A stretch of DNA of 64,000 nt from Skermanella mucosa. Its GTDB lineage: Bacteria; Pseudomonadota; Alphaproteobacteria; Azospirillales; Azospirillaceae. The DNA lies in assembly GCF_016765655.2 (NCBI RefSeq), contig NZ_CP086106.1, positions 3,158,501 to 3,222,500 on the forward strand. The letters are read 5' to 3'. A model generated the notes under the pieces. It did no database searches. It was not told the origin of the DNA and saw only the letters and a list, made by a program, of their open reading frames with translations. Within the stretch, counting starts at the first letter, position 1. Every line of letters starts with the position of its first letter. A program made the position numbers and the translations under genes. This document shows positions 1 through 64,000 of this stretch, in pieces.

Positions 1-443
1 CCGGCCCGGGCGCCGAGCCCGACCAGCTCCAGCAGCTCCATGGCCCGCTTCCGCGCCACGGATTTCGCGATGCCCGAGATCATCTGGGGCAGCACGATGT
101 TCTCCAGGGCGCTGAACTCCGGCAGCAGATGGTGGAACTGGTAGACGAACCCGATGGACTGGCGGCGCAGTGCCGTCCGGTCGGCGTCGGACAGCGTATT
201 GGCCAGCTTGCCCGCGATGCGGATTTCGCCGCCGTCGGCCTGCTCCAGCAACCCGGCGATATGGAGCAGCGTCGACTTGCCGGCTCCCGACGGTCCGACC
301 AGGGCCACCAATTCGCCACCAGCTACCTGGAGGGACGCGCCGCGCAGCACGTTGAGCGGCTGCCCCGCCTGCTTGAAGGTCCGGACGACCCTGTCGATCC
401 GGATCATGGGCTCGGCGGCCGGTTGGCTCCTCGTCTCACTCAT
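1..443 (-). CDS. lolD: Lipoprotein-releasing ABC transporter ATPase LolD (partial, 3' end outside window)
   Basis: This is the ATPase of the LolCDE-type inner-membrane machine, which extracts outer-membrane lipoproteins and hands them to LolA. The frame is open from an ATG at 443 to the window edge, giving 147 codons. The Walker A motif GPSGAGKST lies at residues 50-58 and the Q-loop region FVYQFHHLLPEF at about 96-107. The ABC signature and Walker B lie beyond the window. The start overlaps the end of lolC by 8 bases in an ATGAGTGA arrangement, so the two are translationally coupled. Gene order and the LolD-like spacing after Walker A support the call over other MacB/FtsE-type ATPases. Confidence 0.9.
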   Translation of the reverse strand, partial: MSETRSQPAAEPMIRIDRVVRTFKQAGQPLNVLRGASLQVAGGELVALVGPSGAGKSTLLHIAGLLEQADGGEIRIAGKLANTLSDADRTALRRQSIGFVYQFHHLLPEFSALENIVLPQMISGIAKSVARKRAMELLELVGLGARA

Positions 444-1680
444 AGCGGAGCGCCTCGACCGGATCGAGCTTGGCCGCCCGCCACGCCGGGTAGATGGTGG
501 CGCCGAACGACAGCCCGAGCGCCATCAGGACGACCCGGGTCACCTCGGACCAATCGATCTCCGCTGGCAGTTGGGTCAGGAAATAGATCTCCGCGGAGAA
601 CAGCTCGGTTCCCAGGAGATTCTGGATGACCTGCCGGATCGCTTCGATGTTGTCGGCGAAGGCGACGCCCAGGACGAGGCCGAACACCGTTCCGATCACG
701 CCGATGCTGGCGCCGGCCAGGAAGAAGATGCGCAGGATCATGCCCCGGGTGGCACCCATCGTACGAAGGATCGCGATGTCCCTGCCCTTGTCCTTCACCA
801 GCATGATCATGCTGGAGATGATGTTGAACGCGGCGACCAGGATGATCAGCGTCAGGATCAGGAACATGACATTGCGTTCGACCTGAAGGGCGTTGAAGAA
901 GCTGGCGTTGGACTGCTGCCAGTCGACCAGCCGCGCCCGGCCGCCCAGCACCTCCTGTACCGGGCCGCGATACTCCCAGATCAGCCGGGGCTGTTCGACC
1001 ATCAGCTCCAGCGTCGTCACCGCGTCGGGCACCCGGAAGAAGATCTGGGCGGCCGGCAGCGGCATGAAAATGAAGTTGTTGTCGTACTCGAACATGCCGA
1101 CGTCGAAGATCGCGCCGATCGTGTAGGCCCGCATGCGCGGCACCGTCCCGAAGGCGCTGGTATTGCCCTGCGGGCTGATCAGCGTCAGCTGGTCGCCGAC
1201 GGCCAGCCCGAGCCGCTGCGCCATCCGGATGCCGATCGCCACGTTCTCGTTCTCGAAACGGTCCAGCGATCCCCGCACGATGTGGTTGGAGACCGTCGGC
1301 CGGACCCGGAAATCCTCGGGCGCTATGCCGCGGACGATGGCGCCGGACGATACTCCCCGCACGGTCACCAGCGCCTGCGCCTCGACCGTCGGCGTCACGG
1401 AGGTGACGCCCGGCACCTGCCGAAGCCGGTCGGCAAGCGGCTGGTAGTCGGGCAGCGGACCCTGGATCGCATAGACGTTCATGTGGCCGTTGAGGCCGAG
1501 CACCCGGCCCAGCAGTTCCGACCGGAAGCCGTTCATCACCGCCATCACGATGATCAGCGTCGCGACGCCGAGCCCGATACCCAGCAGCGAGAAACCGGCG
1601 ATCACCGAGATGAAGCCTTCCTGCCGCCGCGCGCGGAGGTACCGCATCGCGACCATGCGTTCGAAAGCGCCGAAGATCAT
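436..1680 (-). CDS. lolC: Lipoprotein-releasing ABC transporter permease LolC/LolE family
   Basis: This is the membrane subunit partner of LolD, 414 residues long, the usual length of the LolC/E family. The first membrane segment is at about residues 24-50 and a large periplasmic domain spans about 51-270. Three further membrane segments sit near 272-296, 318-345 and 380-400, matching the FtsX-like layout. The N-terminal stretch FERMVAMRYLRARRQEGF is typical of LolC/E. Only one such permease is seen here. Many alphaproteobacteria are known to have a single LolC/E type, so it may act as a homodimer, but a second copy elsewhere cannot be excluded. It lies 43 bases after proS on the same strand and overlaps lolD. 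Confidence 0.93.
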   Translation of the reverse strand: MIFGAFERMVAMRYLRARRQEGFISVIAGFSLLGIGLGVATLIIVMAVMNGFRSELLGRVLGLNGHMNVYAIQGPLPDYQPLADRLRQVPGVTSVTPTVEAQALVTVRGVSSGAIVRGIAPEDFRVRPTVSNHIVRGSLDRFENENVAIGIRMAQRLGLAVGDQLTLISPQGNTSAFGTVPRMRAYTIGAIFDVGMFEYDNNFIFMPLPAAQIFFRVPDAVTTLELMVEQPRLIWEYRGPVQEVLGGRARLVDWQQSNASFFNALQVERNVMFLILTLIILVAAFNIISSMIMLVKDKGRDIAILRTMGATRGMILRIFFLAGASIGVIGTVFGLVLGVAFADNIEAIRQVIQNLLGTELFSAEIYFLTQLPAEIDWSEVTRVVLMALGLSFGATIYPAWRAAKLDPVEALRYE

Positions 1681-1723
1681 GCCTGTAAGGCCTTTTTGGA
1701 CTGATGGGCGATGGGTGCCGATC

Positions 1724-3037
1724 TCAGGCGGTCAGCTTGGCGAGGGCGGCATCGCGCGACAGTTCCTCGCGCTCGCCGGTGGCGCGGCGCTTCAGCTCGA
1801 CCACGCCGTTCTTCAGCCCCCGGGGACCGACGGTCAGCTGCCACGGAATGCCGATCAGGTCCATGTCGGCGAACTTGCCGCCGGCCCGCTCGTTGCGGTC
1901 GTCGTAGATCACCTCGACGCCCGCTGCGTTCAAGTCGCGGTACAGTTCGTCGCAGACCCGGTCGCACTCGGCGTCGCCGGTCTTCAGGTTGATCAGGCCG
2001 ACCTTGAAGGGCGCCACGCTGTCCGGCCAGATGATACCGGCTTCGTCATGGCTCGCCTCGATTATGGCGCCGACCAGCCGCGACACGCCGATGCCGTACG
2101 ACCCCATTTCCAAGGTGACCTGCTCGCCGTTCGGCCCGGCGACCACGGCGCCCAGCGGAGCCGAGTACTTGGTACCGAAGTAGAAGATATGGCCGACCTC
2201 GATCCCCCGGGCGTTCACCAGCTCCTCCGGCGGCAGCGGCGAGGTGGCGGGGTCGTGCTTCTCGTCGGTGGCCGCATAGATGCTCGTGTATTTCTCGAAG
2301 AACGGCCCGAGGTCATCGTCGAATCCGGGCGCGCTGGATAGGACGTCCAGGTCCAGCCATTCCTTGTCGCAGAACACGCCGCTCTCGCCGGTTTCCGCCA
2401 GGATGATGAATTCGTGGCTAAGGTCGCCGCCGATGGGGCCGGTATCGGCCTGCATCGGGATCGCCTTCATGCCGAGCCGGGCGAAGGTCCGCAGATAGGC
2501 CAGGAACATCTTCTGGTACGAGCGGCGGGCGCCGGCCTGGTCCAGGTCGAAGGAATAGGCGTCCTTCATCAGGAACTCGCGCCCCCGCATCACGCCGAAT
2601 CGGGGCCGGATCTCGTCCCGGAATTTCCATTGGATATGGTAGAGGTTCCTCGGCAGGTCGCGGTAGCTCTTGACCGCCGACCGGAAGATGTCGGTGATCA
2701 TCTCCTCGTTGGTCGGGCCGAACAGCATCTCCCGCTCGTGCCGGTCACGGATGCGAAGCATCTCCTTGCCGTAATCGTCGTACCGGCCGCTTTCCTTCCA
2801 AAGCTCGGCCGGCTGGATCGTCGGCATCAGCAGTTCCTGCGCGCCCGCGGCATCCTGCTCCTCGCGCACGATCTGCTCGATCTTCTTCAGCACGCGGAAC
2901 CCCAGCGGCAGCCAGGCATAGATGCCGGCGCTGGTCTGCCGGATCATGCCGGCGCGCAGCATCAGCCGGTGCGAGACGATCTGCGCCTCGGTGGGGTTTT
3001 CCTTCAGGGTGGGCAGGAAATAGGCGGACAACCGCAT
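1724..3037 (-). CDS. proS: Prolyl-tRNA synthetase, short alphaproteobacterial type
   Basis: This enzyme charges tRNA-Pro with proline. It has 437 residues from the ATG at 3037. An in-frame ATG 36 bases upstream (3073) is possible, but the protein then carries a 12-residue tail unlike the family, which begins close to [15 protein letters not shown]. Class II motif 1 is near residues 38-80, motif 2 ([20 protein letters not shown]) near 140-160 and motif 3 ([11 protein letters not shown]) near 314-327, followed by the C-terminal anticodon-binding domain. The space between motifs 2 and 3 is short, so the large editing insertion of E. coli-type ProRS is absent, as in Rhodopseudomonas-type enzymes. 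It is followed by lolC and lolD. Confidence 0.95.
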
Positions 3038-3173
3038 TCGAATTCTCACGGGGCTCGGGGACGACCGGCCCATGGCCAGTCCGATCGGAGCGGACTGTAG
3101 GGAATAGCGCCGGACAAGTCCATGGCGGCAAGTCCATGCCGGGGGCGCGTCGCACGCCCCCGGCAGGCGCCGC

Positions 3174-4265
3174 TTACTTGGGCAGGGTCCCCTGGACGCC
3201 TTCCACGTAATAGGCCATCGACAAGATCTCCTGGTCGGTGGCGGTCTTGCCCTCGGCGATCACGACCTTGCCGGACTGGTCCTTGATCGGGCCGGTGAAG
3301 GGATGCAGGGCGCCCGACTTGATGTCCTCGATCGCCTTGTTGCCCAGGGCCTTCACGTCCGCCGGGACGGCGTCGTTGAACGGCGGCAGGAAGACCGTCC
3401 CGGTCGCCAGGCCACCCCAGTAATCCTCCGACTTCCAGGTGCCGTCCAGCACGGCCTGGACCCGCTGCTGGTAGTAGGGGTTCCAATCGTCGACGATCGA
3501 GGTCAGGTGCGCCTTGGGGCCGAACCGGCTCATGTCCGACGACTGGCCGAAGGCATGGATGCCGCGGGCCTCGGCTTCCTGGATCGGCGCCGGGCTGTCG
3601 GTGTGCTGGGCCAGGATGTCGGCGCCCTGGTCGATCAGCGCCTTGGCGGCGGCCGCCTCCTTGCCCGGGTCGTACCAGCTGTTGACCCAGACCACCCGCA
3701 CCTGCGCCTGCGGATTGACGCTGCGCAGCGCCAGGGTGAAGGCGTTGATGCCGCTGACCACCTCGGGGATCGGGAAGGACCCGATATAGCCGATGATGTT
3801 CGACTTGGTCATCTTGCCGGCGAGCAGGCCGCAGACGGTGCGACCCTCGTAAAATCGGCCGGAATAGGTCGCCACGTTGGCGGCGCGCTTGTACCCCGTC
3901 GCGTGCTCGAACTTCACCTTGGGAAAGCGCTGCGCAACCTTCAGCGTCGGGTTCATGAAGCCGAACGATGTCGTGAAGATCAGCCCGGCGCCGCCGGCCG
4001 CCAGTTGGTTGATCACGCGCTCGGTGTCGGGGCCCTCGGCCACGTTCTCCACATAGGTGGTCTCGATGCGGTCGCCGAAATGCTCGGCGATGTGGCGGCG
4101 GCCCAGGTCGTGCTGATAGCTGTAACCGTGATCCGAAATCGGGCCGACATAGACGAAGCCGACCTTCAGCTTGTCGGCGGCGAACGCGCGGCCGACCGTC
4201 GGACCGACACTGATGGCTGCGGCGGTCCCGGCCACCGAAAGACCGAACTGGCGTCTGTTGAGCAT
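3174..4265 (-). CDS. BMP/PnrA-family ABC transporter substrate-binding protein
   Basis: This is a periplasmic binding protein of the basic-membrane-protein (Med/PnrA) family. Characterised members bind purine nucleosides or related compounds for ABC import. It has 363 residues from the ATG at 4265, chosen because GGAGG lies 10 bases upstream and an export signal follows. The first 29 residues form a signal with the Tat-like element NRRQF, ending in GRAFA. Family features include [19 protein letters not shown] at the mature N-terminus and [18 protein letters not shown] in mid-protein. No permease or ATPase gene adjoins it, so either its partners are elsewhere or it has another role. The reading frame stays open upstream to 4673, but nothing there looks coding. 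Confidence 0.88.
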
Positions 4266-4648
4266 GTTTCTTGTTCCCTCCGAGAGAGTTGGTTCAAGTG
4301 ACGGGACAGGTGGGAAGCCGGCCGCAGGCACCCCGGCGCAGAATGAAGACCCGCAGGCTGGCTTGGAAGCCGGGATTTTGCTGAAAGACCTTACGAATTT
4401 CCAGGCAGGTGTACCGTTGCCCATGACGCGAGACGCCCTGCCCTTATAAGCCGCGTGTGACCGAGTGCCTTTGTACCAATTCGGCGGTATCGGCAACAAC
4501 CATTTTGCCCGACGCACCCAGCACGCTCGGCGGAACTCGTTTGTTCGGTCCGGCCGAACCGTGATCTGATCGGTACCAGAGCAAAGAGTCATCATTTGGG
4601 CAGAAAATGAGTGACGAGGACGCAAGCATGGCGTAAGGTTTCGTCCAC

Positions 4649-4685
4649 AAAAAGAAAAGGGCCGCGCTGTCACCGCAGCGCGGCC
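4649..4685 (-). terminator. Rho-independent terminator, minus strand
   Basis: A perfect 10-base-pair stem (GGCCGCGCTG at 4660-4669 with CAGCGCGGCC at 4676-4685, 6-base loop) is followed on the minus strand by the T-rich run CTTTTCTTTTT. It is placed to end transcripts from tag and the genes before it, 193 bases after the tag stop codon. Confidence 0.85.
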
Positions 4686-4770
4686 TGAAGTTAGGGAGGA
4701 ATCGCCACCAGGCGTCGGTAAGAGGGATAAACCCTCTCAGCGATAAAAATTATTGTATGAGGCACTTAGC

Positions 4771-4806
4771 AAGGCAAGCCACAAAATGGAGCTTGCCTTT
4801 TCTTTT
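4771..4806 (+). terminator. Rho-independent terminator, plus strand, with no matching gene
   Basis: The stem AAGGCAAGC (4771-4779) pairs with GCTTGCCTT (4791-4799) across an 11-base loop, and the plus strand then reads TTCTTTT. On the minus strand the hairpin has no T tract. Both flanking genes run on the minus strand, so this signal would end an unannotated plus-strand RNA. Confidence 0.7.
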
Positions 4807-4877
4807 GCTCATTTTCTTGCTCTTTTGCTTATGGATCGAGCAAATGAGCGAGTTTCATCCAGTGATCTGCCTATTTT

Positions 4878-5447
4878 TTAGACTCGGTATCCGCTGAACC
4901 CCGCCCTCTCCGCCCGAATCCACGGCGGATCGAGCGATTCGACGTGCCGATGCACTGGGCAGCCTGGATGATGGGCACCGGGCAGGTACCCGAGACTCAT
5001 CAGGAACTCGTTCACGATCTCCCCGCCGGTGAAGCGGAACTGGCTCTTGAACAGCTTCACCCAGCCGGCCTTGTCCAGGGGGTGGTGGCGATCCAGCCAA
5101 CCGGCGAAACCGCCATGGCTGTCGCGCAAAGCCCGCACCCGGCGCGCATTCTCGATCACGGCATCGATCTTCAGCCGGTTGCGGATGATGCCGGCGTCCC
5201 CCAGCAGGCGCGCCCGGTCTTCCTCGCCGTAGGCGGCGATGCGGTCTACGTCGTAGCTCTCGAACGCGGCGGCGAAGGCTTCGCGCTTCTTCAGGATGGT
5301 CAGCCAGGACAGCCCGGCCTGGTTGATCTCCAGGACGAGCCGTTCGAACAGGACCCGCTCGTCGTCGGAGGGGAACCCGTACTCGGTGTCATGGTAGGGC
5401 CCGTGCCACGGATGCCCGGGTGCCGCTTCGCAATAGGACAAACCCAT
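4878..5447 (-). CDS. tag: DNA-3-methyladenine glycosylase I
   Basis: This base-excision repair enzyme removes 3-methyladenine from alkylated DNA. It has 189 residues, the normal length for Tag. Family hallmarks are an N-terminal cysteine at residue 6 and YHDTEYGFP near 18-26 (zinc-site region and substrate pocket). The core is QAGLSWLTILKKREAF, and a C-terminal HHPGCPVH segment supplies the other zinc-ligand His and Cys. It begins 24 bases after the DUF1467 gene on the same strand, so the two are probably co-transcribed. A terminator lies downstream at 4649-4685. Its position between the DUF1467 gene and proS looks like an addition to an otherwise conserved gene order. Confidence 0.93.
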   Translation of the reverse strand: MGLSYCEAAPGHPWHGPYHDTEYGFPSDDERVLFERLVLEINQAGLSWLTILKKREAFAAAFESYDVDRIAAYGEEDRARLLGDAGIIRNRLKIDAVIENARRVRALRDSHGGFAGWLDRHHPLDKAGWVKLFKSQFRFTGGEIVNEFLMSLGYLPGAHHPGCPVHRHVESLDPPWIRAERAGFSGYRV

Positions 5448-5471
5448 GGTGCGACGGAACTCCCGCTGGGG

Positions 5472-5705
5472 TCACGTCCGGAAGGAGATCAGCCCGGACG
5501 TGACGATGAGATAGATGATCAGCCAGACGACCGCCGCGACCACGGTGGTGACCAGGAACTTCAAGCCGATGCGCGGCTTGGCCGGCGCTCCGGCCGCCAT
5601 GCCGGGCTCCGGTTCCTCCGGCGCGTGGGAGCCCCAGGGAAGCACCGCGAAGAGGACTGTCCACCAGACGACGAAATAGACGGCGATGCCGGTTACCCAC
5701 CCCAT
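5472..5705 (-). CDS. DUF1467 family small membrane protein
   Basis: A 77-residue protein of unknown function. It has two predicted membrane segments, at about residues 3-23 and 50-70, joined by a loop rich in Pro, Glu and Ala. The WWTVLFAVLPWG motif at the end of the first helix is characteristic of the DUF1467 family. In alphaproteobacteria this gene commonly follows mce and precedes proS and the lol genes, as here. The mce stop codon is 3 bases before its start, so it is probably translated from the same transcript as mce. No enzymatic residues are apparent. Confidence 0.85.
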   Translation of the reverse strand: MGWVTGIAVYFVVWWTVLFAVLPWGSHAPEEPEPGMAAGAPAKPRIGLKFLVTTVVAAVVWLIIYLIVTSGLISFRT

Positions 5706-5708
5706 AGA

Positions 5709-6113
5709 TCAGGCCTGCTCCAACTCGACCAACGTGCCCAGGAAGTCCTTGGGATGGAGGAACAGCACCGGCTTGTCGTGGGCGCCGATCTTCGGCTCGC
5801 CGTCGCCCAGGACGCGGGCGCCGTCGGCCTTGAGCTTGTCGCGGGCGGCCAGGATGTCAGGCACCTCGTAGCAGACATGGTGGATGCCGCCCGACGGATT
5901 TCCGGCCAGGAACTTGGCGATGGGGCTGGAGTCCCCCAGGGGGTACAGCAGTTCGATCTTGGTGTTGGGCAGTTCGACGAACACCACCGTCACCCCGTGG
6001 GCCGGCTGGTCCACCGCGGCGGAGACGGTGGCCCCCAGGGTATCGCGGTAGAGGGCCGTCGCCTTTTCCAGGTCGGGCACGACGATAGCCACGTGGTTGA
6101 GTTTGCCGATCAT
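5709..6113 (-). CDS. mce: Methylmalonyl-CoA epimerase
   Basis: This enzyme interconverts the S and R forms of methylmalonyl-CoA on the propionyl-CoA to succinyl-CoA route. It has 134 residues and belongs to the vicinal-oxygen-chelate (glyoxalase) superfamily. The two beta-alpha-beta modules begin at KLNHVAIVVPDLEKA and at GGIHHVCYEVPDI, and each contributes a metal-ligand His. A metal-ligand Glu lies near the C-terminus in GTLVELEQA. The propionyl-CoA carboxylase and mutase genes are not in this window. It sits 67 bases after rnj and 3 bases before the DUF1467 gene, all on the minus strand. Confidence 0.93.
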   Translation of the reverse strand: MIGKLNHVAIVVPDLEKATALYRDTLGATVSAAVDQPAHGVTVVFVELPNTKIELLYPLGDSSPIAKFLAGNPSGGIHHVCYEVPDILAARDKLKADGARVLGDGEPKIGAHDKPVLFLHPKDFLGTLVELEQA

Positions 6114-6180
6114 GGTTCCCCCTTGGTCTTTCTGACTTGGTCCGTTGAAGGCGGCGGCGTTCGGCGCGCCCGCCCCATCC

Positions 6181-7887
6181 CTATAGCCGAACCAGATGGA
6201 CTTCGGTGAGCGGCTTTTTGCCCTGGCTCGCGTTGAGGCTCCGGCGGACCGCGATGCGGGTCGCCTGGCGCACCGCCTCGTCGTCGAGCCGAGACTGGCG
6301 GGACAGTTCCTCCACGGCCTTCCGAACCGCGAACCCGACTTCGGTCAGGATCTCGCCGGCCTCGGGTCCCTCGAGCAGGCCCATGACGGCGACCTGGGGA
6401 TGGGTGACCAGTTCCCCCTCGGAATCCATGACCAGGGTGGCGACGGCGGCGCCGTTGTACATCATGCGGTGCCTTCCCCGCATGACCCCGGCGTCCAGCG
6501 GCACGATCCGCTTGCCGTCCAGCGCCAGCCGCCCGTGCTGGACCTGTCCCACCACCTCAGCGGGGCCGGGAGCAAGCCGGATGATGGAGCCGTTCTCCGG
6601 AATGATCGTGTCGGGCACCTGGCAGGCGCGTGCCAGCCGGGCGTGCTCCGTCTGGTGGCGGATCTCGCCGTGGATCGGGACCGCCAGTTTCGGGCGCACC
6701 CACTGGTACATGCGGACCAACTCGTCCTGGGCCGGATGTCCGGACACATGGACGAACTCGGTATCGGCGGTGATCACCTCCACCCCCTGGCCGATCAGCA
6801 TGTTCTGAACCCGGCCGATCGCCCGCTCGTTGCCGGGGATCTCGCGCGACGAGAAGATCACGGTGTCGCCGCGCTCCAGCACGATCTCGGGATGGTCGTC
6901 CGCGGCGATCCTGGACAGCGCGGAACGCGGCTCGCCCTGGCTTCCGGTACAGACCAGCACCGTCTTTTCCCGCGGCAGGAAGCCGGCATCGCGCTCGCTG
7001 AGAAACGGCCGGACATCCTTCAGGTAACCGTTGGCCCGCGCGGCCTCGTTGATACGCCACAGGGACCGCCCGACCAGGGCCACGTCCCGGTCGGCCGCGG
7101 CGGCGGCCGCCGCGATGCTTTCCAGCCTCGCCACGTTGGTCGCGAAGCAGCTGATGGCGATCCTGTTCTTGAGCCGGCCGAACAGCTTGACCAGACTGTC
7201 GCGAACGGCGGCTTCCGATCCGGAGGTCCCCGGAACCATGGCGTTGGTGCTGTCGCACACCATCGCCAGCACGCCTTCGCCGCCCAGGCGCATCAGGGCC
7301 GCCTCGTCCGTGGGTGTGCCGACGACGGGATCGGGGTCGAGCTTCCAGTCGCCGGTGTGCAGGACGGTGCCGAGGGGTGTGCGCAAGACCAGGGCGTTGG
7401 GCTCGGGCACGGAGTGGGTGACCGTGATCAGTTCCACCTCGAACGGCCCTGCCGAGAACCTTCCCGACAGGGGAACCTCTATGATCTCCACCTTGCCGGC
7501 CAGGTTGCGCTCCAGCAGCTTGGCCCGCAAGACCGACGCGGTGAAGGGCGTCGCGTAGACGGGACAGCGAAGCTCCGGCCATAGGTACTGGACCGCTCCC
7601 AGGTGATCCTCGTGGGCGTGGGTCAGGACGATGCCGACAAGGTCCTCCCGGCGGTCCCGGATGAAGGTCGGGTCGGGCATGATCACGTCGACGCCCGGCA
7701 TCGTCTCGTCGCCGAACGAGATCCCCAGATCCACCATCAGCCATTTCCCGGCGTGACCGTACAGATTGAGGTTCATGCCGATCTCGCCGGACCCGCCCAG
7801 TGGCAGGAAGTAGATCGCGTCTGAACCGGGCCGGTCGGGGTCGAAGGAACTGGAAGCGGCGGGTTGGGGATCAGGGGATGATGTCAT
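6181..7887 (-). CDS. rnj: Ribonuclease J
   Basis: This is a metallo-beta-lactamase-fold nuclease with 5'-to-3' exonuclease and endonuclease activity, used in RNA maturation and decay in bacteria including alphaproteobacteria. It has 568 residues. The metal-binding HxHxDH motif appears as H90-A-H92-E-D94-H95. The beta-CASP region contains the SSREIPGNE and VHVSGHPAQDE motifs, followed by a C-terminal domain. Its start codon overlaps the coaX stop (ATGA), which links it to the birA-coaX string downstream of the nuo genes. This order is common in Rhodospirillales and Rhizobiales. Confidence 0.95.
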   Translation of the reverse strand: MTSSPDPQPAASSSFDPDRPGSDAIYFLPLGGSGEIGMNLNLYGHAGKWLMVDLGISFGDETMPGVDVIMPDPTFIRDRREDLVGIVLTHAHEDHLGAVQYLWPELRCPVYATPFTASVLRAKLLERNLAGKVEIIEVPLSGRFSAGPFEVELITVTHSVPEPNALVLRTPLGTVLHTGDWKLDPDPVVGTPTDEAALMRLGGEGVLAMVCDSTNAMVPGTSGSEAAVRDSLVKLFGRLKNRIAISCFATNVARLESIAAAAAAADRDVALVGRSLWRINEAARANGYLKDVRPFLSERDAGFLPREKTVLVCTGSQGEPRSALSRIAADDHPEIVLERGDTVIFSSREIPGNERAIGRVQNMLIGQGVEVITADTEFVHVSGHPAQDELVRMYQWVRPKLAVPIHGEIRHQTEHARLARACQVPDTIIPENGSIIRLAPGPAEVVGQVQHGRLALDGKRIVPLDAGVMRGRHRMMYNGAAVATLVMDSEGELVTHPQVAVMGLLEGPEAGEILTEVGFAVRKAVEELSRQSRLDDEAVRQATRIAVRRSLNASQGKKPLTEVHLVRL

Positions 7888-8669
7888 GTAGCCATGTTGC
7901 GTTGGTGGACCAGCAGGAGACCGCGCAGGGTCAATTCGTTGTCGATGTGGTGGATCATCGAGGTAGCTTCGGCGAACTGCGCGCCAAGCCCTCCGGTGAC
8001 GATCACGGTCACCGGCGGATCGCCGGTCGGCGACAGCTCGGCCTGGATCCGGGTCAGCAACCCCTCGATCATGCTGAGATAACCCCAGAACATGCCGGAT
8101 TGCATCGCTCCGACGGTACCTTTGCCAATGACGGCGGCCGGCCGGACGATGTCCACCTTGGGAAGCTGCGCCGCGACCCGGTGCAGGGCGTCGAGCGCCA
8201 GGCTCGGCCCCGGAGCGATCACTCCGCCGCAGAAGCCGCCCTCAGCGTCAACGATGTCGAAGGTGGTCCCGGTCCCGATATCCACCACGACCAGGGGCGA
8301 CGGATATGTGGCGACCGCCGCGATGGCATTCAGCAACCGGTCGGCGCCGGCCTCGCGCGGGTTGTCGATCCTGATCTCGATGCCAAGCCGTACCCCCGGC
8401 TCCCCGATCCGCATTGGCTCGACGCCGAAATGGTCGCGGCACAGCCGCTGGAGATTGAAGGTCGCGGCGGGTACGACGCTGCCGAGGATGGCGGCGTCCA
8501 CGTCCTCGCGCTTCAACCCTTTCATGGCCATCAGGCTGGTCAGCCAGACGGCGTACTCGTCGGCGGTCCGCCGGCCGTCGGTGGCGATCCGCCACTGCCC
8601 CTGCTTGCGATCGCCGTCGAAGATGGCGAAAACCACGTTCGTGTTGCCGGCATCGATCGCAAGCAGCAT
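7884..8669 (-). CDS. coaX: Type III pantothenate kinase
   Basis: This enzyme phosphorylates pantothenate in the first step of CoA synthesis. It has 261 residues from the ATG at 8669, chosen because MLLAIDAGNTNVVFAIFDG is the family N-terminus with its phosphate-binding loop. The frame is open further upstream but only within birA. Other hallmarks are the aspartate-containing DNPREAGADR segment, VVDIGTGTTFD and FCGGVIAPG, placing it in the ASKHA fold CoaX group rather than CoaA. It starts 1 base after the birA stop and overlaps rnj by 4 bases. CoaX enzymes generally need a monovalent cation and resist CoA feedback. Confidence 0.95.
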   Translation of the reverse strand: MLLAIDAGNTNVVFAIFDGDRKQGQWRIATDGRRTADEYAVWLTSLMAMKGLKREDVDAAILGSVVPAATFNLQRLCRDHFGVEPMRIGEPGVRLGIEIRIDNPREAGADRLLNAIAAVATYPSPLVVVDIGTGTTFDIVDAEGGFCGGVIAPGPSLALDALHRVAAQLPKVDIVRPAAVIGKGTVGAMQSGMFWGYLSMIEGLLTRIQAELSPTGDPPVTVIVTGGLGAQFAEATSMIHHIDNELTLRGLLLVHQRNMAT

Positions 8670-8670
8670 G

Positions 8671-9480
8671 TCAGGTTCCCTCGCCCGAACCCGATGGAAC
8701 CAGACCCGGGAAGAAGACGTCCCCGGCGGTGATCCGGCGACGCTCGCCGGTATCCAGGTCCAGCAGCAGGGCCCCGTCCTCATCGAGATCGGCGAAGATA
8801 CCGTTCAGCGTGCGGTCGGCCAGCCTCACGGCGATCGGACCGCCGATGCCACGGGCCAGCTGGAGCCAGCCCTCGCGAACGGGGGTAAACCCCTCCTCCT
8901 TCCACACGTCGTACCAGGTGGAGAATGCCTGGACGAAACGGACCAGGACCGGACCGGGCTCGTCGAGCCTGCCGCCTTCGTTGCGCAGGGATGTCGCGGG
9001 GAACTCGGATTCCTGCGGATAGTGCTGGACATTGATGCCGACACCCACGACGAGCCATTCGATGTTGCCGGCATCGTCGGTTTCCGATTCCAGCAGGATG
9101 CCCGCCGCCTTCCTGTCGTCCAGAAGAACGTCGTTCGGCCATTTGCACTGGCAGATGCCCTCGGGAAGCAGCGGCTGGAGCGTATCGGCCAGCGCCCCGG
9201 CCGTCACGAACGACAACTGCGCCGCCGAAGCCGGCGTGCAGCCCGGACGAAGGACGAGGCTGGCGTAGAGGTTTCCCTCCGGCGAGATCCAGGGCCGGCC
9301 CCGGCGTCCGCGCCCCTCGGTCTGCCGCAAAGCCCAGACGAGGGTGCCGTGGGCGGCACCCTCGTCACGGGCCAGGCGCTTAGCCTCGTCGTTGGTGCTG
9401 CCCAAGCTGTCGTAAGCCGCCAGCCCGTAGGCCGGCGGCAGGCCGGGCAGCGCCCGGTTCACAGGAACCGGCTTGCTCAT
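8671..9480 (-). CDS. birA: Biotin--[acetyl-CoA-carboxylase] ligase
   Basis: This enzyme attaches biotin to carrier lysines of biotin-dependent carboxylases via biotinyl-AMP. It has 269 residues. The biotinyl-AMP loop appears as [13 protein letters not shown] near residues 55-67, with [20 protein letters not shown] in the catalytic core and a short C-terminal SH3-like domain. There is no N-terminal DNA-binding domain, so it is a class I ligase and not a biotin repressor. Its start overlaps the nuoN stop by 4 bases. The nuoN-birA-coaX-rnj order is a recurrent alphaproteobacterial arrangement. Confidence 0.95.
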
Positions 9481-10934
9481 CCCGCGAACAGCGACGCCGC
9501 CGCCGCCGCCGCGCCGTCCAGCAGGGGTGACGGAAAGAAGAAGAACAGCAAGGTGAACAGGCTGGTACCGGCGATGACCAGGGTCATCTCGCTGCTGATG
9601 TTCCGGTCGAGCGGCTCCACCGGCTCATCGAAGTACATGACCTTGATGATGCGCAGGTAGTAGAACGCGCCCACGACGCTCGCCAGCACGCCGAGCACGG
9701 CCAGCGAATAGAGGTGCGCCTGGATCGCCGCCTGGAAGACGAACAGCTTGGCGAAGAAGCCGGCGGCCGGCGGAATGCCGGCCATCGAGAACATGAAGAT
9801 CAGCATGGCGAGCGCCAGCATCGGGTGGGTTTTGGACAGGCCCGCCAGATCGCTGATCTCCTCGACCATCCGGCCGTTCTGGCGCATGCACAGGATCACG
9901 CCGAACGTGCCGATGTTCATGAAGATGTAGATTGCCATGTAGAACATGACGCCGCGCACGCCCAACTCGGTACCGGCGGCGAGGCCGACCAGGGCGAACC
10001 CGATATGGCCGATCGAGCTGTAGGCCATCAGGCGCTTGATGTTGGTCTGGCCGATCGCGGCGAACGAGCCCAGCACCATGGAGGCAAGCGCGGTGAAGTA
10101 GATGATCTGGCGCCATTGGTCGACCATTGCGCCGAACGGCTCGATCAGCAGGCGCACGAACAGCGCGATGGCGGCGACCTTGGGCGCCACGGCGAAGAAG
10201 GCCGTAACCGGGGTCGGCGCGCCTTCGTAGACGTCCGGCGTCCACATGTGGAACGGCACAGCCGAGATCTTGAAGGCGAGCCCCGCCGCCACGAAGGTCA
10301 GCCCGACGATCAGGCCGACCGAGGCATGCCCGGCCTCCTGGGCATGGCCGGCGAAAAGCTGGGCCAGGGTGGTGAAGTTGGTCGTGCCGGCAAAGCCGTA
10401 GACCAGGGAGGCGCCATACAGAAGCATCCCCGACGACAGCCCGCCGAGAACGAAGTATTTCAGCCCCGCCTCGCTCGACTTCGCGAAGTCGCGCCGGAAG
10501 GCCGCGATCACGTAGAGCGCCAGGCTCTGAAGTTCCAGGCCGACATAGAGGGAGATGAGGTCGTTGGCCGACACCATCATCAGCATGCCGACCGTGGCGA
10601 GCAGCATGAGCACCGGGAACTCGATCCGCTTCATCTGCTCCCGCTCGATATAGTTTATCGATACGAGAACGGACAGGGCGGATCCGATCAGCACCAGCAC
10701 CTTCATGAAGCCGCCGAAGCTGTCCATGATGAAGAGATTGCTGAAGGTGAGTTCGCGGGTACCCGGGCCGGACAGCACCAGGACCGCGGCGACGAGCAGG
10801 ACGCCGACCGTCAGGTAGGAGATCAGCCGCGTGCTGCCGTCGCCCCGGAAGACGCCCAGCATGAGCAGGGCCATGGCCGACAAGGCCATGAAGATCTCCG
10901 GCAGCGCCGGCATCAGATCGGGAAATTCGGTCAT
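9477..10934 (-). CDS. nuoN: NADH-quinone oxidoreductase subunit N
   Basis: This is one of the three antiporter-like, proton-translocating membrane subunits of complex I. It has 485 residues with about 14 hydrophobic segments. The proton-translocation core contains the Mrp-type signature around [18 protein letters not shown] and the helix with [16 protein letters not shown]. It is the last nuo gene of the cluster: nuoM ends 18 bases before it and birA overlaps its stop codon, so complex I and biotin ligase transcription are probably joined. Confidence 0.97.
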
Positions 10935-10952
10935 TTTGCTTGTTCCCCCGCC

Positions 10953-12467
10953 TTATCGTACCGCAACGGCAGTACTGGCGCCGTCGGCCAGAGCGGTTTG
11001 GTAATTCGTGATCAGCGCCTCGACCGACACCGACATGACGCTCAGGAAGCTTGTGGGATAGATTCCCATCCACAGGACCAGTACGACCAGCGGCACGAAG
11101 ATCGCGACCTCGCGCGGGCTGAGGTCCATCATGCCCTTGACGTCGTCCCGGGTGATCTTGCCGAAGATGATGCGGCGATACAGCCACAGCATGTAGGCGG
11201 CCCCCAGGATGATGCCGATGGTCGCCAGGAAAGCGACCCAGGTATTGTCCTGGAACGCGCCGATCAGGATCAGGAACTCGCCGACGAAGCCGCTGGTGCC
11301 GGGCAGCCCGACGGAAGCCAGCATCATCAGCATGAACACGACGGCGTATTTCGGCATGTTGTGGACGAGGCCGCCGTAACGCGCGATCTCGCGGGTGTGC
11401 AGCCGGTCATAGACCACGCCGACGCAGAGGAAGAGAGCGCCGGACACGATGCCGTGGCTGAGCATCTGGAACAGCGATCCTTCCACGCCCTGCTGGGTCA
11501 TGGTGAACATGCCGATCGTGACGAAGCCCATGTGTGCGATCGACGAGTAGGCGATCAGCTTCTTCATGTCCTCCTGCGCCAGCGCAACCAGGGAGGTGTA
11601 GATGATCGCCACGACGCTCAGGGTGTAGATCAGCGGCGTGAAGTACTCGGTCGCCTCGGGCAGGATCGGGATCGAGAAGCGCAGGAAACCGTAACCGCCC
11701 ATCTTCAGCAGCACGCCGGCCAGGATGACGGAGCCGGCGGTCGGCGCCTCCACGTGGGCGTCGGGCAGCCAGGTGTGGACCGGCCACATCGGCACCTTGA
11801 CGGCGAAGGAGGCGAACAGCGCCAGCCACAGCCACAGCTGCATGCTGCGCGGGAAATCGGTCTGCATCAGCGTCGGCAGGTCCGTGGTGCCCGCCACGAA
11901 ATACATGGCCAGGATCGCCAGCAGCATCAGCACCGAGCCGAGCAGCGTATAGAGGAAGAACTTGAACGCCGCGTACACGCGCCGCGCACCGCCCCAGACG
12001 CCGATGATCAGGAACATCGGGATCAGCACGCCTTCGAAAAACATGTAGAAGAGGACGAAGTCCAGCGCGCAGAACATGCCGACCATCAGGGTCTCGAGGA
12101 CCAGGAAGGCGATCATGTATTCCTTGACGCGGGTCTTCACCGACTCCCAGCTCGACAGGATGCAGAGCGGCGTCAGGAAGGTGGAAAGCAGGACGAACAG
12201 CACCGAGATGCCGTCCACGCCCATGTGATAGTAGACGTTGAACGCCGGGATCCACTCGACGCGCTCCACCATCTGGAACGCGGCCGAGGAACTGTCGAAG
12301 TTCAACCAGATGAACACCGACAGCACGAAGGTGATCAGCGAGGTCCACAACGCCACGTTACGGGCGTTGCGTGCCACGACATCGGGTTCGCCGCGGATCA
12401 GCAGGATGAACGCGGCACCGACGAGCGGCAGGAATGTCGTCAGCGACAGGATGGGCCAGCCAGCCAT
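10953..12467 (-). CDS. nuoM: NADH-quinone oxidoreductase subunit M
   Basis: This antiporter-like subunit of the complex I membrane arm has 504 residues and multiple membrane helices. Diagnostic stretches are [19 protein letters not shown] and [18 protein letters not shown], which carry the conserved lysines and histidines of the proton channel. It is preceded by nuoL (21-base gap) and followed by nuoN (18-base gap). Length and motifs match NuoM and distinguish it from NuoL, which is longer and carries the extra C-terminal lateral helix. Confidence 0.97.
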
Positions 12468-12488
12468 GATCAGTCTTGCCTCGCCGTA

Positions 12489-14414
12489 TCAACCGAAAAA
12501 GTAGAACCAGCCGACCAGCAGCACCACGCCGATCACCATCGCGAAAGCGTAGTGATAGACATAGCCGGACTGCAGGCGGGCGGCGCGGAGTGCGACGTCG
12601 CGGGTGGCGGCGGCGACGCCGTCGGGACCGACGCCGTCGATGATGGCCCCGTCACCGGACTTCCACAGGCCATAGCCCAGGTACTTGGCCGGCTGGACGA
12701 ACACCCTGTCGTACAGTTCGTCGAACATCCACTTGCGATAGACGAACTGATAGACCGCGCCGAGCTTGGACGAAACCAGGGACGGCAGGTGCGGCATGAA
12801 CATGTAGAAGAGGTACGCCAGCGCGATGCCGATCACGCCGGCCACGAACGGAGCCAGAGGCACCCAGCCGGGGACGTGGTGCGCCGCCTCGACGGTGTCG
12901 TTCTCGTGCAGGACGAAGATCGCCTTGCCCCAGAAATCCGCCCTGCCCTCGCCGACGAACCAGTTGTAGGCCACGACGCCGGAGAACAGCGCGCCGATCG
13001 CCAGGACGCCCAGGGGGATCGTCATGATGAGCGGGCTCTCGTGGACATGGGCCATGACCCGGTCGTTGGCCTGCGGCCGGCCGTGGAACGTCATGATGAT
13101 GAGGCGCCAGGAGTAGAACGCCGTCATGAGCGCCGCGGCGATGCCGAGCCAGAAGGCATAGGTGCCGACTCCGGAGTGGGCGGCATAGGCCGCCTCCAGG
13201 ATCATGTCCTTGGAGTAGTAGCCGGCGAAGAACGGGATGCCGGCGAGCGCCAGGCTGCCGATCCACATCATGGCGTAGGTCAGCGGGATCAGCCGCCAGA
13301 TGCCGCCCATCTTCCGCATATCCTGCTCGTCCGACATGGCATGGATCACCGAGCCGGCACCGAGGAACAGGAGGGCCTTGAAGAAGGCGTGGGTCATCAG
13401 GTGGAACATCGCGGCGCTGTAGGCAGAAACGCCGAGCGCGAAGAACATATAGCCGAGCTGGCTCATAGTCGAGTAGGCGATGACCCGCTTGATGTCGAAC
13501 TGGGTCAGGCCGATCGTCGCCGCGACGAAGGCGGTCGAGGCGCCGACGATGGCGATCACGTTGAGCGCGATCGGGGCGTACTCGAAAATCGGCGACAGGC
13601 GGGCGACCATGAAGACGCCGGCGGTCACCATGGTCGCGGCGTGGATCAGCGCCGACACCGGGGTCGGGCCCTCCATCGCGTCCGGAAGCCAGGTGTGCAG
13701 GCCGAGCTGCGCCGACTTGCCCATGGCGCCCATGAAGAGCAGCAGGCAGGCGACGGTCAGGGCGTCCAGGTCGAAGCCGAGGAAGTTGATGGAATGGCCG
13801 GCCATCTGCGGCGCGGCGGCGAACACGGTGTCGAAATGGACGGAGCCGAACAGGAAGAAGATCGCCATGATGCCCAGCGCGAAACCGAAGTCGCCGACCC
13901 GGTTCACGATGAACGCCTTCATGGACGCCGCGTTGGCGCTCGGCTTCTCGTACCAGAAATTGATCAGCAGGTACGAGGCCAGGCCGACGCCTTCCCAGCC
14001 GAAATACATCTGCACGAAATTATCGGCCGTCACCAGCATCAGCATGAAGAAGGTGAACAGGCTGAGATAGGCCATGAACCGCGGCTTGTGATGGTCGTGG
14101 CTCATGTACCCGATCGAGTAGACATGGACCATGGACGACACGACGTTGACCACGATCAGCATGACCGCGGTCAGCGTATCGAACTTGAGCGCCCACGAAA
14201 CCTCGAAGGTGCCGCTGTCGATCCAGGTCATCAGCTCGATGGTGCGAGCATTGCCGTTCAGCGCGACATCGACGAACAGCCAGATGGAGATGAGGGCCGA
14301 GACGCAGACCGCGCCCGCGGTGACGATCTGGGATCCCCGGTCGCCGATGAAGCGCCCGAAGAATCCCGCGATGAAGGCCGCCAGGAGCGGCAGGAAAATC
14401 GCTGCAACTTCCAT
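12489..14414 (-). CDS. nuoL: NADH-quinone oxidoreductase subunit L
   Basis: This is the most distal antiporter-like subunit of complex I. It has 641 residues, the usual NuoL length, including the C-terminal amphipathic lateral helix and a final membrane anchor. Motifs include [39 protein letters not shown] and [16 protein letters not shown]. It lies 10 bases after nuoK and 21 before nuoM. A very long open frame runs antisense to it (9714-14444, plus strand), a codon-usage shadow of this high-GC gene string. Confidence 0.97.
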
Positions 14415-14424
14415 GATCGCCGCC

Positions 14425-14733
14425 TCAGCCCTTCATCATGTTGATGTCGTCCACGGCAATGGTGCCGCGGTTGCGGAAGTAGACGACCAGGATGGCCAGA
14501 CCGATCGCGGCCTCGGCCGCGGCGACGGTCAGGATGAACATCGCGAAGACCTGGCCGACCAGGTCATTGAGGAAGACCGAGAACGACACCAGATTGATGT
14601 TGACGGCCAACAGGATCAGCTCGATCGACATCAGGATGATGATCACGTTCTTGCGGTTCAGGAATATCCCGAAAACGCCGAGCGTGAACACGATTGACGC
14701 GACGGTGAGGTAGTGGGCGAGACCGATTTCCAT
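14425..14733 (-). CDS. nuoK: NADH-quinone oxidoreductase subunit K
   Basis: This small membrane subunit of complex I has 102 residues in three helices. Buried acidic residues occur in the helices, as in [15 protein letters not shown] and [13 protein letters not shown], and are conserved in the MrpC-like NuoK family, where they form part of the proton path. Its start directly follows the nuoJ stop with no spacer, and nuoL begins 10 bases after its own stop. Confidence 0.96.
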
Positions 14734-15348
14734 TCAGACACCTCCCCGGGTCGGGACCTTCCGGATCGCGACCACTTCTTCGCGACGACGGCTCACCTGG
14801 TTGCCGATGTTCTGACGGCGCACGCCCTCGCGCTGCCGCAGGGTCAGCACGATGGCGCCGATCATCGCGATCAGCAGGATCAGGCCGGCCGCCTGGAACA
14901 AATAGGCATAGTGGGTGTAGATCAGCAGACCCAGCGCGTGGGTGTTGGTGACCTCGCCGGGAGCCGGCATCGGCGCCGCGGAGACGGCGGCCAGGTCCGG
15001 TGCTATCACCCAGGTGCCCAGCACCAGGGCGAGTTCGACCAGCAGGACCAGACCTACGGTGATGCCGATCGGCAGATACTGGAGCGCACCCGACCGCAGT
15101 TCGCGGAAATTGATGTCCAGCATCATGACCACGAACAGGAAGAGCACTGCCACGGCGCCGACATAGACGATCACCAGGATCATCGCCACGAACTCCGCGC
15201 CGATCAGCACGAAGAGCCCCGCGGCGTTGAAGAAGGCGAGGATCAGGAAGAGCACCGAGTGCACCGGGTTGCGGGCCGCGATCACCATGACGGCCGATGC
15301 CACCAGGATCGCGGCGAAAAGGTAGAAAGCCAGGCTCTGCACGATCAT
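14734..15348 (-). CDS. nuoJ: NADH-quinone oxidoreductase subunit J
   Basis: This membrane subunit of complex I, next to the quinone-channel subunit, has 204 residues and five predicted helices. The family features NPVHSVLFLILAFFNAAGLF and EFVAMILVIVYVGAVAVLFLFV are present. The C-terminal tail is basic and soluble. It is separated from nuoI by 137 bases, the largest gap inside the nuo string. That gap shows no gene and could hold an internal promoter or a processing site. Confidence 0.96.
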   Translation of the reverse strand: MIVQSLAFYLFAAILVASAVMVIAARNPVHSVLFLILAFFNAAGLFVLIGAEFVAMILVIVYVGAVAVLFLFVVMMLDINFRELRSGALQYLPIGITVGLVLLVELALVLGTWVIAPDLAAVSAAPMPAPGEVTNTHALGLLIYTHYAYLFQAAGLILLIAMIGAIVLTLRQREGVRRQNIGNQVSRRREEVVAIRKVPTRGGV

Positions 15349-15485
15349 GGCGTTCCCCGCCTCTTAAGATGAGGGAAGGTGTCTGTGCTCACTTCCGGAG
15401 TCCCTTTGTCGGGTTCTTGCAGTGTCTTGCGGACCGTGGGGGTCCGGCCGCGGATGCGGTTCAGACCCCACACGGGTTAAGGGTT

Positions 15486-15974
15486 TTAGCGATAGGGAGC
15501 GTCGACCGCAACGTTCGCGGCGAGCTGGGCCTCCCAGCGGTCGCCGTTCTCGAGCAGCTTTTCCTTATTGTAGAAGAGTTCCTCACGGGTCTCCGTGGAG
15601 AACTCGAAGTTCGGTCCCTCGACGATCGCGTCCACCGGGCAGGCCTCCTGGCACAGGCCGCAATAGATGCACTTCGTCATGTCGATATCGTAGCGGGTCG
15701 TCCGGCGGCTGCCGTCGTCACGGGGCTCGGCCTCGATGGTGATGGCCAGGGCCGGGCAGACGGCCTCGCACAGCTTGCAGGCGATGCAGCGCTCTTCCCC
15801 GTTGGGATAGCGGCGCAGCGCATGCTCGCCCCGGAACCGCGGGCTGATGGGGCCCTTCTCGAACGGATAGTTCAGGGTCACCCGCGGCCGGAACATATAG
15901 CTGAAAGTCAGGCCCAGTCCGGACAGCAGTTCCGTCAGGAAAAAGCCCCGCGCAGTGCGATCCAGGAATGCCAT
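15486..15974 (-). CDS. nuoI: NADH-quinone oxidoreductase subunit I
   Basis: This iron-sulfur subunit carries the two [4Fe-4S] clusters N6a and N6b that pass electrons towards N2. It has 162 residues from the ATG at 15974, chosen because AGGAGA lies 8 bases upstream and the family N-terminus begins [14 protein letters not shown] start 63 bases further up would add residues with no family match. The ferredoxin motifs [12 protein letters not shown] and [15 protein letters not shown] supply the eight cluster cysteines. It is preceded by nuoH. Confidence 0.97.
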
Positions 15975-16044
15975 GTCTTCAGTTCTCCTGTCGTGCGCAC
16001 CCGGGATCAGAAGATCCGGCGGCGCGCACGAAATCATGCAAGGG

Positions 16045-17052
16045 TTAGGGCAGCCAGTCGAAGGCGACGAGAACGCCCGCGGTCAGGATCACCCAGAACA
16101 GCGAGAAGGGCAGAAACACCTTCCAGCCAAGCCGCATCAGCTGGTCGTAGCGGTAGCGCGGCACGGTGGCGCGGACCCAGAGGAAGACGAACAGCACGAA
16201 GGCGATCTTCAGCGCGAACCAGATCGGTCCCGGGATCCAGTTGAGCGGAGGGATGTCCAGGGGAGGCAGCCAGCCGCCCAGGAACAGGATCGACGTCATC
16301 GCGCTCATGAGGATCATGTTCGCGTATTCGCCCAGGAAGAACAGGGCGAAGGTCATCGCCGAATATTCGACGTTGTACCCGCCGACCAGCTCCGACTCGC
16401 CTTCCGGCAGGTCGAACGGTGCCCGGTTCGTCTCGGCAAGCGCCGAAATGAAGAACACGACGAACATCGGCAGCAGCGGGATCGCGAACCACACCGTCTT
16501 CTGCGCCATCACCACGTCGGTCAGGTTCAGCGACCCGACGCAGAGCAGCACCGTGATGATCACGAAGCCGATCGACACTTCGTATGACACCATCTGCGCC
16601 GCCGAGCGGAGTCCGCCGAGGAAGGCGTATTTCGAGTTGGACGCCCAGCCGGCCATGATGATGCCGTAGACCCCCAGCGAGGAGATCGCGAACAGGTACA
16701 GCACGCCGACATTGATGTTCGCCAGGACCATGCCCGCATCGAACGGGATCACGGCCCAGGCGATCAGGCTGAGCAGGAAGGTCAGCATAGGCGCGAAGAC
16801 GAACACCACCCGGTTCGCGCCCGCCGGTATGACAGTCTCCTTGCCGAAGAGCTTCAGCCCGTCGGCAAGCGGCTGGAAGAGGCCGAACGGACCGACCATG
16901 TTCGGTCCCTGGCGCAGCTGCATGGCGGCCAGGACCTTGCGCTCGGCATAGGTCAGGTAGGCGACGCCGAGCAGCAGCGGGATGATGATGGCGACGATCT
17001 GGAGGACGATGATGATCGTCGGCCAGGCATAGCCGGTCCAAAGTTCAGCCAT
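16045..17052 (-). CDS. nuoH: NADH-quinone oxidoreductase subunit H
   Basis: This membrane subunit forms most of the quinone-binding chamber of complex I. It has 335 residues and eight or so helices. The conserved segments include [20 protein letters not shown] near residues 39-58, [22 protein letters not shown] and [21 protein letters not shown] second frame of similar length (16034-17041) reads as Arg-rich nonsense and was rejected. The start overlaps the nuoG stop by 8 bases. Confidence 0.97.
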
Positions 17053-19108
17053 GGGTGCCGGTCCTCTCGTTCCCAGCCAGCACGAACGTCTCGGTGCACT
17101 TCGCCATGGTGGCCGAAGCGCGGCTGATGGGGTCTGTCATGTAGTAGTTTTCGATCGGGCAGCGGAACGGCGCCGCGTCGACCGGACCGGGCCGGCCGAA
17201 CGGTCCCCATTCGGCCGCCGCCAGCCCCTCGATGGTGCGGAACGTCGGGCTGGTCTCGGCAAGCCGCTTCCGGACCTGGGCGAGGCTGTCATACGGCAGC
17301 CTGATGCCGAGCTGATCGCCCAGCGCGCGCAGGATCTTCCAGTCCTCCCGGGCCTCGCCGAGCGGAAAGACCGCCATGCGGGCCATCTGGACCCGGCCCT
17401 CGGTATTGACGTAGAGGCCGTTCTTCTCCGTGTAGGCGGCACCCGGCAGGATGACGTCGGCGCGGTGGGCACCCCGGTCGCCGTGGTGCCCCTGGTAGAT
17501 CACGAAGGCGTCGCCCAGCTTGGCGGTATCGATCTCGTCGGCACCCAGCAGGTAGACCACGTCGATCTGGCCGGCGGCCGTCGCCTCCAGGATGTCGGCG
17601 GTGCCCTTGCCGCCCCGGCCCGGCAGGAAGCCCATTTCCAGGCCGCCGACCCGTGCCGCCGCGGTGTGCAGCACGTTGAAGCCGTTCCAGCCGTCCTGGA
17701 TCATGTTGTTGGTTTCGGCAACCTGGCGAGCCAGCGCCTGGATCGCCGGACCGTCGGCGCGCCGCAACGCGCCGGTGCCCAGGATCAGCATGGGACGCTT
17801 GGCGTTCTTCAGGACCTCGCAGAACTCGTGCCGCCCCTCGGCGATCTCCTGCAGGGTCTGCGGACCGGCGCCAAGATAGGCGTAGGGATAGGTGAGGTCC
17901 CGCTGCTCGCCGACCACGCCGACCTTCAGGCCGCCCATCAGGTAGCGCTTGCGGATCCGCGCGTTGACCATCGGTCCTTCCCAGCGGGGATAGGTCCCGA
18001 TCAGCAGGATCGCGTCGGCCTTCTCGATTCCGGCGATGGTCGTGTTGAACAGGTAGCCGGCCCGCGCCGAGGTGTCGAACGCGGCGCCGTCCTGGCGGCA
18101 GTCCATGTTGGCGGAACCGAGCCCTTCGACCAGGTCCTTCAGGGCGATCATCGACTCGGCGTCGCACAGGTCGCCGGCGAGAGCTGCGATCCGCTCTCCC
18201 GGAACGCCCTTGACGCGCTCCGCGATCGCGGCGAAGGCTTCGGCCCAGGTCGCCGGCTGCAGCTTGCCCTCACGGCGGACATAGGGCCGGTCCAGACGCT
18301 GGCGCTTCAGGCCGTCGTAATGGAAGCGGCTCTTGTCCGCCAGCCACTCCTCGTTGACGTCCTCGTTCAGGCGCGGGGTCAGCCGCATGACCTCGGGACC
18401 GCGGGTGTCGACGCGGGTGTTGCTGCCGACCGCGTCCATGACATCGATGGTCTCGGTCTTGCGCAACTCCCAGGGCCGGGTGGTGAAGGCGTAGGGCTTG
18501 GAAGTGAGCGCGCCGACCGGGCAGACATCGATCAGGTTGCCGGACAGCTCCGAGGAGATGGCCTGCTCGATATAGGTGCCGACTTCCATGTGTTCGCCGC
18601 GACCGGTCGCCCCCAGTTCGGGCACGCCGGCGATCTCGTCCGCGAAGCGGATGCAGCGGGTACAGTGGATGCACCGGGTCATGATCGTCTTGATCAGCGG
18701 CCCGAGATACTTGTCCTTGACCGCCCGCTTGTTCTCCTGGAACCGCGAACGGTCGAAGCCGTAACCCATCGCCTGGTCCTGCAGGTCGCACTCGCCGCCC
18801 TGGTCGCAGATCGGGCAGTCGAGCGGATGGTTGATCAGCAGGAATTCCATCACGCCCTTGCGGGCCTTGTGGACCAGCTCGGTATTGGTCTTGATGACCA
18901 TTCCCTCGCCGCACGGCATCGCGCAGGACGCGACCGGCTTGGGCGCCTTTTCCATCTCGACCAGGCACATGCGGCAGTTGGCCGGCACCGACAGCCGTTC
19001 ATGGTAGCAGAAGCGCGGGATTTCGATGCCGATCTGCTCGCAGGCCTGCAGCACGGAAGTACCCGGCTCGACCTCGACCTCGATCCCGTCAATCGTTAGT
19101 TTGGGCAT
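17045..19108 (-). CDS. nuoG: NADH-quinone oxidoreductase subunit G
   Basis: This is the largest peripheral-arm subunit of complex I, with 687 residues. The N-terminal ferredoxin domain has cysteines in [16 protein letters not shown] for the [2Fe-2S] cluster. The His/Cys cluster segment is [19 protein letters not shown], and [13 protein letters not shown] belongs to a further [4Fe-4S] site. The remaining two thirds is a molybdopterin-oxidoreductase-like domain that is catalytically inactive in this family. It starts 33 bases after nuoF and overlaps nuoH. Confidence 0.97.
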
Positions 19109-19141
19109 AGTGATGTCTCGTCGCTACGTTCGGCTGCCGGT

Positions 19142-20434
19142 TCATTCCGCCGCGGCGCGCTGGGCGCCGGTGTACTGGAGGATTCGCCGTTCCATTTCGG
19201 GGCGGAAGTGCCGGATCAGGCCCTGGACGGGCCAGGCCGCCGCGTCACCCAGGGCGCAGATGGTGTGCCCTTCGATTTCCTTGGTGACCTCGAACAGCAT
19301 GTCGATCTCGTCGATGCGGGCCCTGCCCTGCGCCATGCGCTCCATCACGCGCCACAGCCAGCCGGTGCCTTCGCGGCACGGCGTGCACTGGCCGCAGCTC
19401 TCGTGCATGTAGAACTTGGACAGGCGGGCGATCGCCTTGACGATGTCGGTGGACTTGTCCATGACGATGATCCCGGCGGTGCCGAGGCCCGACCGGACCT
19501 CGCGCAGGCTGTCGAAATCCATCAGGACGGTGTCGCAGATCGACCGGGGCAGCACCGGCACCGAAGAACCGCCGGGAATGATGGCCAGGAGATTGTCCCA
19601 GCCGCCGCGCACGCCGCCGGCGTGCTTCTCGATCAGCTCCTTCAGCGGGATGCCCATCTCCTCTTCCACGTTGCACGGCTTGTTCACGTGGCCGGAAATG
19701 CAGAACACCTTGGTCCCGGTGTTCTTCGGACGGCCGAGGCCGGCGAACCAGGCGGCGCCCCGGCGCAGGATCGTCGGGACCACCGCGATGCTCTCGACGT
19801 TGTTGACCGTCGTCGGGCAGGAATAAAGGCCCGCCTGGGCCGGGAACGGCGGCTTGTTGCGGGGCTGGCCCTTCTTGCCTTCCAGGCTCTCGATCAGCGC
19901 GGTCTCTTCGCCGCAGATATAGGCGCCGGCGCCGCGGTGAAGGTAGAGGTCGAAGTCCCATCCCGACCCACACGCGTTCTTGCCGATCAGGCCGGCCGCG
20001 TAGGCCTCGTCGATCGCACGCTGGAGGTTTGAGCCCTCGTTGTAGAACTCACCCCGGATGTAGATGTAGCAGGCGTTGGCGCCGATCGCGAAGCTGGCGA
20101 TCAGGCAGCCCTCGATCAGCTTGTGCGGATCGTGACGCATGATGTCGCGGTCCTTGCACGTACCCGGCTCGCCCTCGTCGGCGTTGATCACCAGATAGTG
20201 CGGCCGGTCGCCGGTCTGCTTGGGCATGAACGACCATTTGAGACCCGTGGAGAAGCCGGCGCCGCCGCGGCCGCGCAGCCCGGACTCCTTGGTCTCGTTG
20301 ATGATCCATTCCCTGCCCTTCAGGATCAGGTCCCTGGTGTTGTCCCAATCACCCCGTCCACGCGCGGCGTCCAGCCCGAAATCCTCGAAGCCGTAGAGAT
20401 TGGTGAAAATGCGGTCTTCGTCCCGAAGCATCAC
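19142..20434 (-). CDS. nuoF: NADH-quinone oxidoreductase subunit F
   Basis: This NADH-oxidising, FMN-binding subunit of complex I has 430 residues. The glycine-rich nucleotide-binding region is [19 protein letters not shown] near residues 49-67. The FMN/NADH region contains [16 protein letters not shown] and [20 protein letters not shown], and the [4Fe-4S] motif is [13 protein letters not shown] in the C-terminal part. NuoE ends 6 bases before its start, matching the NuoE-NuoF pairing in the NADH dehydrogenase module. Confidence 0.97.
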
Positions 20435-20440
20435 GCCCCC

Positions 20441-21091
20441 TCAGTCATCGCCGTGGGTGGAATCTGCGGCCGTCGCCGACGTCGCCTGAGGCACCCTGCC
20501 CTTCAACGTCGTCGGCCCCCCGGCCGGGCTTGAGGTCTGACGGCCCGAAACCGGTCCCGGCGCGGGCCGTTCGCCGCGCTTCAGGGCGTCCAGCAGCGCT
20601 TCCGTGCTGGCGGCGTCCAGATCCTCGTAATAGTCGTCGTTGACCTGGACCATCGGCGCATTCACGCAGGCGCCCAGGCACTCCACCTCGATCACGGTGA
20701 ACTGACCGTCCGGAGTCGTCTCGCCCAGACCGATGCCCAGCTTGCGCTCGCAGGCCTTCACGACATCGTCCGACCCGCGCAGCCAACACGGAGTGGTGGT
20801 GCAGATCTGCACGAAGTGCTTACCGACGGGCTTCAGATTGTACATGGTGTAGAAGGTAGCCACCTCGTACACCCGGATGCGCGGCATGCTCAGCATGTCG
20901 GCGACATAGTCCATGGCCGCGCGCGGCAGCCAGTTGTCGTTCTGGCGCTGTGCCAGGTCGAGCAGGGGCATCACCGCGCTGGCCTGCTTGCCGGGCGGAT
21001 ACTTCGCGATGATGTGCTTGGCCCGTTCCAGGTTCTCCGCCGTGAAGGCGAAATCCTTCGGCCCAGCGGGTGCCGTTCCGTTTGCGCTCAT
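20441..21091 (-). CDS. nuoE: NADH-quinone oxidoreductase subunit E
   Basis: This thioredoxin-like subunit carries the [2Fe-2S] cluster N1a. It has 216 residues from the ATG at 21091, which overlaps the nuoD stop by 4 bases. The reading frame is open far upstream through nuoD, but that part is not the coding frame of nuoD. Cluster cysteines appear in [10 protein letters not shown] and [10 protein letters not shown]. The last 40 or so residues form a Pro, Ser and Thr-rich tail absent from the E. coli protein, of a kind seen in some alphaproteobacterial NuoE proteins. Confidence 0.96.
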
Positions 21092-22284
21092 CGATCGATC
21101 TCTCCGAACACGACATCCATGGACCCGATGATCGCCACCGTGTCCGCCAGCATATGGCCCTTCGACATGAAGTCGAGGCCCTGGAGGTGGGCGAAGCCGG
21201 GCGCGCGGATCTTGCAGCGATATGGCTTGTTGGTTCCGTCGGACACCAGATAGACCCCGAACTCTCCCTTGGGCGCCTCGACCGCGGTATAGGTCTCGCC
21301 GGCGGGCACGTGGTAGCCCTCGGTATAGAGCTTGAAGTGATGGATGAGGGCTTCCATCGACCGCTTCATTTCGCCGCGGCGCGGCGGAGCGATCTTGTGG
21401 TCCTGCACCTTCACCGGACCGTCCGGCAGTTTTTCGAGGCACTGGCGCATGATCTTGTTCGACTCGCGCATCTCCTCCATACGGACGAGATAGCGGGCAT
21501 AGCAGTCGCCGGTCAGGCCGACCGGGACGTCGAAATCCATCTGGTCGTAGACATCGTAGGGCTGCGCCTTGCGCAGGTCCCAGGCCACGTTGGAGGCGCG
21601 CAGCATCGGGCCGGTGAAGCCCCAGTCCAGCGCTTCCTGCTCGCTGACGATGCCGATGTCGACGGTCCGCTGCTTGAAGATCCGGTTTTCGGACAACAAG
21701 CCTTCCAGATCGTCCATGAACTTCGGGAAACGCTCGGTATATTCCCAGATGTCCTCGGCCAGGCCGGCCGGCATGTCGAAGGCGACCCCTCCGGGGCGGA
21801 AATAATTGGCGTGGAGCCGGGCGCCGCTCACCCGCTCGTAGAACTCCATAAGCTTCTCGCGCTCTTCGAAGCCCCAGAGGGACGGCGTGATCGCACCGAC
21901 GTCGAGCGCGTAGGTGGTGATGTTGAGCAGGTGGTTCAGGATGCGGGTGATCTCGCTGAACATCACCCGGATGTACTGGGCGCGCGGCGGCGGCGCTATG
22001 CGAAGCAGCTTCTCGACGCCCAGGGCGAACGCATGCTCCTGGCACATGGGCGAGACGTAGTCCAGGCGGTCGAAATAGGGCGTCGCCTGAAGGTAGGTCT
22101 TGTATTCGATCAGTTTTTCCGTACCGCGGTGAAGCAGCCCGATATGGGGGTCGGCACGCTCGACGACCTCTCCGTCCATCTCCAGCACGAGGCGCAACAC
22201 CCCGTGGGCCGCAGGGTGCTGCGGCCCGAAGTTCATGGTGAACGGCTTGATCTTCGACTCGGCGGTGTTGGTCGCGGTTGCCAT
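21088..22284 (-). CDS. nuoD: NADH-quinone oxidoreductase subunit D
   Basis: This 49-kDa-type subunit lines the quinone site next to cluster N2. It has 398 residues and resembles the large subunit of [NiFe] hydrogenases but lacks the metal cysteines. Recognisable segments are [18 protein letters not shown] near the N-terminus, [18 protein letters not shown] and [12 protein letters not shown]. It is separate from nuoC, unlike the fused nuoCD of enteric bacteria. It overlaps nuoC by 1 base and nuoE by 4. Confidence 0.97.
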
Positions 22285-22925
22285 TATTTGTTGCTCCCCG
22301 GCCGGGTAGCCCCCGTGGGCGCCTCAGCCTTCTCGTCGCCCGGCAGCATGACATTGGTCATGCCCTCCCACGGGCTGAGGAAATCGAAGGATCGGAAATC
22401 CTGCGTCAGTTTGACCGGTTCGTAGACGACCCGCTTCTGCTCGTCGTCATAGCGCAGTTCCACATAGCCGGTCAGCGGAAAATCCTTGCGCAGCGGGTGC
22501 CCCTCGAACCCGTAGTCCGTGAGGATCCGCCGCAGGTCGGGGTGATCCGAGAAGAAGATGCCGTAGAGGTCCCATGCTTCACGCTCGAACCAGGGGGCTG
22601 CGCTGAACACCTCCGAGATGGACGGGACCGGCGTGTCCTCGTCGGTCGTCACCTTCACCCGGATGCGAAAATTGTGCTTCAGGCTGAGCAGATTGTAGAC
22701 CACCTCGAAACGCTCTTCGCGCGAGGGATAATCCGCCCCGCAGAGGTCGATCAGCTGCTTGAACTGGCAGCTGGTGTCGTCGCGCAGGAACGTCATGACG
22801 CGCACGATCGACTGGCGTTGCACCTTGACGATCAGCTCGCCCAGTTCGATGCCGGCGGACAATATGACATCCGCCAGGCGCGCCTGGAGGTGATCGCTCA
22901 GTTCCTGAAGCGCTTGGTCGCTCAT
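22284..22925 (-). CDS. nuoC: NADH-quinone oxidoreductase subunit C
   Basis: This 30-kDa-type subunit of the peripheral arm has 213 residues. Its signature is [20 protein letters not shown] and then [38 protein letters not shown]; the [18 protein letters not shown] block is diagnostic of the 30-kDa family. It begins 18 bases after nuoB and its stop codon overlaps the nuoD start. Confidence 0.96.
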
Positions 22926-22943
22926 GATCCGGGACTGCCTTTA

Positions 22944-23561
22944 TTAACGCGCGATGCGGTTGCCGCGCTTGATCTTCTTCTGGAGTTGCAGAATCCCATA
23001 GACCAGGGCTTCCGCAGTCGGCGGGCAACCGGGAACGTAGATATCGACCGGAACGATCCGGTCGCAGCCGCGCACCACCGAGTAGGAGTAATGGTAGTAT
23101 CCGCCGCCGTTGGCGCACGACCCCATCGAGATCACCCACCGGGGCTCCGCCATCTGGTCATAGACCTTGCGCAGCGCCGGCGCCATCTTGTTGCACAGCG
23201 TGCCGGCGACGATCATCACGTCGCTCTGACGCGGGCTGGGTCGCGGGATGACGCCGAACCGGTCGAGGTCGTAGCGGCTCATGTAGGCGTGGATCATCTC
23301 CACCGCGCAGCAGGCCAGGCCGAAGGTCATGGGCCACAGCGATCCGGTGCGCGCCCAGTCGAGCAACGCATCGAACTTGGCGACGATGAAGCCCTTGTCC
23401 TGCAGTTCGTCCGTGACGGTCTTGAGATACGCGTCCTGGTCGGCCCCCGGCGCCAGCGGCGCTCCCCGGTCCGGCAGGATCAGGCCCTGGGACGGCTGCC
23501 CGTGACCGGGTTGACCCAGGATGGTCTGGCCGGCGGACGGCTGGTTGGAAGTCACTCCCAT
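22944..23561 (-). CDS. nuoB: NADH-quinone oxidoreductase subunit B
   Basis: This subunit carries the terminal [4Fe-4S] cluster N2, which reduces quinone. It has 205 residues from the ATG at 23561, preferred because AAGGAG lies 7 bases before it. An ATG 21 bases upstream (23582) has no good ribosome site and lies deeper within nuoA. Cluster ligands are the tandem cysteines in GLACCAVEM, the Cys in [10 protein letters not shown] and the Cys in [11 protein letters not shown]. The first 45 residues are a Gln, Gly and Pro-rich extension typical of alphaproteobacteria. It overlaps nuoA by 10 bases. Confidence 0.96.
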
Positions 23562-23920
23562 TCCAGCGCTCCTTTCTTCCATTCATAGATGAAGCCGATG
23601 GTCAGCACGCCAAGGAACACGACCATCGACCAGAATCCGAAAAGTCCGATGTCACCAAGGGATATGGCCCATGGGAACAAAAACGCAACTTCCAGGTCGA
23701 AGATGATGAACAGAATGGCGACCAGATAGAACCGCACATCGAACTTGCTGCGGGCGTCATCGAAAGGTTCGAACCCGCACTCGTAGGCGGAGACCTTCTC
23801 GCTGTCCGGCTTCTGGGAGGCGACCAGGAAGGAGGCACCGACGGCGGCACCTGCGATGACCACCGCAATCCCGAGGAAGATCAGAATCGGCAGATATTCG
23901 ACGACCAAAGGATTGGCCAT
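23552..23920 (-). CDS. nuoA: NADH-quinone oxidoreductase subunit A
   Basis: This is the first gene of the complex I string, encoding a three-helix membrane subunit at the peripheral/membrane junction. It has 122 residues from the ATG at 23920, chosen because GAGGAG lies 5 bases upstream and the frame before it encodes nothing plausible. The conserved loop [20 protein letters not shown] carries the cysteine that faces the quinone site. The promoter of the whole nuo cluster should lie in the 226 bases between this start and tRNA-Asp. No confident -35/-10 pair was found there. Confidence 0.96.
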
Positions 23921-24146
23921 AACGCTCCTCGCAGTGGACTGCCTTTCAGCGTGGCGAGCCCGGCGCATAACGGCCGACTCGGAGCCAGCATGGCAGCTTT
24001 TCAATTGGTTACCCGACCCGTCGGGCAGGGGCGAATATAGGCTGAAAGGGAGTCCAAGGAAAGACAATTAGGCGAAATTCCGCACGCGCAAAACGCGTCG
24101 CAGCTCGCGCTGAACGATTGATACTGCTTAGATTTTTTAGGGAAAA

Positions 24147-24223
<77 letters not shown>

Positions 24224-24432
24224 GTCGTGGTGGGCGGTAAGTACGACACGGCCCCGCCGCTGTCAATGGCTGAACGACATCAATCCGTCATCCGCCTCCA
24301 GAAAGGTCTGTTTCCAACGGACAGGATTTTCCGATTTGCAGCGCCGAGCGAAACGGGTGCGCCATTAGATCGCACCCCGCTGACGGAGCGGCGTTGCCGC
24401 CAAAGCGGCCCCGGATATGGGGGAAGAAGGAA

Positions 24433-24507
24433 TGGTGGGCGATGACGGGTTCGAACCGCCGACCCTCTCGGTGTAAACGAGACGCTCTACCGCTGAGCTA
24501 ATCGCCC
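24433..24507 (-). tRNA. tRNA-Val (TAC anticodon)
   Basis: A 75-base cloverleaf on the minus strand ending in encoded CCA at 24433-24435. The acceptor GGGCGAT is intact. The anticodon stem TCTCG/CGAGA encloses the loop TTTACAC, giving anticodon TAC, and the T loop is TTCGAAC. It is 210 bases upstream of tRNA-Asp in the same direction. Confidence 0.97.
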
Positions 24508-24566
24508 CTCCGACCGGCGGTTGCCCTGCCGGATGCCGTCCTTCTAGCAACTGGCGCCCAAACACA

Positions 24567-24600
24567 CAAGCCCGCGACCGGTGATGCGGTCGCGGGCTTG
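24567..24600 (-). terminator. Terminator hairpin after hupB
   Basis: A perfect 14-base inverted repeat (24567-24580 with 24587-24600, loop of 6) starts 61 bases after the hupB stop codon. The minus strand continues TGTGTTTGG, so the T tract is weak. It probably separates hupB from the tRNA-Val/tRNA-Asp transcripts. Confidence 0.7.
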
Positions 24601-24660
24601 TGCCGTTCCGAACTGATCCCGGCGAAGATGCTCGCCGTCAGGTTTCCCGTTGGGAACGCC

Positions 24661-24933
24661 TCAGTTGAGGGCGTCCTTCAGGGTCTTGCCGGGCTTGAAC
24701 TTCGGCTGCTTGGACGCGGGAATGTCGATCTTCTCGCCGGTACGCGGGTTGCGCCCCTCGGATGCCGCCCGTTCGGAAACCGCGAAGGTCCCGAACCCGA
24801 CGAGTCGCACTTCCTCGCCCTTCTTGAGAGTGCTGATGATGCCATCGAAAACGGCGTCGACAGCCTTGGTCGCGTCCGCCTTTGACAGGCTAGCCGCGTC
24901 CGCCACGAACGCGACGAGATCGTTCTTGTTCAC
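24661..24933 (-). CDS. hupB: DNA-binding protein HU
   Basis: This histone-like nucleoid protein bends DNA non-specifically. It has 90 residues if translation starts at the GTG at 24933, which follows a G-rich stretch and gives the family N-terminus (M)NKNDLVAFVADAA. A start 33 bases upstream would add residues with no HU match. The DNA-embracing arm contains GRNPRTGEKIDIPASK, with the intercalating Pro in RNPRTG, and the C-terminus is FKPGKTLKDALN. It lies directly downstream of lon, the typical alphaproteobacterial order clpP-clpX-lon-hup. HU is itself a known Lon substrate in E. coli. Confidence 0.94.
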   Translation of the reverse strand: MNKNDLVAFVADAASLSKADATKAVDAVFDGIISTLKKGEEVRLVGFGTFAVSERAASEGRNPRTGEKIDIPASKQPKFKPGKTLKDALN

Positions 24934-25076
24934 TGGTGAGCCCCCCGTTGAAAACCGCCTAAACAAAGCATTGAACCCCCCGGCTCAACCCTCGCGCGGA
25001 AAAATGTCTGCTGGGTCCGCCGCGGCCCTCGGGAGAGCCGCGGCGCAGGGAATTTAGGCGGTTTCCGGGGCCGATC

Positions 25077-27485
25077 TCAATGCCGAATTACTTCCTCGCG
25101 ATCGGTATCACCACCCGGAGGGGTTACCTGGGCCTCCTCGGACGGCTCGCTCCACTCGATCGGCACGAGCGGCTGGGTCAAGGCATGCTGGAGCACCTCG
25201 TCGCCCATGGAAACCGGAATGATTCGCAGCCCCTTCTTCACGTTGTCGGGGATCTCCGCGAGGTCCTTCTCGTTGTCCTTGGGAATCAGGACCGTCTTCA
25301 ACCCGCCGCGGAGGGCCGCCAGAAGCTTCTCCTTCAGGCCGCCGATCGGCAACACCCGGCCGCGCAGGGTGATCTCGCCGGTCATGGCGACATCCTTGCG
25401 GACGGGAATGCCGGTCAGCACCGACACGATCGAGGTCACCATGGCCACGCCGGCGGATGGGCCGTCCTTCGGAGTCGCCCCCTCCGGCACGTGGACGTGG
25501 ATGTCCTTCTTGCCGAACAGGTCGGGCCTGATGCCGAACACGACCGCCCTCGATTTGACGTAGCTCTCGGCCGCCTGGACCGATTCCTTCATCACGTCGC
25601 CCAGCTTGCCGGTGGTCGTGACCTTGCCCTTGCCGGGCAGCATGACCGCCTCGATCGACAGCAGCTCGCCGCCGACTTCGGTCCAGGCCAGACCCGTGGT
25701 GACGCCGACCAGATCCTCCAGCTCCGCCTCGCCGTAGCGGAACTTGCGCACGCCGGCATACTTGTCGAGGTTTCGGCGGTTGACCTGGATCTTGTCGAGA
25801 CCCTTCATCAGGATCTCCTTGATCGCCTTCCGGGCCAGGTTCGCGATTTCGCGTTCCAGGCTGCGGACGCCGGCCTCCCGCGTGTAGTAGCGGATCAGGT
25901 CGCGCAACGCGTCGTCGGAGACCGTGAACTCACCCTTCTTCAGGCCATGCGACTTGAGCTGCTTGTCCAGCAGATGGCGCTTGGCGATCTCGACCTTCTC
26001 GTCCTCGGTGTAACCGGCGACCCGGATGATCTCCATGCGGTCCAGCAGCGGCTGAGGCATGCGCAACGTGTTGGCCGTGCAGACGAACATCACGTCCGAC
26101 AGGTCGTAATCGACCTCCAGGTAGTGGTCGGCGAAGGTACCGTTCTGCTCCGGATCGAGCACCTCGAGCAGAGCCGACGACGGATCGCCGCGCCAGTCGG
26201 AGCCGAGTTTGTCGACCTCGTCCAGCAGGAACAGCGGGTTGGATGACTTGGCCTTCTTCATGCCCTGGATGACCTTGCCGGGCATCGAGCCGATATAGGT
26301 CCGGCGGTGGCCGCGGACCTCGGCCTCGTCACGGACGCCGCCGAGGGACATGCGGACGAAGTTGCGGCCGGTCGCCTTGGCGATCGACTTGCCAAGCGAG
26401 GTCTTGCCGACGCCGGGCGGACCGACCAGGCACAGGATCGGACCCTTAACCTTGGTCATGCGCTGCTGCACGGCAAGGTATTCGAGGATACGCTCCTTGA
26501 CCTTCTCCAAACCGAAATGGTCGGCGTTCAGCACGCCCTCTGCAAGCTTGATATCGCGCTTGATCTTCGTGCGCTTCTTCCAGGGAATGCTGACGATCCA
26601 GTCCAGGTAGTTGCGCACGACGGTCGCTTCGGCCGACATCGGGCTCATGGACCGAAGCTTCTTCAGCTCGGCCAGCGCCTTCTCGCGCGCATCCTTGGAC
26701 AGGCGGGTCTTGTTGATCCGGTCTTCAAGCTCCGCGACTTCGTCGCGACCGTCCTCCGACTCGCCCAGTTCCTTCTGGATGGCCTTGAGCTGCTCGTTCA
26801 GGTAGTACTCGCGCTGGGTCTTTTCCATCTGCCGCTTGACGCGGTTCCGGATGCGCTTCTCGACCTGAAGGACGCCGATCTCGCCTTCCATGAAGGCATA
26901 GACCCGCTCCAGCCGTTCGCCGACGGTGGCGGTCTCCAGCAGCTGCTGCTTCTCGGGGATCTTCAGCGCCAGATGCGAGGCGACCGTATCGGCCAGCTTG
27001 CCGGCCTCGTCGATCTGGTTGATCGAGACGAGGACCTCGGGCGGAATCTTCTTGTTGAGCTTGATGTACTGCTCGAACTGCGAGACGACGGCGCGGGACA
27101 GGGCCTCGAGCTCCTGGGCCTCTCCGGCCTTCTCGTCGATCAGTTCGGCGTGGGCCTGGAAGAAATCGTCGTTCTCGGAAAACTTGGTGATCGACGCCCG
27201 CTGACCGCCCTCGACCAGCACCTTGACGGTGCCGTCCGGCAGCTTCAGCAGTTGGAGCACCGTACCGACGGTACCGACGGAGTAGATGTCCGCCGGGGAA
27301 GGATCATCCTGGGCCGCGTTCTTCTGGGTGACCAGCAGGATCTGCTTGTCGTCCTTCATCACGTCTTCCAGCGCCCGCACGGACTTCTCGCGCCCTACGA
27401 ACAGCGGCACGATCATGTGCGGAAAGACGACGATGTCCCTCAGCGGCAGGACCGGGTACAAAGCTCCACGGGGGATTTCAAACAT
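25077..27485 (-). CDS. lon: ATP-dependent Lon protease
   Basis: This cytoplasmic AAA+ serine protease degrades misfolded and specific regulatory proteins. It has 802 residues. The LAN substrate-binding domain begins [20 protein letters not shown]. Walker [10 protein letters not shown] lies near residue 358 and Walker [10 protein letters not shown] near 420. The protease domain has the catalytic Ser in DGPSAGVAM near 678 and the Lys in GGLKEKLLA near 720. The start has GAGAGG upstream. The clpX gene ends 157 bases before it, and hupB follows. Confidence 0.97.
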
Positions 27486-27642
27486 ATGGTGCGCCTCTCG
27501 TGTGAAGGCCGTCAGCCCGATATGGGCCTGAAAGGAGTCTCACCCCTTGTGGGCGTAAGGACAGGTGGCGGCTTGGTCCTAACGTGGTCCAGGCCGGCCG
27601 CCCCTTCAAGGTCTTGACACCTCGGAGGAGCGGCATAGGAAC

Positions 27643-28908
27643 TCACGCTCCGGGCGCCAGGTCGCCGCGCCGGTCGGAATAGATGTAGAGGGGCTTGGAC
27701 CGTCCCTCGACAACCTCCTTGTTGATCATGATCTCCTCCACTCCTTGGAGCCCGGGCAGCTCGAACATCGGATCCAGCAGGATCCCTTCCATGATCGACC
27801 GCAGACCGCGGGCGCCGGTCTTGCGCGCAATGGCCTTGTTGGCGATGCCCTTCAGCGCCTCGTCGGCGAATTCCAACCGGACATCCTCCATCTCGAACAG
27901 TCTCTGATACTGCTTCACCAGGGCGTTCTTCGGCTTGGTCAGGATCTCCATCAACGCCGCCTCGTCCAGGTCGGACAGGGTGGCGACGACCGGCAACCGG
28001 CCGACGAACTCGGGGATGAGGCCGAACTTCAACAGGTCTTCCGGCTCCACGTCGCGCAGGATGGCGCCGGTCTGGCGCTCGTCCGGTCCCCGCACGTCAG
28101 CCCCGAAGCCGATCGAGGTGCCGCGGCCCCGCTGGGCGATGATCTTCTCGAGCCCGGCGAAGGCGCCGCCGCAGATGAACAGGATGTTGGTGGTATCGAC
28201 CTGCAGGAATTCCTGCTGGGGGTGCTTCCGTCCGCCCTGGGGCGGCACCGAGGCGACGGTCCCTTCCATGATCTTCAGCAGCGCCTGCTGCACGCCCTCG
28301 CCGGAGACGTCGCGGGTGATCGAAGGGTTGTCGGACTTGCGGCTGATCTTGTCGACCTCGTCGATATAGACGATGCCGCGCTGGGCGCGCTCGACATTGT
28401 AGTCGGCGGCCTGAAGCAGCTTCAGGATGATGTTCTCGACGTCCTCGCCGACATATCCCGCCTCGGTCAGGGTCGTGGCGTCGGCCATGGTGAACGGCAC
28501 GTCGATAATCCGTGCCAGCGTCTGCGCCAGCAACGTTTTGCCGCACCCGGTCGGGCCGATCAGGAGGATGTTGGACTTCGCCAGTTCGACGTCGTTGTGC
28601 TTGGTGCCGTGGGCGAGTCGCTTGTAATGGTTGTGGACCGCGACCGAAAGAACCCTTTTGGCGTGATCCTGGCCGATCACATAGTCGTCCAGCACGGCAT
28701 GTATGTCGCGCGGAGTCGGCACCCCGTCGCGGGACTTCACCAGCGTCGTCTTGTTCTCTTCGCGGATGATGTCCATGCAGAGTTCGACGCATTCATCGCA
28801 GATGAACACCGTCGGGCCGGCAATCAGCTTGCGCACCTCATGCTGGCTCTTCCCGCAGAATGAGCAGTAGAGGGTATTCTTCGAATCGCCGCCGGTGGAC
28901 TTGGTCAT
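27643..28908 (-). CDS. clpX: ATP-dependent Clp protease ATP-binding subunit ClpX
   Basis: This AAA+ unfoldase recognises tagged substrates and feeds them to ClpP. It has 421 residues. The N-terminal zinc-binding domain has cysteines at 15, 18, 37 and 40. Walker [13 protein letters not shown] is near residue 117, the pore region [10 protein letters not shown] follows, and Walker B is [10 protein letters not shown]. The [15 protein letters not shown] segment and a C-terminal AAA small domain complete it. The ribosome site GGAG lies 6 bases before the ATG. clpP is upstream across a 201-base gap. Confidence 0.97.
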
Positions 28909-29020
28909 ATGGGCTCCGTCACAGCACCGAGTGGCGTTCGGTCCGGCGACCCGTTGGTACAGCTTGGGCGTACAACCGTTCCAAACGCCTTTCAGAAACA
29001 GGGTGTCCCGGGAAAACCCG

Positions 29021-29049
29021 GCGGCAAGACCAAGCGTTGATCTTGCCGC
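29021..29049 (-). other. Hairpin between clpP and clpX
   Basis: GCGGCAAGA (29021-29029) pairs with TCTTGCCGC (29041-29049), and a second small hairpin CCGGG-TTTT-CCCGG follows on the minus strand at about 29009-29022. There is no adjoining poly-T. It could be a partial terminator or an RNA-stability element that separates clpP from clpX expression. Confidence 0.5.
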
Positions 29050-29109
29050 ACTGGAACAATCCTATTCAACAACACGCAATACGCGGCGATCAATATCTAG
29101 TTGGTGCGA

Positions 29110-29745
29110 TCAACTCGCCGGCGTATCGCCCACGCCCGCCGGACGGCTCGTCACCACCTCGTCGATCAGGCCGAAGCTCTTGGCCTCCTCGGGCGACATG
29201 AACTTGTCGCGCTCCATCGCCGCCTCGATCACGTCCAGGGACTGGCCGCTGTGCTTGGCATAGATGTCGTTGAGGCGCGACCGCAGCTTCAGGATCTCCT
29301 GGGCCTGGATCTCGATGTCGGCCGCCTGCCCCTGGGCACCGCCGGAGGGCTGGTGGACCATGATCCTGCTGTTCGGAAGCGAGAACCGCTTGCCCGGCGC
29401 ACCGGCGGTCAGCAGCAGCGAGCCCATGCTGGCGGCCTGGCCGATGCAGACGGTCGAGACAGGCGGCCGGATGTACTGCATGGTGTCGTAGATCGCCAGG
29501 CCGGAGGTCACGTACCCGCCCGGCGAGTTGATGTAGAAGGAGATGTCCTTGGTGGGGTTCTCCGACTCCAGGAACAGGAGCTGGGCGCAGATCAGGCTGG
29601 CAACGCCGTCGTTGACCGGGCCGATCAGGAAGATGATGCGCTCCTTCAAGAGGCGCGAATAGATGTCGAACGCGCGCTCGCCGCGATTGGTCTGTTCGAT
29701 GACCATCGGGACCAGAGCGTTCATCCGCGGCTCGAAATCGTTCAT
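29110..29745 (-). CDS. clpP: ATP-dependent Clp protease proteolytic subunit ClpP
   Basis: This serine peptidase forms the 14-subunit chamber used by ClpX and, if present, ClpA. It has 211 residues. The catalytic triad is S106 (GQAASMGS), H131 (MVHQPSGG) and D180 (ERDKFMS). An N-terminal region of about 12 residues before [13 protein letters not shown] is consistent with the short processed propeptide of this family. It lies between tig and clpX on the minus strand, the classic tig-clpP-clpX-lon order. Confidence 0.97.
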
Positions 29746-29942
29746 TCTTTTCGACTCTCCCGTTTCCCTGCCTCGCGCGGCCCGAAGGCTCGGGCCCGCA
29801 GCCAGGGCTTTGATCCCTGATGAAGGCCCGCCGGCTGGTGCCGCCGGGCCGTCCGTCCCACCGATTCCGTGCCGCGGGTCCGGTCCCCCGGACCCGATAG
29901 CACCGGCCCCGAGTCTCCGGGCGCGGTCCGCCGAGAGCCCGA

Positions 29943-31286
29943 TCAGGCCGCGGCGGTATCCTCGGACTCGTCCGGATCGCGCACCAGCTCCTCGACCGAG
30001 ACGGTCTTCTCGTTCACCTTAGCGAGTTCGAGGATGAAGTCGATGACCTTGTCCTCGAACAGCGGCGCGCGAAGGTTGTCGATCGCCCGCGGATTGCTGC
30101 GGAAGAACTCGAACACCTCGCGCTCCTGCCCCGGATAGCGCTGGGCCTCGGTGATGAGGGCCCGGTTCAACTCGTCCTGGGTCACCTGGATATTGTTGCG
30201 GCGACCGACTTCGGAAAGGAGCAGGCCGAGCCGGACGCGCCTTTCGGCGATGCCCCAGTACTCCGTCTTCAGCTCCTCCTCGCTCTTGCCGGCCTCCTCG
30301 GCGTCGGCGCCGCCGCGCTTCAGCTCTTCCTGGAGCCGGTTCCAGATGGTCTCGAACTCGATCTCGACCATGCCTGCCGGGACTTCGAAGCTGTGGGTAT
30401 CCGCCAGCTTGTCGAGCAGGGTGCGCTTCACCTTGGAACGCGAGATGCCGGCGTAGTCCTGGCCGATGCGGTCCTTGATCATCTGCTTCAAGGCGGCCAG
30501 ATCGTCGGCGCCGAACTTCTTGGCGAACTCGTCGTCGATCGTGGCCGGCGCCGGCTCCCGGATCTCCTTCACGTCCACCTCGAACACGGCTTCCTTGCCC
30601 TGGAGCTCGGCCGCGGCGTAATTCTCGGGGAAGGTCACTGTCACGGTGCGGTGGTCGCCCGGCTTGGAACCGACGAGCTGCTCCTCGAAGGTCCCGACGA
30701 AGCTGTTGGTCCCGAGCTCCAGCCGGTGGTCCTTGGCGTCCATGCCGGGCTTGGCCTCGCCGTCGACGGTGCCGGCGAAGTCGATCACCAGTATGTCGCC
30801 GTTGCGGGCGGGACGATCCTCGGTCACGGGCTGGGAATCGCGGCTGCTCTTAGCCAGCCGCTCCAGGGTCTCGTCGACCTGCTTGTCATCCACGTCCGCG
30901 ACGACCCGCTCCAGCTCGATCGTGGAGAAGTCCACCGGCTCGATGTCCGGCAGCAGTTCCACGGCCATGTCGTATTCCAGGTTCCCGCCTTCCGCGAACG
31001 AGGTCACCTGGATCTTCGGCTGGAGCGCCGGACGCAGGCCGCGCTCGTCGATCGCCTGCTGCGAGCTGTCATTGACCGCCGCTTCCAGGACTTCGCCCAT
31101 GACCGACTGAGCATAGCGCTGCTTCACGATGGGCATCGGGACCTTGCCCGGGCGGAAACCCGGTATCCGAAGCGTCTTGCCCAGCTCCTGGAGCCGGCTG
31201 TTGACCTTCGTCTCGATCTCCTGGGCGGGAATGACGACCTTGTATTCACGCTTGAGGCCGTCGGCGCTCGTCTCGGTAATCTGCAT
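29943..31286 (-). CDS. tig: Trigger factor
   Basis: This ribosome-associated chaperone and peptidyl-prolyl isomerase meets nascent chains at the exit tunnel. It has 447 residues. The N-terminal ribosome-binding domain contains the [16 protein letters not shown] signature near residues 43-58. The FKBP-like isomerase domain lies at about 160-245 ([15 protein letters not shown] onwards) and the helical C-terminal chaperone domain completes it. Its acidic tail ends [11 protein letters not shown]. It opens the tig-clpP-clpX-lon-hupB series; tRNA-Leu lies 76 bases upstream. Confidence 0.97.
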
Positions 31287-31362
31287 TGGACTGGAAGCCT
31301 GTTTCGTTGGCGACCGGTGCTCGCCGGTCGCGGCTTGAGAACCTCGGGTACGGCTGGCCTGA

Positions 31363-31447
31363 TGGTGCGGGCGAAGGGACTCGAACCCCCACGACTTGCG
31401 TCACCGGAACCTAAATCCGGCGCGTCTACCAATTCCGCCACGCCCGC
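31363..31447 (-). tRNA. tRNA-Leu (TAG anticodon)
   Basis: An 85-base class II tRNA on the minus strand with encoded CCA at 31363-31365. The acceptor GCGGGCG pairs with CGCCCGC. The anticodon stem CCGGA/TCCGG surrounds the loop TTTAGGT with anticodon TAG. A long variable arm (TGACGCAAGTCGT) identifies it as a leucine tRNA. Confidence 0.96.
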
Positions 31448-31609
31448 ACAGGCAGCCCCGCGCAGGCGGAATTGAACACCCGCCCGCCGGGTTTGCCTCT
31501 ATAGCACACCGATTTCGGGACAAACAGGCTAAGATTTCCGCAGGAACGAAAGGACTCGAACCGGGGCACCGCAGGCTGCGCGCCGCCGCCCCGGACGGGC
31601 CGGAGACGT

Positions 31610-31846
31610 TCAGGCAAGCACACGCTCGCTGAACAGTTCGGAGAAGGAACTGACGGCCAGGGTGCGCAGCTCGTCCGCCGTATCGACGCGCTCGTAATGC
31701 ACGCTGAAACGGACATGGGGTATTCCTACGCTGTCCTTGGAAACCGCCAGCACGCGCGCGGTCTCAACCGTCTTGCCGGGGGTGGTTCGCCGGAACACCG
31801 AACCTTCGATAATATCTACCGGAGCCTTCCGCCGTCTCAAGAACAT
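31610..31846 (-). CDS. Small conserved-looking hypothetical protein
   Basis: The family is not recognised. From the ATG at 31846 the product has 78 residues; a GTG at 31882 would give 90. It starts with a basic stretch, MFLRRRKAP, then a beta-rich core with VDIIEGSVFRRTTPG and VLAVSKDSVGIPHVRFSVHYE, and ends in an acidic helix containing DTADELRTLAVSSF. There is no signal peptide or membrane segment. The balanced composition and lack of Arg-Pro runs argue that it is a real gene and not a shadow. It sits between the malonyl-CoA decarboxylase gene and tRNA-Leu on the same strand. The 74 bases before the longer start are AT-rich and may hold its promoter. Confidence 0.6.
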   Translation of the reverse strand: MFLRRRKAPVDIIEGSVFRRTTPGKTVETARVLAVSKDSVGIPHVRFSVHYERVDTADELRTLAVSSFSELFSERVLA

Positions 31847-31956
31847 GGGTCCGTCCCGCTCTATCCTGGTTGATGTCGACACCGGAAAGACTAGATCCCG
31901 CCTCTTTATGAAGAGTTAAAGCACAATCGATCGAATTTTATATAATTACAGTGACA

Positions 31957-33423
31957 TCATCCAGTACTCTTGAGATGCGCGCGCACATATGAGGAAACGT
32001 TGATATTTCCCTCACCCGTATATGCTTCATGGTTCGATTCGATATCGGCCAGCTTGTAGCGGTAATTGATCATCATGCCGGCGGATTGGCGAAGTCCGTT
32101 GTCCGACGTATCGCCCAGCCAGTTGAGCCGTTCCATCCGCGCGCCGTTCGACAGGTGGAAGTGGGCGACCGGGTCCCGTGCCCGCCTGCCCGCCTTCGCC
32201 TCGATCAGGTACGTGGCGCACAGCCGCATCAGGATCGGCTTCACCACCTTCACGATCGCATCGTCACGGTACCAGTCGGGCCGGTCCAGCACCGTTGCGA
32301 GCCCGCCGGCCGCGTCCGGCGGGACGGTATCGGGATCCGTAAGCAGGTCGGCGATCCGCACCCTTTCCGCCGTGGTCAGGATGTCGCCGTCATCGCTCGC
32401 CGCCGCCGTCTCGGCGTCGAGCCAGCGCCGGAAGCCGGGGATCGGCGACAGGGTCGCGAAGTATTTCAGCTTGGGGAACTCGGCGGTCAGGCTGTCGACG
32501 ACGCGTTTGATCAGGAAATTGCCGAAGCTGATGCCCGCCAGCCCCTTCTGGGCATTGGAAATCGAATAGAAAATGGCGGTATCCGCCGTGTGGGGGTCCT
32601 GGACCGGCGCCGCTTCGTCCAGCAGCGTCTGGACATTGTCCGACATGCCGCTGACCAGCGCGACCTCGACGAAGATCAGCGGCTCGTCGGGCATGCGGGG
32701 ATGGAAGAAGGCGAAGCAGCGGCGGTCGGAATCAAGGCGGTCCTTCAGGTCCTGCCATCCCCTGATGGCGTGTACCGCCTCGTAGGCGATCAGCTTCTCC
32801 AGCAATGCGGCCGGACTGTCCCAGGTGATTCGCCGCAGTTCCAGGAAGCCGACGTCGAACCAGTTCTTCAGCAGCGTCTTCAGGTCGGCTTCCAGCGCGG
32901 CCATCAGGGGGTCTTCCGCCCCCCACTCCAGAAGCTGGGCTCGCATGTCCACGAGGAACTTCACCCCTTCTGGCAGGCCGTTGAACTGGGTCAGCAGCCG
33001 CATACGGCCCGGCTCCAGGGCCTCGCGGAGCTTCCGTTCCGCCTTGCCGCGGAGCACGGGGTCCGACGCCTTGTGGAATGCGTCCACGGCCTGGTCGACC
33101 GTGGCCCGGTCCACGTCGAAATCGCGGGACAGGATGGTCAGGAAGTTGCGCCGCCCCGTCGAATCGAGGCTCAGGTACGTACGCCCCAACTCCGCCGCCC
33201 GGGCGCGGGCCGAAACTTCGCCGCCCCTTCCCGCCAGGCAAGCCTGCATCTGAACGCGGAGCCGGTCCGCATCCTCCCGCGGCAGGTGGGGACGCGGCAT
33301 CGCGCCGACCGCCTCCCGCGAGAAGGCGGCGATGTCGCGCCAGGCGGAGCGCAAGTTTTCCATGGTGCGGTCGAACAGCGAGGGAGGAGGCTGCTCTTCG
33401 AGGGATGTCGGAAGCTGGGTCAT
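31957..33423 (-). CDS. Malonyl-CoA decarboxylase
   Basis: This enzyme converts malonyl-CoA to acetyl-CoA and CO2. It has 488 residues, the normal length of the bacterial MCD family. The N-terminal helical domain is followed by the acetyltransferase-like catalytic domain. Family motifs include FAFFHPRMPDEPLIFVEVAL near residues 238-257, FYSISNAQKGLAGISFGN and FATLSPIPGFRRWL. The C-terminal VAHFHLSNGARMERLNWLGD contains the catalytic His region. No malonate carrier or malonyl-CoA synthetase (MatB/MatC) genes adjoin it, so here it may adjust malonyl-CoA pools and not serve a full malonate pathway. It lies 75 bases downstream of nnr on the same strand. Confidence 0.93.
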   Translation of the reverse strand: MTQLPTSLEEQPPPSLFDRTMENLRSAWRDIAAFSREAVGAMPRPHLPREDADRLRVQMQACLAGRGGEVSARARAAELGRTYLSLDSTGRRNFLTILSRDFDVDRATVDQAVDAFHKASDPVLRGKAERKLREALEPGRMRLLTQFNGLPEGVKFLVDMRAQLLEWGAEDPLMAALEADLKTLLKNWFDVGFLELRRITWDSPAALLEKLIAYEAVHAIRGWQDLKDRLDSDRRCFAFFHPRMPDEPLIFVEVALVSGMSDNVQTLLDEAAPVQDPHTADTAIFYSISNAQKGLAGISFGNFLIKRVVDSLTAEFPKLKYFATLSPIPGFRRWLDAETAAASDDGDILTTAERVRIADLLTDPDTVPPDAAGGLATVLDRPDWYRDDAIVKVVKPILMRLCATYLIEAKAGRRARDPVAHFHLSNGARMERLNWLGDTSDNGLRQSAGMMINYRYKLADIESNHEAYTGEGNINVSSYVRAHLKSTG

Positions 33424-33498
33424 GTCCGCGATTTTGGTGGAATCGCAGCAGGCCGATCAAGGGTAAAGCCGCCTCGGAGGGCAACCTTCACGGAAGCT

Positions 33499-35821
<2,323 letters not shown>

Positions 35822-36142
35822 CGTGCCTCGACGGCCCCTGACCGCTTCACCCCATTCGGACGGCTCCCGGCGTTTCGCGCGCAGTGCGGAAAGCCGCGGC
35901 GGCCGGTCCCGGATAAGACCTTGGCGCCGGCCGGATCAGGCCGCGCGTTCGGCTCCATAAGATCGCGGGCGAAGCCGGCCGGACAGCCACGTTGCCGCAA
36001 TTCCGACGGCGGACAAGCTGTGGATTGTGCGTCCGGAAAGGTCGTGACATAACAACGCCCGCGCGCGTCACCAAAATCGGTTTCTCCGTGCCTTCCTCGG
36101 CGGGAGCGAACCAGCGTCAACCATAGAAACGGATCCCGAGGC
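35822..36142 (+). promoter_or_regulatory. glnB-glnA intergenic region with possible sigma-70 promoter
   Basis: These 321 bases contain no plausible gene. A tentative promoter is TTGTGC (36025-36030), 17 bases, then CATAAC (36048-36053), leaving a leader of about 90 bases to glnA. The gap is long for two co-regulated genes, and independent glnA transcription is known in Azospirillum, so a second promoter here is reasonable. The match to consensus is only partial. Confidence 0.4.
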
Positions 36143-37552
36143 ATGTCTGACATCAGCAAGGTCTTCGACCTGATCAAGGAACACGACGTCAAGTACGTCG
36201 ACCTTCGCTTCACCGACCCGCGCGGCAAGCTGCAGCACACCGCGCAGCACGTCTCCACGATGAACGAAGAGGCCTTCACCGACGGCATCATGTTCGACGG
36301 TTCATCGATTGCGGGCTGGAAGGCGATCAACGAGTCCGACATGACGCTGATGCCGGACGCAGCGACCGCGGTGATGGACCCGTTCGCCGCGCAGCCGATG
36401 CTGAACATCTTCTGCGACGTGTACGAGCCCTCCAGCGGCCAGCCCTACAACCGCGACCCGCGCTCGATCGCCAAGGCGGCCCAGGCGCACATGGAAGCGG
36501 CCGGCATCGGCGACACCGCCTATTTCGGTCCGGAAGCCGAGTTCTTCGTGTTCGACGACGTCCGCTACGAAGTCTCGATGAACCAGTGCTTCTACAAGAT
36601 CGACAGCGAGGAAGGCCCGTACATCACCGGCAAGGAACTGCCGGACGGCAACCTGGGCCACCGGCCGACCGTCAAGGGCGGCTACTTCCCGGTTCCGCCG
36701 GTCGACTCGGGGCAGGACCTGCGCGCCGAGATGCTGACAGTGCTGGGCGAGATGGGCGTCGACATCGAGAAGCACCACCACGAGGTGGCCGCTTCCCAGC
36801 ACGAGCTCGGCATCAAGTTCGACACGCTGGTCAAGACCGCCGACAACATGCAGCAGTTCAAGTATGTCGTGCACAACGTCGCCGCAGCCTACGGCAAGAC
36901 CGCCACGTTCATGCCGAAGCCGGTCTACGGTGACAACGGCTCGGGCATGCACTGCCACCAGTCGATCTGGAAGGACGGCCAGCCGATCTTCGCCGGCTCC
37001 GGCTACGCCGACCTGTCCGACCTGGCGCTGTATTACATCGGCGGCATCATCAAGCATGCCCGCGCGCTGAACGCCTTCACCAACCCGTCGACCAACAGCT
37101 ACAAGCGTCTGGTCCCGGGCTACGAGGCTCCGGTGCTGCTGGCCTACTCGGCCCGCAACCGCTCGGCGTCCTGCCGCATCCCCTACGTCGCGAGCCCAAA
37201 GGGCAAGCGCGTCGAGGTCCGGTTCCCCGATCCGTCGGCCAATCCGTACCTGGCCTTCGCCGCCATGCTGATGGCCGGCCTGGACGGCATCCAGAACAAG
37301 ATCCATCCCGGCGACGCGATGGACAAGAACCTGTACGACCTGCCCCCGGAAGAGCTGGCCGCGGTCCCGACCGTGTGCGGCTCGCTCCGTCAGGCGCTCG
37401 ACAGCCTGGAAGCCGACCACGAGTTCCTGACCAAGGGCGACGTCTTCGCCCCGGACATGATCGCGGCCTACATCGAGCTGAAGCGCGAAGAGCAGATGGC
37501 CTTCGAGACCTCGCCGCACCCGATCGAGTACAAGATGTACTACTCGGTCTGA
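36143..37552 (+). CDS. glnA: Glutamine synthetase type I
   Basis: This dodecameric enzyme makes glutamine from glutamate, ammonia and ATP. It has 469 residues, the GSI-beta length. The beta-grasp domain comes first, with [17 protein letters not shown] and [18 protein letters not shown]. The catalytic metal-site region includes [12 protein letters not shown], and the ATP-binding loop is [15 protein letters not shown]. The glutamate-binding region has NRSASCRIP. The adenylylation tyrosine is in [12 protein letters not shown] near residue 398, so activity is probably set by GlnE under PII control. It follows glnB, and a strong terminator lies 37 bases after its stop. Confidence 0.97.
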
Positions 37553-37589
37553 TCGGACCGGTTCGAAGTTCAGGTTCCGACCGGAAGGC

Positions 37590-37624
37590 GGGGCGGCGGT
37601 TTATCCGCCGCCCCGTTCTTTTTT
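37590..37624 (+). terminator. Rho-independent terminator of glnBA
   Basis: GGGGCGGCGG (37590-37599) pairs perfectly with CCGCCGCCCC (37605-37614) over a TTTAT loop, followed by GTTCTTTTTT. This is a textbook terminator just after glnA. Confidence 0.93.
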
Positions 37625-37799
37625 GTCCGTGTCGAGGGTGCATGCCCCAGTTCCGCCCAGCGGCAGCATCACCGCGCCGGCCGCGAACGGCACACCCAAG
37701 GTGGCCGGCCATACTGCCCTGCCCAGATTTTGACCATTAATGGAACGGCCCGGAGAAGTTCCGGAATACCGTGCCGAACTCGGCCTGAATTCCGCATCG

Positions 37800-37853
37800 T
37801 TGCACTCAGCGTGGAATTCGTGCAGGTTTATGCATGTTCTTGCACTCGATGCA
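37800..37853 (+). promoter_or_regulatory. Phased TGCA boxes upstream of the tungstate-type transporter
   Basis: Five TGCA tetramers begin at 37801, 37821, 37831, 37841 and 37850, so most are one DNA turn apart. Two lie in the direct repeat TTGCACTC (37800 and 37840). They end 55 bases before the ATPase start. A phased array like this suggests a protein-binding site, perhaps for the HTH regulator encoded at the end of the same gene set. That link is inference. Confidence 0.4.
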
Positions 37854-37908
37854 GGAGGACGTGCAGCCGGTCACCGTCTCCTGCGACCCGTCAATTCCAG
37901 GAAGCCGG

Positions 37909-38634
37909 ATGCGCGACGAACCCACCAGCCTGCCGCTTCGCCTCGAAGGCGTCCGCTATGCGGTCGGGGGAACGACGCTGATCCCGGGGATGGACCTTAT
38001 TCTGGAAGGGCGCGCTCCCACGGCCGTCCTCGGTCCGAACGGTGCCGGCAAGAGCCTCACGTTGCGTCTCTGCCATGGCCTGATCCGCCCGACCGCCGGC
38101 ACTGTGGATTGGTTGGGACCCGGCGCCTCGCCCGGGCGCAGGCGGGACGCCATGGTGTTCCAGCGGCCGGTGATGCTGCGACGATCCGCGTTCGGGAATC
38201 TCGTCCATGCGCTTGCCCTCGCCGGGCATCGGTACAAGGCCCGCCGCGAGGCGGCCCGCGCAGCACTCGACCGATTCGGCTTGGGTGCGCTGGCGGACCG
38301 GCCGGCCCGCGTCCTGTCGGGCGGCGAGCAGCAGAGGCTTGCATTGGCGCGCGCGTGGTCCCTGAAACCCGAAGTGCTGTTCCTGGACGAGCCGACCGCC
38401 AACCTGGATCCGACGGCGACCCGAGCCGTCGAGTCGATGATCGGGGAGTTCGTGCGTGACGGCATCAAGATCGTCATGACCACCCACGACCTCGGGCAGG
38501 CGCGCCGACTCGCGCAGGAGATCATCTTCATCAATCGCGGCCGGGTGATCGAGCAAACGCCGGCGGCATCATTCTTCGACCAACCGCGGACCCAAGAAGC
38601 CGCAGCCTTCCTGAGAGGAGACCTCCTATGCTGA
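37909..38634 (+). CDS. tupC: ABC transporter ATPase, tungstate (Tup) type
   Basis: This is the ATP-hydrolysing subunit of an oxyanion importer. It has 241 residues from the ATG at 37909, which has AGGAAG 6 bases upstream. An ATG 75 bases earlier gives a Cys- and Met-rich tail outside the ABC fold. Walker A GPNGAGKSLTLRL, the signature LSGGEQQRLALARAW and Walker B EVLFLDEPTANLDPT are intact, and the switch His is in MTTHDLGQARRL. The assignment to tungstate rests on the adjoining TupA-like protein. No permease gene lies before or after it: the 284 bases to the glnA terminator are far too few. Confidence 0.82.
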   Translation: MRDEPTSLPLRLEGVRYAVGGTTLIPGMDLILEGRAPTAVLGPNGAGKSLTLRLCHGLIRPTAGTVDWLGPGASPGRRRDAMVFQRPVMLRRSAFGNLVHALALAGHRYKARREAARAALDRFGLGALADRPARVLSGGEQQRLALARAWSLKPEVLFLDEPTANLDPTATRAVESMIGEFVRDGIKIVMTTHDLGQARRLAQEIIFINRGRVIEQTPAASFFDQPRTQEAAAFLRGDLLC

Positions 38635-39476
38635 CCACCCTGACGCGGCGGCGCCTGTTCGGCGCCCTGATGGCTGCGGGCCTGTGCGCGACCTTCGGCC
38701 TGCCCGCCCTGGCGCAGGACCGGTTCATCACGGTCGCATCGACTACCTCGACCGAGCAGTCCGGCCTGTTCGGCCACATCCTGCCGCTCTTCAAGGCGAA
38801 GACCGGCATCGACGTCCGCGTCGTGGCCCAAGGCACCGGCCAAGCGCTGGAGACCGGCCGCCGCGGCGACGCCGACGTCGTTTTCGTCCATGACACCAAA
38901 TCTGAGGAAAAGTTCGTCGCCGACGGTTTCGCCAGGAAGCGCCACGACGTGATGTACAACGACTTCGTGATCGTCGGCCCCAACTCCGACCCGGCCGGGA
39001 TCAAGGGCATGAAGGATATTTCATCGGCTCTCAAGAAGATCGCCGCGGTGAAGGCCCCGTTCGCCTCCCGCGGTGACGACAGCGGGACCCACAAGGCCGA
39101 ACAGCGGCTTTGGCAGGTGGCCGGCGTGGACACCGCCTCGGCAGCGACCGGCTGGTACCGGTCTACGGGTTCAGGCATGGGGCCGACGCTGAACACCAGC
39201 GCCGCGATGGACGCCTATTCCCTGACCGACCGTGGCACCTGGCTGAACTTCAAGAACCGAGGCAACCTGACCATCCTGCTTGAAGGGGACAAGCGCCTGT
39301 TCAACCAGTACGGGGTCATGCTGGTCAATCCGGAAAAACATCCGCATGTAAAGGCCGAGGACGGCGCCAGCTTCGTCGATTGGCTCACCTCGGCCGAGGG
39401 GCAGAAGGCCATCGCCGGATACAAGATCGGCGGCGAGCAGCTCTTCTTTCCCAACGCCGACAAGTCGGGAAGCTGA
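38628..39476 (+). CDS. tupA: Tungstate ABC transporter substrate-binding protein
   Basis: This periplasmic oxyanion-binding protein has 282 residues. A signal peptide covers residues 1-29, with TRRRLFG and a cleavage site after LPALA. The mature protein starts with the TupA-type anion motif ASTTSTEQSGLF. GTGQALETGRRGDADVVFVH and SRGDDSGTHKAEQRLW follow, both characteristic of the TupA/PBP_like_2 family and unlike ModA. It overlaps the ATPase gene by 7 bases and so is translationally coupled to it. In most bacteria the order includes a TupB permease, which is absent here. Tungstate is the likely ligand by family; molybdate is an alternative. Confidence 0.85.
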   Translation: MLTTLTRRRLFGALMAAGLCATFGLPALAQDRFITVASTTSTEQSGLFGHILPLFKAKTGIDVRVVAQGTGQALETGRRGDADVVFVHDTKSEEKFVADGFARKRHDVMYNDFVIVGPNSDPAGIKGMKDISSALKKIAAVKAPFASRGDDSGTHKAEQRLWQVAGVDTASAATGWYRSTGSGMGPTLNTSAAMDAYSLTDRGTWLNFKNRGNLTILLEGDKRLFNQYGVMLVNPEKHPHVKAEDGASFVDWLTSAEGQKAIAGYKIGGEQLFFPNADKSGS

Positions 39477-39577
39477 CGACGGCAGGACATTCCTGGCATC
39501 GGCCTGCGCGGTGGATATAGTGTCGAACGGCGCGACCGCGTCCAAGAGCGCAGGCCCGATGCGAAAGAGGTCCGGGA

Positions 39578-40471
39578 ATGTCCGACCTGATGAATACCCA
39601 GGAGGTGGCTGCCTATCTCCGGATCAAGGAACGCAAGATCTATGATCTGGTCCGCCAGGCCGCCATCCCCTGCACCCGCGTCGGCGGCAAATGGCTTTTC
39701 CCCAGGGCGCAGATCGACCAGTGGCTGAAGCTGGGCGAGCCGCCCGCGGCCGAACGCCCTGCTCCCGCCGCCATGGCCGCGCCCCGCGTGATCGCCGGAA
39801 GCCATGATCCCTTGCTCGAATGGTGCGTCTCCACGTCGGGGTGCGGCCTGGCGCTGCTGACCGGCGGCAGCTTGGACGGGCTGGAGCGGCTGGCGGCCGG
39901 TCAGGCGGCCGCATGCGGCATCCATATCCTCTCCCCCGATGATGGCGATTACAATGTGTCCGCGATCCGGCGCGCGCTTGGCGATCTCGATGTGGTGGCG
40001 ATCGAGTGGGCATGGCGGGAGCAGGGCTTGGTGGTCGCTTCGGGAAACCCGCTCGGCTTGTCGAGGATCGAGGATCTCGCCGCCGGGAAGCCCCGCGTCG
40101 CGGCACGTCCGCCCGCATCGGGCGCCCGGGTGCTGATGGACCATCTGCTGGAGCGCGCCGGAATCGGATGGAACGACCTAGCAGTCGCAGAGCACCCCGC
40201 GCGGAGCGAGCTGGAGGTCGGCCTCGCCATTCTCGACGGTCGTGCCGACACCGGCGTGGCGGTCCGTGCCGTGGCACGGCAGCTCCGGCTGGATTTCGTG
40301 CCGCTGCACCGGGAGCGCTACGACCTCGTGATGCGCCGACGGGATTATTTCGAACCCGAAATGCAGGCGCTCCTGGCCTTCGCCCGCACGGACGATGCAA
40401 TCGGAAAAGCCCGGGATCTGCTCGGCTACGATATCTCGACTTTCGGCAAGGTCTGGTACAACGCTCCCTGA
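39578..40471 (+). CDS. Helix-turn-helix regulator with oxyanion-binding-like domain
   Basis: This is a probable cytoplasmic transcription factor of 297 residues. Residues 4-51 form an excisionase/MerR-like winged helix (MNTQEVAAYLRIKERKIYDL, then GKWLFPRAQIDQWL). Residues about 80-290 resemble a periplasmic-binding-protein fold of the PBP_like type found in TupA and molybdate sensors, but no signal peptide is present. Such fusions sense a ligand directly and regulate the neighbouring transporter. It starts 101 bases after tupA and probably belongs to the same transcript. Candidate target DNA is the TGCA array at 37800-37853. The ligand is unknown. Confidence 0.8.
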   Translation: MSDLMNTQEVAAYLRIKERKIYDLVRQAAIPCTRVGGKWLFPRAQIDQWLKLGEPPAAERPAPAAMAAPRVIAGSHDPLLEWCVSTSGCGLALLTGGSLDGLERLAAGQAAACGIHILSPDDGDYNVSAIRRALGDLDVVAIEWAWREQGLVVASGNPLGLSRIEDLAAGKPRVAARPPASGARVLMDHLLERAGIGWNDLAVAEHPARSELEVGLAILDGRADTGVAVRAVARQLRLDFVPLHRERYDLVMRRRDYFEPEMQALLAFARTDDAIGKARDLLGYDISTFGKVWYNAP

Positions 40472-40504
40472 CGGAGTCCCTCAAACCTAGCCCTGAAACG
40501 AAAC

Positions 40505-40530
40505 AACGCCGCAGCATGTGCTGCGGCGTT
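40505..40530 (-). terminator. Terminator after tRNA-Asn
   Basis: A perfect 12-base inverted repeat, AACGCCGCAGCA/TGCTGCGGCGTT, has only 2 bases between the arms. It is followed on the minus strand by the T-rich run GTTTCGTTTC. It lies 25 bases beyond the 3' end of tRNA-Asn and also ends 34 bases after the plus-strand regulator gene, so it could serve both strands. Confidence 0.75.
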
Positions 40531-40554
40531 GCCGAAGGGTTACCCTCTAGAACT

Positions 40555-40630
40555 TGGCTCCCGGTGCTGGACTCGAACCAGCGACAGGCGGATTAACAGT
40601 CCACTGCTCTACCAACTGAGCTAACCGGGA
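40555..40630 (-). tRNA. tRNA-Asn (GTT anticodon)
   Basis: A 76-base cloverleaf on the minus strand with encoded CCA at 40555-40557. The acceptor TCCCGGT pairs with ACCGGGA. The anticodon stem GTGGA/TCCGC (with one G-T) holds the loop CTGTTAA with anticodon GTT, and the T loop is TTCGAGT. Confidence 0.97.
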
Positions 40631-40703
40631 TCAGTGAGACGGTTTCTAGCAGCCGGATTCCGGGTCCGCAAGGGGAAATTCACGGAAAATCGACCCCATG
40701 GTT

Positions 40704-41165
40704 TCACTTGATCCCAACGCTTCTCCGGATCGCCTGGATGTCCTGGTCGAGCTGCTGGAGAAAGCGCGAACGGTCCTGTTTTCCCAGCGGCGCCGGCCCG
40801 CCGGAGATCAGCCCGCTCTCGCGGAGATGCTGGCTCAGCTCGCGTCCGGCCAAAGCCTGCCCAATGGTGGCGTCGGTGAAGGGCTTGCCGGTCGATCCGA
40901 TCACCCGCGCGCCGTTCTTCAGGCAGCGGGAAGCCAGCGGGATGTCGGCGGTGACGACGATATCGCCTTCGCCGGCATTCTCTACGATCCAGTCGTCCGC
41001 GGCGTCGAAGGCGCCACCGACGACCACCAGCCTGATCCGCTCGTCGAACGGCACCCGGAACGGGCTGTTTGCCACCAGCGTGACCTTGAGCCGGTACCGT
41101 TCGGCGACCCGGTAGACCTCGTCCTTCACCGGACAGGCGTCGGCATCGACATAGATGTGGAGCAC
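40704..41165 (-). CDS. UPF0178/DUF188 (YaiI/YqxD) family protein
   Basis: A 153-residue member of the YaiI/YqxD family, whose fold resembles PIN-type nucleases but whose function is unproven. Conserved features are the acidic N-terminus MLHIYVDADACPVKDEVYR, VGGAFDAADDWIVENAGEGD, VVTADIPLASRCL and the ending motif FTDATIGQALAGRELSQHLR. The conserved Asp residues are compatible with metal binding. It stands alone between tRNA-Asn (same strand) and two plus-strand small genes. Confidence 0.9.
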   Translation of the reverse strand: MLHIYVDADACPVKDEVYRVAERYRLKVTLVANSPFRVPFDERIRLVVVGGAFDAADDWIVENAGEGDIVVTADIPLASRCLKNGARVIGSTGKPFTDATIGQALAGRELSQHLRESGLISGGPAPLGKQDRSRFLQQLDQDIQAIRRSVGIK

Positions 41166-41216
41166 GTTCCGACCCTTCTTTTCGAATGCTTAACCGGACC
41201 TGTTCTATCACATGGC

Positions 41217-41507
41217 ATGAGATACGCGACGGGAAGACGGATAGGCCGGGTGCCGGCCCTGGGTTTGGCGGCCCTTGCGGGAGCCGCGGCGGTACTTGCG
41301 CCGGCACTCCCAGCGGCGGCGAGCCAGGCCGAGGCGCGCTCCGTAGCACTCGCCGCAAACTGCAAGCCGGGCAAGATCGAGCCGCTGCGCCAGATCGTCG
41401 GCGGCGCAGGGGAAACGGTCTTCAAGGTGTCCTGCACCGGCGGAAAGTCCAAGGACGCCTTCGTTCTCGTCCAGTGCCGGGTGCACCAATGCGTGCTGCT
41501 GCGATGA
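41217..41507 (+). CDS. Small exported hypothetical protein
   Basis: The family is not recognised. It has 96 residues. A signal peptide is clear: basic MRYATGRRIGR, then a hydrophobic Ala/Leu run, with likely cleavage after ALPAAA. The mature part of about 55 residues has four cysteines (in AANCKPGKI, KVSCTGGKS and QCRVHQCVLLR), suggesting two disulfides in the periplasm. Its TGA overlaps the ATG of the next gene (ATGA), so the two are translationally coupled and may act together at the cell envelope. Confidence 0.65.
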   Translation: MRYATGRRIGRVPALGLAALAGAAAVLAPALPAAASQAEARSVALAANCKPGKIEPLRQIVGGAGETVFKVSCTGGKSKDAFVLVQCRVHQCVLLR

Positions 41508-41899
41508 AACGGTACCGCGTTGCCGGAGCGGCGCCCCGAGTCCTCGCGCCTCTGGCCGCGGCCGGCCTGCTCGCCGGCTGCTCTCTCCTCGAAGGCCCGG
41601 TCGGCATGGCCACCACGGGCGCTTCGGCCGTGCTGCTGGTCAATACCGGCAAGACGATCACCGACCATGCCGCCTCGTATATAATGGACGAGGATTGCAG
41701 CCTGGTGAACTACGAGCGGACACGCCATTACTGCCGCCCCAACCCCGAGGTTGTCACCCGCGCCGAACCCGAACTCTACTGCTACCGGACCCTCGCCCAG
41801 GTCGAGTGCCACACGAGGCCGGAGCCCTACGGCAACAAGGAAACCCTGGTCGGCATCAGTCCGGCTTGGCCCCGCAAATCGGAGCGGAAACCGGAATAG
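41504..41899 (+). CDS. Small putative lipoprotein
   Basis: The family is not recognised. It has 131 residues from the ATG at 41504. A lipoprotein signal is present: MKRYRVAGAAPRV, a hydrophobic stretch and the lipobox LLAGC, so the mature N-terminus would be a lipid-modified Cys at about residue 26. A Gly/Ala/Thr-rich hydrophobic segment follows (ATTGASAVLLVNTG). The C-terminal half has several Cys and Tyr residues (EDCSLVNYERTRHYC, ELYCYRTLAQVEC). Start/stop overlap with the preceding exported-protein gene suggests a joint envelope role. Confidence 0.68.
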   Translation: MKRYRVAGAAPRVLAPLAAAGLLAGCSLLEGPVGMATTGASAVLLVNTGKTITDHAASYIMDEDCSLVNYERTRHYCRPNPEVVTRAEPELYCYRTLAQVECHTRPEPYGNKETLVGISPAWPRKSERKPE

Positions 41900-41921
41900 G
41901 CTCGGCCCGCGACGGACGGCT

Positions 41922-42416
41922 TCAGTTCTGGTGCTTGCGCGCGTAGAGCGCGGCGAGCGCCCGCATGGTCTGCTGGTGTTTGGCGCCGGCCTTGGTCGGC
42001 GGAACCGGGTTGGTCGTCCCCAGCTTCAGCGCGCCCGCCGATCGGGGAGGTGGTGCGGCGGCCGGACGCGGCGGTACGCCCTGCCCCATCATGGACAGGG
42101 CCTTGTCCAGCGCCTCCGGCGACAGCTGGCGCGGCGCCGACGGCCGGCCCGCAGGTTTCTGGACCGTGGGCTTCGGAACCGAGGATTTCGGGACTGCCGG
42201 CGCCGGAGTGGACATCGCCGCCGAGCCGGATCCCGCGCGGGTGACCCGCTCGACCGTTCCGGTCACGATACCCTTGAGATAGGGCGTGACCAGACCTCGC
42301 AGCAGCCGGTCGTCGGCCTGGGCCCAGCCCAGCAGGATATCCTGGGCGCGGGCGCGGCTCCCTTGCGAGGCGACCAGGGCCTCCCGGACCTTGGCATTGG
42401 TGTAGCTGTCGGACAT
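41922..42416 (-). CDS. Hypothetical protein with low-complexity linker
   Basis: The function is not recognised. It has 164 residues in three parts. Residues 1-60 form an N-terminal helical domain (MSDSYTNAKVREALVASQGS, then AQDILLGWAQADDRLLRGLV). Residues about 65-135 are a long Pro/Ala/Lys linker. The C-terminal helix is KHQQTMRALAALYARK. The N-terminal part looks like a conserved fold, while the linker would tolerate variation. There is no signal or membrane segment. It lies 59 bases upstream of nothing obvious on its own strand other than the exported pair (convergent) and 60 bases downstream of the acyl-CoA dehydrogenase stop. Confidence 0.65.
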   Translation of the reverse strand: MSDSYTNAKVREALVASQGSRARAQDILLGWAQADDRLLRGLVTPYLKGIVTGTVERVTRAGSGSAAMSTPAPAVPKSSVPKPTVQKPAGRPSAPRQLSPEALDKALSMMGQGVPPRPAAAPPPRSAGALKLGTTNPVPPTKAGAKHQQTMRALAALYARKHQN

Positions 42417-42475
42417 GGCTCGCCACCGGATCGGAACTCCGAGCCATAGTCTTTCGCGACGCGGTTAATAAAGCG

Positions 42476-43672
42476 TCACCGCCACCCCCAGAAATCCATG
42501 CCCTCGTCCATGTAGAACCGGCTGAGCACCATCTTGTGAACCTCCGAAGCCCCGTCCACCAGCCGGGCCTGCCGGGCATAGCGGTACATCCACTCCAGCG
42601 GGGTGTCCTTGGAATAGCCCTTGGCCCCGCACAACTGGATTGCCGTGTCGACCGCCTTGTGCAGGGTCTCGCTGACCTGGATCTTGGCCATGGAAACCTC
42701 CTTCCGGGCGAAATCGCCCTGGTCGAGCTTCCACGCGGCCCGCATGGTCAGCAGGCGGCCCACCTCGATCGCCATGGCCGCCTCGCCCATCAGCCACTGA
42801 ACGCCCTCGTGCTGGTGCAGCTTGGAGCCGAAGCTGTCGCGCTCCCGGACATAGGCCGCCGCGATCTCGGTCGCGCGCTTGGCCATGCCGAGCCAGCGCA
42901 TGCAGTGGGTCAGGCGGGCGGTGCCGAGCCGGATCTGGGTCAGCTTCAGCCCGTCGCCGATATTCATCAGCACGTTCTCCGGCGCGATCTCCAGCCCGTC
43001 GAAGCGCAGCTCGCAATGGCCGCCATGCTCCTCCGGCCCCATGATCGGGATGCGGCGGATGATCTCCCAGCCGGGCTGGTCGGCATCGAACAGGAAGGCA
43101 CTCAGTCCCTTCCGGGAATCGTCCGAAGTCCGGGCGATCAGGATGAAGTGCCGGGCGACGCCCGCCCCGGTGATGTACCATTTGTGGCCGTTGACGACCC
43201 AGCGATCGCCGCGCCACTCGGCCCGGGTCCTCATCGCCGAGGGATCGGAGCCGGCCCCCGGCATGGGCTCGGTCATTGCGAAGGCGGAACGGACCTTGCC
43301 ATCGACGATCGGCTGGAGCCAGCGCTCCTTCTGGGCCTCCGTGGCGACTTTCTCCAGCACGATCATGTTGCCGTCGTCGGGAGCGGCTGCGTTGAACGCC
43401 ACCGGGCCGAAGATCGACCGGCCCATCTCCTCGTACAGTGCCGCCATGCCGACGACGCCTAGGCCCAGCCCGCCGCGCGACTTGGGCATCTGCGGCGCCC
43501 ACAGCCCGGCCTCCTTCGCCTGGGCGCGCAGGCTGGCGAGGGGAGCGTCGGCGATGTTCTCGTGCTCATCGTAGTTCGCCGGATCGGCTTCGACCGGCAG
43601 GATGCGCTGGGCGACGAAGTCGCGCACGCGGAGCCGATAATCCTCGACCTCGGGGGGGAGCGTGAAATCCAT
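42476..43672 (-). CDS. Acyl-CoA dehydrogenase family protein
   Basis: This FAD enzyme introduces a double bond alpha-beta to a CoA thioester. It has 398 residues with the three-domain ACAD architecture. The N-terminal helical part begins MDFTLPPEVEDYRLRVRDFV. FAFAMTEPMPGAGSDPSAMR marks the FAD/substrate-binding beta domain. The C-terminal helical domain has QLCGAKGYSKDTPLEWMYR and ARLVDGASEVHKMVLSRF. Its overall look is closest to the ACAD10/11-like group acting on longer or branched substrates, but the substrate cannot be set from sequence. It starts 30 bases after the SDR gene on the same strand, so the two probably act on the same route. Confidence 0.92.
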   Translation of the reverse strand: MDFTLPPEVEDYRLRVRDFVAQRILPVEADPANYDEHENIADAPLASLRAQAKEAGLWAPQMPKSRGGLGLGVVGMAALYEEMGRSIFGPVAFNAAAPDDGNMIVLEKVATEAQKERWLQPIVDGKVRSAFAMTEPMPGAGSDPSAMRTRAEWRGDRWVVNGHKWYITGAGVARHFILIARTSDDSRKGLSAFLFDADQPGWEIIRRIPIMGPEEHGGHCELRFDGLEIAPENVLMNIGDGLKLTQIRLGTARLTHCMRWLGMAKRATEIAAAYVRERDSFGSKLHQHEGVQWLMGEAAMAIEVGRLLTMRAAWKLDQGDFARKEVSMAKIQVSETLHKAVDTAIQLCGAKGYSKDTPLEWMYRYARQARLVDGASEVHKMVLSRFYMDEGMDFWGWR

Positions 43673-43702
43673 GGAGGTTCACCAGAACAGTTAGTGAAAT
43701 TC

Positions 43703-44467
43703 TTAGAGCGATCCGACCAGATGACCGCCGTCGACCGCAAGCACGCTGCCGGTCATGTAGCGGCTGCCGTCGGAAGCCAGCAGCAGCAGCGGCCCATCCA
43801 GGTCCGACGCCTGGCCGAGCCGCCGCTGCGGGATCCGCCGGATCAGGGCCTTGCCGGCGTCGGTGCCGAAGAAATCGCGGTTTATGTCGGTCTCGATATA
43901 GCCGGGCGCCAGCGCGTTGACACGGATCTGGTAGCGCGCCAGTTCCAGGGCCAGCTGCTTGGTCAATTGGACCAGCGCCGCCTTGGACGTCGCATAGGCG
44001 GTCACCTGACCGCCCTGGCGCAGCCCCAGGATAGACGCGATGTTGATGATGCTGCCGCCGTGGCCGAGCCTTACCATGTGCCGCGCCACCTCGGTCGCGA
44101 CCAGCCAGGCGCCCTTCAGGTTGGTGTCGATCACGCGGTCCCAGGACTCCTCGTCCTGGTCGAGCGCCGCGACCGTCTCGGTCACGCCGGAATTGTTCAC
44201 CAGCACGGTGATCGGCCCCAGTTCGGTTTCGGCCGCTTCCACCGCGGCGCGCACCGATGCCGCGTCGGTGACGTCCAGGGGTACGGCGATGGCCCGCCCG
44301 TCGAAGCCCTCGATCTCCTGGGCGACCGATTTCAAGGCGTCCGGACGTCGCGCCGCCAGGGCGACCTTGGCGCCGGCGCGGGCCAGGGTGATCGCGAAGT
44401 GGCGCCCGAGTCCGCCGGACGCGCCGGTGACGAAGGCTATGTGGCCGGAAAGGTCTGTGCTGCTCAT
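43703..44467 (-). CDS. SDR family NAD(P)-dependent oxidoreductase
   Basis: This classical short-chain dehydrogenase has 254 residues from the ATG at 44467, with an AAGAAG ribosome site. A start 48 bases earlier would add a Lys-rich tail. The nucleotide-binding motif is TGASGGLGRHFA near residues 14-25, the structural motif VNNSGV follows, and the catalytic Tyr and Lys are in AYATSKAAL (YxxxK), with Ser in INIASILGL. The C-terminal VDGGHLVGSL matches 3-oxoacyl reductase or hydroxyacyl-CoA dehydrogenase types. It adjoins an acyl-CoA dehydrogenase gene, so a beta-oxidation-like substrate is likely but not shown. Confidence 0.9.
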   Translation of the reverse strand: MSSTDLSGHIAFVTGASGGLGRHFAITLARAGAKVALAARRPDALKSVAQEIEGFDGRAIAVPLDVTDAASVRAAVEAAETELGPITVLVNNSGVTETVAALDQDEESWDRVIDTNLKGAWLVATEVARHMVRLGHGGSIINIASILGLRQGGQVTAYATSKAALVQLTKQLALELARYQIRVNALAPGYIETDINRDFFGTDAGKALIRRIPQRRLGQASDLDGPLLLLASDGSRYMTGSVLAVDGGHLVGSL

Positions 44468-44640
44468 GGTCTTCTTTGCCGATTTCTTTTCAAATGCCGA
44501 CGGTGCCGGGAGCACCAGCGGGCATTTCGTTTGTTCTACTGGCGGAGGCTCCCTCGGTCCCCAGCCGGATGGTTGGACCTGAACTCCGAAAGGTCAAGCA
44601 CCCTCGCAATCGGAACGCTTAAGAGACTATAATCAGCACC

Positions 44641-45303
44641 ATGATAGTGGAGATATATTCCGACCTGATCTGTCCGTGGTGCTACATCGGCAAGCACCGG
44701 CTGGAGCTCGCGCTCGCGGAGCGCCCCAGGCTCCCGCTGGAGCGCCGCTGGCAGCCCTATGAGCTGAACCCGGACTTGGCGCCGGCCGGGATCGACCGCG
44801 TCGCCTATCTCGCCGCGAAGTTCGGCGGCATCGAGCGGGCGCGGCAGGTCTATGGCGTGATCGAGGAGACCGCCGCGAAGGACGGCATCCCGATCCGGCT
44901 CGACCGCATCCGGCGCACGCCCAATACGCTGGCGGCGCACCGGCTGGTCCGGCTTGCCGGCCGCTCCGGCCTCGCCGATGTCATGACCAACCTCCTGTTC
45001 CAAGCCTATTTCATCGAGAGCCTGGACATAGGCGACCGCGACGTCCTGCTCGCCAAGGCGGCGCAGGCCGGTCTCGACCCGGACCTCACCCGCGACTACC
45101 TGGGGAGCAACCTGGACGTGGCGGCGATCCGGGCGACGGAATCCGTCGCCCGGCAACTGGGCATCCAGGCCGTTCCCTGCTTCATCTTCAACAGGCGCTA
45201 TGCGCTTGCCGGCGCCCAGGAGCCGACCGCCTTCATGCCTCTGCTCGACCTCGCGGCGGAGGAGGTCGAGACTGTCACCCAGCAGGTCACCCCGCCGGGG
45301 TAA
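44641..45303 (+). CDS. DsbA family (FrnE-like) thiol oxidoreductase
   Basis: A 220-residue thioredoxin-fold protein with the helical insertion of the DsbA/2-hydroxychromene isomerase superfamily. The N-terminus MIVEIYSDLICPWCYIGKHR carries C11-P-W-C14. A cis-Pro element appears in GIQAVPCFIF. There is no signal peptide, so it is cytoplasmic and belongs with the FrnE group rather than periplasmic DsbA. It is divergent from the SDR gene and convergent with mfd, separated from the mfd stop by only 11 bases. Confidence 0.9.
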   Translation: MIVEIYSDLICPWCYIGKHRLELALAERPRLPLERRWQPYELNPDLAPAGIDRVAYLAAKFGGIERARQVYGVIEETAAKDGIPIRLDRIRRTPNTLAAHRLVRLAGRSGLADVMTNLLFQAYFIESLDIGDRDVLLAKAAQAGLDPDLTRDYLGSNLDVAAIRATESVARQLGIQAVPCFIFNRRYALAGAQEPTAFMPLLDLAAEEVETVTQQVTPPG

Positions 45304-45314
45304 GGCGGGCGGCC

Positions 45315-48300
45315 TCACGCCGCCAGCTTGGCGAGGTCCTGCATCAGCCGCTGTACGCCCTTGACCCGGGTCGCCGTGTCGTCCCAAGTACGGGTAAAGA
45401 CCAGCTTGTGGTCAGGCCGCAGCTTCATGGTCGCGGCCTGCTTGCCGATGAAGATCACGAGCTGGTCGGGCCGGGCGAAGCTGTTGTTGTGGAAAGACAG
45501 GACAGCCCCCTTGGGCCCGGCGTCGACCCGTTCGACCCCGGCGGTACGGCAGAGCTGCTTGATCGTCATGACGTTCAGCAGGTTCTCCACCTCGGGCGGC
45601 AGCGGTCCGAACCGGTCGATCAGTTCCGCCGCGAAGCTGTCGATCTCGCCCCGGTCCACCAGTTCGGAGATCCGGCGGTACAGCCCCAGACGGACGTTCA
45701 GGTCGGCGATGTAGGCTTCCGGGATCAGTACCGGCATGCCCAGGTTGATCGTCGGGGTCCAGGTGTCCTCCGAGTCCGCCGCAGCCCCGGCACCGCTCCG
45801 GGCGGTCGCCACCGCCTCCTCCAGCATGTGCTGGTACAGCTCGACTCCGACCTCCTTGATATGCCCCGACTGCTCTTCCCCCAGCAGGTTCCCGGCGCCG
45901 CGGATGTCCATATCGTGGCTGGCGAGTTGGAATCCCGCGCCCAGGCTGTCCAGGGTTTCGATCACGTGCAGCCGCTGGGTCGCGGTGGCGGACAGCACGG
46001 TCCGGGGCGCATAGGTCAGGTAGGCGTAGCCCCGGACCTTGGACCGGCCGATCCGGCCGCGCAGCTGGTAGAGCTGGGCCAGCCCGAACAGGTCGGAACG
46101 GTGGATGATCATCGTGTTGGCGTTGGGCACGTCCAGGCCCGATTCGACGATGTTGGTCGCCAGCAGCACGTTGAACTGGCCGTCGTCGAAGGCGGTCATG
46201 ACCTCCTCCAGCTGGGTCGCCGCCATCTGGCCGTGGGCCATCACGACCTTGACCTCCGGCACCAGCTCCTGAAGGCGCTCGTAGACCCGCGGCAGGTCTT
46301 CCAGCCGGGGGCAGACATAATAGGTCTGGCCGCCGCGGTAGTGCTCGCGCAGGATCGCCTCCCGGATCACCACCGGGTCGTAGGGCAGCACGAAGGTCCG
46401 CACCGCCAGCCGGTCCACCGGCGGCGTCGCGATCAGGCTCAGCTCGCGCACGCCGGCCAGGGCCATCTGGAGCGTCCGGGGAATCGGGGTCGCGGTCAGG
46501 GTCAGCACGTGGACGTCGGCGCGGAGCTGCTTCAGCCGCTCCTTCTGCTTGACGCCGAAATGCTGCTCCTCGTCCACGATCACCATGCCGAGATCCTTGA
46601 ACAGCACGGTCTTGGACAGCAGCGCGTGGGTCCCGATCACGATGTCGATCGTTCCGGCGGCGAGACCTTCCTTGACCAGCTTCTGTTCCTTCGCCGGCAC
46701 CAGGCGGGAGAGCTGCCCGATCCTGACCGGCAGGCCGGCGAACCGCTTCTCGAAGGTACGCGAATGCTGGCGGGCCAGAAGCGTGGTCGGCACCACGACC
46801 GCGACCTGCATGCCGGACAGGGCGGCGATGAAGGCGGCGCGCAGCGCCACCTCGGTCTTGCCGAACCCGACGTCGCCGCATACCAGCCGGTCCATCGGGC
46901 GACCGGACTGAAGATCCTCCAAGACCTCCTCGATCGCGCGGAGCTGGTCTTCCGTCTCGGGGTATGGGAACCGCGCCGCGAACTCGGCATAGATCCCGTC
47001 CGGTGCCGAAACGGGCGTTCCCCGGCGCAGCTCGCGCTCGGCGGCGATCTTCAGCAAGGCCTCGGCCATGTCCTTCAGGCGCTTCTTGACCCGCGCCTTG
47101 CGGCCCTGCCAGCCGACGCCTCCCAGCTTGTCCAGCTGGGCGCTGTCCTCCGACCCGTAGCGCGACAGCAGCTCGATGTTCTCGACCGGGAGATAGAGCT
47201 TGTCACCGCCCTCGTAGATCAGCCGCAGGCAATCGTGCGGCGCGCCGGTCACCTGGAGCGTCTCCAGGCCGTCGTAGCGCCCGATTCCGTGGTCCACGTG
47301 GACGACCAGGTCGCCCTCGCTCAGGCTGGACAGCTCGGCGATGAAGTTGGCCGAGCGCCGACGTTTCTTGGTCGGCCGCGCCAGCCGGTCGCCCAGGATG
47401 TCCTGCTCGGTGATCACCGCCACGTCGGGCGCGGCGAAGCCTGTCTCGATCCCCAGGACGATCAGCGCGGTGGTGCGCCGGTCGAGCCGCCTGGCCCCTT
47501 CCCAGCTCTCGCAGATTTCGACCCGCTCGATCCCGTGGTCGCGCAGCACGGTCAGCAGCCGGTCGCGGGCACCCTGGCTGTAGCCGGCGACGACGCAGCG
47601 CCGGTCGTGCTTCTGGAGTTCTTCCACATGGGACTTCAGCGCGTCGAACACGTTGACGTCGGGCTTGGCCCGGGCGTCGGCGAAGTCCCGGCCGCGCCGC
47701 CCACCGGCGTCCACCCCCGCCTGCCCCTCCGCGAGGGCGAACGGCACCAGCTGGCCCACCGCCCGCGCGCCCAGCAGCGCGTTCCAGCCATCCTCGTCCA
47801 GGTACAGCATCGCGGGCGGCAGCGGCTTGTAGACCGGATTGTTGGCCTTCTTCTCCACCGCCTGAAGCGTCTTCCGCGCGTGATAGAAGTCGGCGATCTG
47901 CGCGAACCGGGAATCGCGGGACTCTTCCGCCTGCGGATCGAGCGTCACGACCGCTTCCGGTACGTAGTCCAGGATCGTTTCCATGCCGGAATGGAACAGC
48001 GGCAGCCAGTGCTCCATGCCGCCATGCTTGCGCCCGGCGCTGACCGCCTCGTATAGCGGGTCCTCGTCCAGCACGGCGCCGAACAGCTCGCGATAGCCCG
48101 AGCGGAACCGGGCGATCGACTGCTCGTCCAGGAAGACCTCCGACATTGGCTTCAGGGCGATGCCGTCGCGCTTCTCCGTCGTCCGCTGGCTCATCGGGTC
48201 GAAGGCGCGCACCCCTTCCAGCTCGTCGCCGAACAGGTCGAGCCGCAGTGGCTCCTCGGTGCCGGGCGGGAACAGGTCCACGATGCCGCCGCGGATCGCG

Positions 48301-48791
48301 AACTCGCCGGGCTCGCGCACTGTCTGCGCGCGGGTATAGCCATTGTGGGCCAGATAGGCCTGAAGCTTGTCCAGGTCGATGCGGTCGCCGACGCCGGCGC
48401 GGAAGGCGGCATGGGCGAAGGTCGCGCGCGGCGGCACCTTCTGGAGCAGCGCGTTGACCGTCGTCAGGACCAGCCTCGGCCGCCCCTTGCCGGGCTCGAT
48501 CAGGCGGGTCAGCCCATCGACCCGGCGGCTGACGATATCGACGTTGGGCGACACGCGGTCATAGGGCAGGCAGTCCCAGGCCGGGATCTGCACAAGCTCG
48601 ATCTCCGGCGCGAAGAAGCCGACCGCCTCGGCCAGGCGGGCCATCCGCTGGTCGTCCAGCGCCACGTGCAGCAGCCCGGAGGGACCGCGTCGCTTCGCGA
48701 TGTCGGCGAGGACTCGGGCATCCTGCCCTTCCGGCGCACCGGCGATCAGCAGGCGGGACGGTTGGCCGGGATCTAGTTTGATCTTTATCAA
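45315..48791 (-). CDS. mfd: Transcription-repair coupling factor
   Basis: This ATP-driven translocase removes RNA polymerase stalled at DNA damage and recruits UvrA. It has 1158 residues, the full family length. The UvrB-like N-terminal domains span about 1-350. The RNA-polymerase-interacting CarD-like domain lies at about 485-565 (GDLVVHVDHGIGRYDGLE). The helicase core has GDVGFGKTEVALRAAF near 637 and VDEEQHFGVKQKERL near 738. The TRG motif region contains NANTMIIHRSDLFGLAQLYQ and LRGRIGRS. The C-terminal TRCF domain completes it. It starts 24 bases after sdhE, a common alphaproteobacterial pairing. Confidence 0.97.
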   Translation of the reverse strand: MIKIKLDPGQPSRLLIAGAPEGQDARVLADIAKRRGPSGLLHVALDDQRMARLAEAVGFFAPEIELVQIPAWDCLPYDRVSPNVDIVSRRVDGLTRLIEPGKGRPRLVLTTVNALLQKVPPRATFAHAAFRAGVGDRIDLDKLQAYLAHNGYTRAQTVREPGEFAIRGGIVDLFPPGTEEPLRLDLFGDELEGVRAFDPMSQRTTEKRDGIALKPMSEVFLDEQSIARFRSGYRELFGAVLDEDPLYEAVSAGRKHGGMEHWLPLFHSGMETILDYVPEAVVTLDPQAEESRDSRFAQIADFYHARKTLQAVEKKANNPVYKPLPPAMLYLDEDGWNALLGARAVGQLVPFALAEGQAGVDAGGRRGRDFADARAKPDVNVFDALKSHVEELQKHDRRCVVAGYSQGARDRLLTVLRDHGIERVEICESWEGARRLDRRTTALIVLGIETGFAAPDVAVITEQDILGDRLARPTKKRRRSANFIAELSSLSEGDLVVHVDHGIGRYDGLETLQVTGAPHDCLRLIYEGGDKLYLPVENIELLSRYGSEDSAQLDKLGGVGWQGRKARVKKRLKDMAEALLKIAAERELRRGTPVSAPDGIYAEFAARFPYPETEDQLRAIEEVLEDLQSGRPMDRLVCGDVGFGKTEVALRAAFIAALSGMQVAVVVPTTLLARQHSRTFEKRFAGLPVRIGQLSRLVPAKEQKLVKEGLAAGTIDIVIGTHALLSKTVLFKDLGMVIVDEEQHFGVKQKERLKQLRADVHVLTLTATPIPRTLQMALAGVRELSLIATPPVDRLAVRTFVLPYDPVVIREAILREHYRGGQTYYVCPRLEDLPRVYERLQELVPEVKVVMAHGQMAATQLEEVMTAFDDGQFNVLLATNIVESGLDVPNANTMIIHRSDLFGLAQLYQLRGRIGRSKVRGYAYLTYAPRTVLSATATQRLHVIETLDSLGAGFQLASHDMDIRGAGNLLGEEQSGHIKEVGVELYQHMLEEAVATARSGAGAAADSEDTWTPTINLGMPVLIPEAYIADLNVRLGLYRRISELVDRGEIDSFAAELIDRFGPLPPEVENLLNVMTIKQLCRTAGVERVDAGPKGAVLSFHNNSFARPDQLVIFIGKQAATMKLRPDHKLVFTRTWDDTATRVKGVQRLMQDLAKLAA

Positions 48792-48815
48792 GGGACTTTT
48801 ATCGAAACAGGGGGG

Positions 48816-49124
48816 TCAAGCGACGGTAGTCTTGAAATTGAACGCGATCAGCAGCCGCATCACGTCGTTGTCGTGCTCCGGCGGGACCGGCTCGCGTGCG
48901 GACATCCAGTTATAAAGATCGGGATCGCTCAGTTCCAAGAGGCGCTCGTACCGGTCCAGCTGCTCGGCGTCGAAAGCGGGCAGATGCCGGTCGGCGAAAC
49001 GGCCCAGCAGGATATCCGCCTCGCGCGTGCCGCGATGCCAGCTCCGGAAGGTCAGCCGCTTGCGCCGCACCTCGATCGTCTCTGCTGGCTTGGTCGTACC
49101 GGATTGGTCGGCGGAGCTGGTCAT
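48816..49124 (-). CDS. sdhE: Succinate dehydrogenase assembly factor 2 (SdhE)
   Basis: This small protein promotes covalent FAD attachment to SdhA. It has 102 residues. The family core is RRKRLTFRSWHRGTREADIL, with the functional RGxxE motif at R31-G32 to E35. ELSDPDLYNWMSAREPVP lies near the C-terminus. An N-terminal extension of about 18 residues precedes the core. It is directly upstream of mfd on the same strand, an arrangement seen in many alphaproteobacteria where recG may also be nearby. Confidence 0.94.
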   Translation of the reverse strand: MTSSADQSGTTKPAETIEVRRKRLTFRSWHRGTREADILLGRFADRHLPAFDAEQLDRYERLLELSDPDLYNWMSAREPVPPEHDNDVMRLLIAFNFKTTVA

Positions 49125-49219
49125 GATGGGGTCACTCTCTATGGCGCTGCGCCATCGATATAGCCCCCGCCGCCCGTTCTGTCAGCGGCCTATCGGCATG
49201 TCCGGTGAAGGCGACGCGA

Positions 49220-49248
49220 AAGGCGCCGGCAGGTCGTGCCGGCGCCTT
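49220..49248 (-). terminator. Terminator hairpin after the chemoreceptor gene
   Basis: AAGGCGCCGGCA (49220-49231) pairs perfectly with TGCCGGCGCCTT (49237-49248) over a 5-base loop. It lies 34 bases beyond the stop of the minus-strand chemoreceptor. The minus strand continues TTTCGCG, so the T tract is short. Confidence 0.65.
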
Positions 49249-49282
49249 CGCCCCAGTTCGGCGTCTTCCGAGACTTGCCGCC

Positions 49283-51301
49283 TCAGGCGCAGCGGACATC
49301 CGCCAGGAAGCGGGCGACCTCGCCGCGCAGCCGCTCGGCCTCCTGGGCAAGGCTTCCCGCGGCGTTGAGCACCTGCCCCGCCGCCGCCCCGGTCTCGTTC
49401 GACGCCTGGGAGACGCCGGCGATGTTCCCCGACACCTCCTGTGTCCCGGCGGCCGCCTGCTGGACGTTTCTCGAGATGTCGCCGGTGGCCGCGTTCTGCT
49501 GCTCCACCGCGGCCGCCACGCTGGAGGAGATTTCGTTGATCTGGGCGATCGTCCGCGCGATCCCCTGTATGCCGCCCGCGGCGTTGCCGGTCGCCTGCTG
49601 GATCTCGATCACCTTGGCCTGGATCTCCCCGGTAGCGCGCTCGGTCTGGGACGCCAGCGCCTTGACCTCGGAGGCGACGACCGTGAAGCCCTTGCCGGCT
49701 TCCCCGGCACGCGCCGCCTCGATCGTGGCGTTCAGCGCCAGAAGGTTGGTCTGTCCGGCGATCGAGTTGATCAGTTCGACCACCTGGCCGATCTCGCGGG
49801 CGGCGTCGGTCAGGCCGCGCATGAGGGCATCGGTCCGCTCGGCGTCCTGGACCGCCTGGGCGGTGATCCTCAGCGAGCTGGACATCTGCCGGCTGATCTC
49901 CTGGATCGAAGCCGACAGCTCCTCCGCCGCGCCCGCGACGGTGTTGACGTTGGTGGTCGCCTGCTCCGAGGCCGCGGCGACGATGACCGCTTGGTGCGAA
50001 GCTGATTCCGCGGTCCTCGACATGACCCCGGCGCTGCGCTCCATCTCGGTCGCGGCGGACGACACGGCATCGACCACGCCCTTGACGTTCGCCTCGAAGC
50101 CGTCGGCCAGCCTCATCAGGTCGGCCTTGCGCTCCGCCTCGCTCCGGCGTTTGATCTCCTCCTGCTCCTCCTGCAGCCGCCTCACTTCCAGGGCATTGGC
50201 CTTGAAGGTCTCGACGGCCCGCGCCATCCCTCCGATCTCGTCGCCTCGACGGGTGAAGTCGACCCGGACCGAGAGATTGTCGCCGGCCAGTTCTCCCATG
50301 ATCGAGCTGAGCGACCGGATCGGCCGGGTGATACTGCGGGCGATCAGGAAGGCCATGACGATCCCGATCAGAAGCGCGCCCGCCGCCACGGCCAGCCCCA
50401 ACGCCCGCGCCTGCTCCGCAGCACCCGTCATGTCGGAGAAGGTCCGGTTCTGGTCTTCGGTGCTGGTTTGGCGCAGTTGCTCGACGGCGGCTCCCAGCGC
50501 CTCGGCGGCTCGGATCCGCTCGGCGCCAGCCGTCGAGAACTGGTCGGTCGCCGAGACGACGCCGTCGAGCGCCTTGCGGTACTCGTCCAGGATCGCCGGC
50601 AAGGCCGCGGCGAAACGCTGGAGCCGGCGGCTGTCGGCGGTCGAGGCCGCGAAGCCTGCCAGCGTCTCGGAGAACCGTTCGGCCTCCTTGATGGCGATCC
50701 CCACATCGGCAGGATTGCGCGACGAGATATAGCGCGTCGCCGCCTGGGCGCTCGCCTGCCCCGCCGCATCGAGCCGCACCGCCAGCTCCGTCACCTCCGA
50801 CTTTCCGTCCCGAACCGCCGTCCCGATGATCGCGGACGTGGTGGTGCCCAGGCTGGTGGAAGCCTTGACCAGGGAGGAGACGCCGATGCGCCGATCGGAC
50901 ACCGCGCCGACCACTCCCCTGGCCGCGGCGTCGTGGGCTTCCGCGGCCTTGGCGATGCGATCGACCAGGGCCGTATCCGCATCCAGCACCTCCGCGTCAA
51001 GCTTCGCGATGGCGGCGCCAAGCGCCTCAAGCGCTTGATTGGCGGCCGTCAGGTCGCCGTCGGTCTCCGTCAACGCATACTGCGCGAGGGCACCGCGGGC
51101 ATTCTCCATGTCGATGGACAAGGTCCCCGACACGGTGGCCGCATCGCTGACCGAGCGCAGCCTGCCGATACCGGCGATCGTTTCAGCCGCGTTCCGGTCG
51201 GCGACGAACGACAATGCTCCCAGCAGCACGAGCAGAAGGGCGAAGCCGCCCGAGATACGCAATGCTATCGGAATGTTAGAAAGTCTTGCCCAGGCTGTCA
51301 T
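49283..51301 (-). CDS. Methyl-accepting chemotaxis protein
   Basis: This membrane chemoreceptor has 672 residues. The first membrane segment is at about residues 14-33. A helical periplasmic ligand domain spans about 34-298, long enough for a helical-bundle type. The second membrane segment is at 300-322, followed by a HAMP domain (about 323-376). The signalling domain has its hairpin tip at about 515-535, containing [20 protein letters not shown]. No CheR-docking pentapeptide is present at the C-terminus (FLADVRCA). It lies 69 bases downstream of a lone TRAP-type binding protein gene on the same strand, which raises the possibility that the binding protein delivers its ligand. Confidence 0.93.
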
Positions 51302-51370
51302 TCAAATTCCCCCAAACCCGGCCCCGCTGCGGATCCGCACGGAACACCCCTGCCCATGCGGATGCCGAAG

Positions 51371-52357
51371 TTACTGGACGTTCCTGATCCGCTCGACCTG
51401 AGCCGCGCCGAACTTCTTCTCGAGGTCCGGCATCGCGGGTGCGACGGCCTTGGCGAAGGCCGCACGGTCGATCTCGGTCACGACTTGCAGGCCCTGCTGC
51501 TGGAGTATCTTCACGCCGTTGGCCTGGGCGTCGGCCGCCGCCTTGCGCGACGCCTTGCCGCCGGCCTTCGCTGCTTCGACGAACGCGGTCTTGTCTTCGT
51601 CCGACATGTCCTCGAACGCGTCGATGCTCATCAGGAAGGCGGCGGGGTCATAGCTGTGGGCCGACAGGGTCAGGTGCTTCTGCACCTGGGCGAACTTGGC
51701 CGACAGGATCGTGGCGATCGGGTTCTCCTGCCCGTCGAACTGGCCGCTCTGCAGCGCGCTGTACAGTTCCGGGAACGCCAGCGGGGCCACGTCGGCGCCC
51801 AGCGCCTTGAAGCCAGCCACCATCACCTCGCTCTGCGGCACCCGGAGCTTCAGGCCCTTGACGTCCTCCGGAGCGGAGATCGGGCGCTTGGCGTTGGTGA
51901 TGTGGCGCATCCCGTTCTCGCCCCAGGCGAGGGCCACCATGTCCTGCGCGCGGAACTTCTCCAGGTATTCATGGCCGATCTCGCTGTCGAACACCCGGTG
52001 GGCATGGCCGGCGTCACGGAACAGGAACGGAATGCCGAAGACACCCACTTCGGGGACGAAGTTCAGCATGGGGGCGCCGGTCACGAAGGTCAGCTCGATG
52101 GTGCCGAGTTGGACGGCCTTGATCGCCTCGACCTCCCCGCCCAGGGCGGCGTTGGGATACAGCTCGATCTTGTACCGGCCGGAGGTGCGCTTGGCGACCT
52201 CCTCCGCGAAGGCGGCCGCCCCGGCGCCGAGCTGGGAGTCGGAACCCAGGATATGCCCGAGCTTGAGCGTGCGGGCCTGCTGCGCCTGGGCACTGCCGAC
52301 ACCAAGGAATAGTAGAGCGCTCGCGGCCATGGCGGCCACGCGAATATTCATGAACAT
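51371..52357 (-). CDS. TRAP transporter substrate-binding protein DctP family
   Basis: This periplasmic solute receptor of the DctP/TeaA type usually binds organic acids. It has 328 residues with a signal peptide of about 25 residues ending GSAQA. Family motifs include LKLGHILGSDSQLGAGA at the mature N-terminus, ELYPNAALGGEVEAIKAVQL and the carboxylate-binding region KGLKLRVPQSEVM, with the conserved Arg in LKLRVP. FDGQENPIATI is also typical. No DctQ or DctM membrane genes lie nearby. A second in-frame ATG is 6 bases downstream; the ribosome-like AGGGA favours the first. Confidence 0.9.
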   Translation of the reverse strand: MFMNIRVAAMAASALLFLGVGSAQAQQARTLKLGHILGSDSQLGAGAAAFAEEVAKRTSGRYKIELYPNAALGGEVEAIKAVQLGTIELTFVTGAPMLNFVPEVGVFGIPFLFRDAGHAHRVFDSEIGHEYLEKFRAQDMVALAWGENGMRHITNAKRPISAPEDVKGLKLRVPQSEVMVAGFKALGADVAPLAFPELYSALQSGQFDGQENPIATILSAKFAQVQKHLTLSAHSYDPAAFLMSIDAFEDMSDEDKTAFVEAAKAGGKASRKAAADAQANGVKILQQQGLQVVTEIDRAAFAKAVAPAMPDLEKKFGAAQVERIRNVQ

Positions 52358-52428
52358 ACTGAAGATCCCTTATTAGGCGATCCTCGGATCATACGCCCAT
52401 ATCGGTACTCCGAAAAATCCTTCCAAAT

Positions 52429-52457
52429 GTAATATAATGGATTTGTTCCATATGCAA
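52429..52457 (-). promoter_or_regulatory. Possible promoter and operator of the DctP-chemoreceptor genes
   Basis: On the minus strand TTGCAT, 17 bases, then TATTAC resembles a sigma-70 promoter 72 bases before the DctP gene. The spacer contains the inverted repeat ATGGA-N5-TCCAT (52437-52451), placed where a repressor would block RNA polymerase. The FadR-type regulator gene ends 21 bases upstream, so it might act here as well. Confidence 0.45.
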
Positions 52458-52477
52458 TTAGTCAGTCGCCACCTTTA

Positions 52478-53182
52478 TCATGATTCGAGTTTCACGCCGA
52501 TGCGCCCTGCGGCAGCGTTGATGTGCCGGGCCATCGCCGCAGATGCCCCGGCCCCGTCGCGACCGTTCAGGGCGGTCAGGATCGCTTCGTGCTCGCTGAC
52601 GGTCTCCCAAATCCGGTCATGATGGATGAAAGGCAGGCGCTGGATCTCGTCCAACACGCCGTTCACCGTGCGGAACAATTCCACGAACATGCGATTGCCG
52701 CTGCACTCCACGATGGTTCGATGGAAAAAGCTGTCGCACTCCGCCAACGCGATCAGGTCGCCGGATTCAACGGCGCGGCGCATTCCCTCGACCGAGCGCC
52801 CGATCTCCTCCAGTGGCCCGGCGGCTGATTTCACGGCGGCCAAGCCGGCCGCGCGCGGCTCCAGCATCAATCGGGTCTCGTAGACCTCGTACGGTGAGTA
52901 ACGATCGGCGAACCGCCATTTGGGTTCCGGAGCCCTGTCCGCGGGGTTGCCGCCGGGCTCTACGACGAAGACGCCCCGCCCGACTTCCACCCGGACAAGC
53001 CCCAGGGTCTCCAGGACCGACAGGGCCTCGCGCAACGACGCCCGGCTGATGCCGAGCTGCTCGGCAAGCTCGCGCTGGGCCGGCAGCCGCTCCCCCGGCG
53101 CCAGCGGTCCCTCCAGGATCATCGCCTGGATTCGCTGAACCGCCGATTGGGGCACCAGCATCCTGCCGCCGACCTTGTTCAT
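52478..53182 (-). CDS. FadR/GntR family transcriptional regulator
   Basis: This dimeric regulator has 234 residues from the ATG at 53182, which has GGAG 9 bases upstream. Another ATG lies 18 bases earlier (53200), without such a site. The winged helix covers about residues 7-75, with PLAPGERLPAQRELAEQLGI, SRASLREALSVLETLGLV and the wing VEVGRGVFVVEPG. The C-terminal FCD ligand domain, with metal-type histidines (FFHRTIVECSGN and SEHEAILTAL), covers about 90-230. It is divergent from an ABC/ureide gene cluster, and the perfect inverted repeat at 53244-53267 is its probable operator. The effector is likely a catabolite of that cluster. Confidence 0.92.
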   Translation of the reverse strand: MNKVGGRMLVPQSAVQRIQAMILEGPLAPGERLPAQRELAEQLGISRASLREALSVLETLGLVRVEVGRGVFVVEPGGNPADRAPEPKWRFADRYSPYEVYETRLMLEPRAAGLAAVKSAAGPLEEIGRSVEGMRRAVESGDLIALAECDSFFHRTIVECSGNRMFVELFRTVNGVLDEIQRLPFIHHDRIWETVSEHEAILTALNGRDGAGASAAMARHINAAAGRIGVKLES

Positions 53183-53243
53183 TCCCAGGCTCCCGCGCAT
53201 CCATTTGTCTGCTTGACCCTACCCCGAAAAACAGGTCCAATCC

Positions 53244-53267
53244 ACTGGTCTGGCCGGTCAGACCAGT
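53244..53267. promoter_or_regulatory. Inverted-repeat operator in the divergent promoter region
   Basis: ACTGGTCTG (53244-53252) and CAGACCAGT (53259-53267) are perfect inverted repeats around a 6-base spacer. It contains TGGTCTGGCC and GGTCAGACCA, close to the TGGT-N3-ACCA form recognised by FadR-subfamily regulators. It sits 61 bases before the regulator start and 70 before the binding-protein gene, so it can control both directions. Confidence 0.75.
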
Positions 53268-53337
53268 TGCGGTGAACGACGACGGGCACGCCGGCCCCGG
53301 GGATAGCCAACGTCAAAATTCGATGTGAGGAGACGAC

Positions 53338-54141
53338 ATGCGCAGGACTTTCCTGAAGACGGCCCTGGTGGCCGTCATCGCCACCGCCGCGACCACCATG
53401 ACCGGCCCCGCCAATGCTGCGGACCTGACGGTCGGCGCCAATATCGGCAACGTCCCCTGGGAGTTCCAGGACGCCACCGGCAAGAATGTCGGGTTCGAGA
53501 TCGACCTGATCGACGAGATCGCCAAGCGCATGGGCAAGTCGGTCGAGATCGTCAACATCCCGTTCAACGGCCTGTTCTCCGCCGTGCAGTCCGCACGGAT
53601 CGACATGGCGATCTCGTCCATCACCATCACCGAGAAGCGGCTGGAATCGGTCAGCTTCGCCCAGCCCTACTATGACAGCGACCAGTCGCTGACGGTGCTT
53701 GCCAAGAGCGGCATCGCCAAGGTGGAGGACCTGAAGGGCAAGGCGGTCGGCGTCGATACCGGCTCCACCGGCGACATGTGGGCGACCCAGAACCAGGCCA
53801 AGTACGGCTTCGGGGACATCCGCCGGTTCGAGGGGCTCCAACCCGCCATGCTCGATCTGGCGGCCGGCCGGCTCGACGGCTATGTCAGCGACATCCCTGC
53901 CCTGCTCTACTTCACCAAGGATAAGCCGCAGTTCAAGGTGGCCCAGCGCATCCAGACGGGCGAACGCTATTCGATCATGTTCGCCAAGGACAGCCCGCTG
54001 GCGGCCCAGGTGAACGAGCAGATCACCGCCATGAAGAAGGACGGCACGGTCGCCGCCCTGCACGAGAAGTGGTTCGGCGCCAAGCCGGAAGCGGGCACCA
54101 GCACCGCCGAGGTCATGGACATGCCCAAGCCCAAGTCCTGA
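53338..54141 (+). CDS. Amino-acid-type ABC transporter substrate-binding protein
   Basis: This periplasmic binding protein of the polar amino acid (family 3) type has 267 residues. The signal peptide covers about residues 1-27 (MRRTFLKTALVAV to ANA). The mature domain has PWEFQDATGKNVGFEIDLID, MAISSITITEKRLESVSFAQ, GVDTGSTGDMWA and LAAGRLDGYVSDIPALLYF. A strong GAGGAG ribosome site precedes it. It is the first gene of the operon that continues with a permease, an AllA-like protein, a PLP enzyme and a dihydropyrimidinase. A ureide or cyclic-amide ligand is therefore inferred, not shown. Confidence 0.9.
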   Translation: MRRTFLKTALVAVIATAATTMTGPANAADLTVGANIGNVPWEFQDATGKNVGFEIDLIDEIAKRMGKSVEIVNIPFNGLFSAVQSARIDMAISSITITEKRLESVSFAQPYYDSDQSLTVLAKSGIAKVEDLKGKAVGVDTGSTGDMWATQNQAKYGFGDIRRFEGLQPAMLDLAAGRLDGYVSDIPALLYFTKDKPQFKVAQRIQTGERYSIMFAKDSPLAAQVNEQITAMKKDGTVAALHEKWFGAKPEAGTSTAEVMDMPKPKS

Positions 54142-54158
54142 ACCCCGACGCCTGACGC

Positions 54159-54833
54159 ATGGACATCGTCGATACTTTCTTCAACTGGAGCGTGCTGCAA
54201 AGCTCGCTCCCCCTCCTGTTGCTCGGGCTGGGCACCACGCTCAGCCTGGGCGTTACCAGCATCCTGATCGGTCTGGTCGCCGGCCTGTTCATGGCCCTCC
54301 TCCGGATGTACGGTCCGAAGCCGCTGGCGGTGCTGGCGATCGCCTATATCGACCTGTTCCGCGCGATCCCGATCCTCGTCCTGCTGGTGTTGATCTACTA
54401 CGCCCTGCCTTTCGTCGGGCTGCGCCTGTCGCCCTTCGCGGCGGCCACGTCGGCGCTGTCGCTGGTCAGTTGCGCCTACGCGGCGGAGATCTTCCGCGCC
54501 GGCATCCAGGCGGTCCCGCGCGGACAATTCGAGGCGAGCCGTGCGCTCGGCCTGAAGTTCGGGGGCATGATGTGGCACGTGGTGCTGCCCCAGGCCTTCC
54601 GCCTGGTCATCCCGCCGATCACCAACAACTGCATCAACGTGATGAAGGACACGGCCCTGGCCTCGGTCGTCGCCATGCCGGACCTGCTGAAGCAGGCGAC
54701 CCAGGCGCAGGCCCTGGCCGCCAACCCGACGCCGCTGATCGGCGCCGCCGTCATCTATGTCCTGCTGCTGCTCCCGCTGGTAAGGATCGTCGGCACGCTG
54801 GAGAAGCGCTTCGCGATCGGGCGAAGCCGGTGA
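54159..54833 (+). CDS. Amino-acid-type ABC transporter permease
   Basis: This inner-membrane subunit has 224 residues and about five membrane helices. It is of the HisMQ type: the EAA loop appears as EASRALGLKFGGMMWHVVLP, and IPILVLLVLIYYALPFVGL is typical of amino-acid permeases. Only one permease gene is present, so it would form a homodimer. No ATPase gene follows in the cluster, so the ATPase must be borrowed from elsewhere. Its stop codon overlaps the GTG start of the next gene (GTGA). The ribosome site is weak. Confidence 0.9.
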   Translation: MDIVDTFFNWSVLQSSLPLLLLGLGTTLSLGVTSILIGLVAGLFMALLRMYGPKPLAVLAIAYIDLFRAIPILVLLVLIYYALPFVGLRLSPFAAATSALSLVSCAYAAEIFRAGIQAVPRGQFEASRALGLKFGGMMWHVVLPQAFRLVIPPITNNCINVMKDTALASVVAMPDLLKQATQAQALAANPTPLIGAAVIYVLLLLPLVRIVGTLEKRFAIGRSR

Positions 54834-55345
54834 CCGGCATCCCGATCTTTCCCCGACCGCTGGACCCGGCCGGCTTCGCCCCGTTCGGCGACGTGGTCCA
54901 GGCCGGCCCGGGATCGGTCACGCGGGTCAACGACGGGCGCGCCGACCGGTTCGACGGCATCGGCCGGCTGGAGCGGGTCATGGGCGAAACGACACCGACC
55001 GTCGCCGTCTACCGCATCGACGCCTCGAACCTGCCCCACCGGATCCCCCGGCTCGAACGCCATCCCTTGAGCAGCCAGCTGTTCGTGCCGATGGACGCGG
55101 CACGCTACCTCGTGGTCGCGGTGCCGTCCGATGAGGATGGCATGCCGGTCCCGGAGGGAGCCGCGGCCTTCCTCGCCGCTGCGAACCAGGCGATCAACTA
55201 CCGTCCCGGCGTCTGGCACTGCCCGCTCGTGGCGCTCGACCGGCCGGCCGACTTCATCATGGTCATGGGCCAGGCCTTCGACGCCTCCGCCGATTGTGAA
55301 TTCTTCGACCTGCCCGAGCCGTTCACGGTCGGGCCGGCCCCCTGA
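54830..55345 (+). CDS. allA: Ureidoglycolate lyase (AllA) family protein
   Basis: By family this enzyme splits ureidoglycolate to glyoxylate and urea at the end of allantoin breakdown. It has 171 residues from a GTG at 54830 that overlaps the permease stop. Family features are DPAGFAPFGDVVQAG near the N-terminus, a VNDGRADRFDG segment, RLERHPLSSQLFVPM and INYRPGVWHCPL, which carry the His and Glu residues of the cupin-like active site. Its place between a transporter and a dihydropyrimidinase suggests a related ureido acid as substrate. No allantoinase-allantoate amidohydrolase genes of the classic pathway are seen here. Confidence 0.78.
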   Translation: MTGIPIFPRPLDPAGFAPFGDVVQAGPGSVTRVNDGRADRFDGIGRLERVMGETTPTVAVYRIDASNLPHRIPRLERHPLSSQLFVPMDAARYLVVAVPSDEDGMPVPEGAAAFLAAANQAINYRPGVWHCPLVALDRPADFIMVMGQAFDASADCEFFDLPEPFTVGPAP

Positions 55346-55360
55346 CAGGAGTGTAGAGGC

Positions 55361-56590
55361 ATGCTGCCCGCCCTCGATCTCGATTTCGTCCGTTCCCAGT
55401 TCCCGGCGCTGGCCGGCGACTGGGTCTTCTTCGACAATGCCGGCGGCTCGCAGACGCTGCGTGGCGTCGCCGAACGGATTTCCGACTATCTGCTGACCAG
55501 CAACGTGCAGCTCGGCGCCAGCTACGGCGTGTCGCAGCGGTCCGGCGCACGGGTCCGGGACGCCCACGCCGTGATCGCCGAACTGATCGGCGCCTCGCGC
55601 CCTGAAGAGGTGGTGATGGGGCCGTCCACGACGGCGCTGATGTACACCCTCGCGGCGGCCCTGGCCGAGGGGATCGAACCCGGCGACGAGATCGTCGTCA
55701 CCGACACCGACCACGAGGCCAATATCGGCCCCTGGCTGAAGCTGAAGGACCGAGGCGCCGTCATCAAGGTCTGGGCGGTCGATCCGGAGACGCTGGAACT
55801 GGACCTCGCCGACCTGGACGCGCTGATGACCCCACGCACCCGGCTGGTCTGCTTCACCCACGCTTCCAACATCCTCGGCACCATCAACCCGGTCGCCGAG
55901 ATCACCCGCTTCGTCCACGAGCGCGGCGCGCGCGTCGTGGTGGACGCGGTGGCGCTCGCCCCCCACAGGGCCGTCGAGGTGACGGCCTGGGACGTCGATT
56001 TCTACGTCTTCAGCTTCTACAAGGTGTACGGCCCGCATCATGCGGTGCTGTACGGCAAGTACGACCAGCTGCTGGCGCTGCCCAGCCTCAACCATTTCTT
56101 CATCGGCCGGGAGGTCGTGCCCTACAAGCTCCAGCAGGGCAACGTGAATTACGAGCTGTCGGTCGGCTGCACCGCCATCGCCGACTATCTGGCGGAGCTG
56201 GGCGGCCGCACCGGCGCCCGGACCGACCGGCGCGGCCAGATCCTGGCCGCCTTCGACGCGATCGCCGCGCAGGAGGAGGCCCTGGCCGAACGCCTGCTCT
56301 CCTATCTGCGCGGCCGCGACGACATCGGCATCATCGGCCACGCCGCCGCCGACCGGGCCAAGCGGGTCCCGACAATCAGCTTCGTCGCCCGCGGGCGGCA
56401 GTCGGACGAGATCGTCACCGGCGTGGACCGCAGCAACATCGGCATCCGGTTCGGCGACTTCTATGCCCGGCGGCTGATCGACCGGCTGGGCCTGACACCA
56501 ACCAAGGGCGTGGTCCGGGTCTCGATGGTCCATTACAACACCGTGGACGAGGTCGACCGGCTGGTCGAAGCTCTCGACGGAATCCTGTAA
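55361..56590 (+). CDS. Cysteine-desulfurase-like class V aminotransferase
   Basis: This PLP-dependent fold-type I enzyme has 409 residues. It belongs to the cysteine-desulfurase-like subgroup, whose reactions include desulfurases, C-S lyases and other class V enzymes. The N-terminus has FPALAGDWVFFDNAGGSQTL. The PLP region is GPSTTALMYTLAAAL and DTDHEANIGPW, and the PLP lysine is K221 in SFYKVYGPHHAVLYG. The usual flexible Cys-containing loop of IscS/SufS is not obvious. The GAGTG-type site AGGAG precedes the ATG. Position between AllA and dihydropyrimidinase genes is unusual and points to a catabolic role and not Fe-S assembly. Confidence 0.85.
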   Translation: MLPALDLDFVRSQFPALAGDWVFFDNAGGSQTLRGVAERISDYLLTSNVQLGASYGVSQRSGARVRDAHAVIAELIGASRPEEVVMGPSTTALMYTLAAALAEGIEPGDEIVVTDTDHEANIGPWLKLKDRGAVIKVWAVDPETLELDLADLDALMTPRTRLVCFTHASNILGTINPVAEITRFVHERGARVVVDAVALAPHRAVEVTAWDVDFYVFSFYKVYGPHHAVLYGKYDQLLALPSLNHFFIGREVVPYKLQQGNVNYELSVGCTAIADYLAELGGRTGARTDRRGQILAAFDAIAAQEEALAERLLSYLRGRDDIGIIGHAAADRAKRVPTISFVARGRQSDEIVTGVDRSNIGIRFGDFYARRLIDRLGLTPTKGVVRVSMVHYNTVDEVDRLVEALDGIL

Positions 56591-56607
56591 GCGGAAAGGG
56601 AAACGCC

Positions 56608-58041
56608 ATGGACAGCTTCGACCTGGTGATTCGCGGGGGCACGGTGGTCACCGCTTCCGAGACCTCGCGCTGCGACGTGGGCATCCGCGACGGCCGGATC
56701 GCGGCGCTGGCCGACCGCCTGCCCGCCGGCAGCCGGGAAATCGACGCCGGGGGTCGCCTCGTGATGCCGGGCGGGATCGACAGCCATGTGCATATCGACC
56801 AGCCCTCGGGCGACGAGACGGTGATGGCGGACGACTTCCTCAGCGGCACACGCTCCGCCGCGGCAGGCGGCAACACGACGGTCATCCCGTTTGCGCTCCA
56901 GCACAAGGGCCAGAGCCTGCGGGCCGCCGTGTCCGACTATCACGCCCGCGCCGACGGCAAGTGCCTGATCGACTACAGCTTCCACCTCATCGTCTCCGAT
57001 CCCAACGAGCAGACGCTGGGCCAGGACCTGCCGGCCCTGGTCAACGACGGCTATACCTCGTTCAAGGTCTTCATGACCTATGACGACCTGAAGCTGAACG
57101 ACCGCGAGATGCTGGAGGTGTTCGACGTCGCCCGGCGCGAGGGTGCCCTGGTGATGGTCCATGCCGAGAACTACGACGCCATCCGCTACATGACCGAACG
57201 GCTGGAGCGCGCCGGCCACACCGAGCCCTATTTCCACGGCACCTCCCGCCCAGCCCCGGTCGAGCGAGAGGCGACCCACCGGGCCATCACCTTCGCCGAG
57301 CTGGTGGACGTGCCGATCATGATCGTCCATGTCTCGTCCGGCGACGCGGTCGAGCAGATCCGCTGGGCCCAGTCGCGCGGCCTGAAGATCTACGGGGAGA
57401 CCTGCCCCCAGTACCTCGTGCTGACCGCCGAGGACCTGCGCGGCCTCAACATGGAGGGGGCGAAATATGTCTGCAGCCCGCCGCCACGCGATCCGGAAAG
57501 CCAGGACGCCTGCTGGCAGGGGCTGGTCAACGGCACCTTCGCCACATACTCCTCCGACCACTGCCCGTTCCGCTACGACAGCCCGGCCGGCAAGAAGCGC
57601 AAGGGCGAGCGGACGGCCTTCCGCTGGGTGCCCAACGGCATCCCCGGCGTCGAGACCCGGCTGCCCATCCTGTTCTCCGAAGGGGTGGTGAAGGGAAAGA
57701 TCGATCTCCAGCAATTCGTGGCCCTGACCTCCACCAACCACGCCCGGATCTACGGGCTGGCGGGACGCAAGGGGACGATCTCGGTCGGAGCGGACGCCGA
57801 CATCGCGATCTGGGATCCCGAGCTGCGCCGCCCGATCCGCCAGGAGAACCTGCACCACGGGGCCGACTACACGCCCTACGAAGGAATGGAGATCACCGGC
57901 TGGCCGACCACCGTGATCGTGCGCGGCGGCATCGTGGTGGAGGACGGCACCGTGGTCGGCCAACCCGGCCACGGCGCCTTCCTGAAGCGCGACCTGTCGC
58001 CCTTCGCCAAGCCCCGCGGCAGGACCTGGCTACCCGCCTGA
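56608..58041 (+). CDS. hydA: Dihydropyrimidinase / D-hydantoinase
   Basis: This zinc-dependent cyclic amidohydrolase opens dihydropyrimidine or 5-substituted hydantoin rings. It has 477 residues, typical of the family. Metal ligands are visible: H60 and H62 (IDSHVHIDQP), the carbamylated lysine K153 (SFKVFMTYDD), H185 (MVHAEN), H241 (MIVHVSSGDA) and D317 (YSSDHCPF). The GETCPQYLVLT segment is also typical. It ends the operon started by the ABC binding protein. No carbamoylase (beta-ureidopropionase) gene is next to it; the AllA-like protein might take that kind of role, which is inference. Confidence 0.93.
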   Translation: MDSFDLVIRGGTVVTASETSRCDVGIRDGRIAALADRLPAGSREIDAGGRLVMPGGIDSHVHIDQPSGDETVMADDFLSGTRSAAAGGNTTVIPFALQHKGQSLRAAVSDYHARADGKCLIDYSFHLIVSDPNEQTLGQDLPALVNDGYTSFKVFMTYDDLKLNDREMLEVFDVARREGALVMVHAENYDAIRYMTERLERAGHTEPYFHGTSRPAPVEREATHRAITFAELVDVPIMIVHVSSGDAVEQIRWAQSRGLKIYGETCPQYLVLTAEDLRGLNMEGAKYVCSPPPRDPESQDACWQGLVNGTFATYSSDHCPFRYDSPAGKKRKGERTAFRWVPNGIPGVETRLPILFSEGVVKGKIDLQQFVALTSTNHARIYGLAGRKGTISVGADADIAIWDPELRRPIRQENLHHGADYTPYEGMEITGWPTTVIVRGGIVVEDGTVVGQPGHGAFLKRDLSPFAKPRGRTWLPA

Positions 58042-58060
58042 TCCCGGGCGGGAACAGCGG

Positions 58061-58978
58061 TCAGGGAACAACTCCCTCCGGCAGACCCCGGCAGTGCTCC
58101 GCGATGGCGCCGGCCGTGGTCAGCCAGATACGGTCGCGGTGAGCCTTGATGTGGGACAGCGCCCGGCGGAGGTGGCGCAACCGATGGGGTTGGCCGACCA
58201 GATAGGCATGCAGGGCGATGCCCATAACCAGCGGTCCCTGTTCCGCCTGCTCCAGCATCTCGTCGAACTGGTCCACGATCATGTCGGCGAACTCCGGCGC
58301 TCCCATGCGGCGCCCGACGATCGCCGGGATGTCGTTCAGCTCTTGGGGATAGGGAACCGCCAGCAGCCGGCCGGCGCGGGTATTCATCCAGACCGGCTGG
58401 TCGTCCATGCACCAGTCCAGCACATAGCGGTACCCCTGCTCCGCCAGCAGGTCGGGCGTGACGCGGCTCTCGGAAATCCAGGGACCGAGCCAGCCCGCAG
58501 GCTCCCTGCCCTCGTGCCGGGCGATGGCTTGCGTGCTGTCGGCGATCAGGGCGGCCTCGTCGGCTTCGTCCAGGATGCCCTGCCGCTCCGCGTTGGTCCA
58601 GCCATGGCCGACGATCTCGTCGCCGCGCTCGCGGAAGGCAGCGACCAGTTCCGGGCAGTAGCCGTAGAGCGCGCCGTTGACCAGGACCGAGGCCGGCCAG
58701 CCCAGCTGGTCGAACAGATCCAGCATCCGCCACGCGCCGACCCGGTTGCCGTAGTCGCGCCAGGCATAGTTCAGCACGTCGGGTTGCGGACCGCCCGGGC
58801 ACAGCTCGGCCCCCATCCCCTCCCCGAACGCGAAATGTTCCAGGTTGAGCCCGACATAAACCGCCAGGCGCCGCCCTCCCGGCCAATCGTAGGGCTTCCT
58901 TCCCCGTATCGGCGAGTAGGCGTAGCGGCCATGGCCCGCGGGCGGCTTCCGCTCGGCGGCTCCCCTGTCGCCGGTCAA
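58061..58978 (-). CDS. Polysaccharide deacetylase / PuuE-like family protein
   Basis: This NodB-fold hydrolase is of the group that includes PuuE-type allantoinases and peptidoglycan or chitin deacetylases. It has 305 residues if it starts at the TTG at 58978, which overlaps the stop of a tiny upstream gene and has GAGG 8 bases before it; no in-frame ATG or GTG is well placed. The family begins at GRYAYSPIRGRKPYDWPGG. Other motifs are VNGALYGYCPELVAAFRERG, EIVGHGWTN, GWLGPWISESRVTPDLLAEQ and WCMDDQPVWM. The PuuE likeness fits the neighbouring ureide genes, with which it is convergent (19 bases from the hydA stop). Confidence 0.83.
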   Translation of the reverse strand: MTGDRGAAERKPPAGHGRYAYSPIRGRKPYDWPGGRRLAVYVGLNLEHFAFGEGMGAELCPGGPQPDVLNYAWRDYGNRVGAWRMLDLFDQLGWPASVLVNGALYGYCPELVAAFRERGDEIVGHGWTNAERQGILDEADEAALIADSTQAIARHEGREPAGWLGPWISESRVTPDLLAEQGYRYVLDWCMDDQPVWMNTRAGRLLAVPYPQELNDIPAIVGRRMGAPEFADMIVDQFDEMLEQAEQGPLVMGIALHAYLVGQPHRLRHLRRALSHIKAHRDRIWLTTAGAIAEHCRGLPEGVVP

Positions 58979-59157
58979 GACCGCAGCCTCGCGATGCAGT
59001 CGGTTCCGATCTGGCCGCCGCCAATCAACGACGCCGCCCCGGTGCAGGTGCGCGCCGGCAGGTGAGCCCACGCGAAGTAGCTCGCGTGCCCGTACGGCGA
59101 GAACGGTTTGCCGATCTCCCGGATGTCGTGATGCTTCAGATGCGGGCTTCCGTCCAT
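58975..59157 (-). CDS. Tiny gene coupled to the deacetylase gene
   Basis: It encodes 60 residues from the ATG at 59157, which has a strong GAGGAGG ribosome site 5 bases upstream. The N-terminal part HHDIREIGKPFSPYGHASYF looks faintly like the start of RidA-type proteins, but the remaining 30 residues (including SLIGGGQIGTDC) do not continue that fold clearly, so it may be a degraded or novel small protein. Its TGA overlaps the TTG start of the deacetylase, indicating translational coupling. Function is unknown. Confidence 0.5.
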   Translation of the reverse strand: MDGSPHLKHHDIREIGKPFSPYGHASYFAWAHLPARTCTGAASLIGGGQIGTDCIARLRS

Positions 59158-59336
59158 GGGACCTCCTCGATGCAGCGCCCCCTGACAGTAACCCGGCGCC
59201 ATCCCCGGCAGCAGGCGGGCAAATCGGCACCCCTGTGACGCGTTAGCTCAGGCGATCCTTCCGAACATCGCGCCGATTGACAGTCCATACCACAATCGGT
59301 TTCTCTTATGACAAAACAGCAACAGGAGGGTTCGCC

Positions 59337-59741
59337 ATGAAGAAATCCGTCCGCATTCCCGCAGTGGAAGTTCCAACTGCAAGGCTCGCACGGTTGTCCT
59401 TCGCGGCGCTGGCGGTCGCAAGCATCGCCGCCGGCGGTTACCCCGCTTTCGCCCAGCCTGCCGACGCCGCCCCACCGGCCGCGGAAGCGGCGCCCATCGC
59501 GGAGCCGGCCCCCGCGCCGGAGCCGAAGAAGGCGGAGGTCGCCAAGGCCGTGACCTGCCAAGTCCTCATCAGCCAGTTCGACGACAGCGTGGCCGCCGCC
59601 AAGATCGACGATGCCGCCAAGTCCGGCGCGCGCGCGTTGCGCGGCGACGGCAACAAGGCTTGCAATGCCTGGGATTATGACTCCGGCATCGGCACGCTGC
59701 GGGTCGCGCTGGAGACCATCGGCAAGAAGCCGATCCGGTGA
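59337..59741 (+). CDS. Small exported hypothetical protein
   Basis: The family is not recognised. It has 134 residues from the ATG at 59337, which has AGGAGGG 7 bases upstream. A long signal region of about 40 residues contains a hydrophobic stretch and ends GGYPAFAQ. A Pro/Ala/Glu linker follows (about 41-70). The folded C-terminal part has two cysteines (VTCQVLISQFDD and KACNAWDYDSGIGTL). The protein is probably periplasmic. It is 152 bases upstream of a chemoreceptor gene on the same strand, but an AT-rich gap suggests separate promoters. Confidence 0.7.
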   Translation: MKKSVRIPAVEVPTARLARLSFAALAVASIAAGGYPAFAQPADAAPPAAEAAPIAEPAPAPEPKKAEVAKAVTCQVLISQFDDSVAAAKIDDAAKSGARALRGDGNKACNAWDYDSGIGTLRVALETIGKKPIR

Positions 59742-59893
59742 GCCCTGCTTAATATCCGGATATACCAAATCCTTATCTGTCTTTTAGCCTGCTGGTTACC
59801 ACTTCAGTCGCAATCTCGCGGCGACAACAGGGATGGTGCGGTGCCGGTCCGGCGGAACCGCATCAGCCAAGGCATCTACCACGCAGGGACATC

Positions 59894-62482
59894 ATGAAGC
59901 TCAAGACCACCATCGCCGCTGGATATTTCACGGTCATCGGCCTTGTGGCGGTGGTCGGTGTGGTGGGATTGCTCGGCCTTTACCGCTATGCCGAGTCGGT
60001 CGAGCACGGGACATCCGCGACGCGGCTTTCCCTCGCCCTTGGGGAGGTCAGGGCGCTGGAATGGAGCGCGCTGCGGGGCGATCTCTCGGCATCGGACGAG
60101 GCGAAGCGGCGGCTGGTGTCGATCATCGAGCAGTTCGCCCAGGGCGGCATGTTGGCCGAGCAGGCCTCGGCCGACCGGTACGCGCAGGCGTTCCGCGCCT
60201 TCGTCGATGTCGAGGAGAAGCTGCTCCAGGGCGACGCGGCGATCGGGCGGTCCGTCCAGCAGCTCGGGATGCTGTCGGACCAGATCGTCACCGCCCAGGT
60301 CAAGCTCGCCCGAGCGGCCGGGAACGACCTGGACGAGGCGGAGACGGCGGCCCGGCAGGCGAGCACGATGGCCGACCTCGTCCTGACGATCCGCGACGGC
60401 GTGATCGAGGCCCAACTGGCCGAGATGGCTTTCCTCAACCATCCCGATAGCAGCGAGATCACCCCGGCGCTGGAAGCGCTCAGCCTCGCCGCCGAACGGA
60501 CGTCCGCCATGCCGCCGGAAGATGCCGGCCCCGCCTTCTCGATCATCGAGGCCTACGCGATCTCGATCGGCGAGACCTCGGCGGCCTATGCCGGTTACGA
60601 GAGCTACCGGGAGGTGATCTTCCGCCTGCTGAAGGAGATGGACGACATCCATGCCGGCCTGCCCGCCGATACGGAACCCTCGATCCGGGCGGAAGCGGGC
60701 GACCTGACCGCCTGGGCTTGGCGCGCCCGTGCCACCGGGGTAATCGAAGACGGCGCGGCGGTGCCCGTGATCACCCACCCCGAACTCGACGAAATGAAGA
60801 CCCTGGCGCTTGAGGTGATCGACCTGACCCGCCAGATGGCGGTCGCCCGCGCCGAACTGCTTCAGCTTTCCGCGATCGACGAGGCCCAGTCGCGCGGCAT
60901 CGCCTCGACCATGGAATCGATCAAGGAGCGCTACGTCGGCATCCGGACCGCGGCCGAAACCCGGGCGATCCAGGCCCGGTCCGCATTCGCCAACGCCATG
61001 ACCGCCGCCGACCGCGGCCGGCAGATCCGGACCGCGGCGCTTCAGATAGCCCTCGCCCTGTCCGACCTTTCTTCCGGCAAGCGGGAGGTGCTGCGGGAAG
61101 AGATCGCGGGAACGCTCGCGCGGGTCGTAGGACATCTCGACGAGATCGCCCGGCTGACCGGCGACAGCGACCTGATCTCCAGGATGCGCAGCCTGCTGCC
61201 CCCCCTCGAACAGAGCTTCGTGTCCCAGATCGAACTTCAGGCAAGCGCCGTGCGCTTGGCGCGCGACATGAACGCCGCCGCCGTGGAGGCATCGAGCCAA
61301 TCGCGAGCCCTGTCCGAGACCGGATTGGCGGCGGCCGAGGAAGGCAAGCGGAATTCGGTCGCGATCATCATGACGACCTTGGCGATCGCCATCGCCGCCG
61401 CCCTCGCCTTCGCCCTGATCCTCGGCCGCTACGTCTCGGGCGGCATCTCGCGCATGAGCGGGGCGATGGATGCGATCGCCCACGGAATGCTGGAGACCGA
61501 GATCCCCAACCAGGGTGAAAAGGGCGAGCTGGGGCAGATGGCCAACTCGCTGGTCGCCTTCAAGGACAATGCGCGCCGGAGGATCCAGGCCGAAGCCAGT
61601 GCCGAAAGTGCCCGCATGCAGGCCGACTCCGAACGGCGCCAAGTGCTCGGCGACCTGGCCCAGACCTGCGAGAGCCGGCTGCTGCCCTTGGCCCAGCAGG
61701 TATCCACCGCGTCGCGTCAGCAGCTCGACGACGCCCGCCAGTTGCTCGAGGTCGCCGAACAGGCGATGAAGCGGTCCGAGACCGTGGCCGACGAAGCCGG
61801 CATGACGGGGCGCAACCTGGGGGCGGTCGCGTCGGCGACGGAGGAGATGGCCGCGTCCATCGCGGGCATCGCCGAGAACATGCTGTCCACCGCCGGCCTC
61901 GCGCGCCGCAGCGTCACCGAGGCGGACCGGGTCCGCGCCGACCTGGAGAGCCTGGTGAGGGTCGCCCAGGGGGTCGGTGACGTGGTGCTGCTGATCCGCG
62001 ACATTTCCGAGCAGACCAACCTGCTGGCTCTCAACGCCACGATCGAGGCGGCGCGGGCCGGGGAGGCCGGCAAGGGCTTCGCCGTCGTCGCCAACGAGGT
62101 GAAGAACCTGGCCTCCCAGGCGGCCCGCGCGACAGAGGAAATCTCCGCCCGGATCGACGGCATCCGCCATGAAACCCTGAACGCGACCGAAGCGATCCGG
62201 GGCATCTCCTCGATCATCGAGCAGATGGATGTCGCGACCGGGTCGGTCGCCGGTGCCGTCGAGCAGCAGCGCAGCGCCACGCGCGAGATCGCCCAGACCA
62301 CCCAGAACGTCTCGGGCAGCGTCGACCGAATCGGCAGCGACATCGCGATGGTCAGCGACCATGCCCGCGAGACGGAGACGGTCGCCCGCGAACTGCAGCG
62401 GGCTGCCGAACGTCTGGGCGGCGAGGCGACGGAAATGGAACGTACCGTTAACGATTTCATCGCCTCTATCAGGTCAATCTGA
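59894..62482 (+). CDS. Methyl-accepting chemotaxis protein (large periplasmic domain)
   Basis: This membrane chemoreceptor has 862 residues. The first membrane segment is at about 8-29. A very long, mostly helical periplasmic region of about 455 residues follows, to the second membrane segment at about 488-512. A HAMP domain (RMSGAMDAIAHGMLETEI onward) leads to the signalling domain, with its tip near 708-728 ([20 protein letters not shown]). No CheR pentapeptide is seen at the C-terminus. The ligand domain is about double the usual size, suggesting tandem helical bundles. A palindrome ATATCCGGATAT lies upstream at 59752-59763. Confidence 0.93.
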   Translation: MKLKTTIAAGYFTVIGLVAVVGVVGLLGLYRYAESVEHGTSATRLSLALGEVRALEWSALRGDLSASDEAKRRLVSIIEQFAQGGMLAEQASADRYAQAFRAFVDVEEKLLQGDAAIGRSVQQLGMLSDQIVTAQVKLARAAGNDLDEAETAARQASTMADLVLTIRDGVIEAQLAEMAFLNHPDSSEITPALEALSLAAERTSAMPPEDAGPAFSIIEAYAISIGETSAAYAGYESYREVIFRLLKEMDDIHAGLPADTEPSIRAEAGDLTAWAWRARATGVIEDGAAVPVITHPELDEMKTLALEVIDLTRQMAVARAELLQLSAIDEAQSRGIASTMESIKERYVGIRTAAETRAIQARSAFANAMTAADRGRQIRTAALQIALALSDLSSGKREVLREEIAGTLARVVGHLDEIARLTGDSDLISRMRSLLPPLEQSFVSQIELQASAVRLARDMNAAAVEASSQSRALSETGLAAAEEGKRNSVAIIMTTLAIAIAAALAFALILGRYVSGGISRMSGAMDAIAHGMLETEIPNQGEKGELGQMANSLVAFKDNARRRIQAEASAESARMQADSERRQVLGDLAQTCESRLLPLAQQVSTASRQQLDDARQLLEVAEQAMKRSETVADEAGMTGRNLGAVASATEEMAASIAGIAENMLSTAGLARRSVTEADRVRADLESLVRVAQGVGDVVLLIRDISEQTNLLALNATIEAARAGEAGKGFAVVANEVKNLASQAARATEEISARIDGIRHETLNATEAIRGISSIIEQMDVATGSVAGAVEQQRSATREIAQTTQNVSGSVDRIGSDIAMVSDHARETETVARELQRAAERLGGEATEMERTVNDFIASIRSI

Positions 62483-62563
62483 TGCCGCATGGAGTGTCGG
62501 GGCGTTGATCGTCCCGACGCGACGTGGCGAAGCGTCGGATTTCCTTTGGCAGCACTCTTCAGC

Positions 62564-64000
62564 ATGACTTCAGCACTTCTGTCGAACCATCCTCCGGGCC
62601 ATGACTTCATGGTGATGGGTCATGATCCCTATCTCGTGATCCTCGCCGGCGTGATCTCCCTTTTCTCCTGCTATACCGCGTTGACCCTGCTGGCCCATGC
62701 ACGGGGCGCCGCGGACGCAAAGCCGGGCAATCGGCCAGCCTTCCGGTGGCCGCAGAGATGGGCATGGTGCGCCGCCGCTGGTTCGGTCGCCGGTTGCGGA
62801 GCATGGGCTACGCATTTCGTCGCCATGCTGGCCTGGCTGCCCGGCGTCCAGATCGGATACGACCTGAAGCTGACGCTGCTGTCGATCGTCGTCGCGATCG
62901 CCGGCGCGGGGCTGGGCTTCTCCCTTGCTCTGCCTCGGCATGCATTCGCCATGCGGGGCGGTGCCATCACGGGCGCCGCCGTGGCCGCCATGCATTTCAT
63001 CGGCATGGCGGCGATCCATGCGCCGGCCCGGCTCTCCTACGGCTTCCTGGAAGTCGGCGTCTCGGTGGCGCTGAGCGTCGGCCTCGGCATGGCGGCGTTC
63101 CACCTTATCGCCCGTCCGGGAGCGTCGCGTCGGTACCTTGGCACGCTGACCTTGGCCGCCGCGATCTGCAGCCTGCATTTCACGGCGATGCTGGGCGTCA
63201 CGGTCGAACCGGATTCTTCCACGGCAATACCGGACTATGTGATCGCGCCGCGGTCCCTGGCCATAGCCGTGGCGGCGGTGACCATCACCATCATCACCTT
63301 CGGCCTCGCCGGCTCGCTCCTCGACCAGCATCTCGCGTCCCGGGCCGAGCGTGAGGCAAGGCGCCTGCGCCGCTACGTCGCGGAACTGGAGGCGACCCAG
63401 CGGGAGCTGCGGTCCACCGCCCGCGACCTGACCGAGGCGCTCGATGCCGCCGCCGCCGCGAGCCAGGCGAAGTCGCAATTCCTCGCCACCATGAGCCACG
63501 AGTTGCGCACGCCGCTGAACGCGGTGATCGGCTTCGCCGACCTGATGGTCAAGGAAGCATACGGGCCGCTGGGAGACGAACGATACCGTGACTACTCGGG
63601 CATCATCCGGGACAGCGGCTCCCATCTTCTCAGCCTGATCAACGATGTGCTCGACATATCCAAGCTCGACGCCAACCGGCTCGAACTGGTCGAAGACACG
63701 GTGGATGTCCGCCGGATGCTGACCGACGCCGTGCAGATGATCAGCGGGCAGGCCGACAAGGCGCAGCTGACTCTTTCCTGCCGACCGCCGTCGCCCGGCG
63801 TCCGGCTCCGCGCCGATGCCCGCCGGATGCGGCAGATCCTGTTGAACCTGCTGTCGAACGCCGTCAAGTTCACGCCGTCCGGCGGGTCCATCAGCATCAC
63901 CGCGGAATCCTGCGGCGAAGGTTTCGAGATCGCCATCCGGGACACGGGGATCGGCATCGCCTCGGACGACATCCCGATCGCCCTGGAGCGGTTCGGCCAG
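62564..64000 (+). CDS. MHYT-domain membrane histidine kinase (partial, runs off window)
   Basis: This is a sensor kinase with 479 codons inside the window; the frame is open to the last base. Residues about 20-260 form a seven-helix MHYT sensor: motifs THFVAM (H84), MHFIGM (H144) and LHFTAM (H205) carry the putative metal (copper) ligands proposed for MHYT domains. A coiled linker at about 265-300 leads to the HisKA domain with phospho-acceptor H312 in TMSHELRTPL. The ATPase domain shows N432 in LLSNAVKFT and DTGIGI near 460. A receiver domain or other output could follow beyond the window. The start ATG has no strong ribosome site. Confidence 0.9.
   Translation, partial: MTSALLSNHPPGHDFMVMGHDPYLVILAGVISLFSCYTALTLLAHARGAADAKPGNRPAFRWPQRWAWCAAAGSVAGCGAWATHFVAMLAWLPGVQIGYDLKLTLLSIVVAIAGAGLGFSLALPRHAFAMRGGAITGAAVAAMHFIGMAAIHAPARLSYGFLEVGVSVALSVGLGMAAFHLIARPGASRRYLGTLTLAAAICSLHFTAMLGVTVEPDSSTAIPDYVIAPRSLAIAVAAVTITIITFGLAGSLLDQHLASRAEREARRLRRYVAELEATQRELRSTARDLTEALDAAAAASQAKSQFLATMSHELRTPLNAVIGFADLMVKEAYGPLGDERYRDYSGIIRDSGSHLLSLINDVLDISKLDANRLELVEDTVDVRRMLTDAVQMISGQADKAQLTLSCRPPSPGVRLRADARRMRQILLNLLSNAVKFTPSGGSISITAESCGEGFEIAIRDTGIGIASDDIPIALERFGQ

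Follow-up and report, generated by a model that had tools for sequence, protein, structure and literature searches.

Several class V PLP enzymes with different chemistry have been described. They include cysteine desulfurases of the SufS type, in which the Cys of the R.GHHCA loop is the catalytic residue, PucG, the (S)-ureidoglycine-glyoxylate aminotransferase, and the fungal enzyme Fgm3, whose cleavage reaction yields guanidinoacetaldehyde as second product. According to the excerpts of the literature cited here, Fgm3 splits the Cβ-Cγ bond of 4(R)-hydroxy-L-arginine with formation of L-alanine (PMC10967133), and Tyr225 was proposed as its general base (PMC10367076). In the same excerpts, Fgm2 hydrolyses glycocyamidine (PMC10967133) and is described as similar to polysaccharide deacetylase (PMC6389888), and UstD makes γ-hydroxy amino acids (PMC11976203). 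Here we describe a locus of Skermanella mucosa that encodes a relative of Fgm3 next to a hydantoinase. The window, i.e. the whole stretch of DNA analysed, comprises 64,000 nucleotides.

Gene content and organization

Using Pfam and NCBIfam profiles, all genes named for positions 52478-59157 in a preceding sequence-only reading were found to be present (Table 1). The core operon consists of the FCD/GntR regulator, an amino-acid binding protein (SBP), a permease, an ATPase, the class V PLP enzyme and the hydantoinase; in the window, the PLP gene and then hydA stand behind one operator, and the GTG start of the AllA gene overlaps the stop codon of the permease gene. The region had been taken to end at 59157; the ATG there belongs to a 60-aa RidA remnant and not to the PuuE-like gene, whose start is most likely the TTG at 58976-58978, judged from an ATG at the same place in S. 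stibiiresistens (L036). The latter species has an intact RidA open reading frame at the position of the remnant (PF01042, 92.9 bits); the remnant, which gave no Pfam match of its own, matches both ends of this frame and has lost the part between them.

Table 1 Features of the S. mucosa locus (window positions)
Feature	Position	Strand	Evidence or remark
FCD-type GntR regulator	52478..53200	(-)	Divergent from operon; Pfam FCD 100 bits, GntR 70.7 bits
Palindromic operator ACTGGTCTGGCCGGTCAGACCAGT	53244..53267	(.)	Between regulator gene and binding-protein gene
Family 3 (amino-acid type) SBP	53338..54141	(+)	SBP_bac_3 PF00497, 129 bits
Amino-acid ABC permease (HEQRo family)	54159..54833	(+)	Pfam/NCBIfam
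AllA-family (ureidoglycolate lyase-like) protein	54830..55345	(+)	PF04115, 137 bits
Class V PLP enzyme, proposed Cβ-Cγ lyase	55361..56590	(+)	Fgm3/UstD branch of TIGR01976
Hydantoinase/dihydropyrimidinase	56608..58041	(+)	PRK13404 subfamily, 790 bits
PuuE-like polysaccharide-deacetylase-family amidohydrolase	58061..58978	(-)	Convergent
RidA-family gene remnant	58975..59157	(-)	60 codons

Conservation of the operon and its operator

The sequence-only reading would have been abandoned if the gene order were peculiar to this strain, but in 33 of 62 loci, counting the window, the PLP gene has SBP and permease genes as neighbours. An ATPase gene is present in 27 of these importer-linked operons, and 29 contain a hydantoinase gene at most 5.5 kb downstream. 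The operons occur in Alpha-, Beta- and Gammaproteobacteria and in Deinococcus, among them soil, plant and marine bacteria, and because the gene order recurs across phyla it is not due to chance. A downstream hydantoinase is missing in L038, L044, L082 and L095, the last of which has it upstream, and in L051 two other genes stand before it. In the case of the Mesorhizobium operon L082, a cysD gene is located at a distance of about 5 kb. At the 29 other loci, no operon partner gene was found nearby within the distance and identity limits of the script. On the PLP trees, the operon label changes six times on the first (20.7 times in shuffles) and four times on the second; operon linkage is a trait of part of the PLP family and forms no single clean clade. 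In an even class-wide sample of 385 genomes, with close PLP relatives counted at E<=1e-100, three of 20 PLP matches stood beside a hydantoinase match, and among the 17 of these regions that were read, L130 alone represents this operon. With no more than three of the 20 sitting in it, the sample argues against universality of the operon among close relatives of the PLP enzyme. A full-text literature search retrieved no paper describing the operon; in the annotated copies read, the two enzyme genes carry the labels "cysteine desulfurase-like protein" and "dihydropyrimidinase".

The divergent FCD regulator gene is found in 26 of the 33 operons, and the operator in 25 of these 26 and in none of the seven without the regulator, i.e. 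the two co-occur. Its GGTCWGACC core or GGTCTG-CAGACC palindrome is present in 25 of the 33 operons, compared to 0.09 in shuffles. For the site of the window the chance expectation is 0.00, and each of five Skermanella genomes has one site. These data point to a control of the operon by the FCD regulator through the palindrome in Table 1.

The PLP enzyme is related to Fgm3

The PLP enzyme is recognized by TIGR01976 (cysteine desulfurase-like protein; 393.6 bits, cut-off 352.35), whereas its score with the SufS profile TIGR01979 is less than half of the cut-off (214.6 versus 475.1 bits) and it is also far below the CsdA cut-off. In the alignment, its loop equivalent to R.GHHCA reads IGIRFGDFYARR and lacks the catalytic Cys; among the alignment rows printed, only 8KG1 has a Cys there. 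The best PDB relative is FGM3 (E 9e-92, 46% identity), compared to 36% identity for UstD and 35% for the desulfurase 8kg1, which together with SufS belongs to the more distant PDB relatives. FGM3 and the window enzyme have the motifs QxG(A/G)(S/T)Y, DHExNI.PW, YKxYGPH and IGIRxGxF in common, a set of our own choice without published definition, the second and fourth reading DHESNIDPW and AGIRWGHF in FGM3. In two trees, FGM3 and UstD branch with the PLP family and far from 8kg1, their exact placement being unsure because both are on long branches, as flagged by tree warnings. The enzyme appears to belong with Fgm3 and not with the desulfurases, and its annotation as cysteine desulfurase appears misleading. 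Chain numbering gives two candidates for the counterpart of Fgm3 Y225, namely Y220, which is invariant in 29 aligned enzymes, and Y223, whose position is occupied by Phe in several operon enzymes. The Tyr two residues after the PLP lysine is replaced by Phe in L044, L051, L054, L072, L086 and L098, which counts against the comparison if this Tyr corresponds to Fgm3 Y225.

By homology with Fgm3, the enzyme probably releases L-alanine, in line with the amino acid fragment that the sequence-only reading had envisaged. That reading had also considered a sulfur-bearing fragment and a thiohydantoin; given the SufS score and the Cys-less loop, thiohydantoin is left without sequence evidence and is not supported as substrate. 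Of the earlier interpretation, the conserved operon, with recurring hydantoinase, dedicated regulator and operator, and the probable release of an amino acid hold, whereas the sulfur chemistry is not supported.

Importer, hydantoinase and accessory proteins

The SBPs of all 33 operons contain the motifs GAN(I/V)GNVPWEF, SSITIT..R and SD(I/V)PA, which we take to provide the α-amino-acid contacts of the pocket; they therefore likely bind one common α-amino-acid ligand. At one pocket position the binding protein has N, while four of the five PDB proteins aligned with it have D or E, which disfavours a cationic guanidino ligand. A complete importer is not encoded in the window operon, in which no ABC ATPase gene was found; the ATPase is presumably encoded elsewhere in the genome, where the best match to the ATPase of the Azospirillum operon shows 62%. 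The hydantoinase exceeds the PRK13404 cut-off of 647 bits, and its metal-ligand and substrate motifs (HxH, K, H, H, D, Tyr, Ser, Asn) are intact. A separate hydantoinase is encoded at C1:802621.

AllA and the PuuE-like gene do not belong to the core but accompany it occasionally: of the genes originally named, importer, PLP enzyme and mostly hydantoinase recur, whereas AllA is found in 7/33 and the PuuE-like gene in 4/33 operons, with an additional one seen in L051. AllA is far above the PF04115 gathering score of 23 bits, and no further match to this family was found in the genome; it stays below the cut-off of a curated NCBIfam ureidoglycolate lyase family (best 114 versus 160 bits). The PuuE-like protein matches PF01522 (32.2 bits) and has 3s6o and 3cl6 (PuuE) as PDB kin, but reaches only 126.5 of the 424.6 bits required by TIGR03212 (PuuE allantoinase).

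Proposed pathway and alternative explanations

The evidence suggests that the "desulfurase-like" and "dihydropyrimidinase" genes encode two steps of one amino-acid degradation pathway, which several proteobacterial groups and Deinococcus have kept together with its own importer and usually its own regulator and operator. We propose, with about even confidence, that SBP and permease, with an ATPase from elsewhere, take up one particular non-protein α-amino acid, whose Cβ-Cγ bond would be broken by the PLP enzyme to L-alanine and a second product, either a five-membered cyclic urea or guanidine (hydantoin or 2-iminohydantoin type) already or one that cyclizes to it. Ring opening by the hydantoinase would then yield a ureido or guanidino acid, a step that the PuuE-like hydrolase, where present, may perform or aid. 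AllA, where present, may release glyoxylate and urea from a product of the ureidoglycolate type. The FCD regulator would act on the operon from the palindrome. Counting against this pathway are the four operons without a downstream hydantoinase, the displaced one of L051, the linkage limited to part of the PLP family, the unsure placement of FGM3 and UstD, and two further points: UstD, of the same branch, catalyses a different (decarboxylative aldol) reaction, and the window operon has no ATPase.

As a special case, the substrate might be 4-hydroxy-L-arginine, in which case the operon would be a catabolic counterpart of the Fgm3/Fgm2 route of fungi. Guanidinoacetaldehyde formed besides L-alanine would be oxidized to glycocyamidine (2-iminohydantoin), which hydantoinase or PuuE-like enzyme would convert to guanidinoacetate. 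We regard this as rather unlikely: Fgm3 is the closest characterized relative found, two of three fungal activities as described in the excerpts (Fgm3, and Fgm2 by name only) have counterparts close together in the window, and an importer of amino-acid type is present, but neither the window operon nor the set of genes constant in the annotated operons includes a dehydrogenase from the aldehyde to glycocyamidine, and the N in the SBP pocket argues against it. By our own chemical reasoning, salvage of oxidized histidine is a further, quite improbable candidate. Hydrated 2-oxohistidine, the ring form of γ-oxocitrulline, is a γ-hydroxy amino acid; cleaved in the manner of Fgm3 it would lead straight to L-alanine and hydantoin, without a dehydrogenase, and the hydantoinase would form N-carbamoylglycine; a 5-hydroxylated form would lead via 5-hydroxyhydantoin to ureidoglycolate, which AllA would split to glyoxylate and urea. 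If true, this single scheme would cover PLP enzyme and hydantoinase as well as the AllA found in some operons and the neutral SBP pocket, and provide a disposal route for photo- or metal-oxidized histidine.

Ordinary pyrimidine or allantoin catabolism, with the hydantoinase as dihydropyrimidinase or allantoinase, AllA and PuuE acting on ureidoglycolate and allantoin, and the PLP enzyme as PucG-like aminotransferase, would agree with the ureide type of all three families and with AllA being the sole one of its kind found in the genome. To assume that class V enzymes are absent from allantoin pathways went too far, PucG being one. This explanation is nevertheless quite doubtful, as AllA and the PuuE-like gene are rare beside the constant amino-acid importer and PLP enzyme, the hydantoinase at C1:802621 outscores that of the window on TIGR02033 (614.6 versus 546.9 bits), the PuuE-like protein is far under the PuuE cut-off, and the window genes typed include neither a pyrimidine dehydrogenase nor a carbamoylase. 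A cysteine desulfurase or C-S lyase cooperating with a hydantoinase on thiohydantoin-like amino acids is very improbable: desulfurases occur among the more distant relatives and class V includes C-S lyases without catalytic Cys, but Fgm3 is far closer, loop and SufS score speak against it, and the nine annotated plasmid operons read contain no sulfur gene. Likewise very improbable is the forming direction, in which a UstD-like aldol reaction would scavenge or modify an aldehyde; UstD shares the branch, but an amino-acid importer, in most operons with a regulator of its own, constantly accompanies the PLP enzyme, in keeping with the breakdown of an amino acid that has been taken up.

Naming the substrate of the proposed pathway would add a catabolic route for a non-protein or damaged amino acid, place Fgm3-type Cβ-Cγ lyases, to our knowledge known only from fungal secondary metabolism, in bacterial catabolism, and offer bacterial enzymes related to UstD and Fgm3 for use in biocatalysis.

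Comparison with known systems

SufS and CsdA share the class V family and the PLP lysine with the window enzyme, which differs by the missing catalytic Cys and scores far under both cut-offs. UstD, a decarboxylative aldolase of the same class V branch, uses alanine-enamine chemistry, to which that of the operon enzyme can be likened from the excerpt cited (PMC11976203), but it lacks QxGASY, DHExNI.PW and IGIRxGxF and works in the C-C forming direction. Hydantoin-utilization clusters (hydA, carbamoylase, hydantoin racemase), such as that of Sulfitobacter (L099), share hydA and, in this example, a PuuE-like deacetylase 67% identical to that of the window; they differ by the carbamoylase, absent from the window operon, and no PLP enzyme of the operon type is annotated in the 19 kb read there. 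The Polaromonas plasmid pE10SP1 carries SBP, permease, ATPase, PLP enzyme, hydA, AllA and PuuE-like gene together, several of which are named singly and unjoined in the excerpt of its description (PMC6015842); an RpiR-type regulator stands beside hydA, no FCD regulator was found there, the hydantoinase is more distant (38%), and a cyanuric-acid-hydrolase-type enzyme and an Asp/Glu/hydantoin racemase are additionally present. The fusaoctaxin cluster of Fusarium, with Fgm3 and Fgm2, has equal active-site motifs in the PLP enzyme and likewise combines it with a polysaccharide-deacetylase-like amidohydrolase, Fgm2 and the PuuE-like protein being of the same family in name and likened by the description in the excerpts alone. 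The fungal system is biosynthetic and obtains its hydroxyamino acid from a P450, whereas in the bacterial operon the amino acid would be supplied by the importer and the usual partner of the PLP enzyme is the hydantoinase.

Conservation of the operon

The gene order whose recurrence the sequence-only reading had proposed as a check on its cluster is conserved: genes for a binding protein (SBP) and a permease lie directly upstream of the pyridoxal-phosphate (PLP) enzyme gene in 33 of 62 loci, with an ATPase or AllA gene sometimes intervening between permease and PLP enzyme. The loci comprised 44 from a protein search, 18 fetched from the 22 records of a plasmid search at a PLP-enzyme E value ≤1e-100 (H3, H7, H13, and H14 were left out), the window, and a Polaromonas locus (L098) that was picked for its AllA and PuuE-like matches and a paper and is thus not an unbiased member; L077 and L079 (partial or distant) were dropped, and L076 entered the counts by its known position. 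Among the 33 operons, three of which are the window and its near relatives L036 and L038, an ATPase gene is present in 27, a divergent FCD regulator gene in 26, and a hydantoinase gene (HYD) no more than 5.5 kb downstream in 29, two other genes preceding it in L051. AllA genes (7/33), PuuE-like genes (4/33, leaving out that of L051), and RpiR genes (4/33) are less frequent. The ATPase gene is missing from its place in the three Skermanella loci counted, a betaproteobacterial metagenome-assembled genome (L054), Mesorhizobium L082, and Deinococcus L085. Hosts of the operon are Skermanella, Azospirillum, Microvirga, Rhizobium and allied genera, Mesorhizobium, Aureimonas, Fulvimarina, Paracoccus, Rhodobacter, Alloyangia, Granulosicoccus, Pseudomonas, Betaproteobacteria, and Deinococcus. 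Near the PLP gene of the other 29 loci, no operon partner genes were found within the set limits of distance and identity (ATPases below 55% identity, for example, were not counted); in L043, a 30% hydantoinase match lies 6-7 kb upstream, outside these limits.

Operon linkage is a property of only part of the PLP enzyme family. Among 385 evenly sampled genomes of the class, 19 contain a total of 20 PLP matches (E ≤1e-100), three of which (in the window genome, G001, and G299) have a hydantoinase match alongside, and the operon was present in only one (L130, from G299) of the 17 regions fetched out of these 20. Apart from L130 and L131, the PLP enzymes of the fetched regions (15 of 17) form a separate clade in which a script search did not find the QxG(A/G)(S/T)Y motif. 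On trees, the operon label is clustered, with six changes in the first tree and four in the second compared with about 21 for shuffled labels; the alignment and the first tree omit L076, L077, and L079, and the second tree omits 15 near-duplicate rows. It is the few operon copies among the sampled relatives, together with the several label changes, that confine the linkage to part of the family.

Other settings of the PLP gene were also seen. In L131, it sits with genes related to the neighbours of the copy in Rhodospirillales TMPK1, which we take to be SDR, FAA-hydrolase, and aminotransferase genes. Genes to which we give these same names lie downstream on the same strand in both L131 and L071, so that the PLP gene has a second context that is conserved. 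A related clade of PLP enzymes from genomes of the same class (L132-L146, 43-51% identity) has some members encoded next to ABC transporter genes, which include one or two permease genes, and filamentous cyanobacteria (L039, L041, L043, L046, L047, L049, L053, and others) have close relatives of 56-61% identity that carry motifs like those of fungal Fgm3 and lack operon genes.

Organization of the window locus

Family profile searches recovered all seven genes named by the sequence-only reading, in the order it gave. The start of AllA and the stop of the permease gene overlap in GTGA (54830-54833), and spacers of 15 and 17 bases precede the PLP gene and hydA, respectively. The right edge chosen by that reading, 59157, falls on the start of a RidA gene remnant; at the matching place in S. 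stibiiresistens (L036, 13628-14029), an intact RidA ORF of 133 amino acids is found (PF01042, 92.9 bits). For the PuuE-like gene, the most likely start is TTG 58976-58978, which faces an ATG in L036. No Rfam element was found at the gathering score.

Features of the operon region and its edges in the window
Feature	Position	Strand	Remarks
Long ORF	49283-51301	-	One of two flanking the operon region
TRAP-type DctP binding protein	51371-52357	-	Adjoins regulator
FCD/GntR regulator	52478-53200	-	
Operator	53244-53267		ACTGGTCTGGCCGGTCAGACCAGT
SBP	53338-54141	+	
Permease	54159-54833	+	
AllA	54830-55345	+	
PLP enzyme	55361-56590	+	
Hydantoinase (hydA)	56608-58041	+	
PuuE-like protein	58061-58978	-	
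RidA gene remnant	58975-59157	-	60 codons, middle of gene missing; directly upstream of PuuE-like gene
Long ORF	59894-62482	+	One of two flanking the operon region

The TRAP transporter was rejected as an operon member: in S. aerolata (L038), about 4 kb separates a close DctP copy from the regulator, and L093, L095, and L097 give DctP matches of 28-34% only. By their signature, both flanking ORFs presumably resemble methyl-accepting chemotaxis proteins; an annotated chemotaxis protein also follows hydA in the Aureimonas copy (L086).

Regulator and operator

A palindrome of the form GGTCWGACC or GGTCTG...CAGACC occurs no more than 300 bases upstream of the SBP match in 25 of the 33 operons, the expectation from mononucleotide shuffles being 0.09. 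It is present in 25 of the 26 operons with an FCD regulator and in none of the seven without, counts that come from interrelated operons and do not represent 33 independent observations; the exception, L087, has the regulator and a looser palindrome. Five Skermanella genomes contain one copy each of the window operator, and no second site was found elsewhere in them. The compact operator motif likewise gave none in G000, and scans for sigma-70 promoters and terminators gave nothing exceeding shuffles. We infer from the sequence that the PLP enzyme gene and hydA are transcribed together under the control of a regulator of their own.

Importer

The closest PDB relative of the SBP is the glutamine-binding protein 4f3p (E 1.7e-43). 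All 33 operon SBPs retain GAN(I/V)GNVPWEF, the arginine of SSITIT..R, and the aspartate of SD(I/V)PA, and we take this arginine and aspartate to be ligands of the α-carboxylate and α-amino group. The first-strand residue is asparagine in the operon SBPs, whereas among five displayed PDB proteins, out of 11 matches, four have aspartate or glutamate at this position and the fifth has serine. Because of the shared motifs and the asparagine in place of an acidic residue, the operon SBPs probably share one α-amino-acid ligand with a neutral side-chain end.

Hydantoinase, AllA, and PuuE-like protein

The window hydantoinase, a member of the PRK13404 subfamily, has intact HxH, Lys, His, His, Asp, Tyr, Ser, and Asn motifs, whose residue roles we assume; 1nfg differs from it in the loop, which is of the DQPSGD..MADDF type in the window protein. 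An assignment as an ErtD-type ergothioneine hydantoinase was rejected (237 bits against a cut-off of 650). Another dihydropyrimidinase in the genome (C1:802621) scores higher with TIGR02033 than the operon enzyme (614.6 versus 546.9 bits), so that the latter is not the only enzyme that could serve pyrimidine use.

The hydantoinase at the equivalent place is more distant (38-39%) in Polaromonas and L054. PuuE-like genes occur both in L044, whose 21 kb contain no hydantoinase match, and in S. aerolata L038, where no hydantoinase is adjacent and a 67% match lies elsewhere in the genome. This pattern suggests that the hydantoinase and the PuuE-like amidohydrolase can replace one another. Operon copies with an AllA gene are found in Skermanella, Azospirillum, Microvirga, Polaromonas, and L054. 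Adjoining the Polaromonas operon is a ring-opening amidohydrolase of the cyanuric-acid-hydrolase type (L098, 11067-12209; NF052395, 544.9 bits), with an Asp/Glu/hydantoin racemase farther along. A Sulfitobacter cluster (L099) differs in combining a close PuuE-like protein with racemase, carbamoylase, and hydA; four other plasmid regions with close PuuE-like proteins (L100-L103) are varied, hydA occurring in one (L103).

PLP enzyme and proposed pathway

The PLP enzyme scores above the TIGR01976 cut-off. Its assignment as a cysteine desulfurase was rejected, since it scores below the cut-off for SufS and the loop carrying the SufS cysteine reads IGIRFGDFYARR. Nor is the sulfur-bearing fragment of the sequence-only reading borne out: nine annotated plasmid operons showed no sulfur linkage, the only hints of sulfur genes being cysD in L082, about 5 kb off, and, in L037, a 4Fe-4S protein gene that follows the hydantoinase at a distance of about 3 kb. 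The best PDB relatives are fungal Fgm3 (structure 9x4u; E 9e-92, 46% identity on the alignment), the decarboxylative aldolase UstD (2.5e-57, 36%), and the cysteine desulfurase 8kg1 (1.4e-51, 35%). On trees, Fgm3 and UstD group with the bacterial family, their exact place being uncertain because of long branches, and 8kg1 falls far outside.

We propose that a non-protein α-amino acid would be imported, that its cleavage between Cβ and Cγ by the PLP enzyme would release L-alanine together with a cyclic urea or guanidine, or the precursor of such a compound, and that the hydantoinase would open the ring; the chances of this scheme as a whole are about even. As the substrate, 4-hydroxyarginine suggests itself because it is that of the closest homologue, but the operon contains no dehydrogenase and the SBP pocket looks neutral, and we consider it unlikely. 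Less probable still, on chemical reasoning, is a hydrated oxidised histidine, cleavage of which would yield hydantoin or 5-hydroxyhydantoin directly; the route to 5-hydroxyhydantoin would account for AllA. A literature search found no pathway of 2-oxohistidine catabolism, including in the accessible part of PMC5270733, and searches on hydroxyarginine with PLP, on the hydrolysis of glycocyamidine, and on hydroxyarginine of legumes turned up no pathway in bacteria.

Comparison with known systems

A full-text search, mostly of journals open without subscription, found no description of the operon as a unit, and none is given in the accessible parts of PMC5381064 and PMC4103551; nearest is PMC6015842, which in the part available lists several Polaromonas genes separately. 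The closest known system is that of Fgm3. The window PLP enzyme has in common with Fgm3 the motifs QLGASY, DHExNI.PW, YKVYGPH, and (I/A)GIRxGxF, whereas UstD and 8kg1 have other residues at most of the four sites. Besides L-alanine, Fgm3 forms guanidinoacetaldehyde. The substrate split at Cβ-Cγ to L-alanine is described as 4(R)-hydroxy-L-arginine (PMC10967133, in part) and, in the accessible text of PMC10367076, as compound 1, defined as the (S)-γ epimer; the latter terms the reaction retro-aldol and proposes Tyr225 as general base from a model comparison, a residue whose mapping to the window enzyme is uncertain. In the available portions of the Fgm papers, Fgm9 is described as similar to a short-chain alcohol dehydrogenase (PMC6389888), and Fgm2, which hydrolyses glycocyamidine (PMC10967133), as 56% identical to a polysaccharide deacetylase (PMC6389888), a description by which we liken it to the PuuE-like protein.
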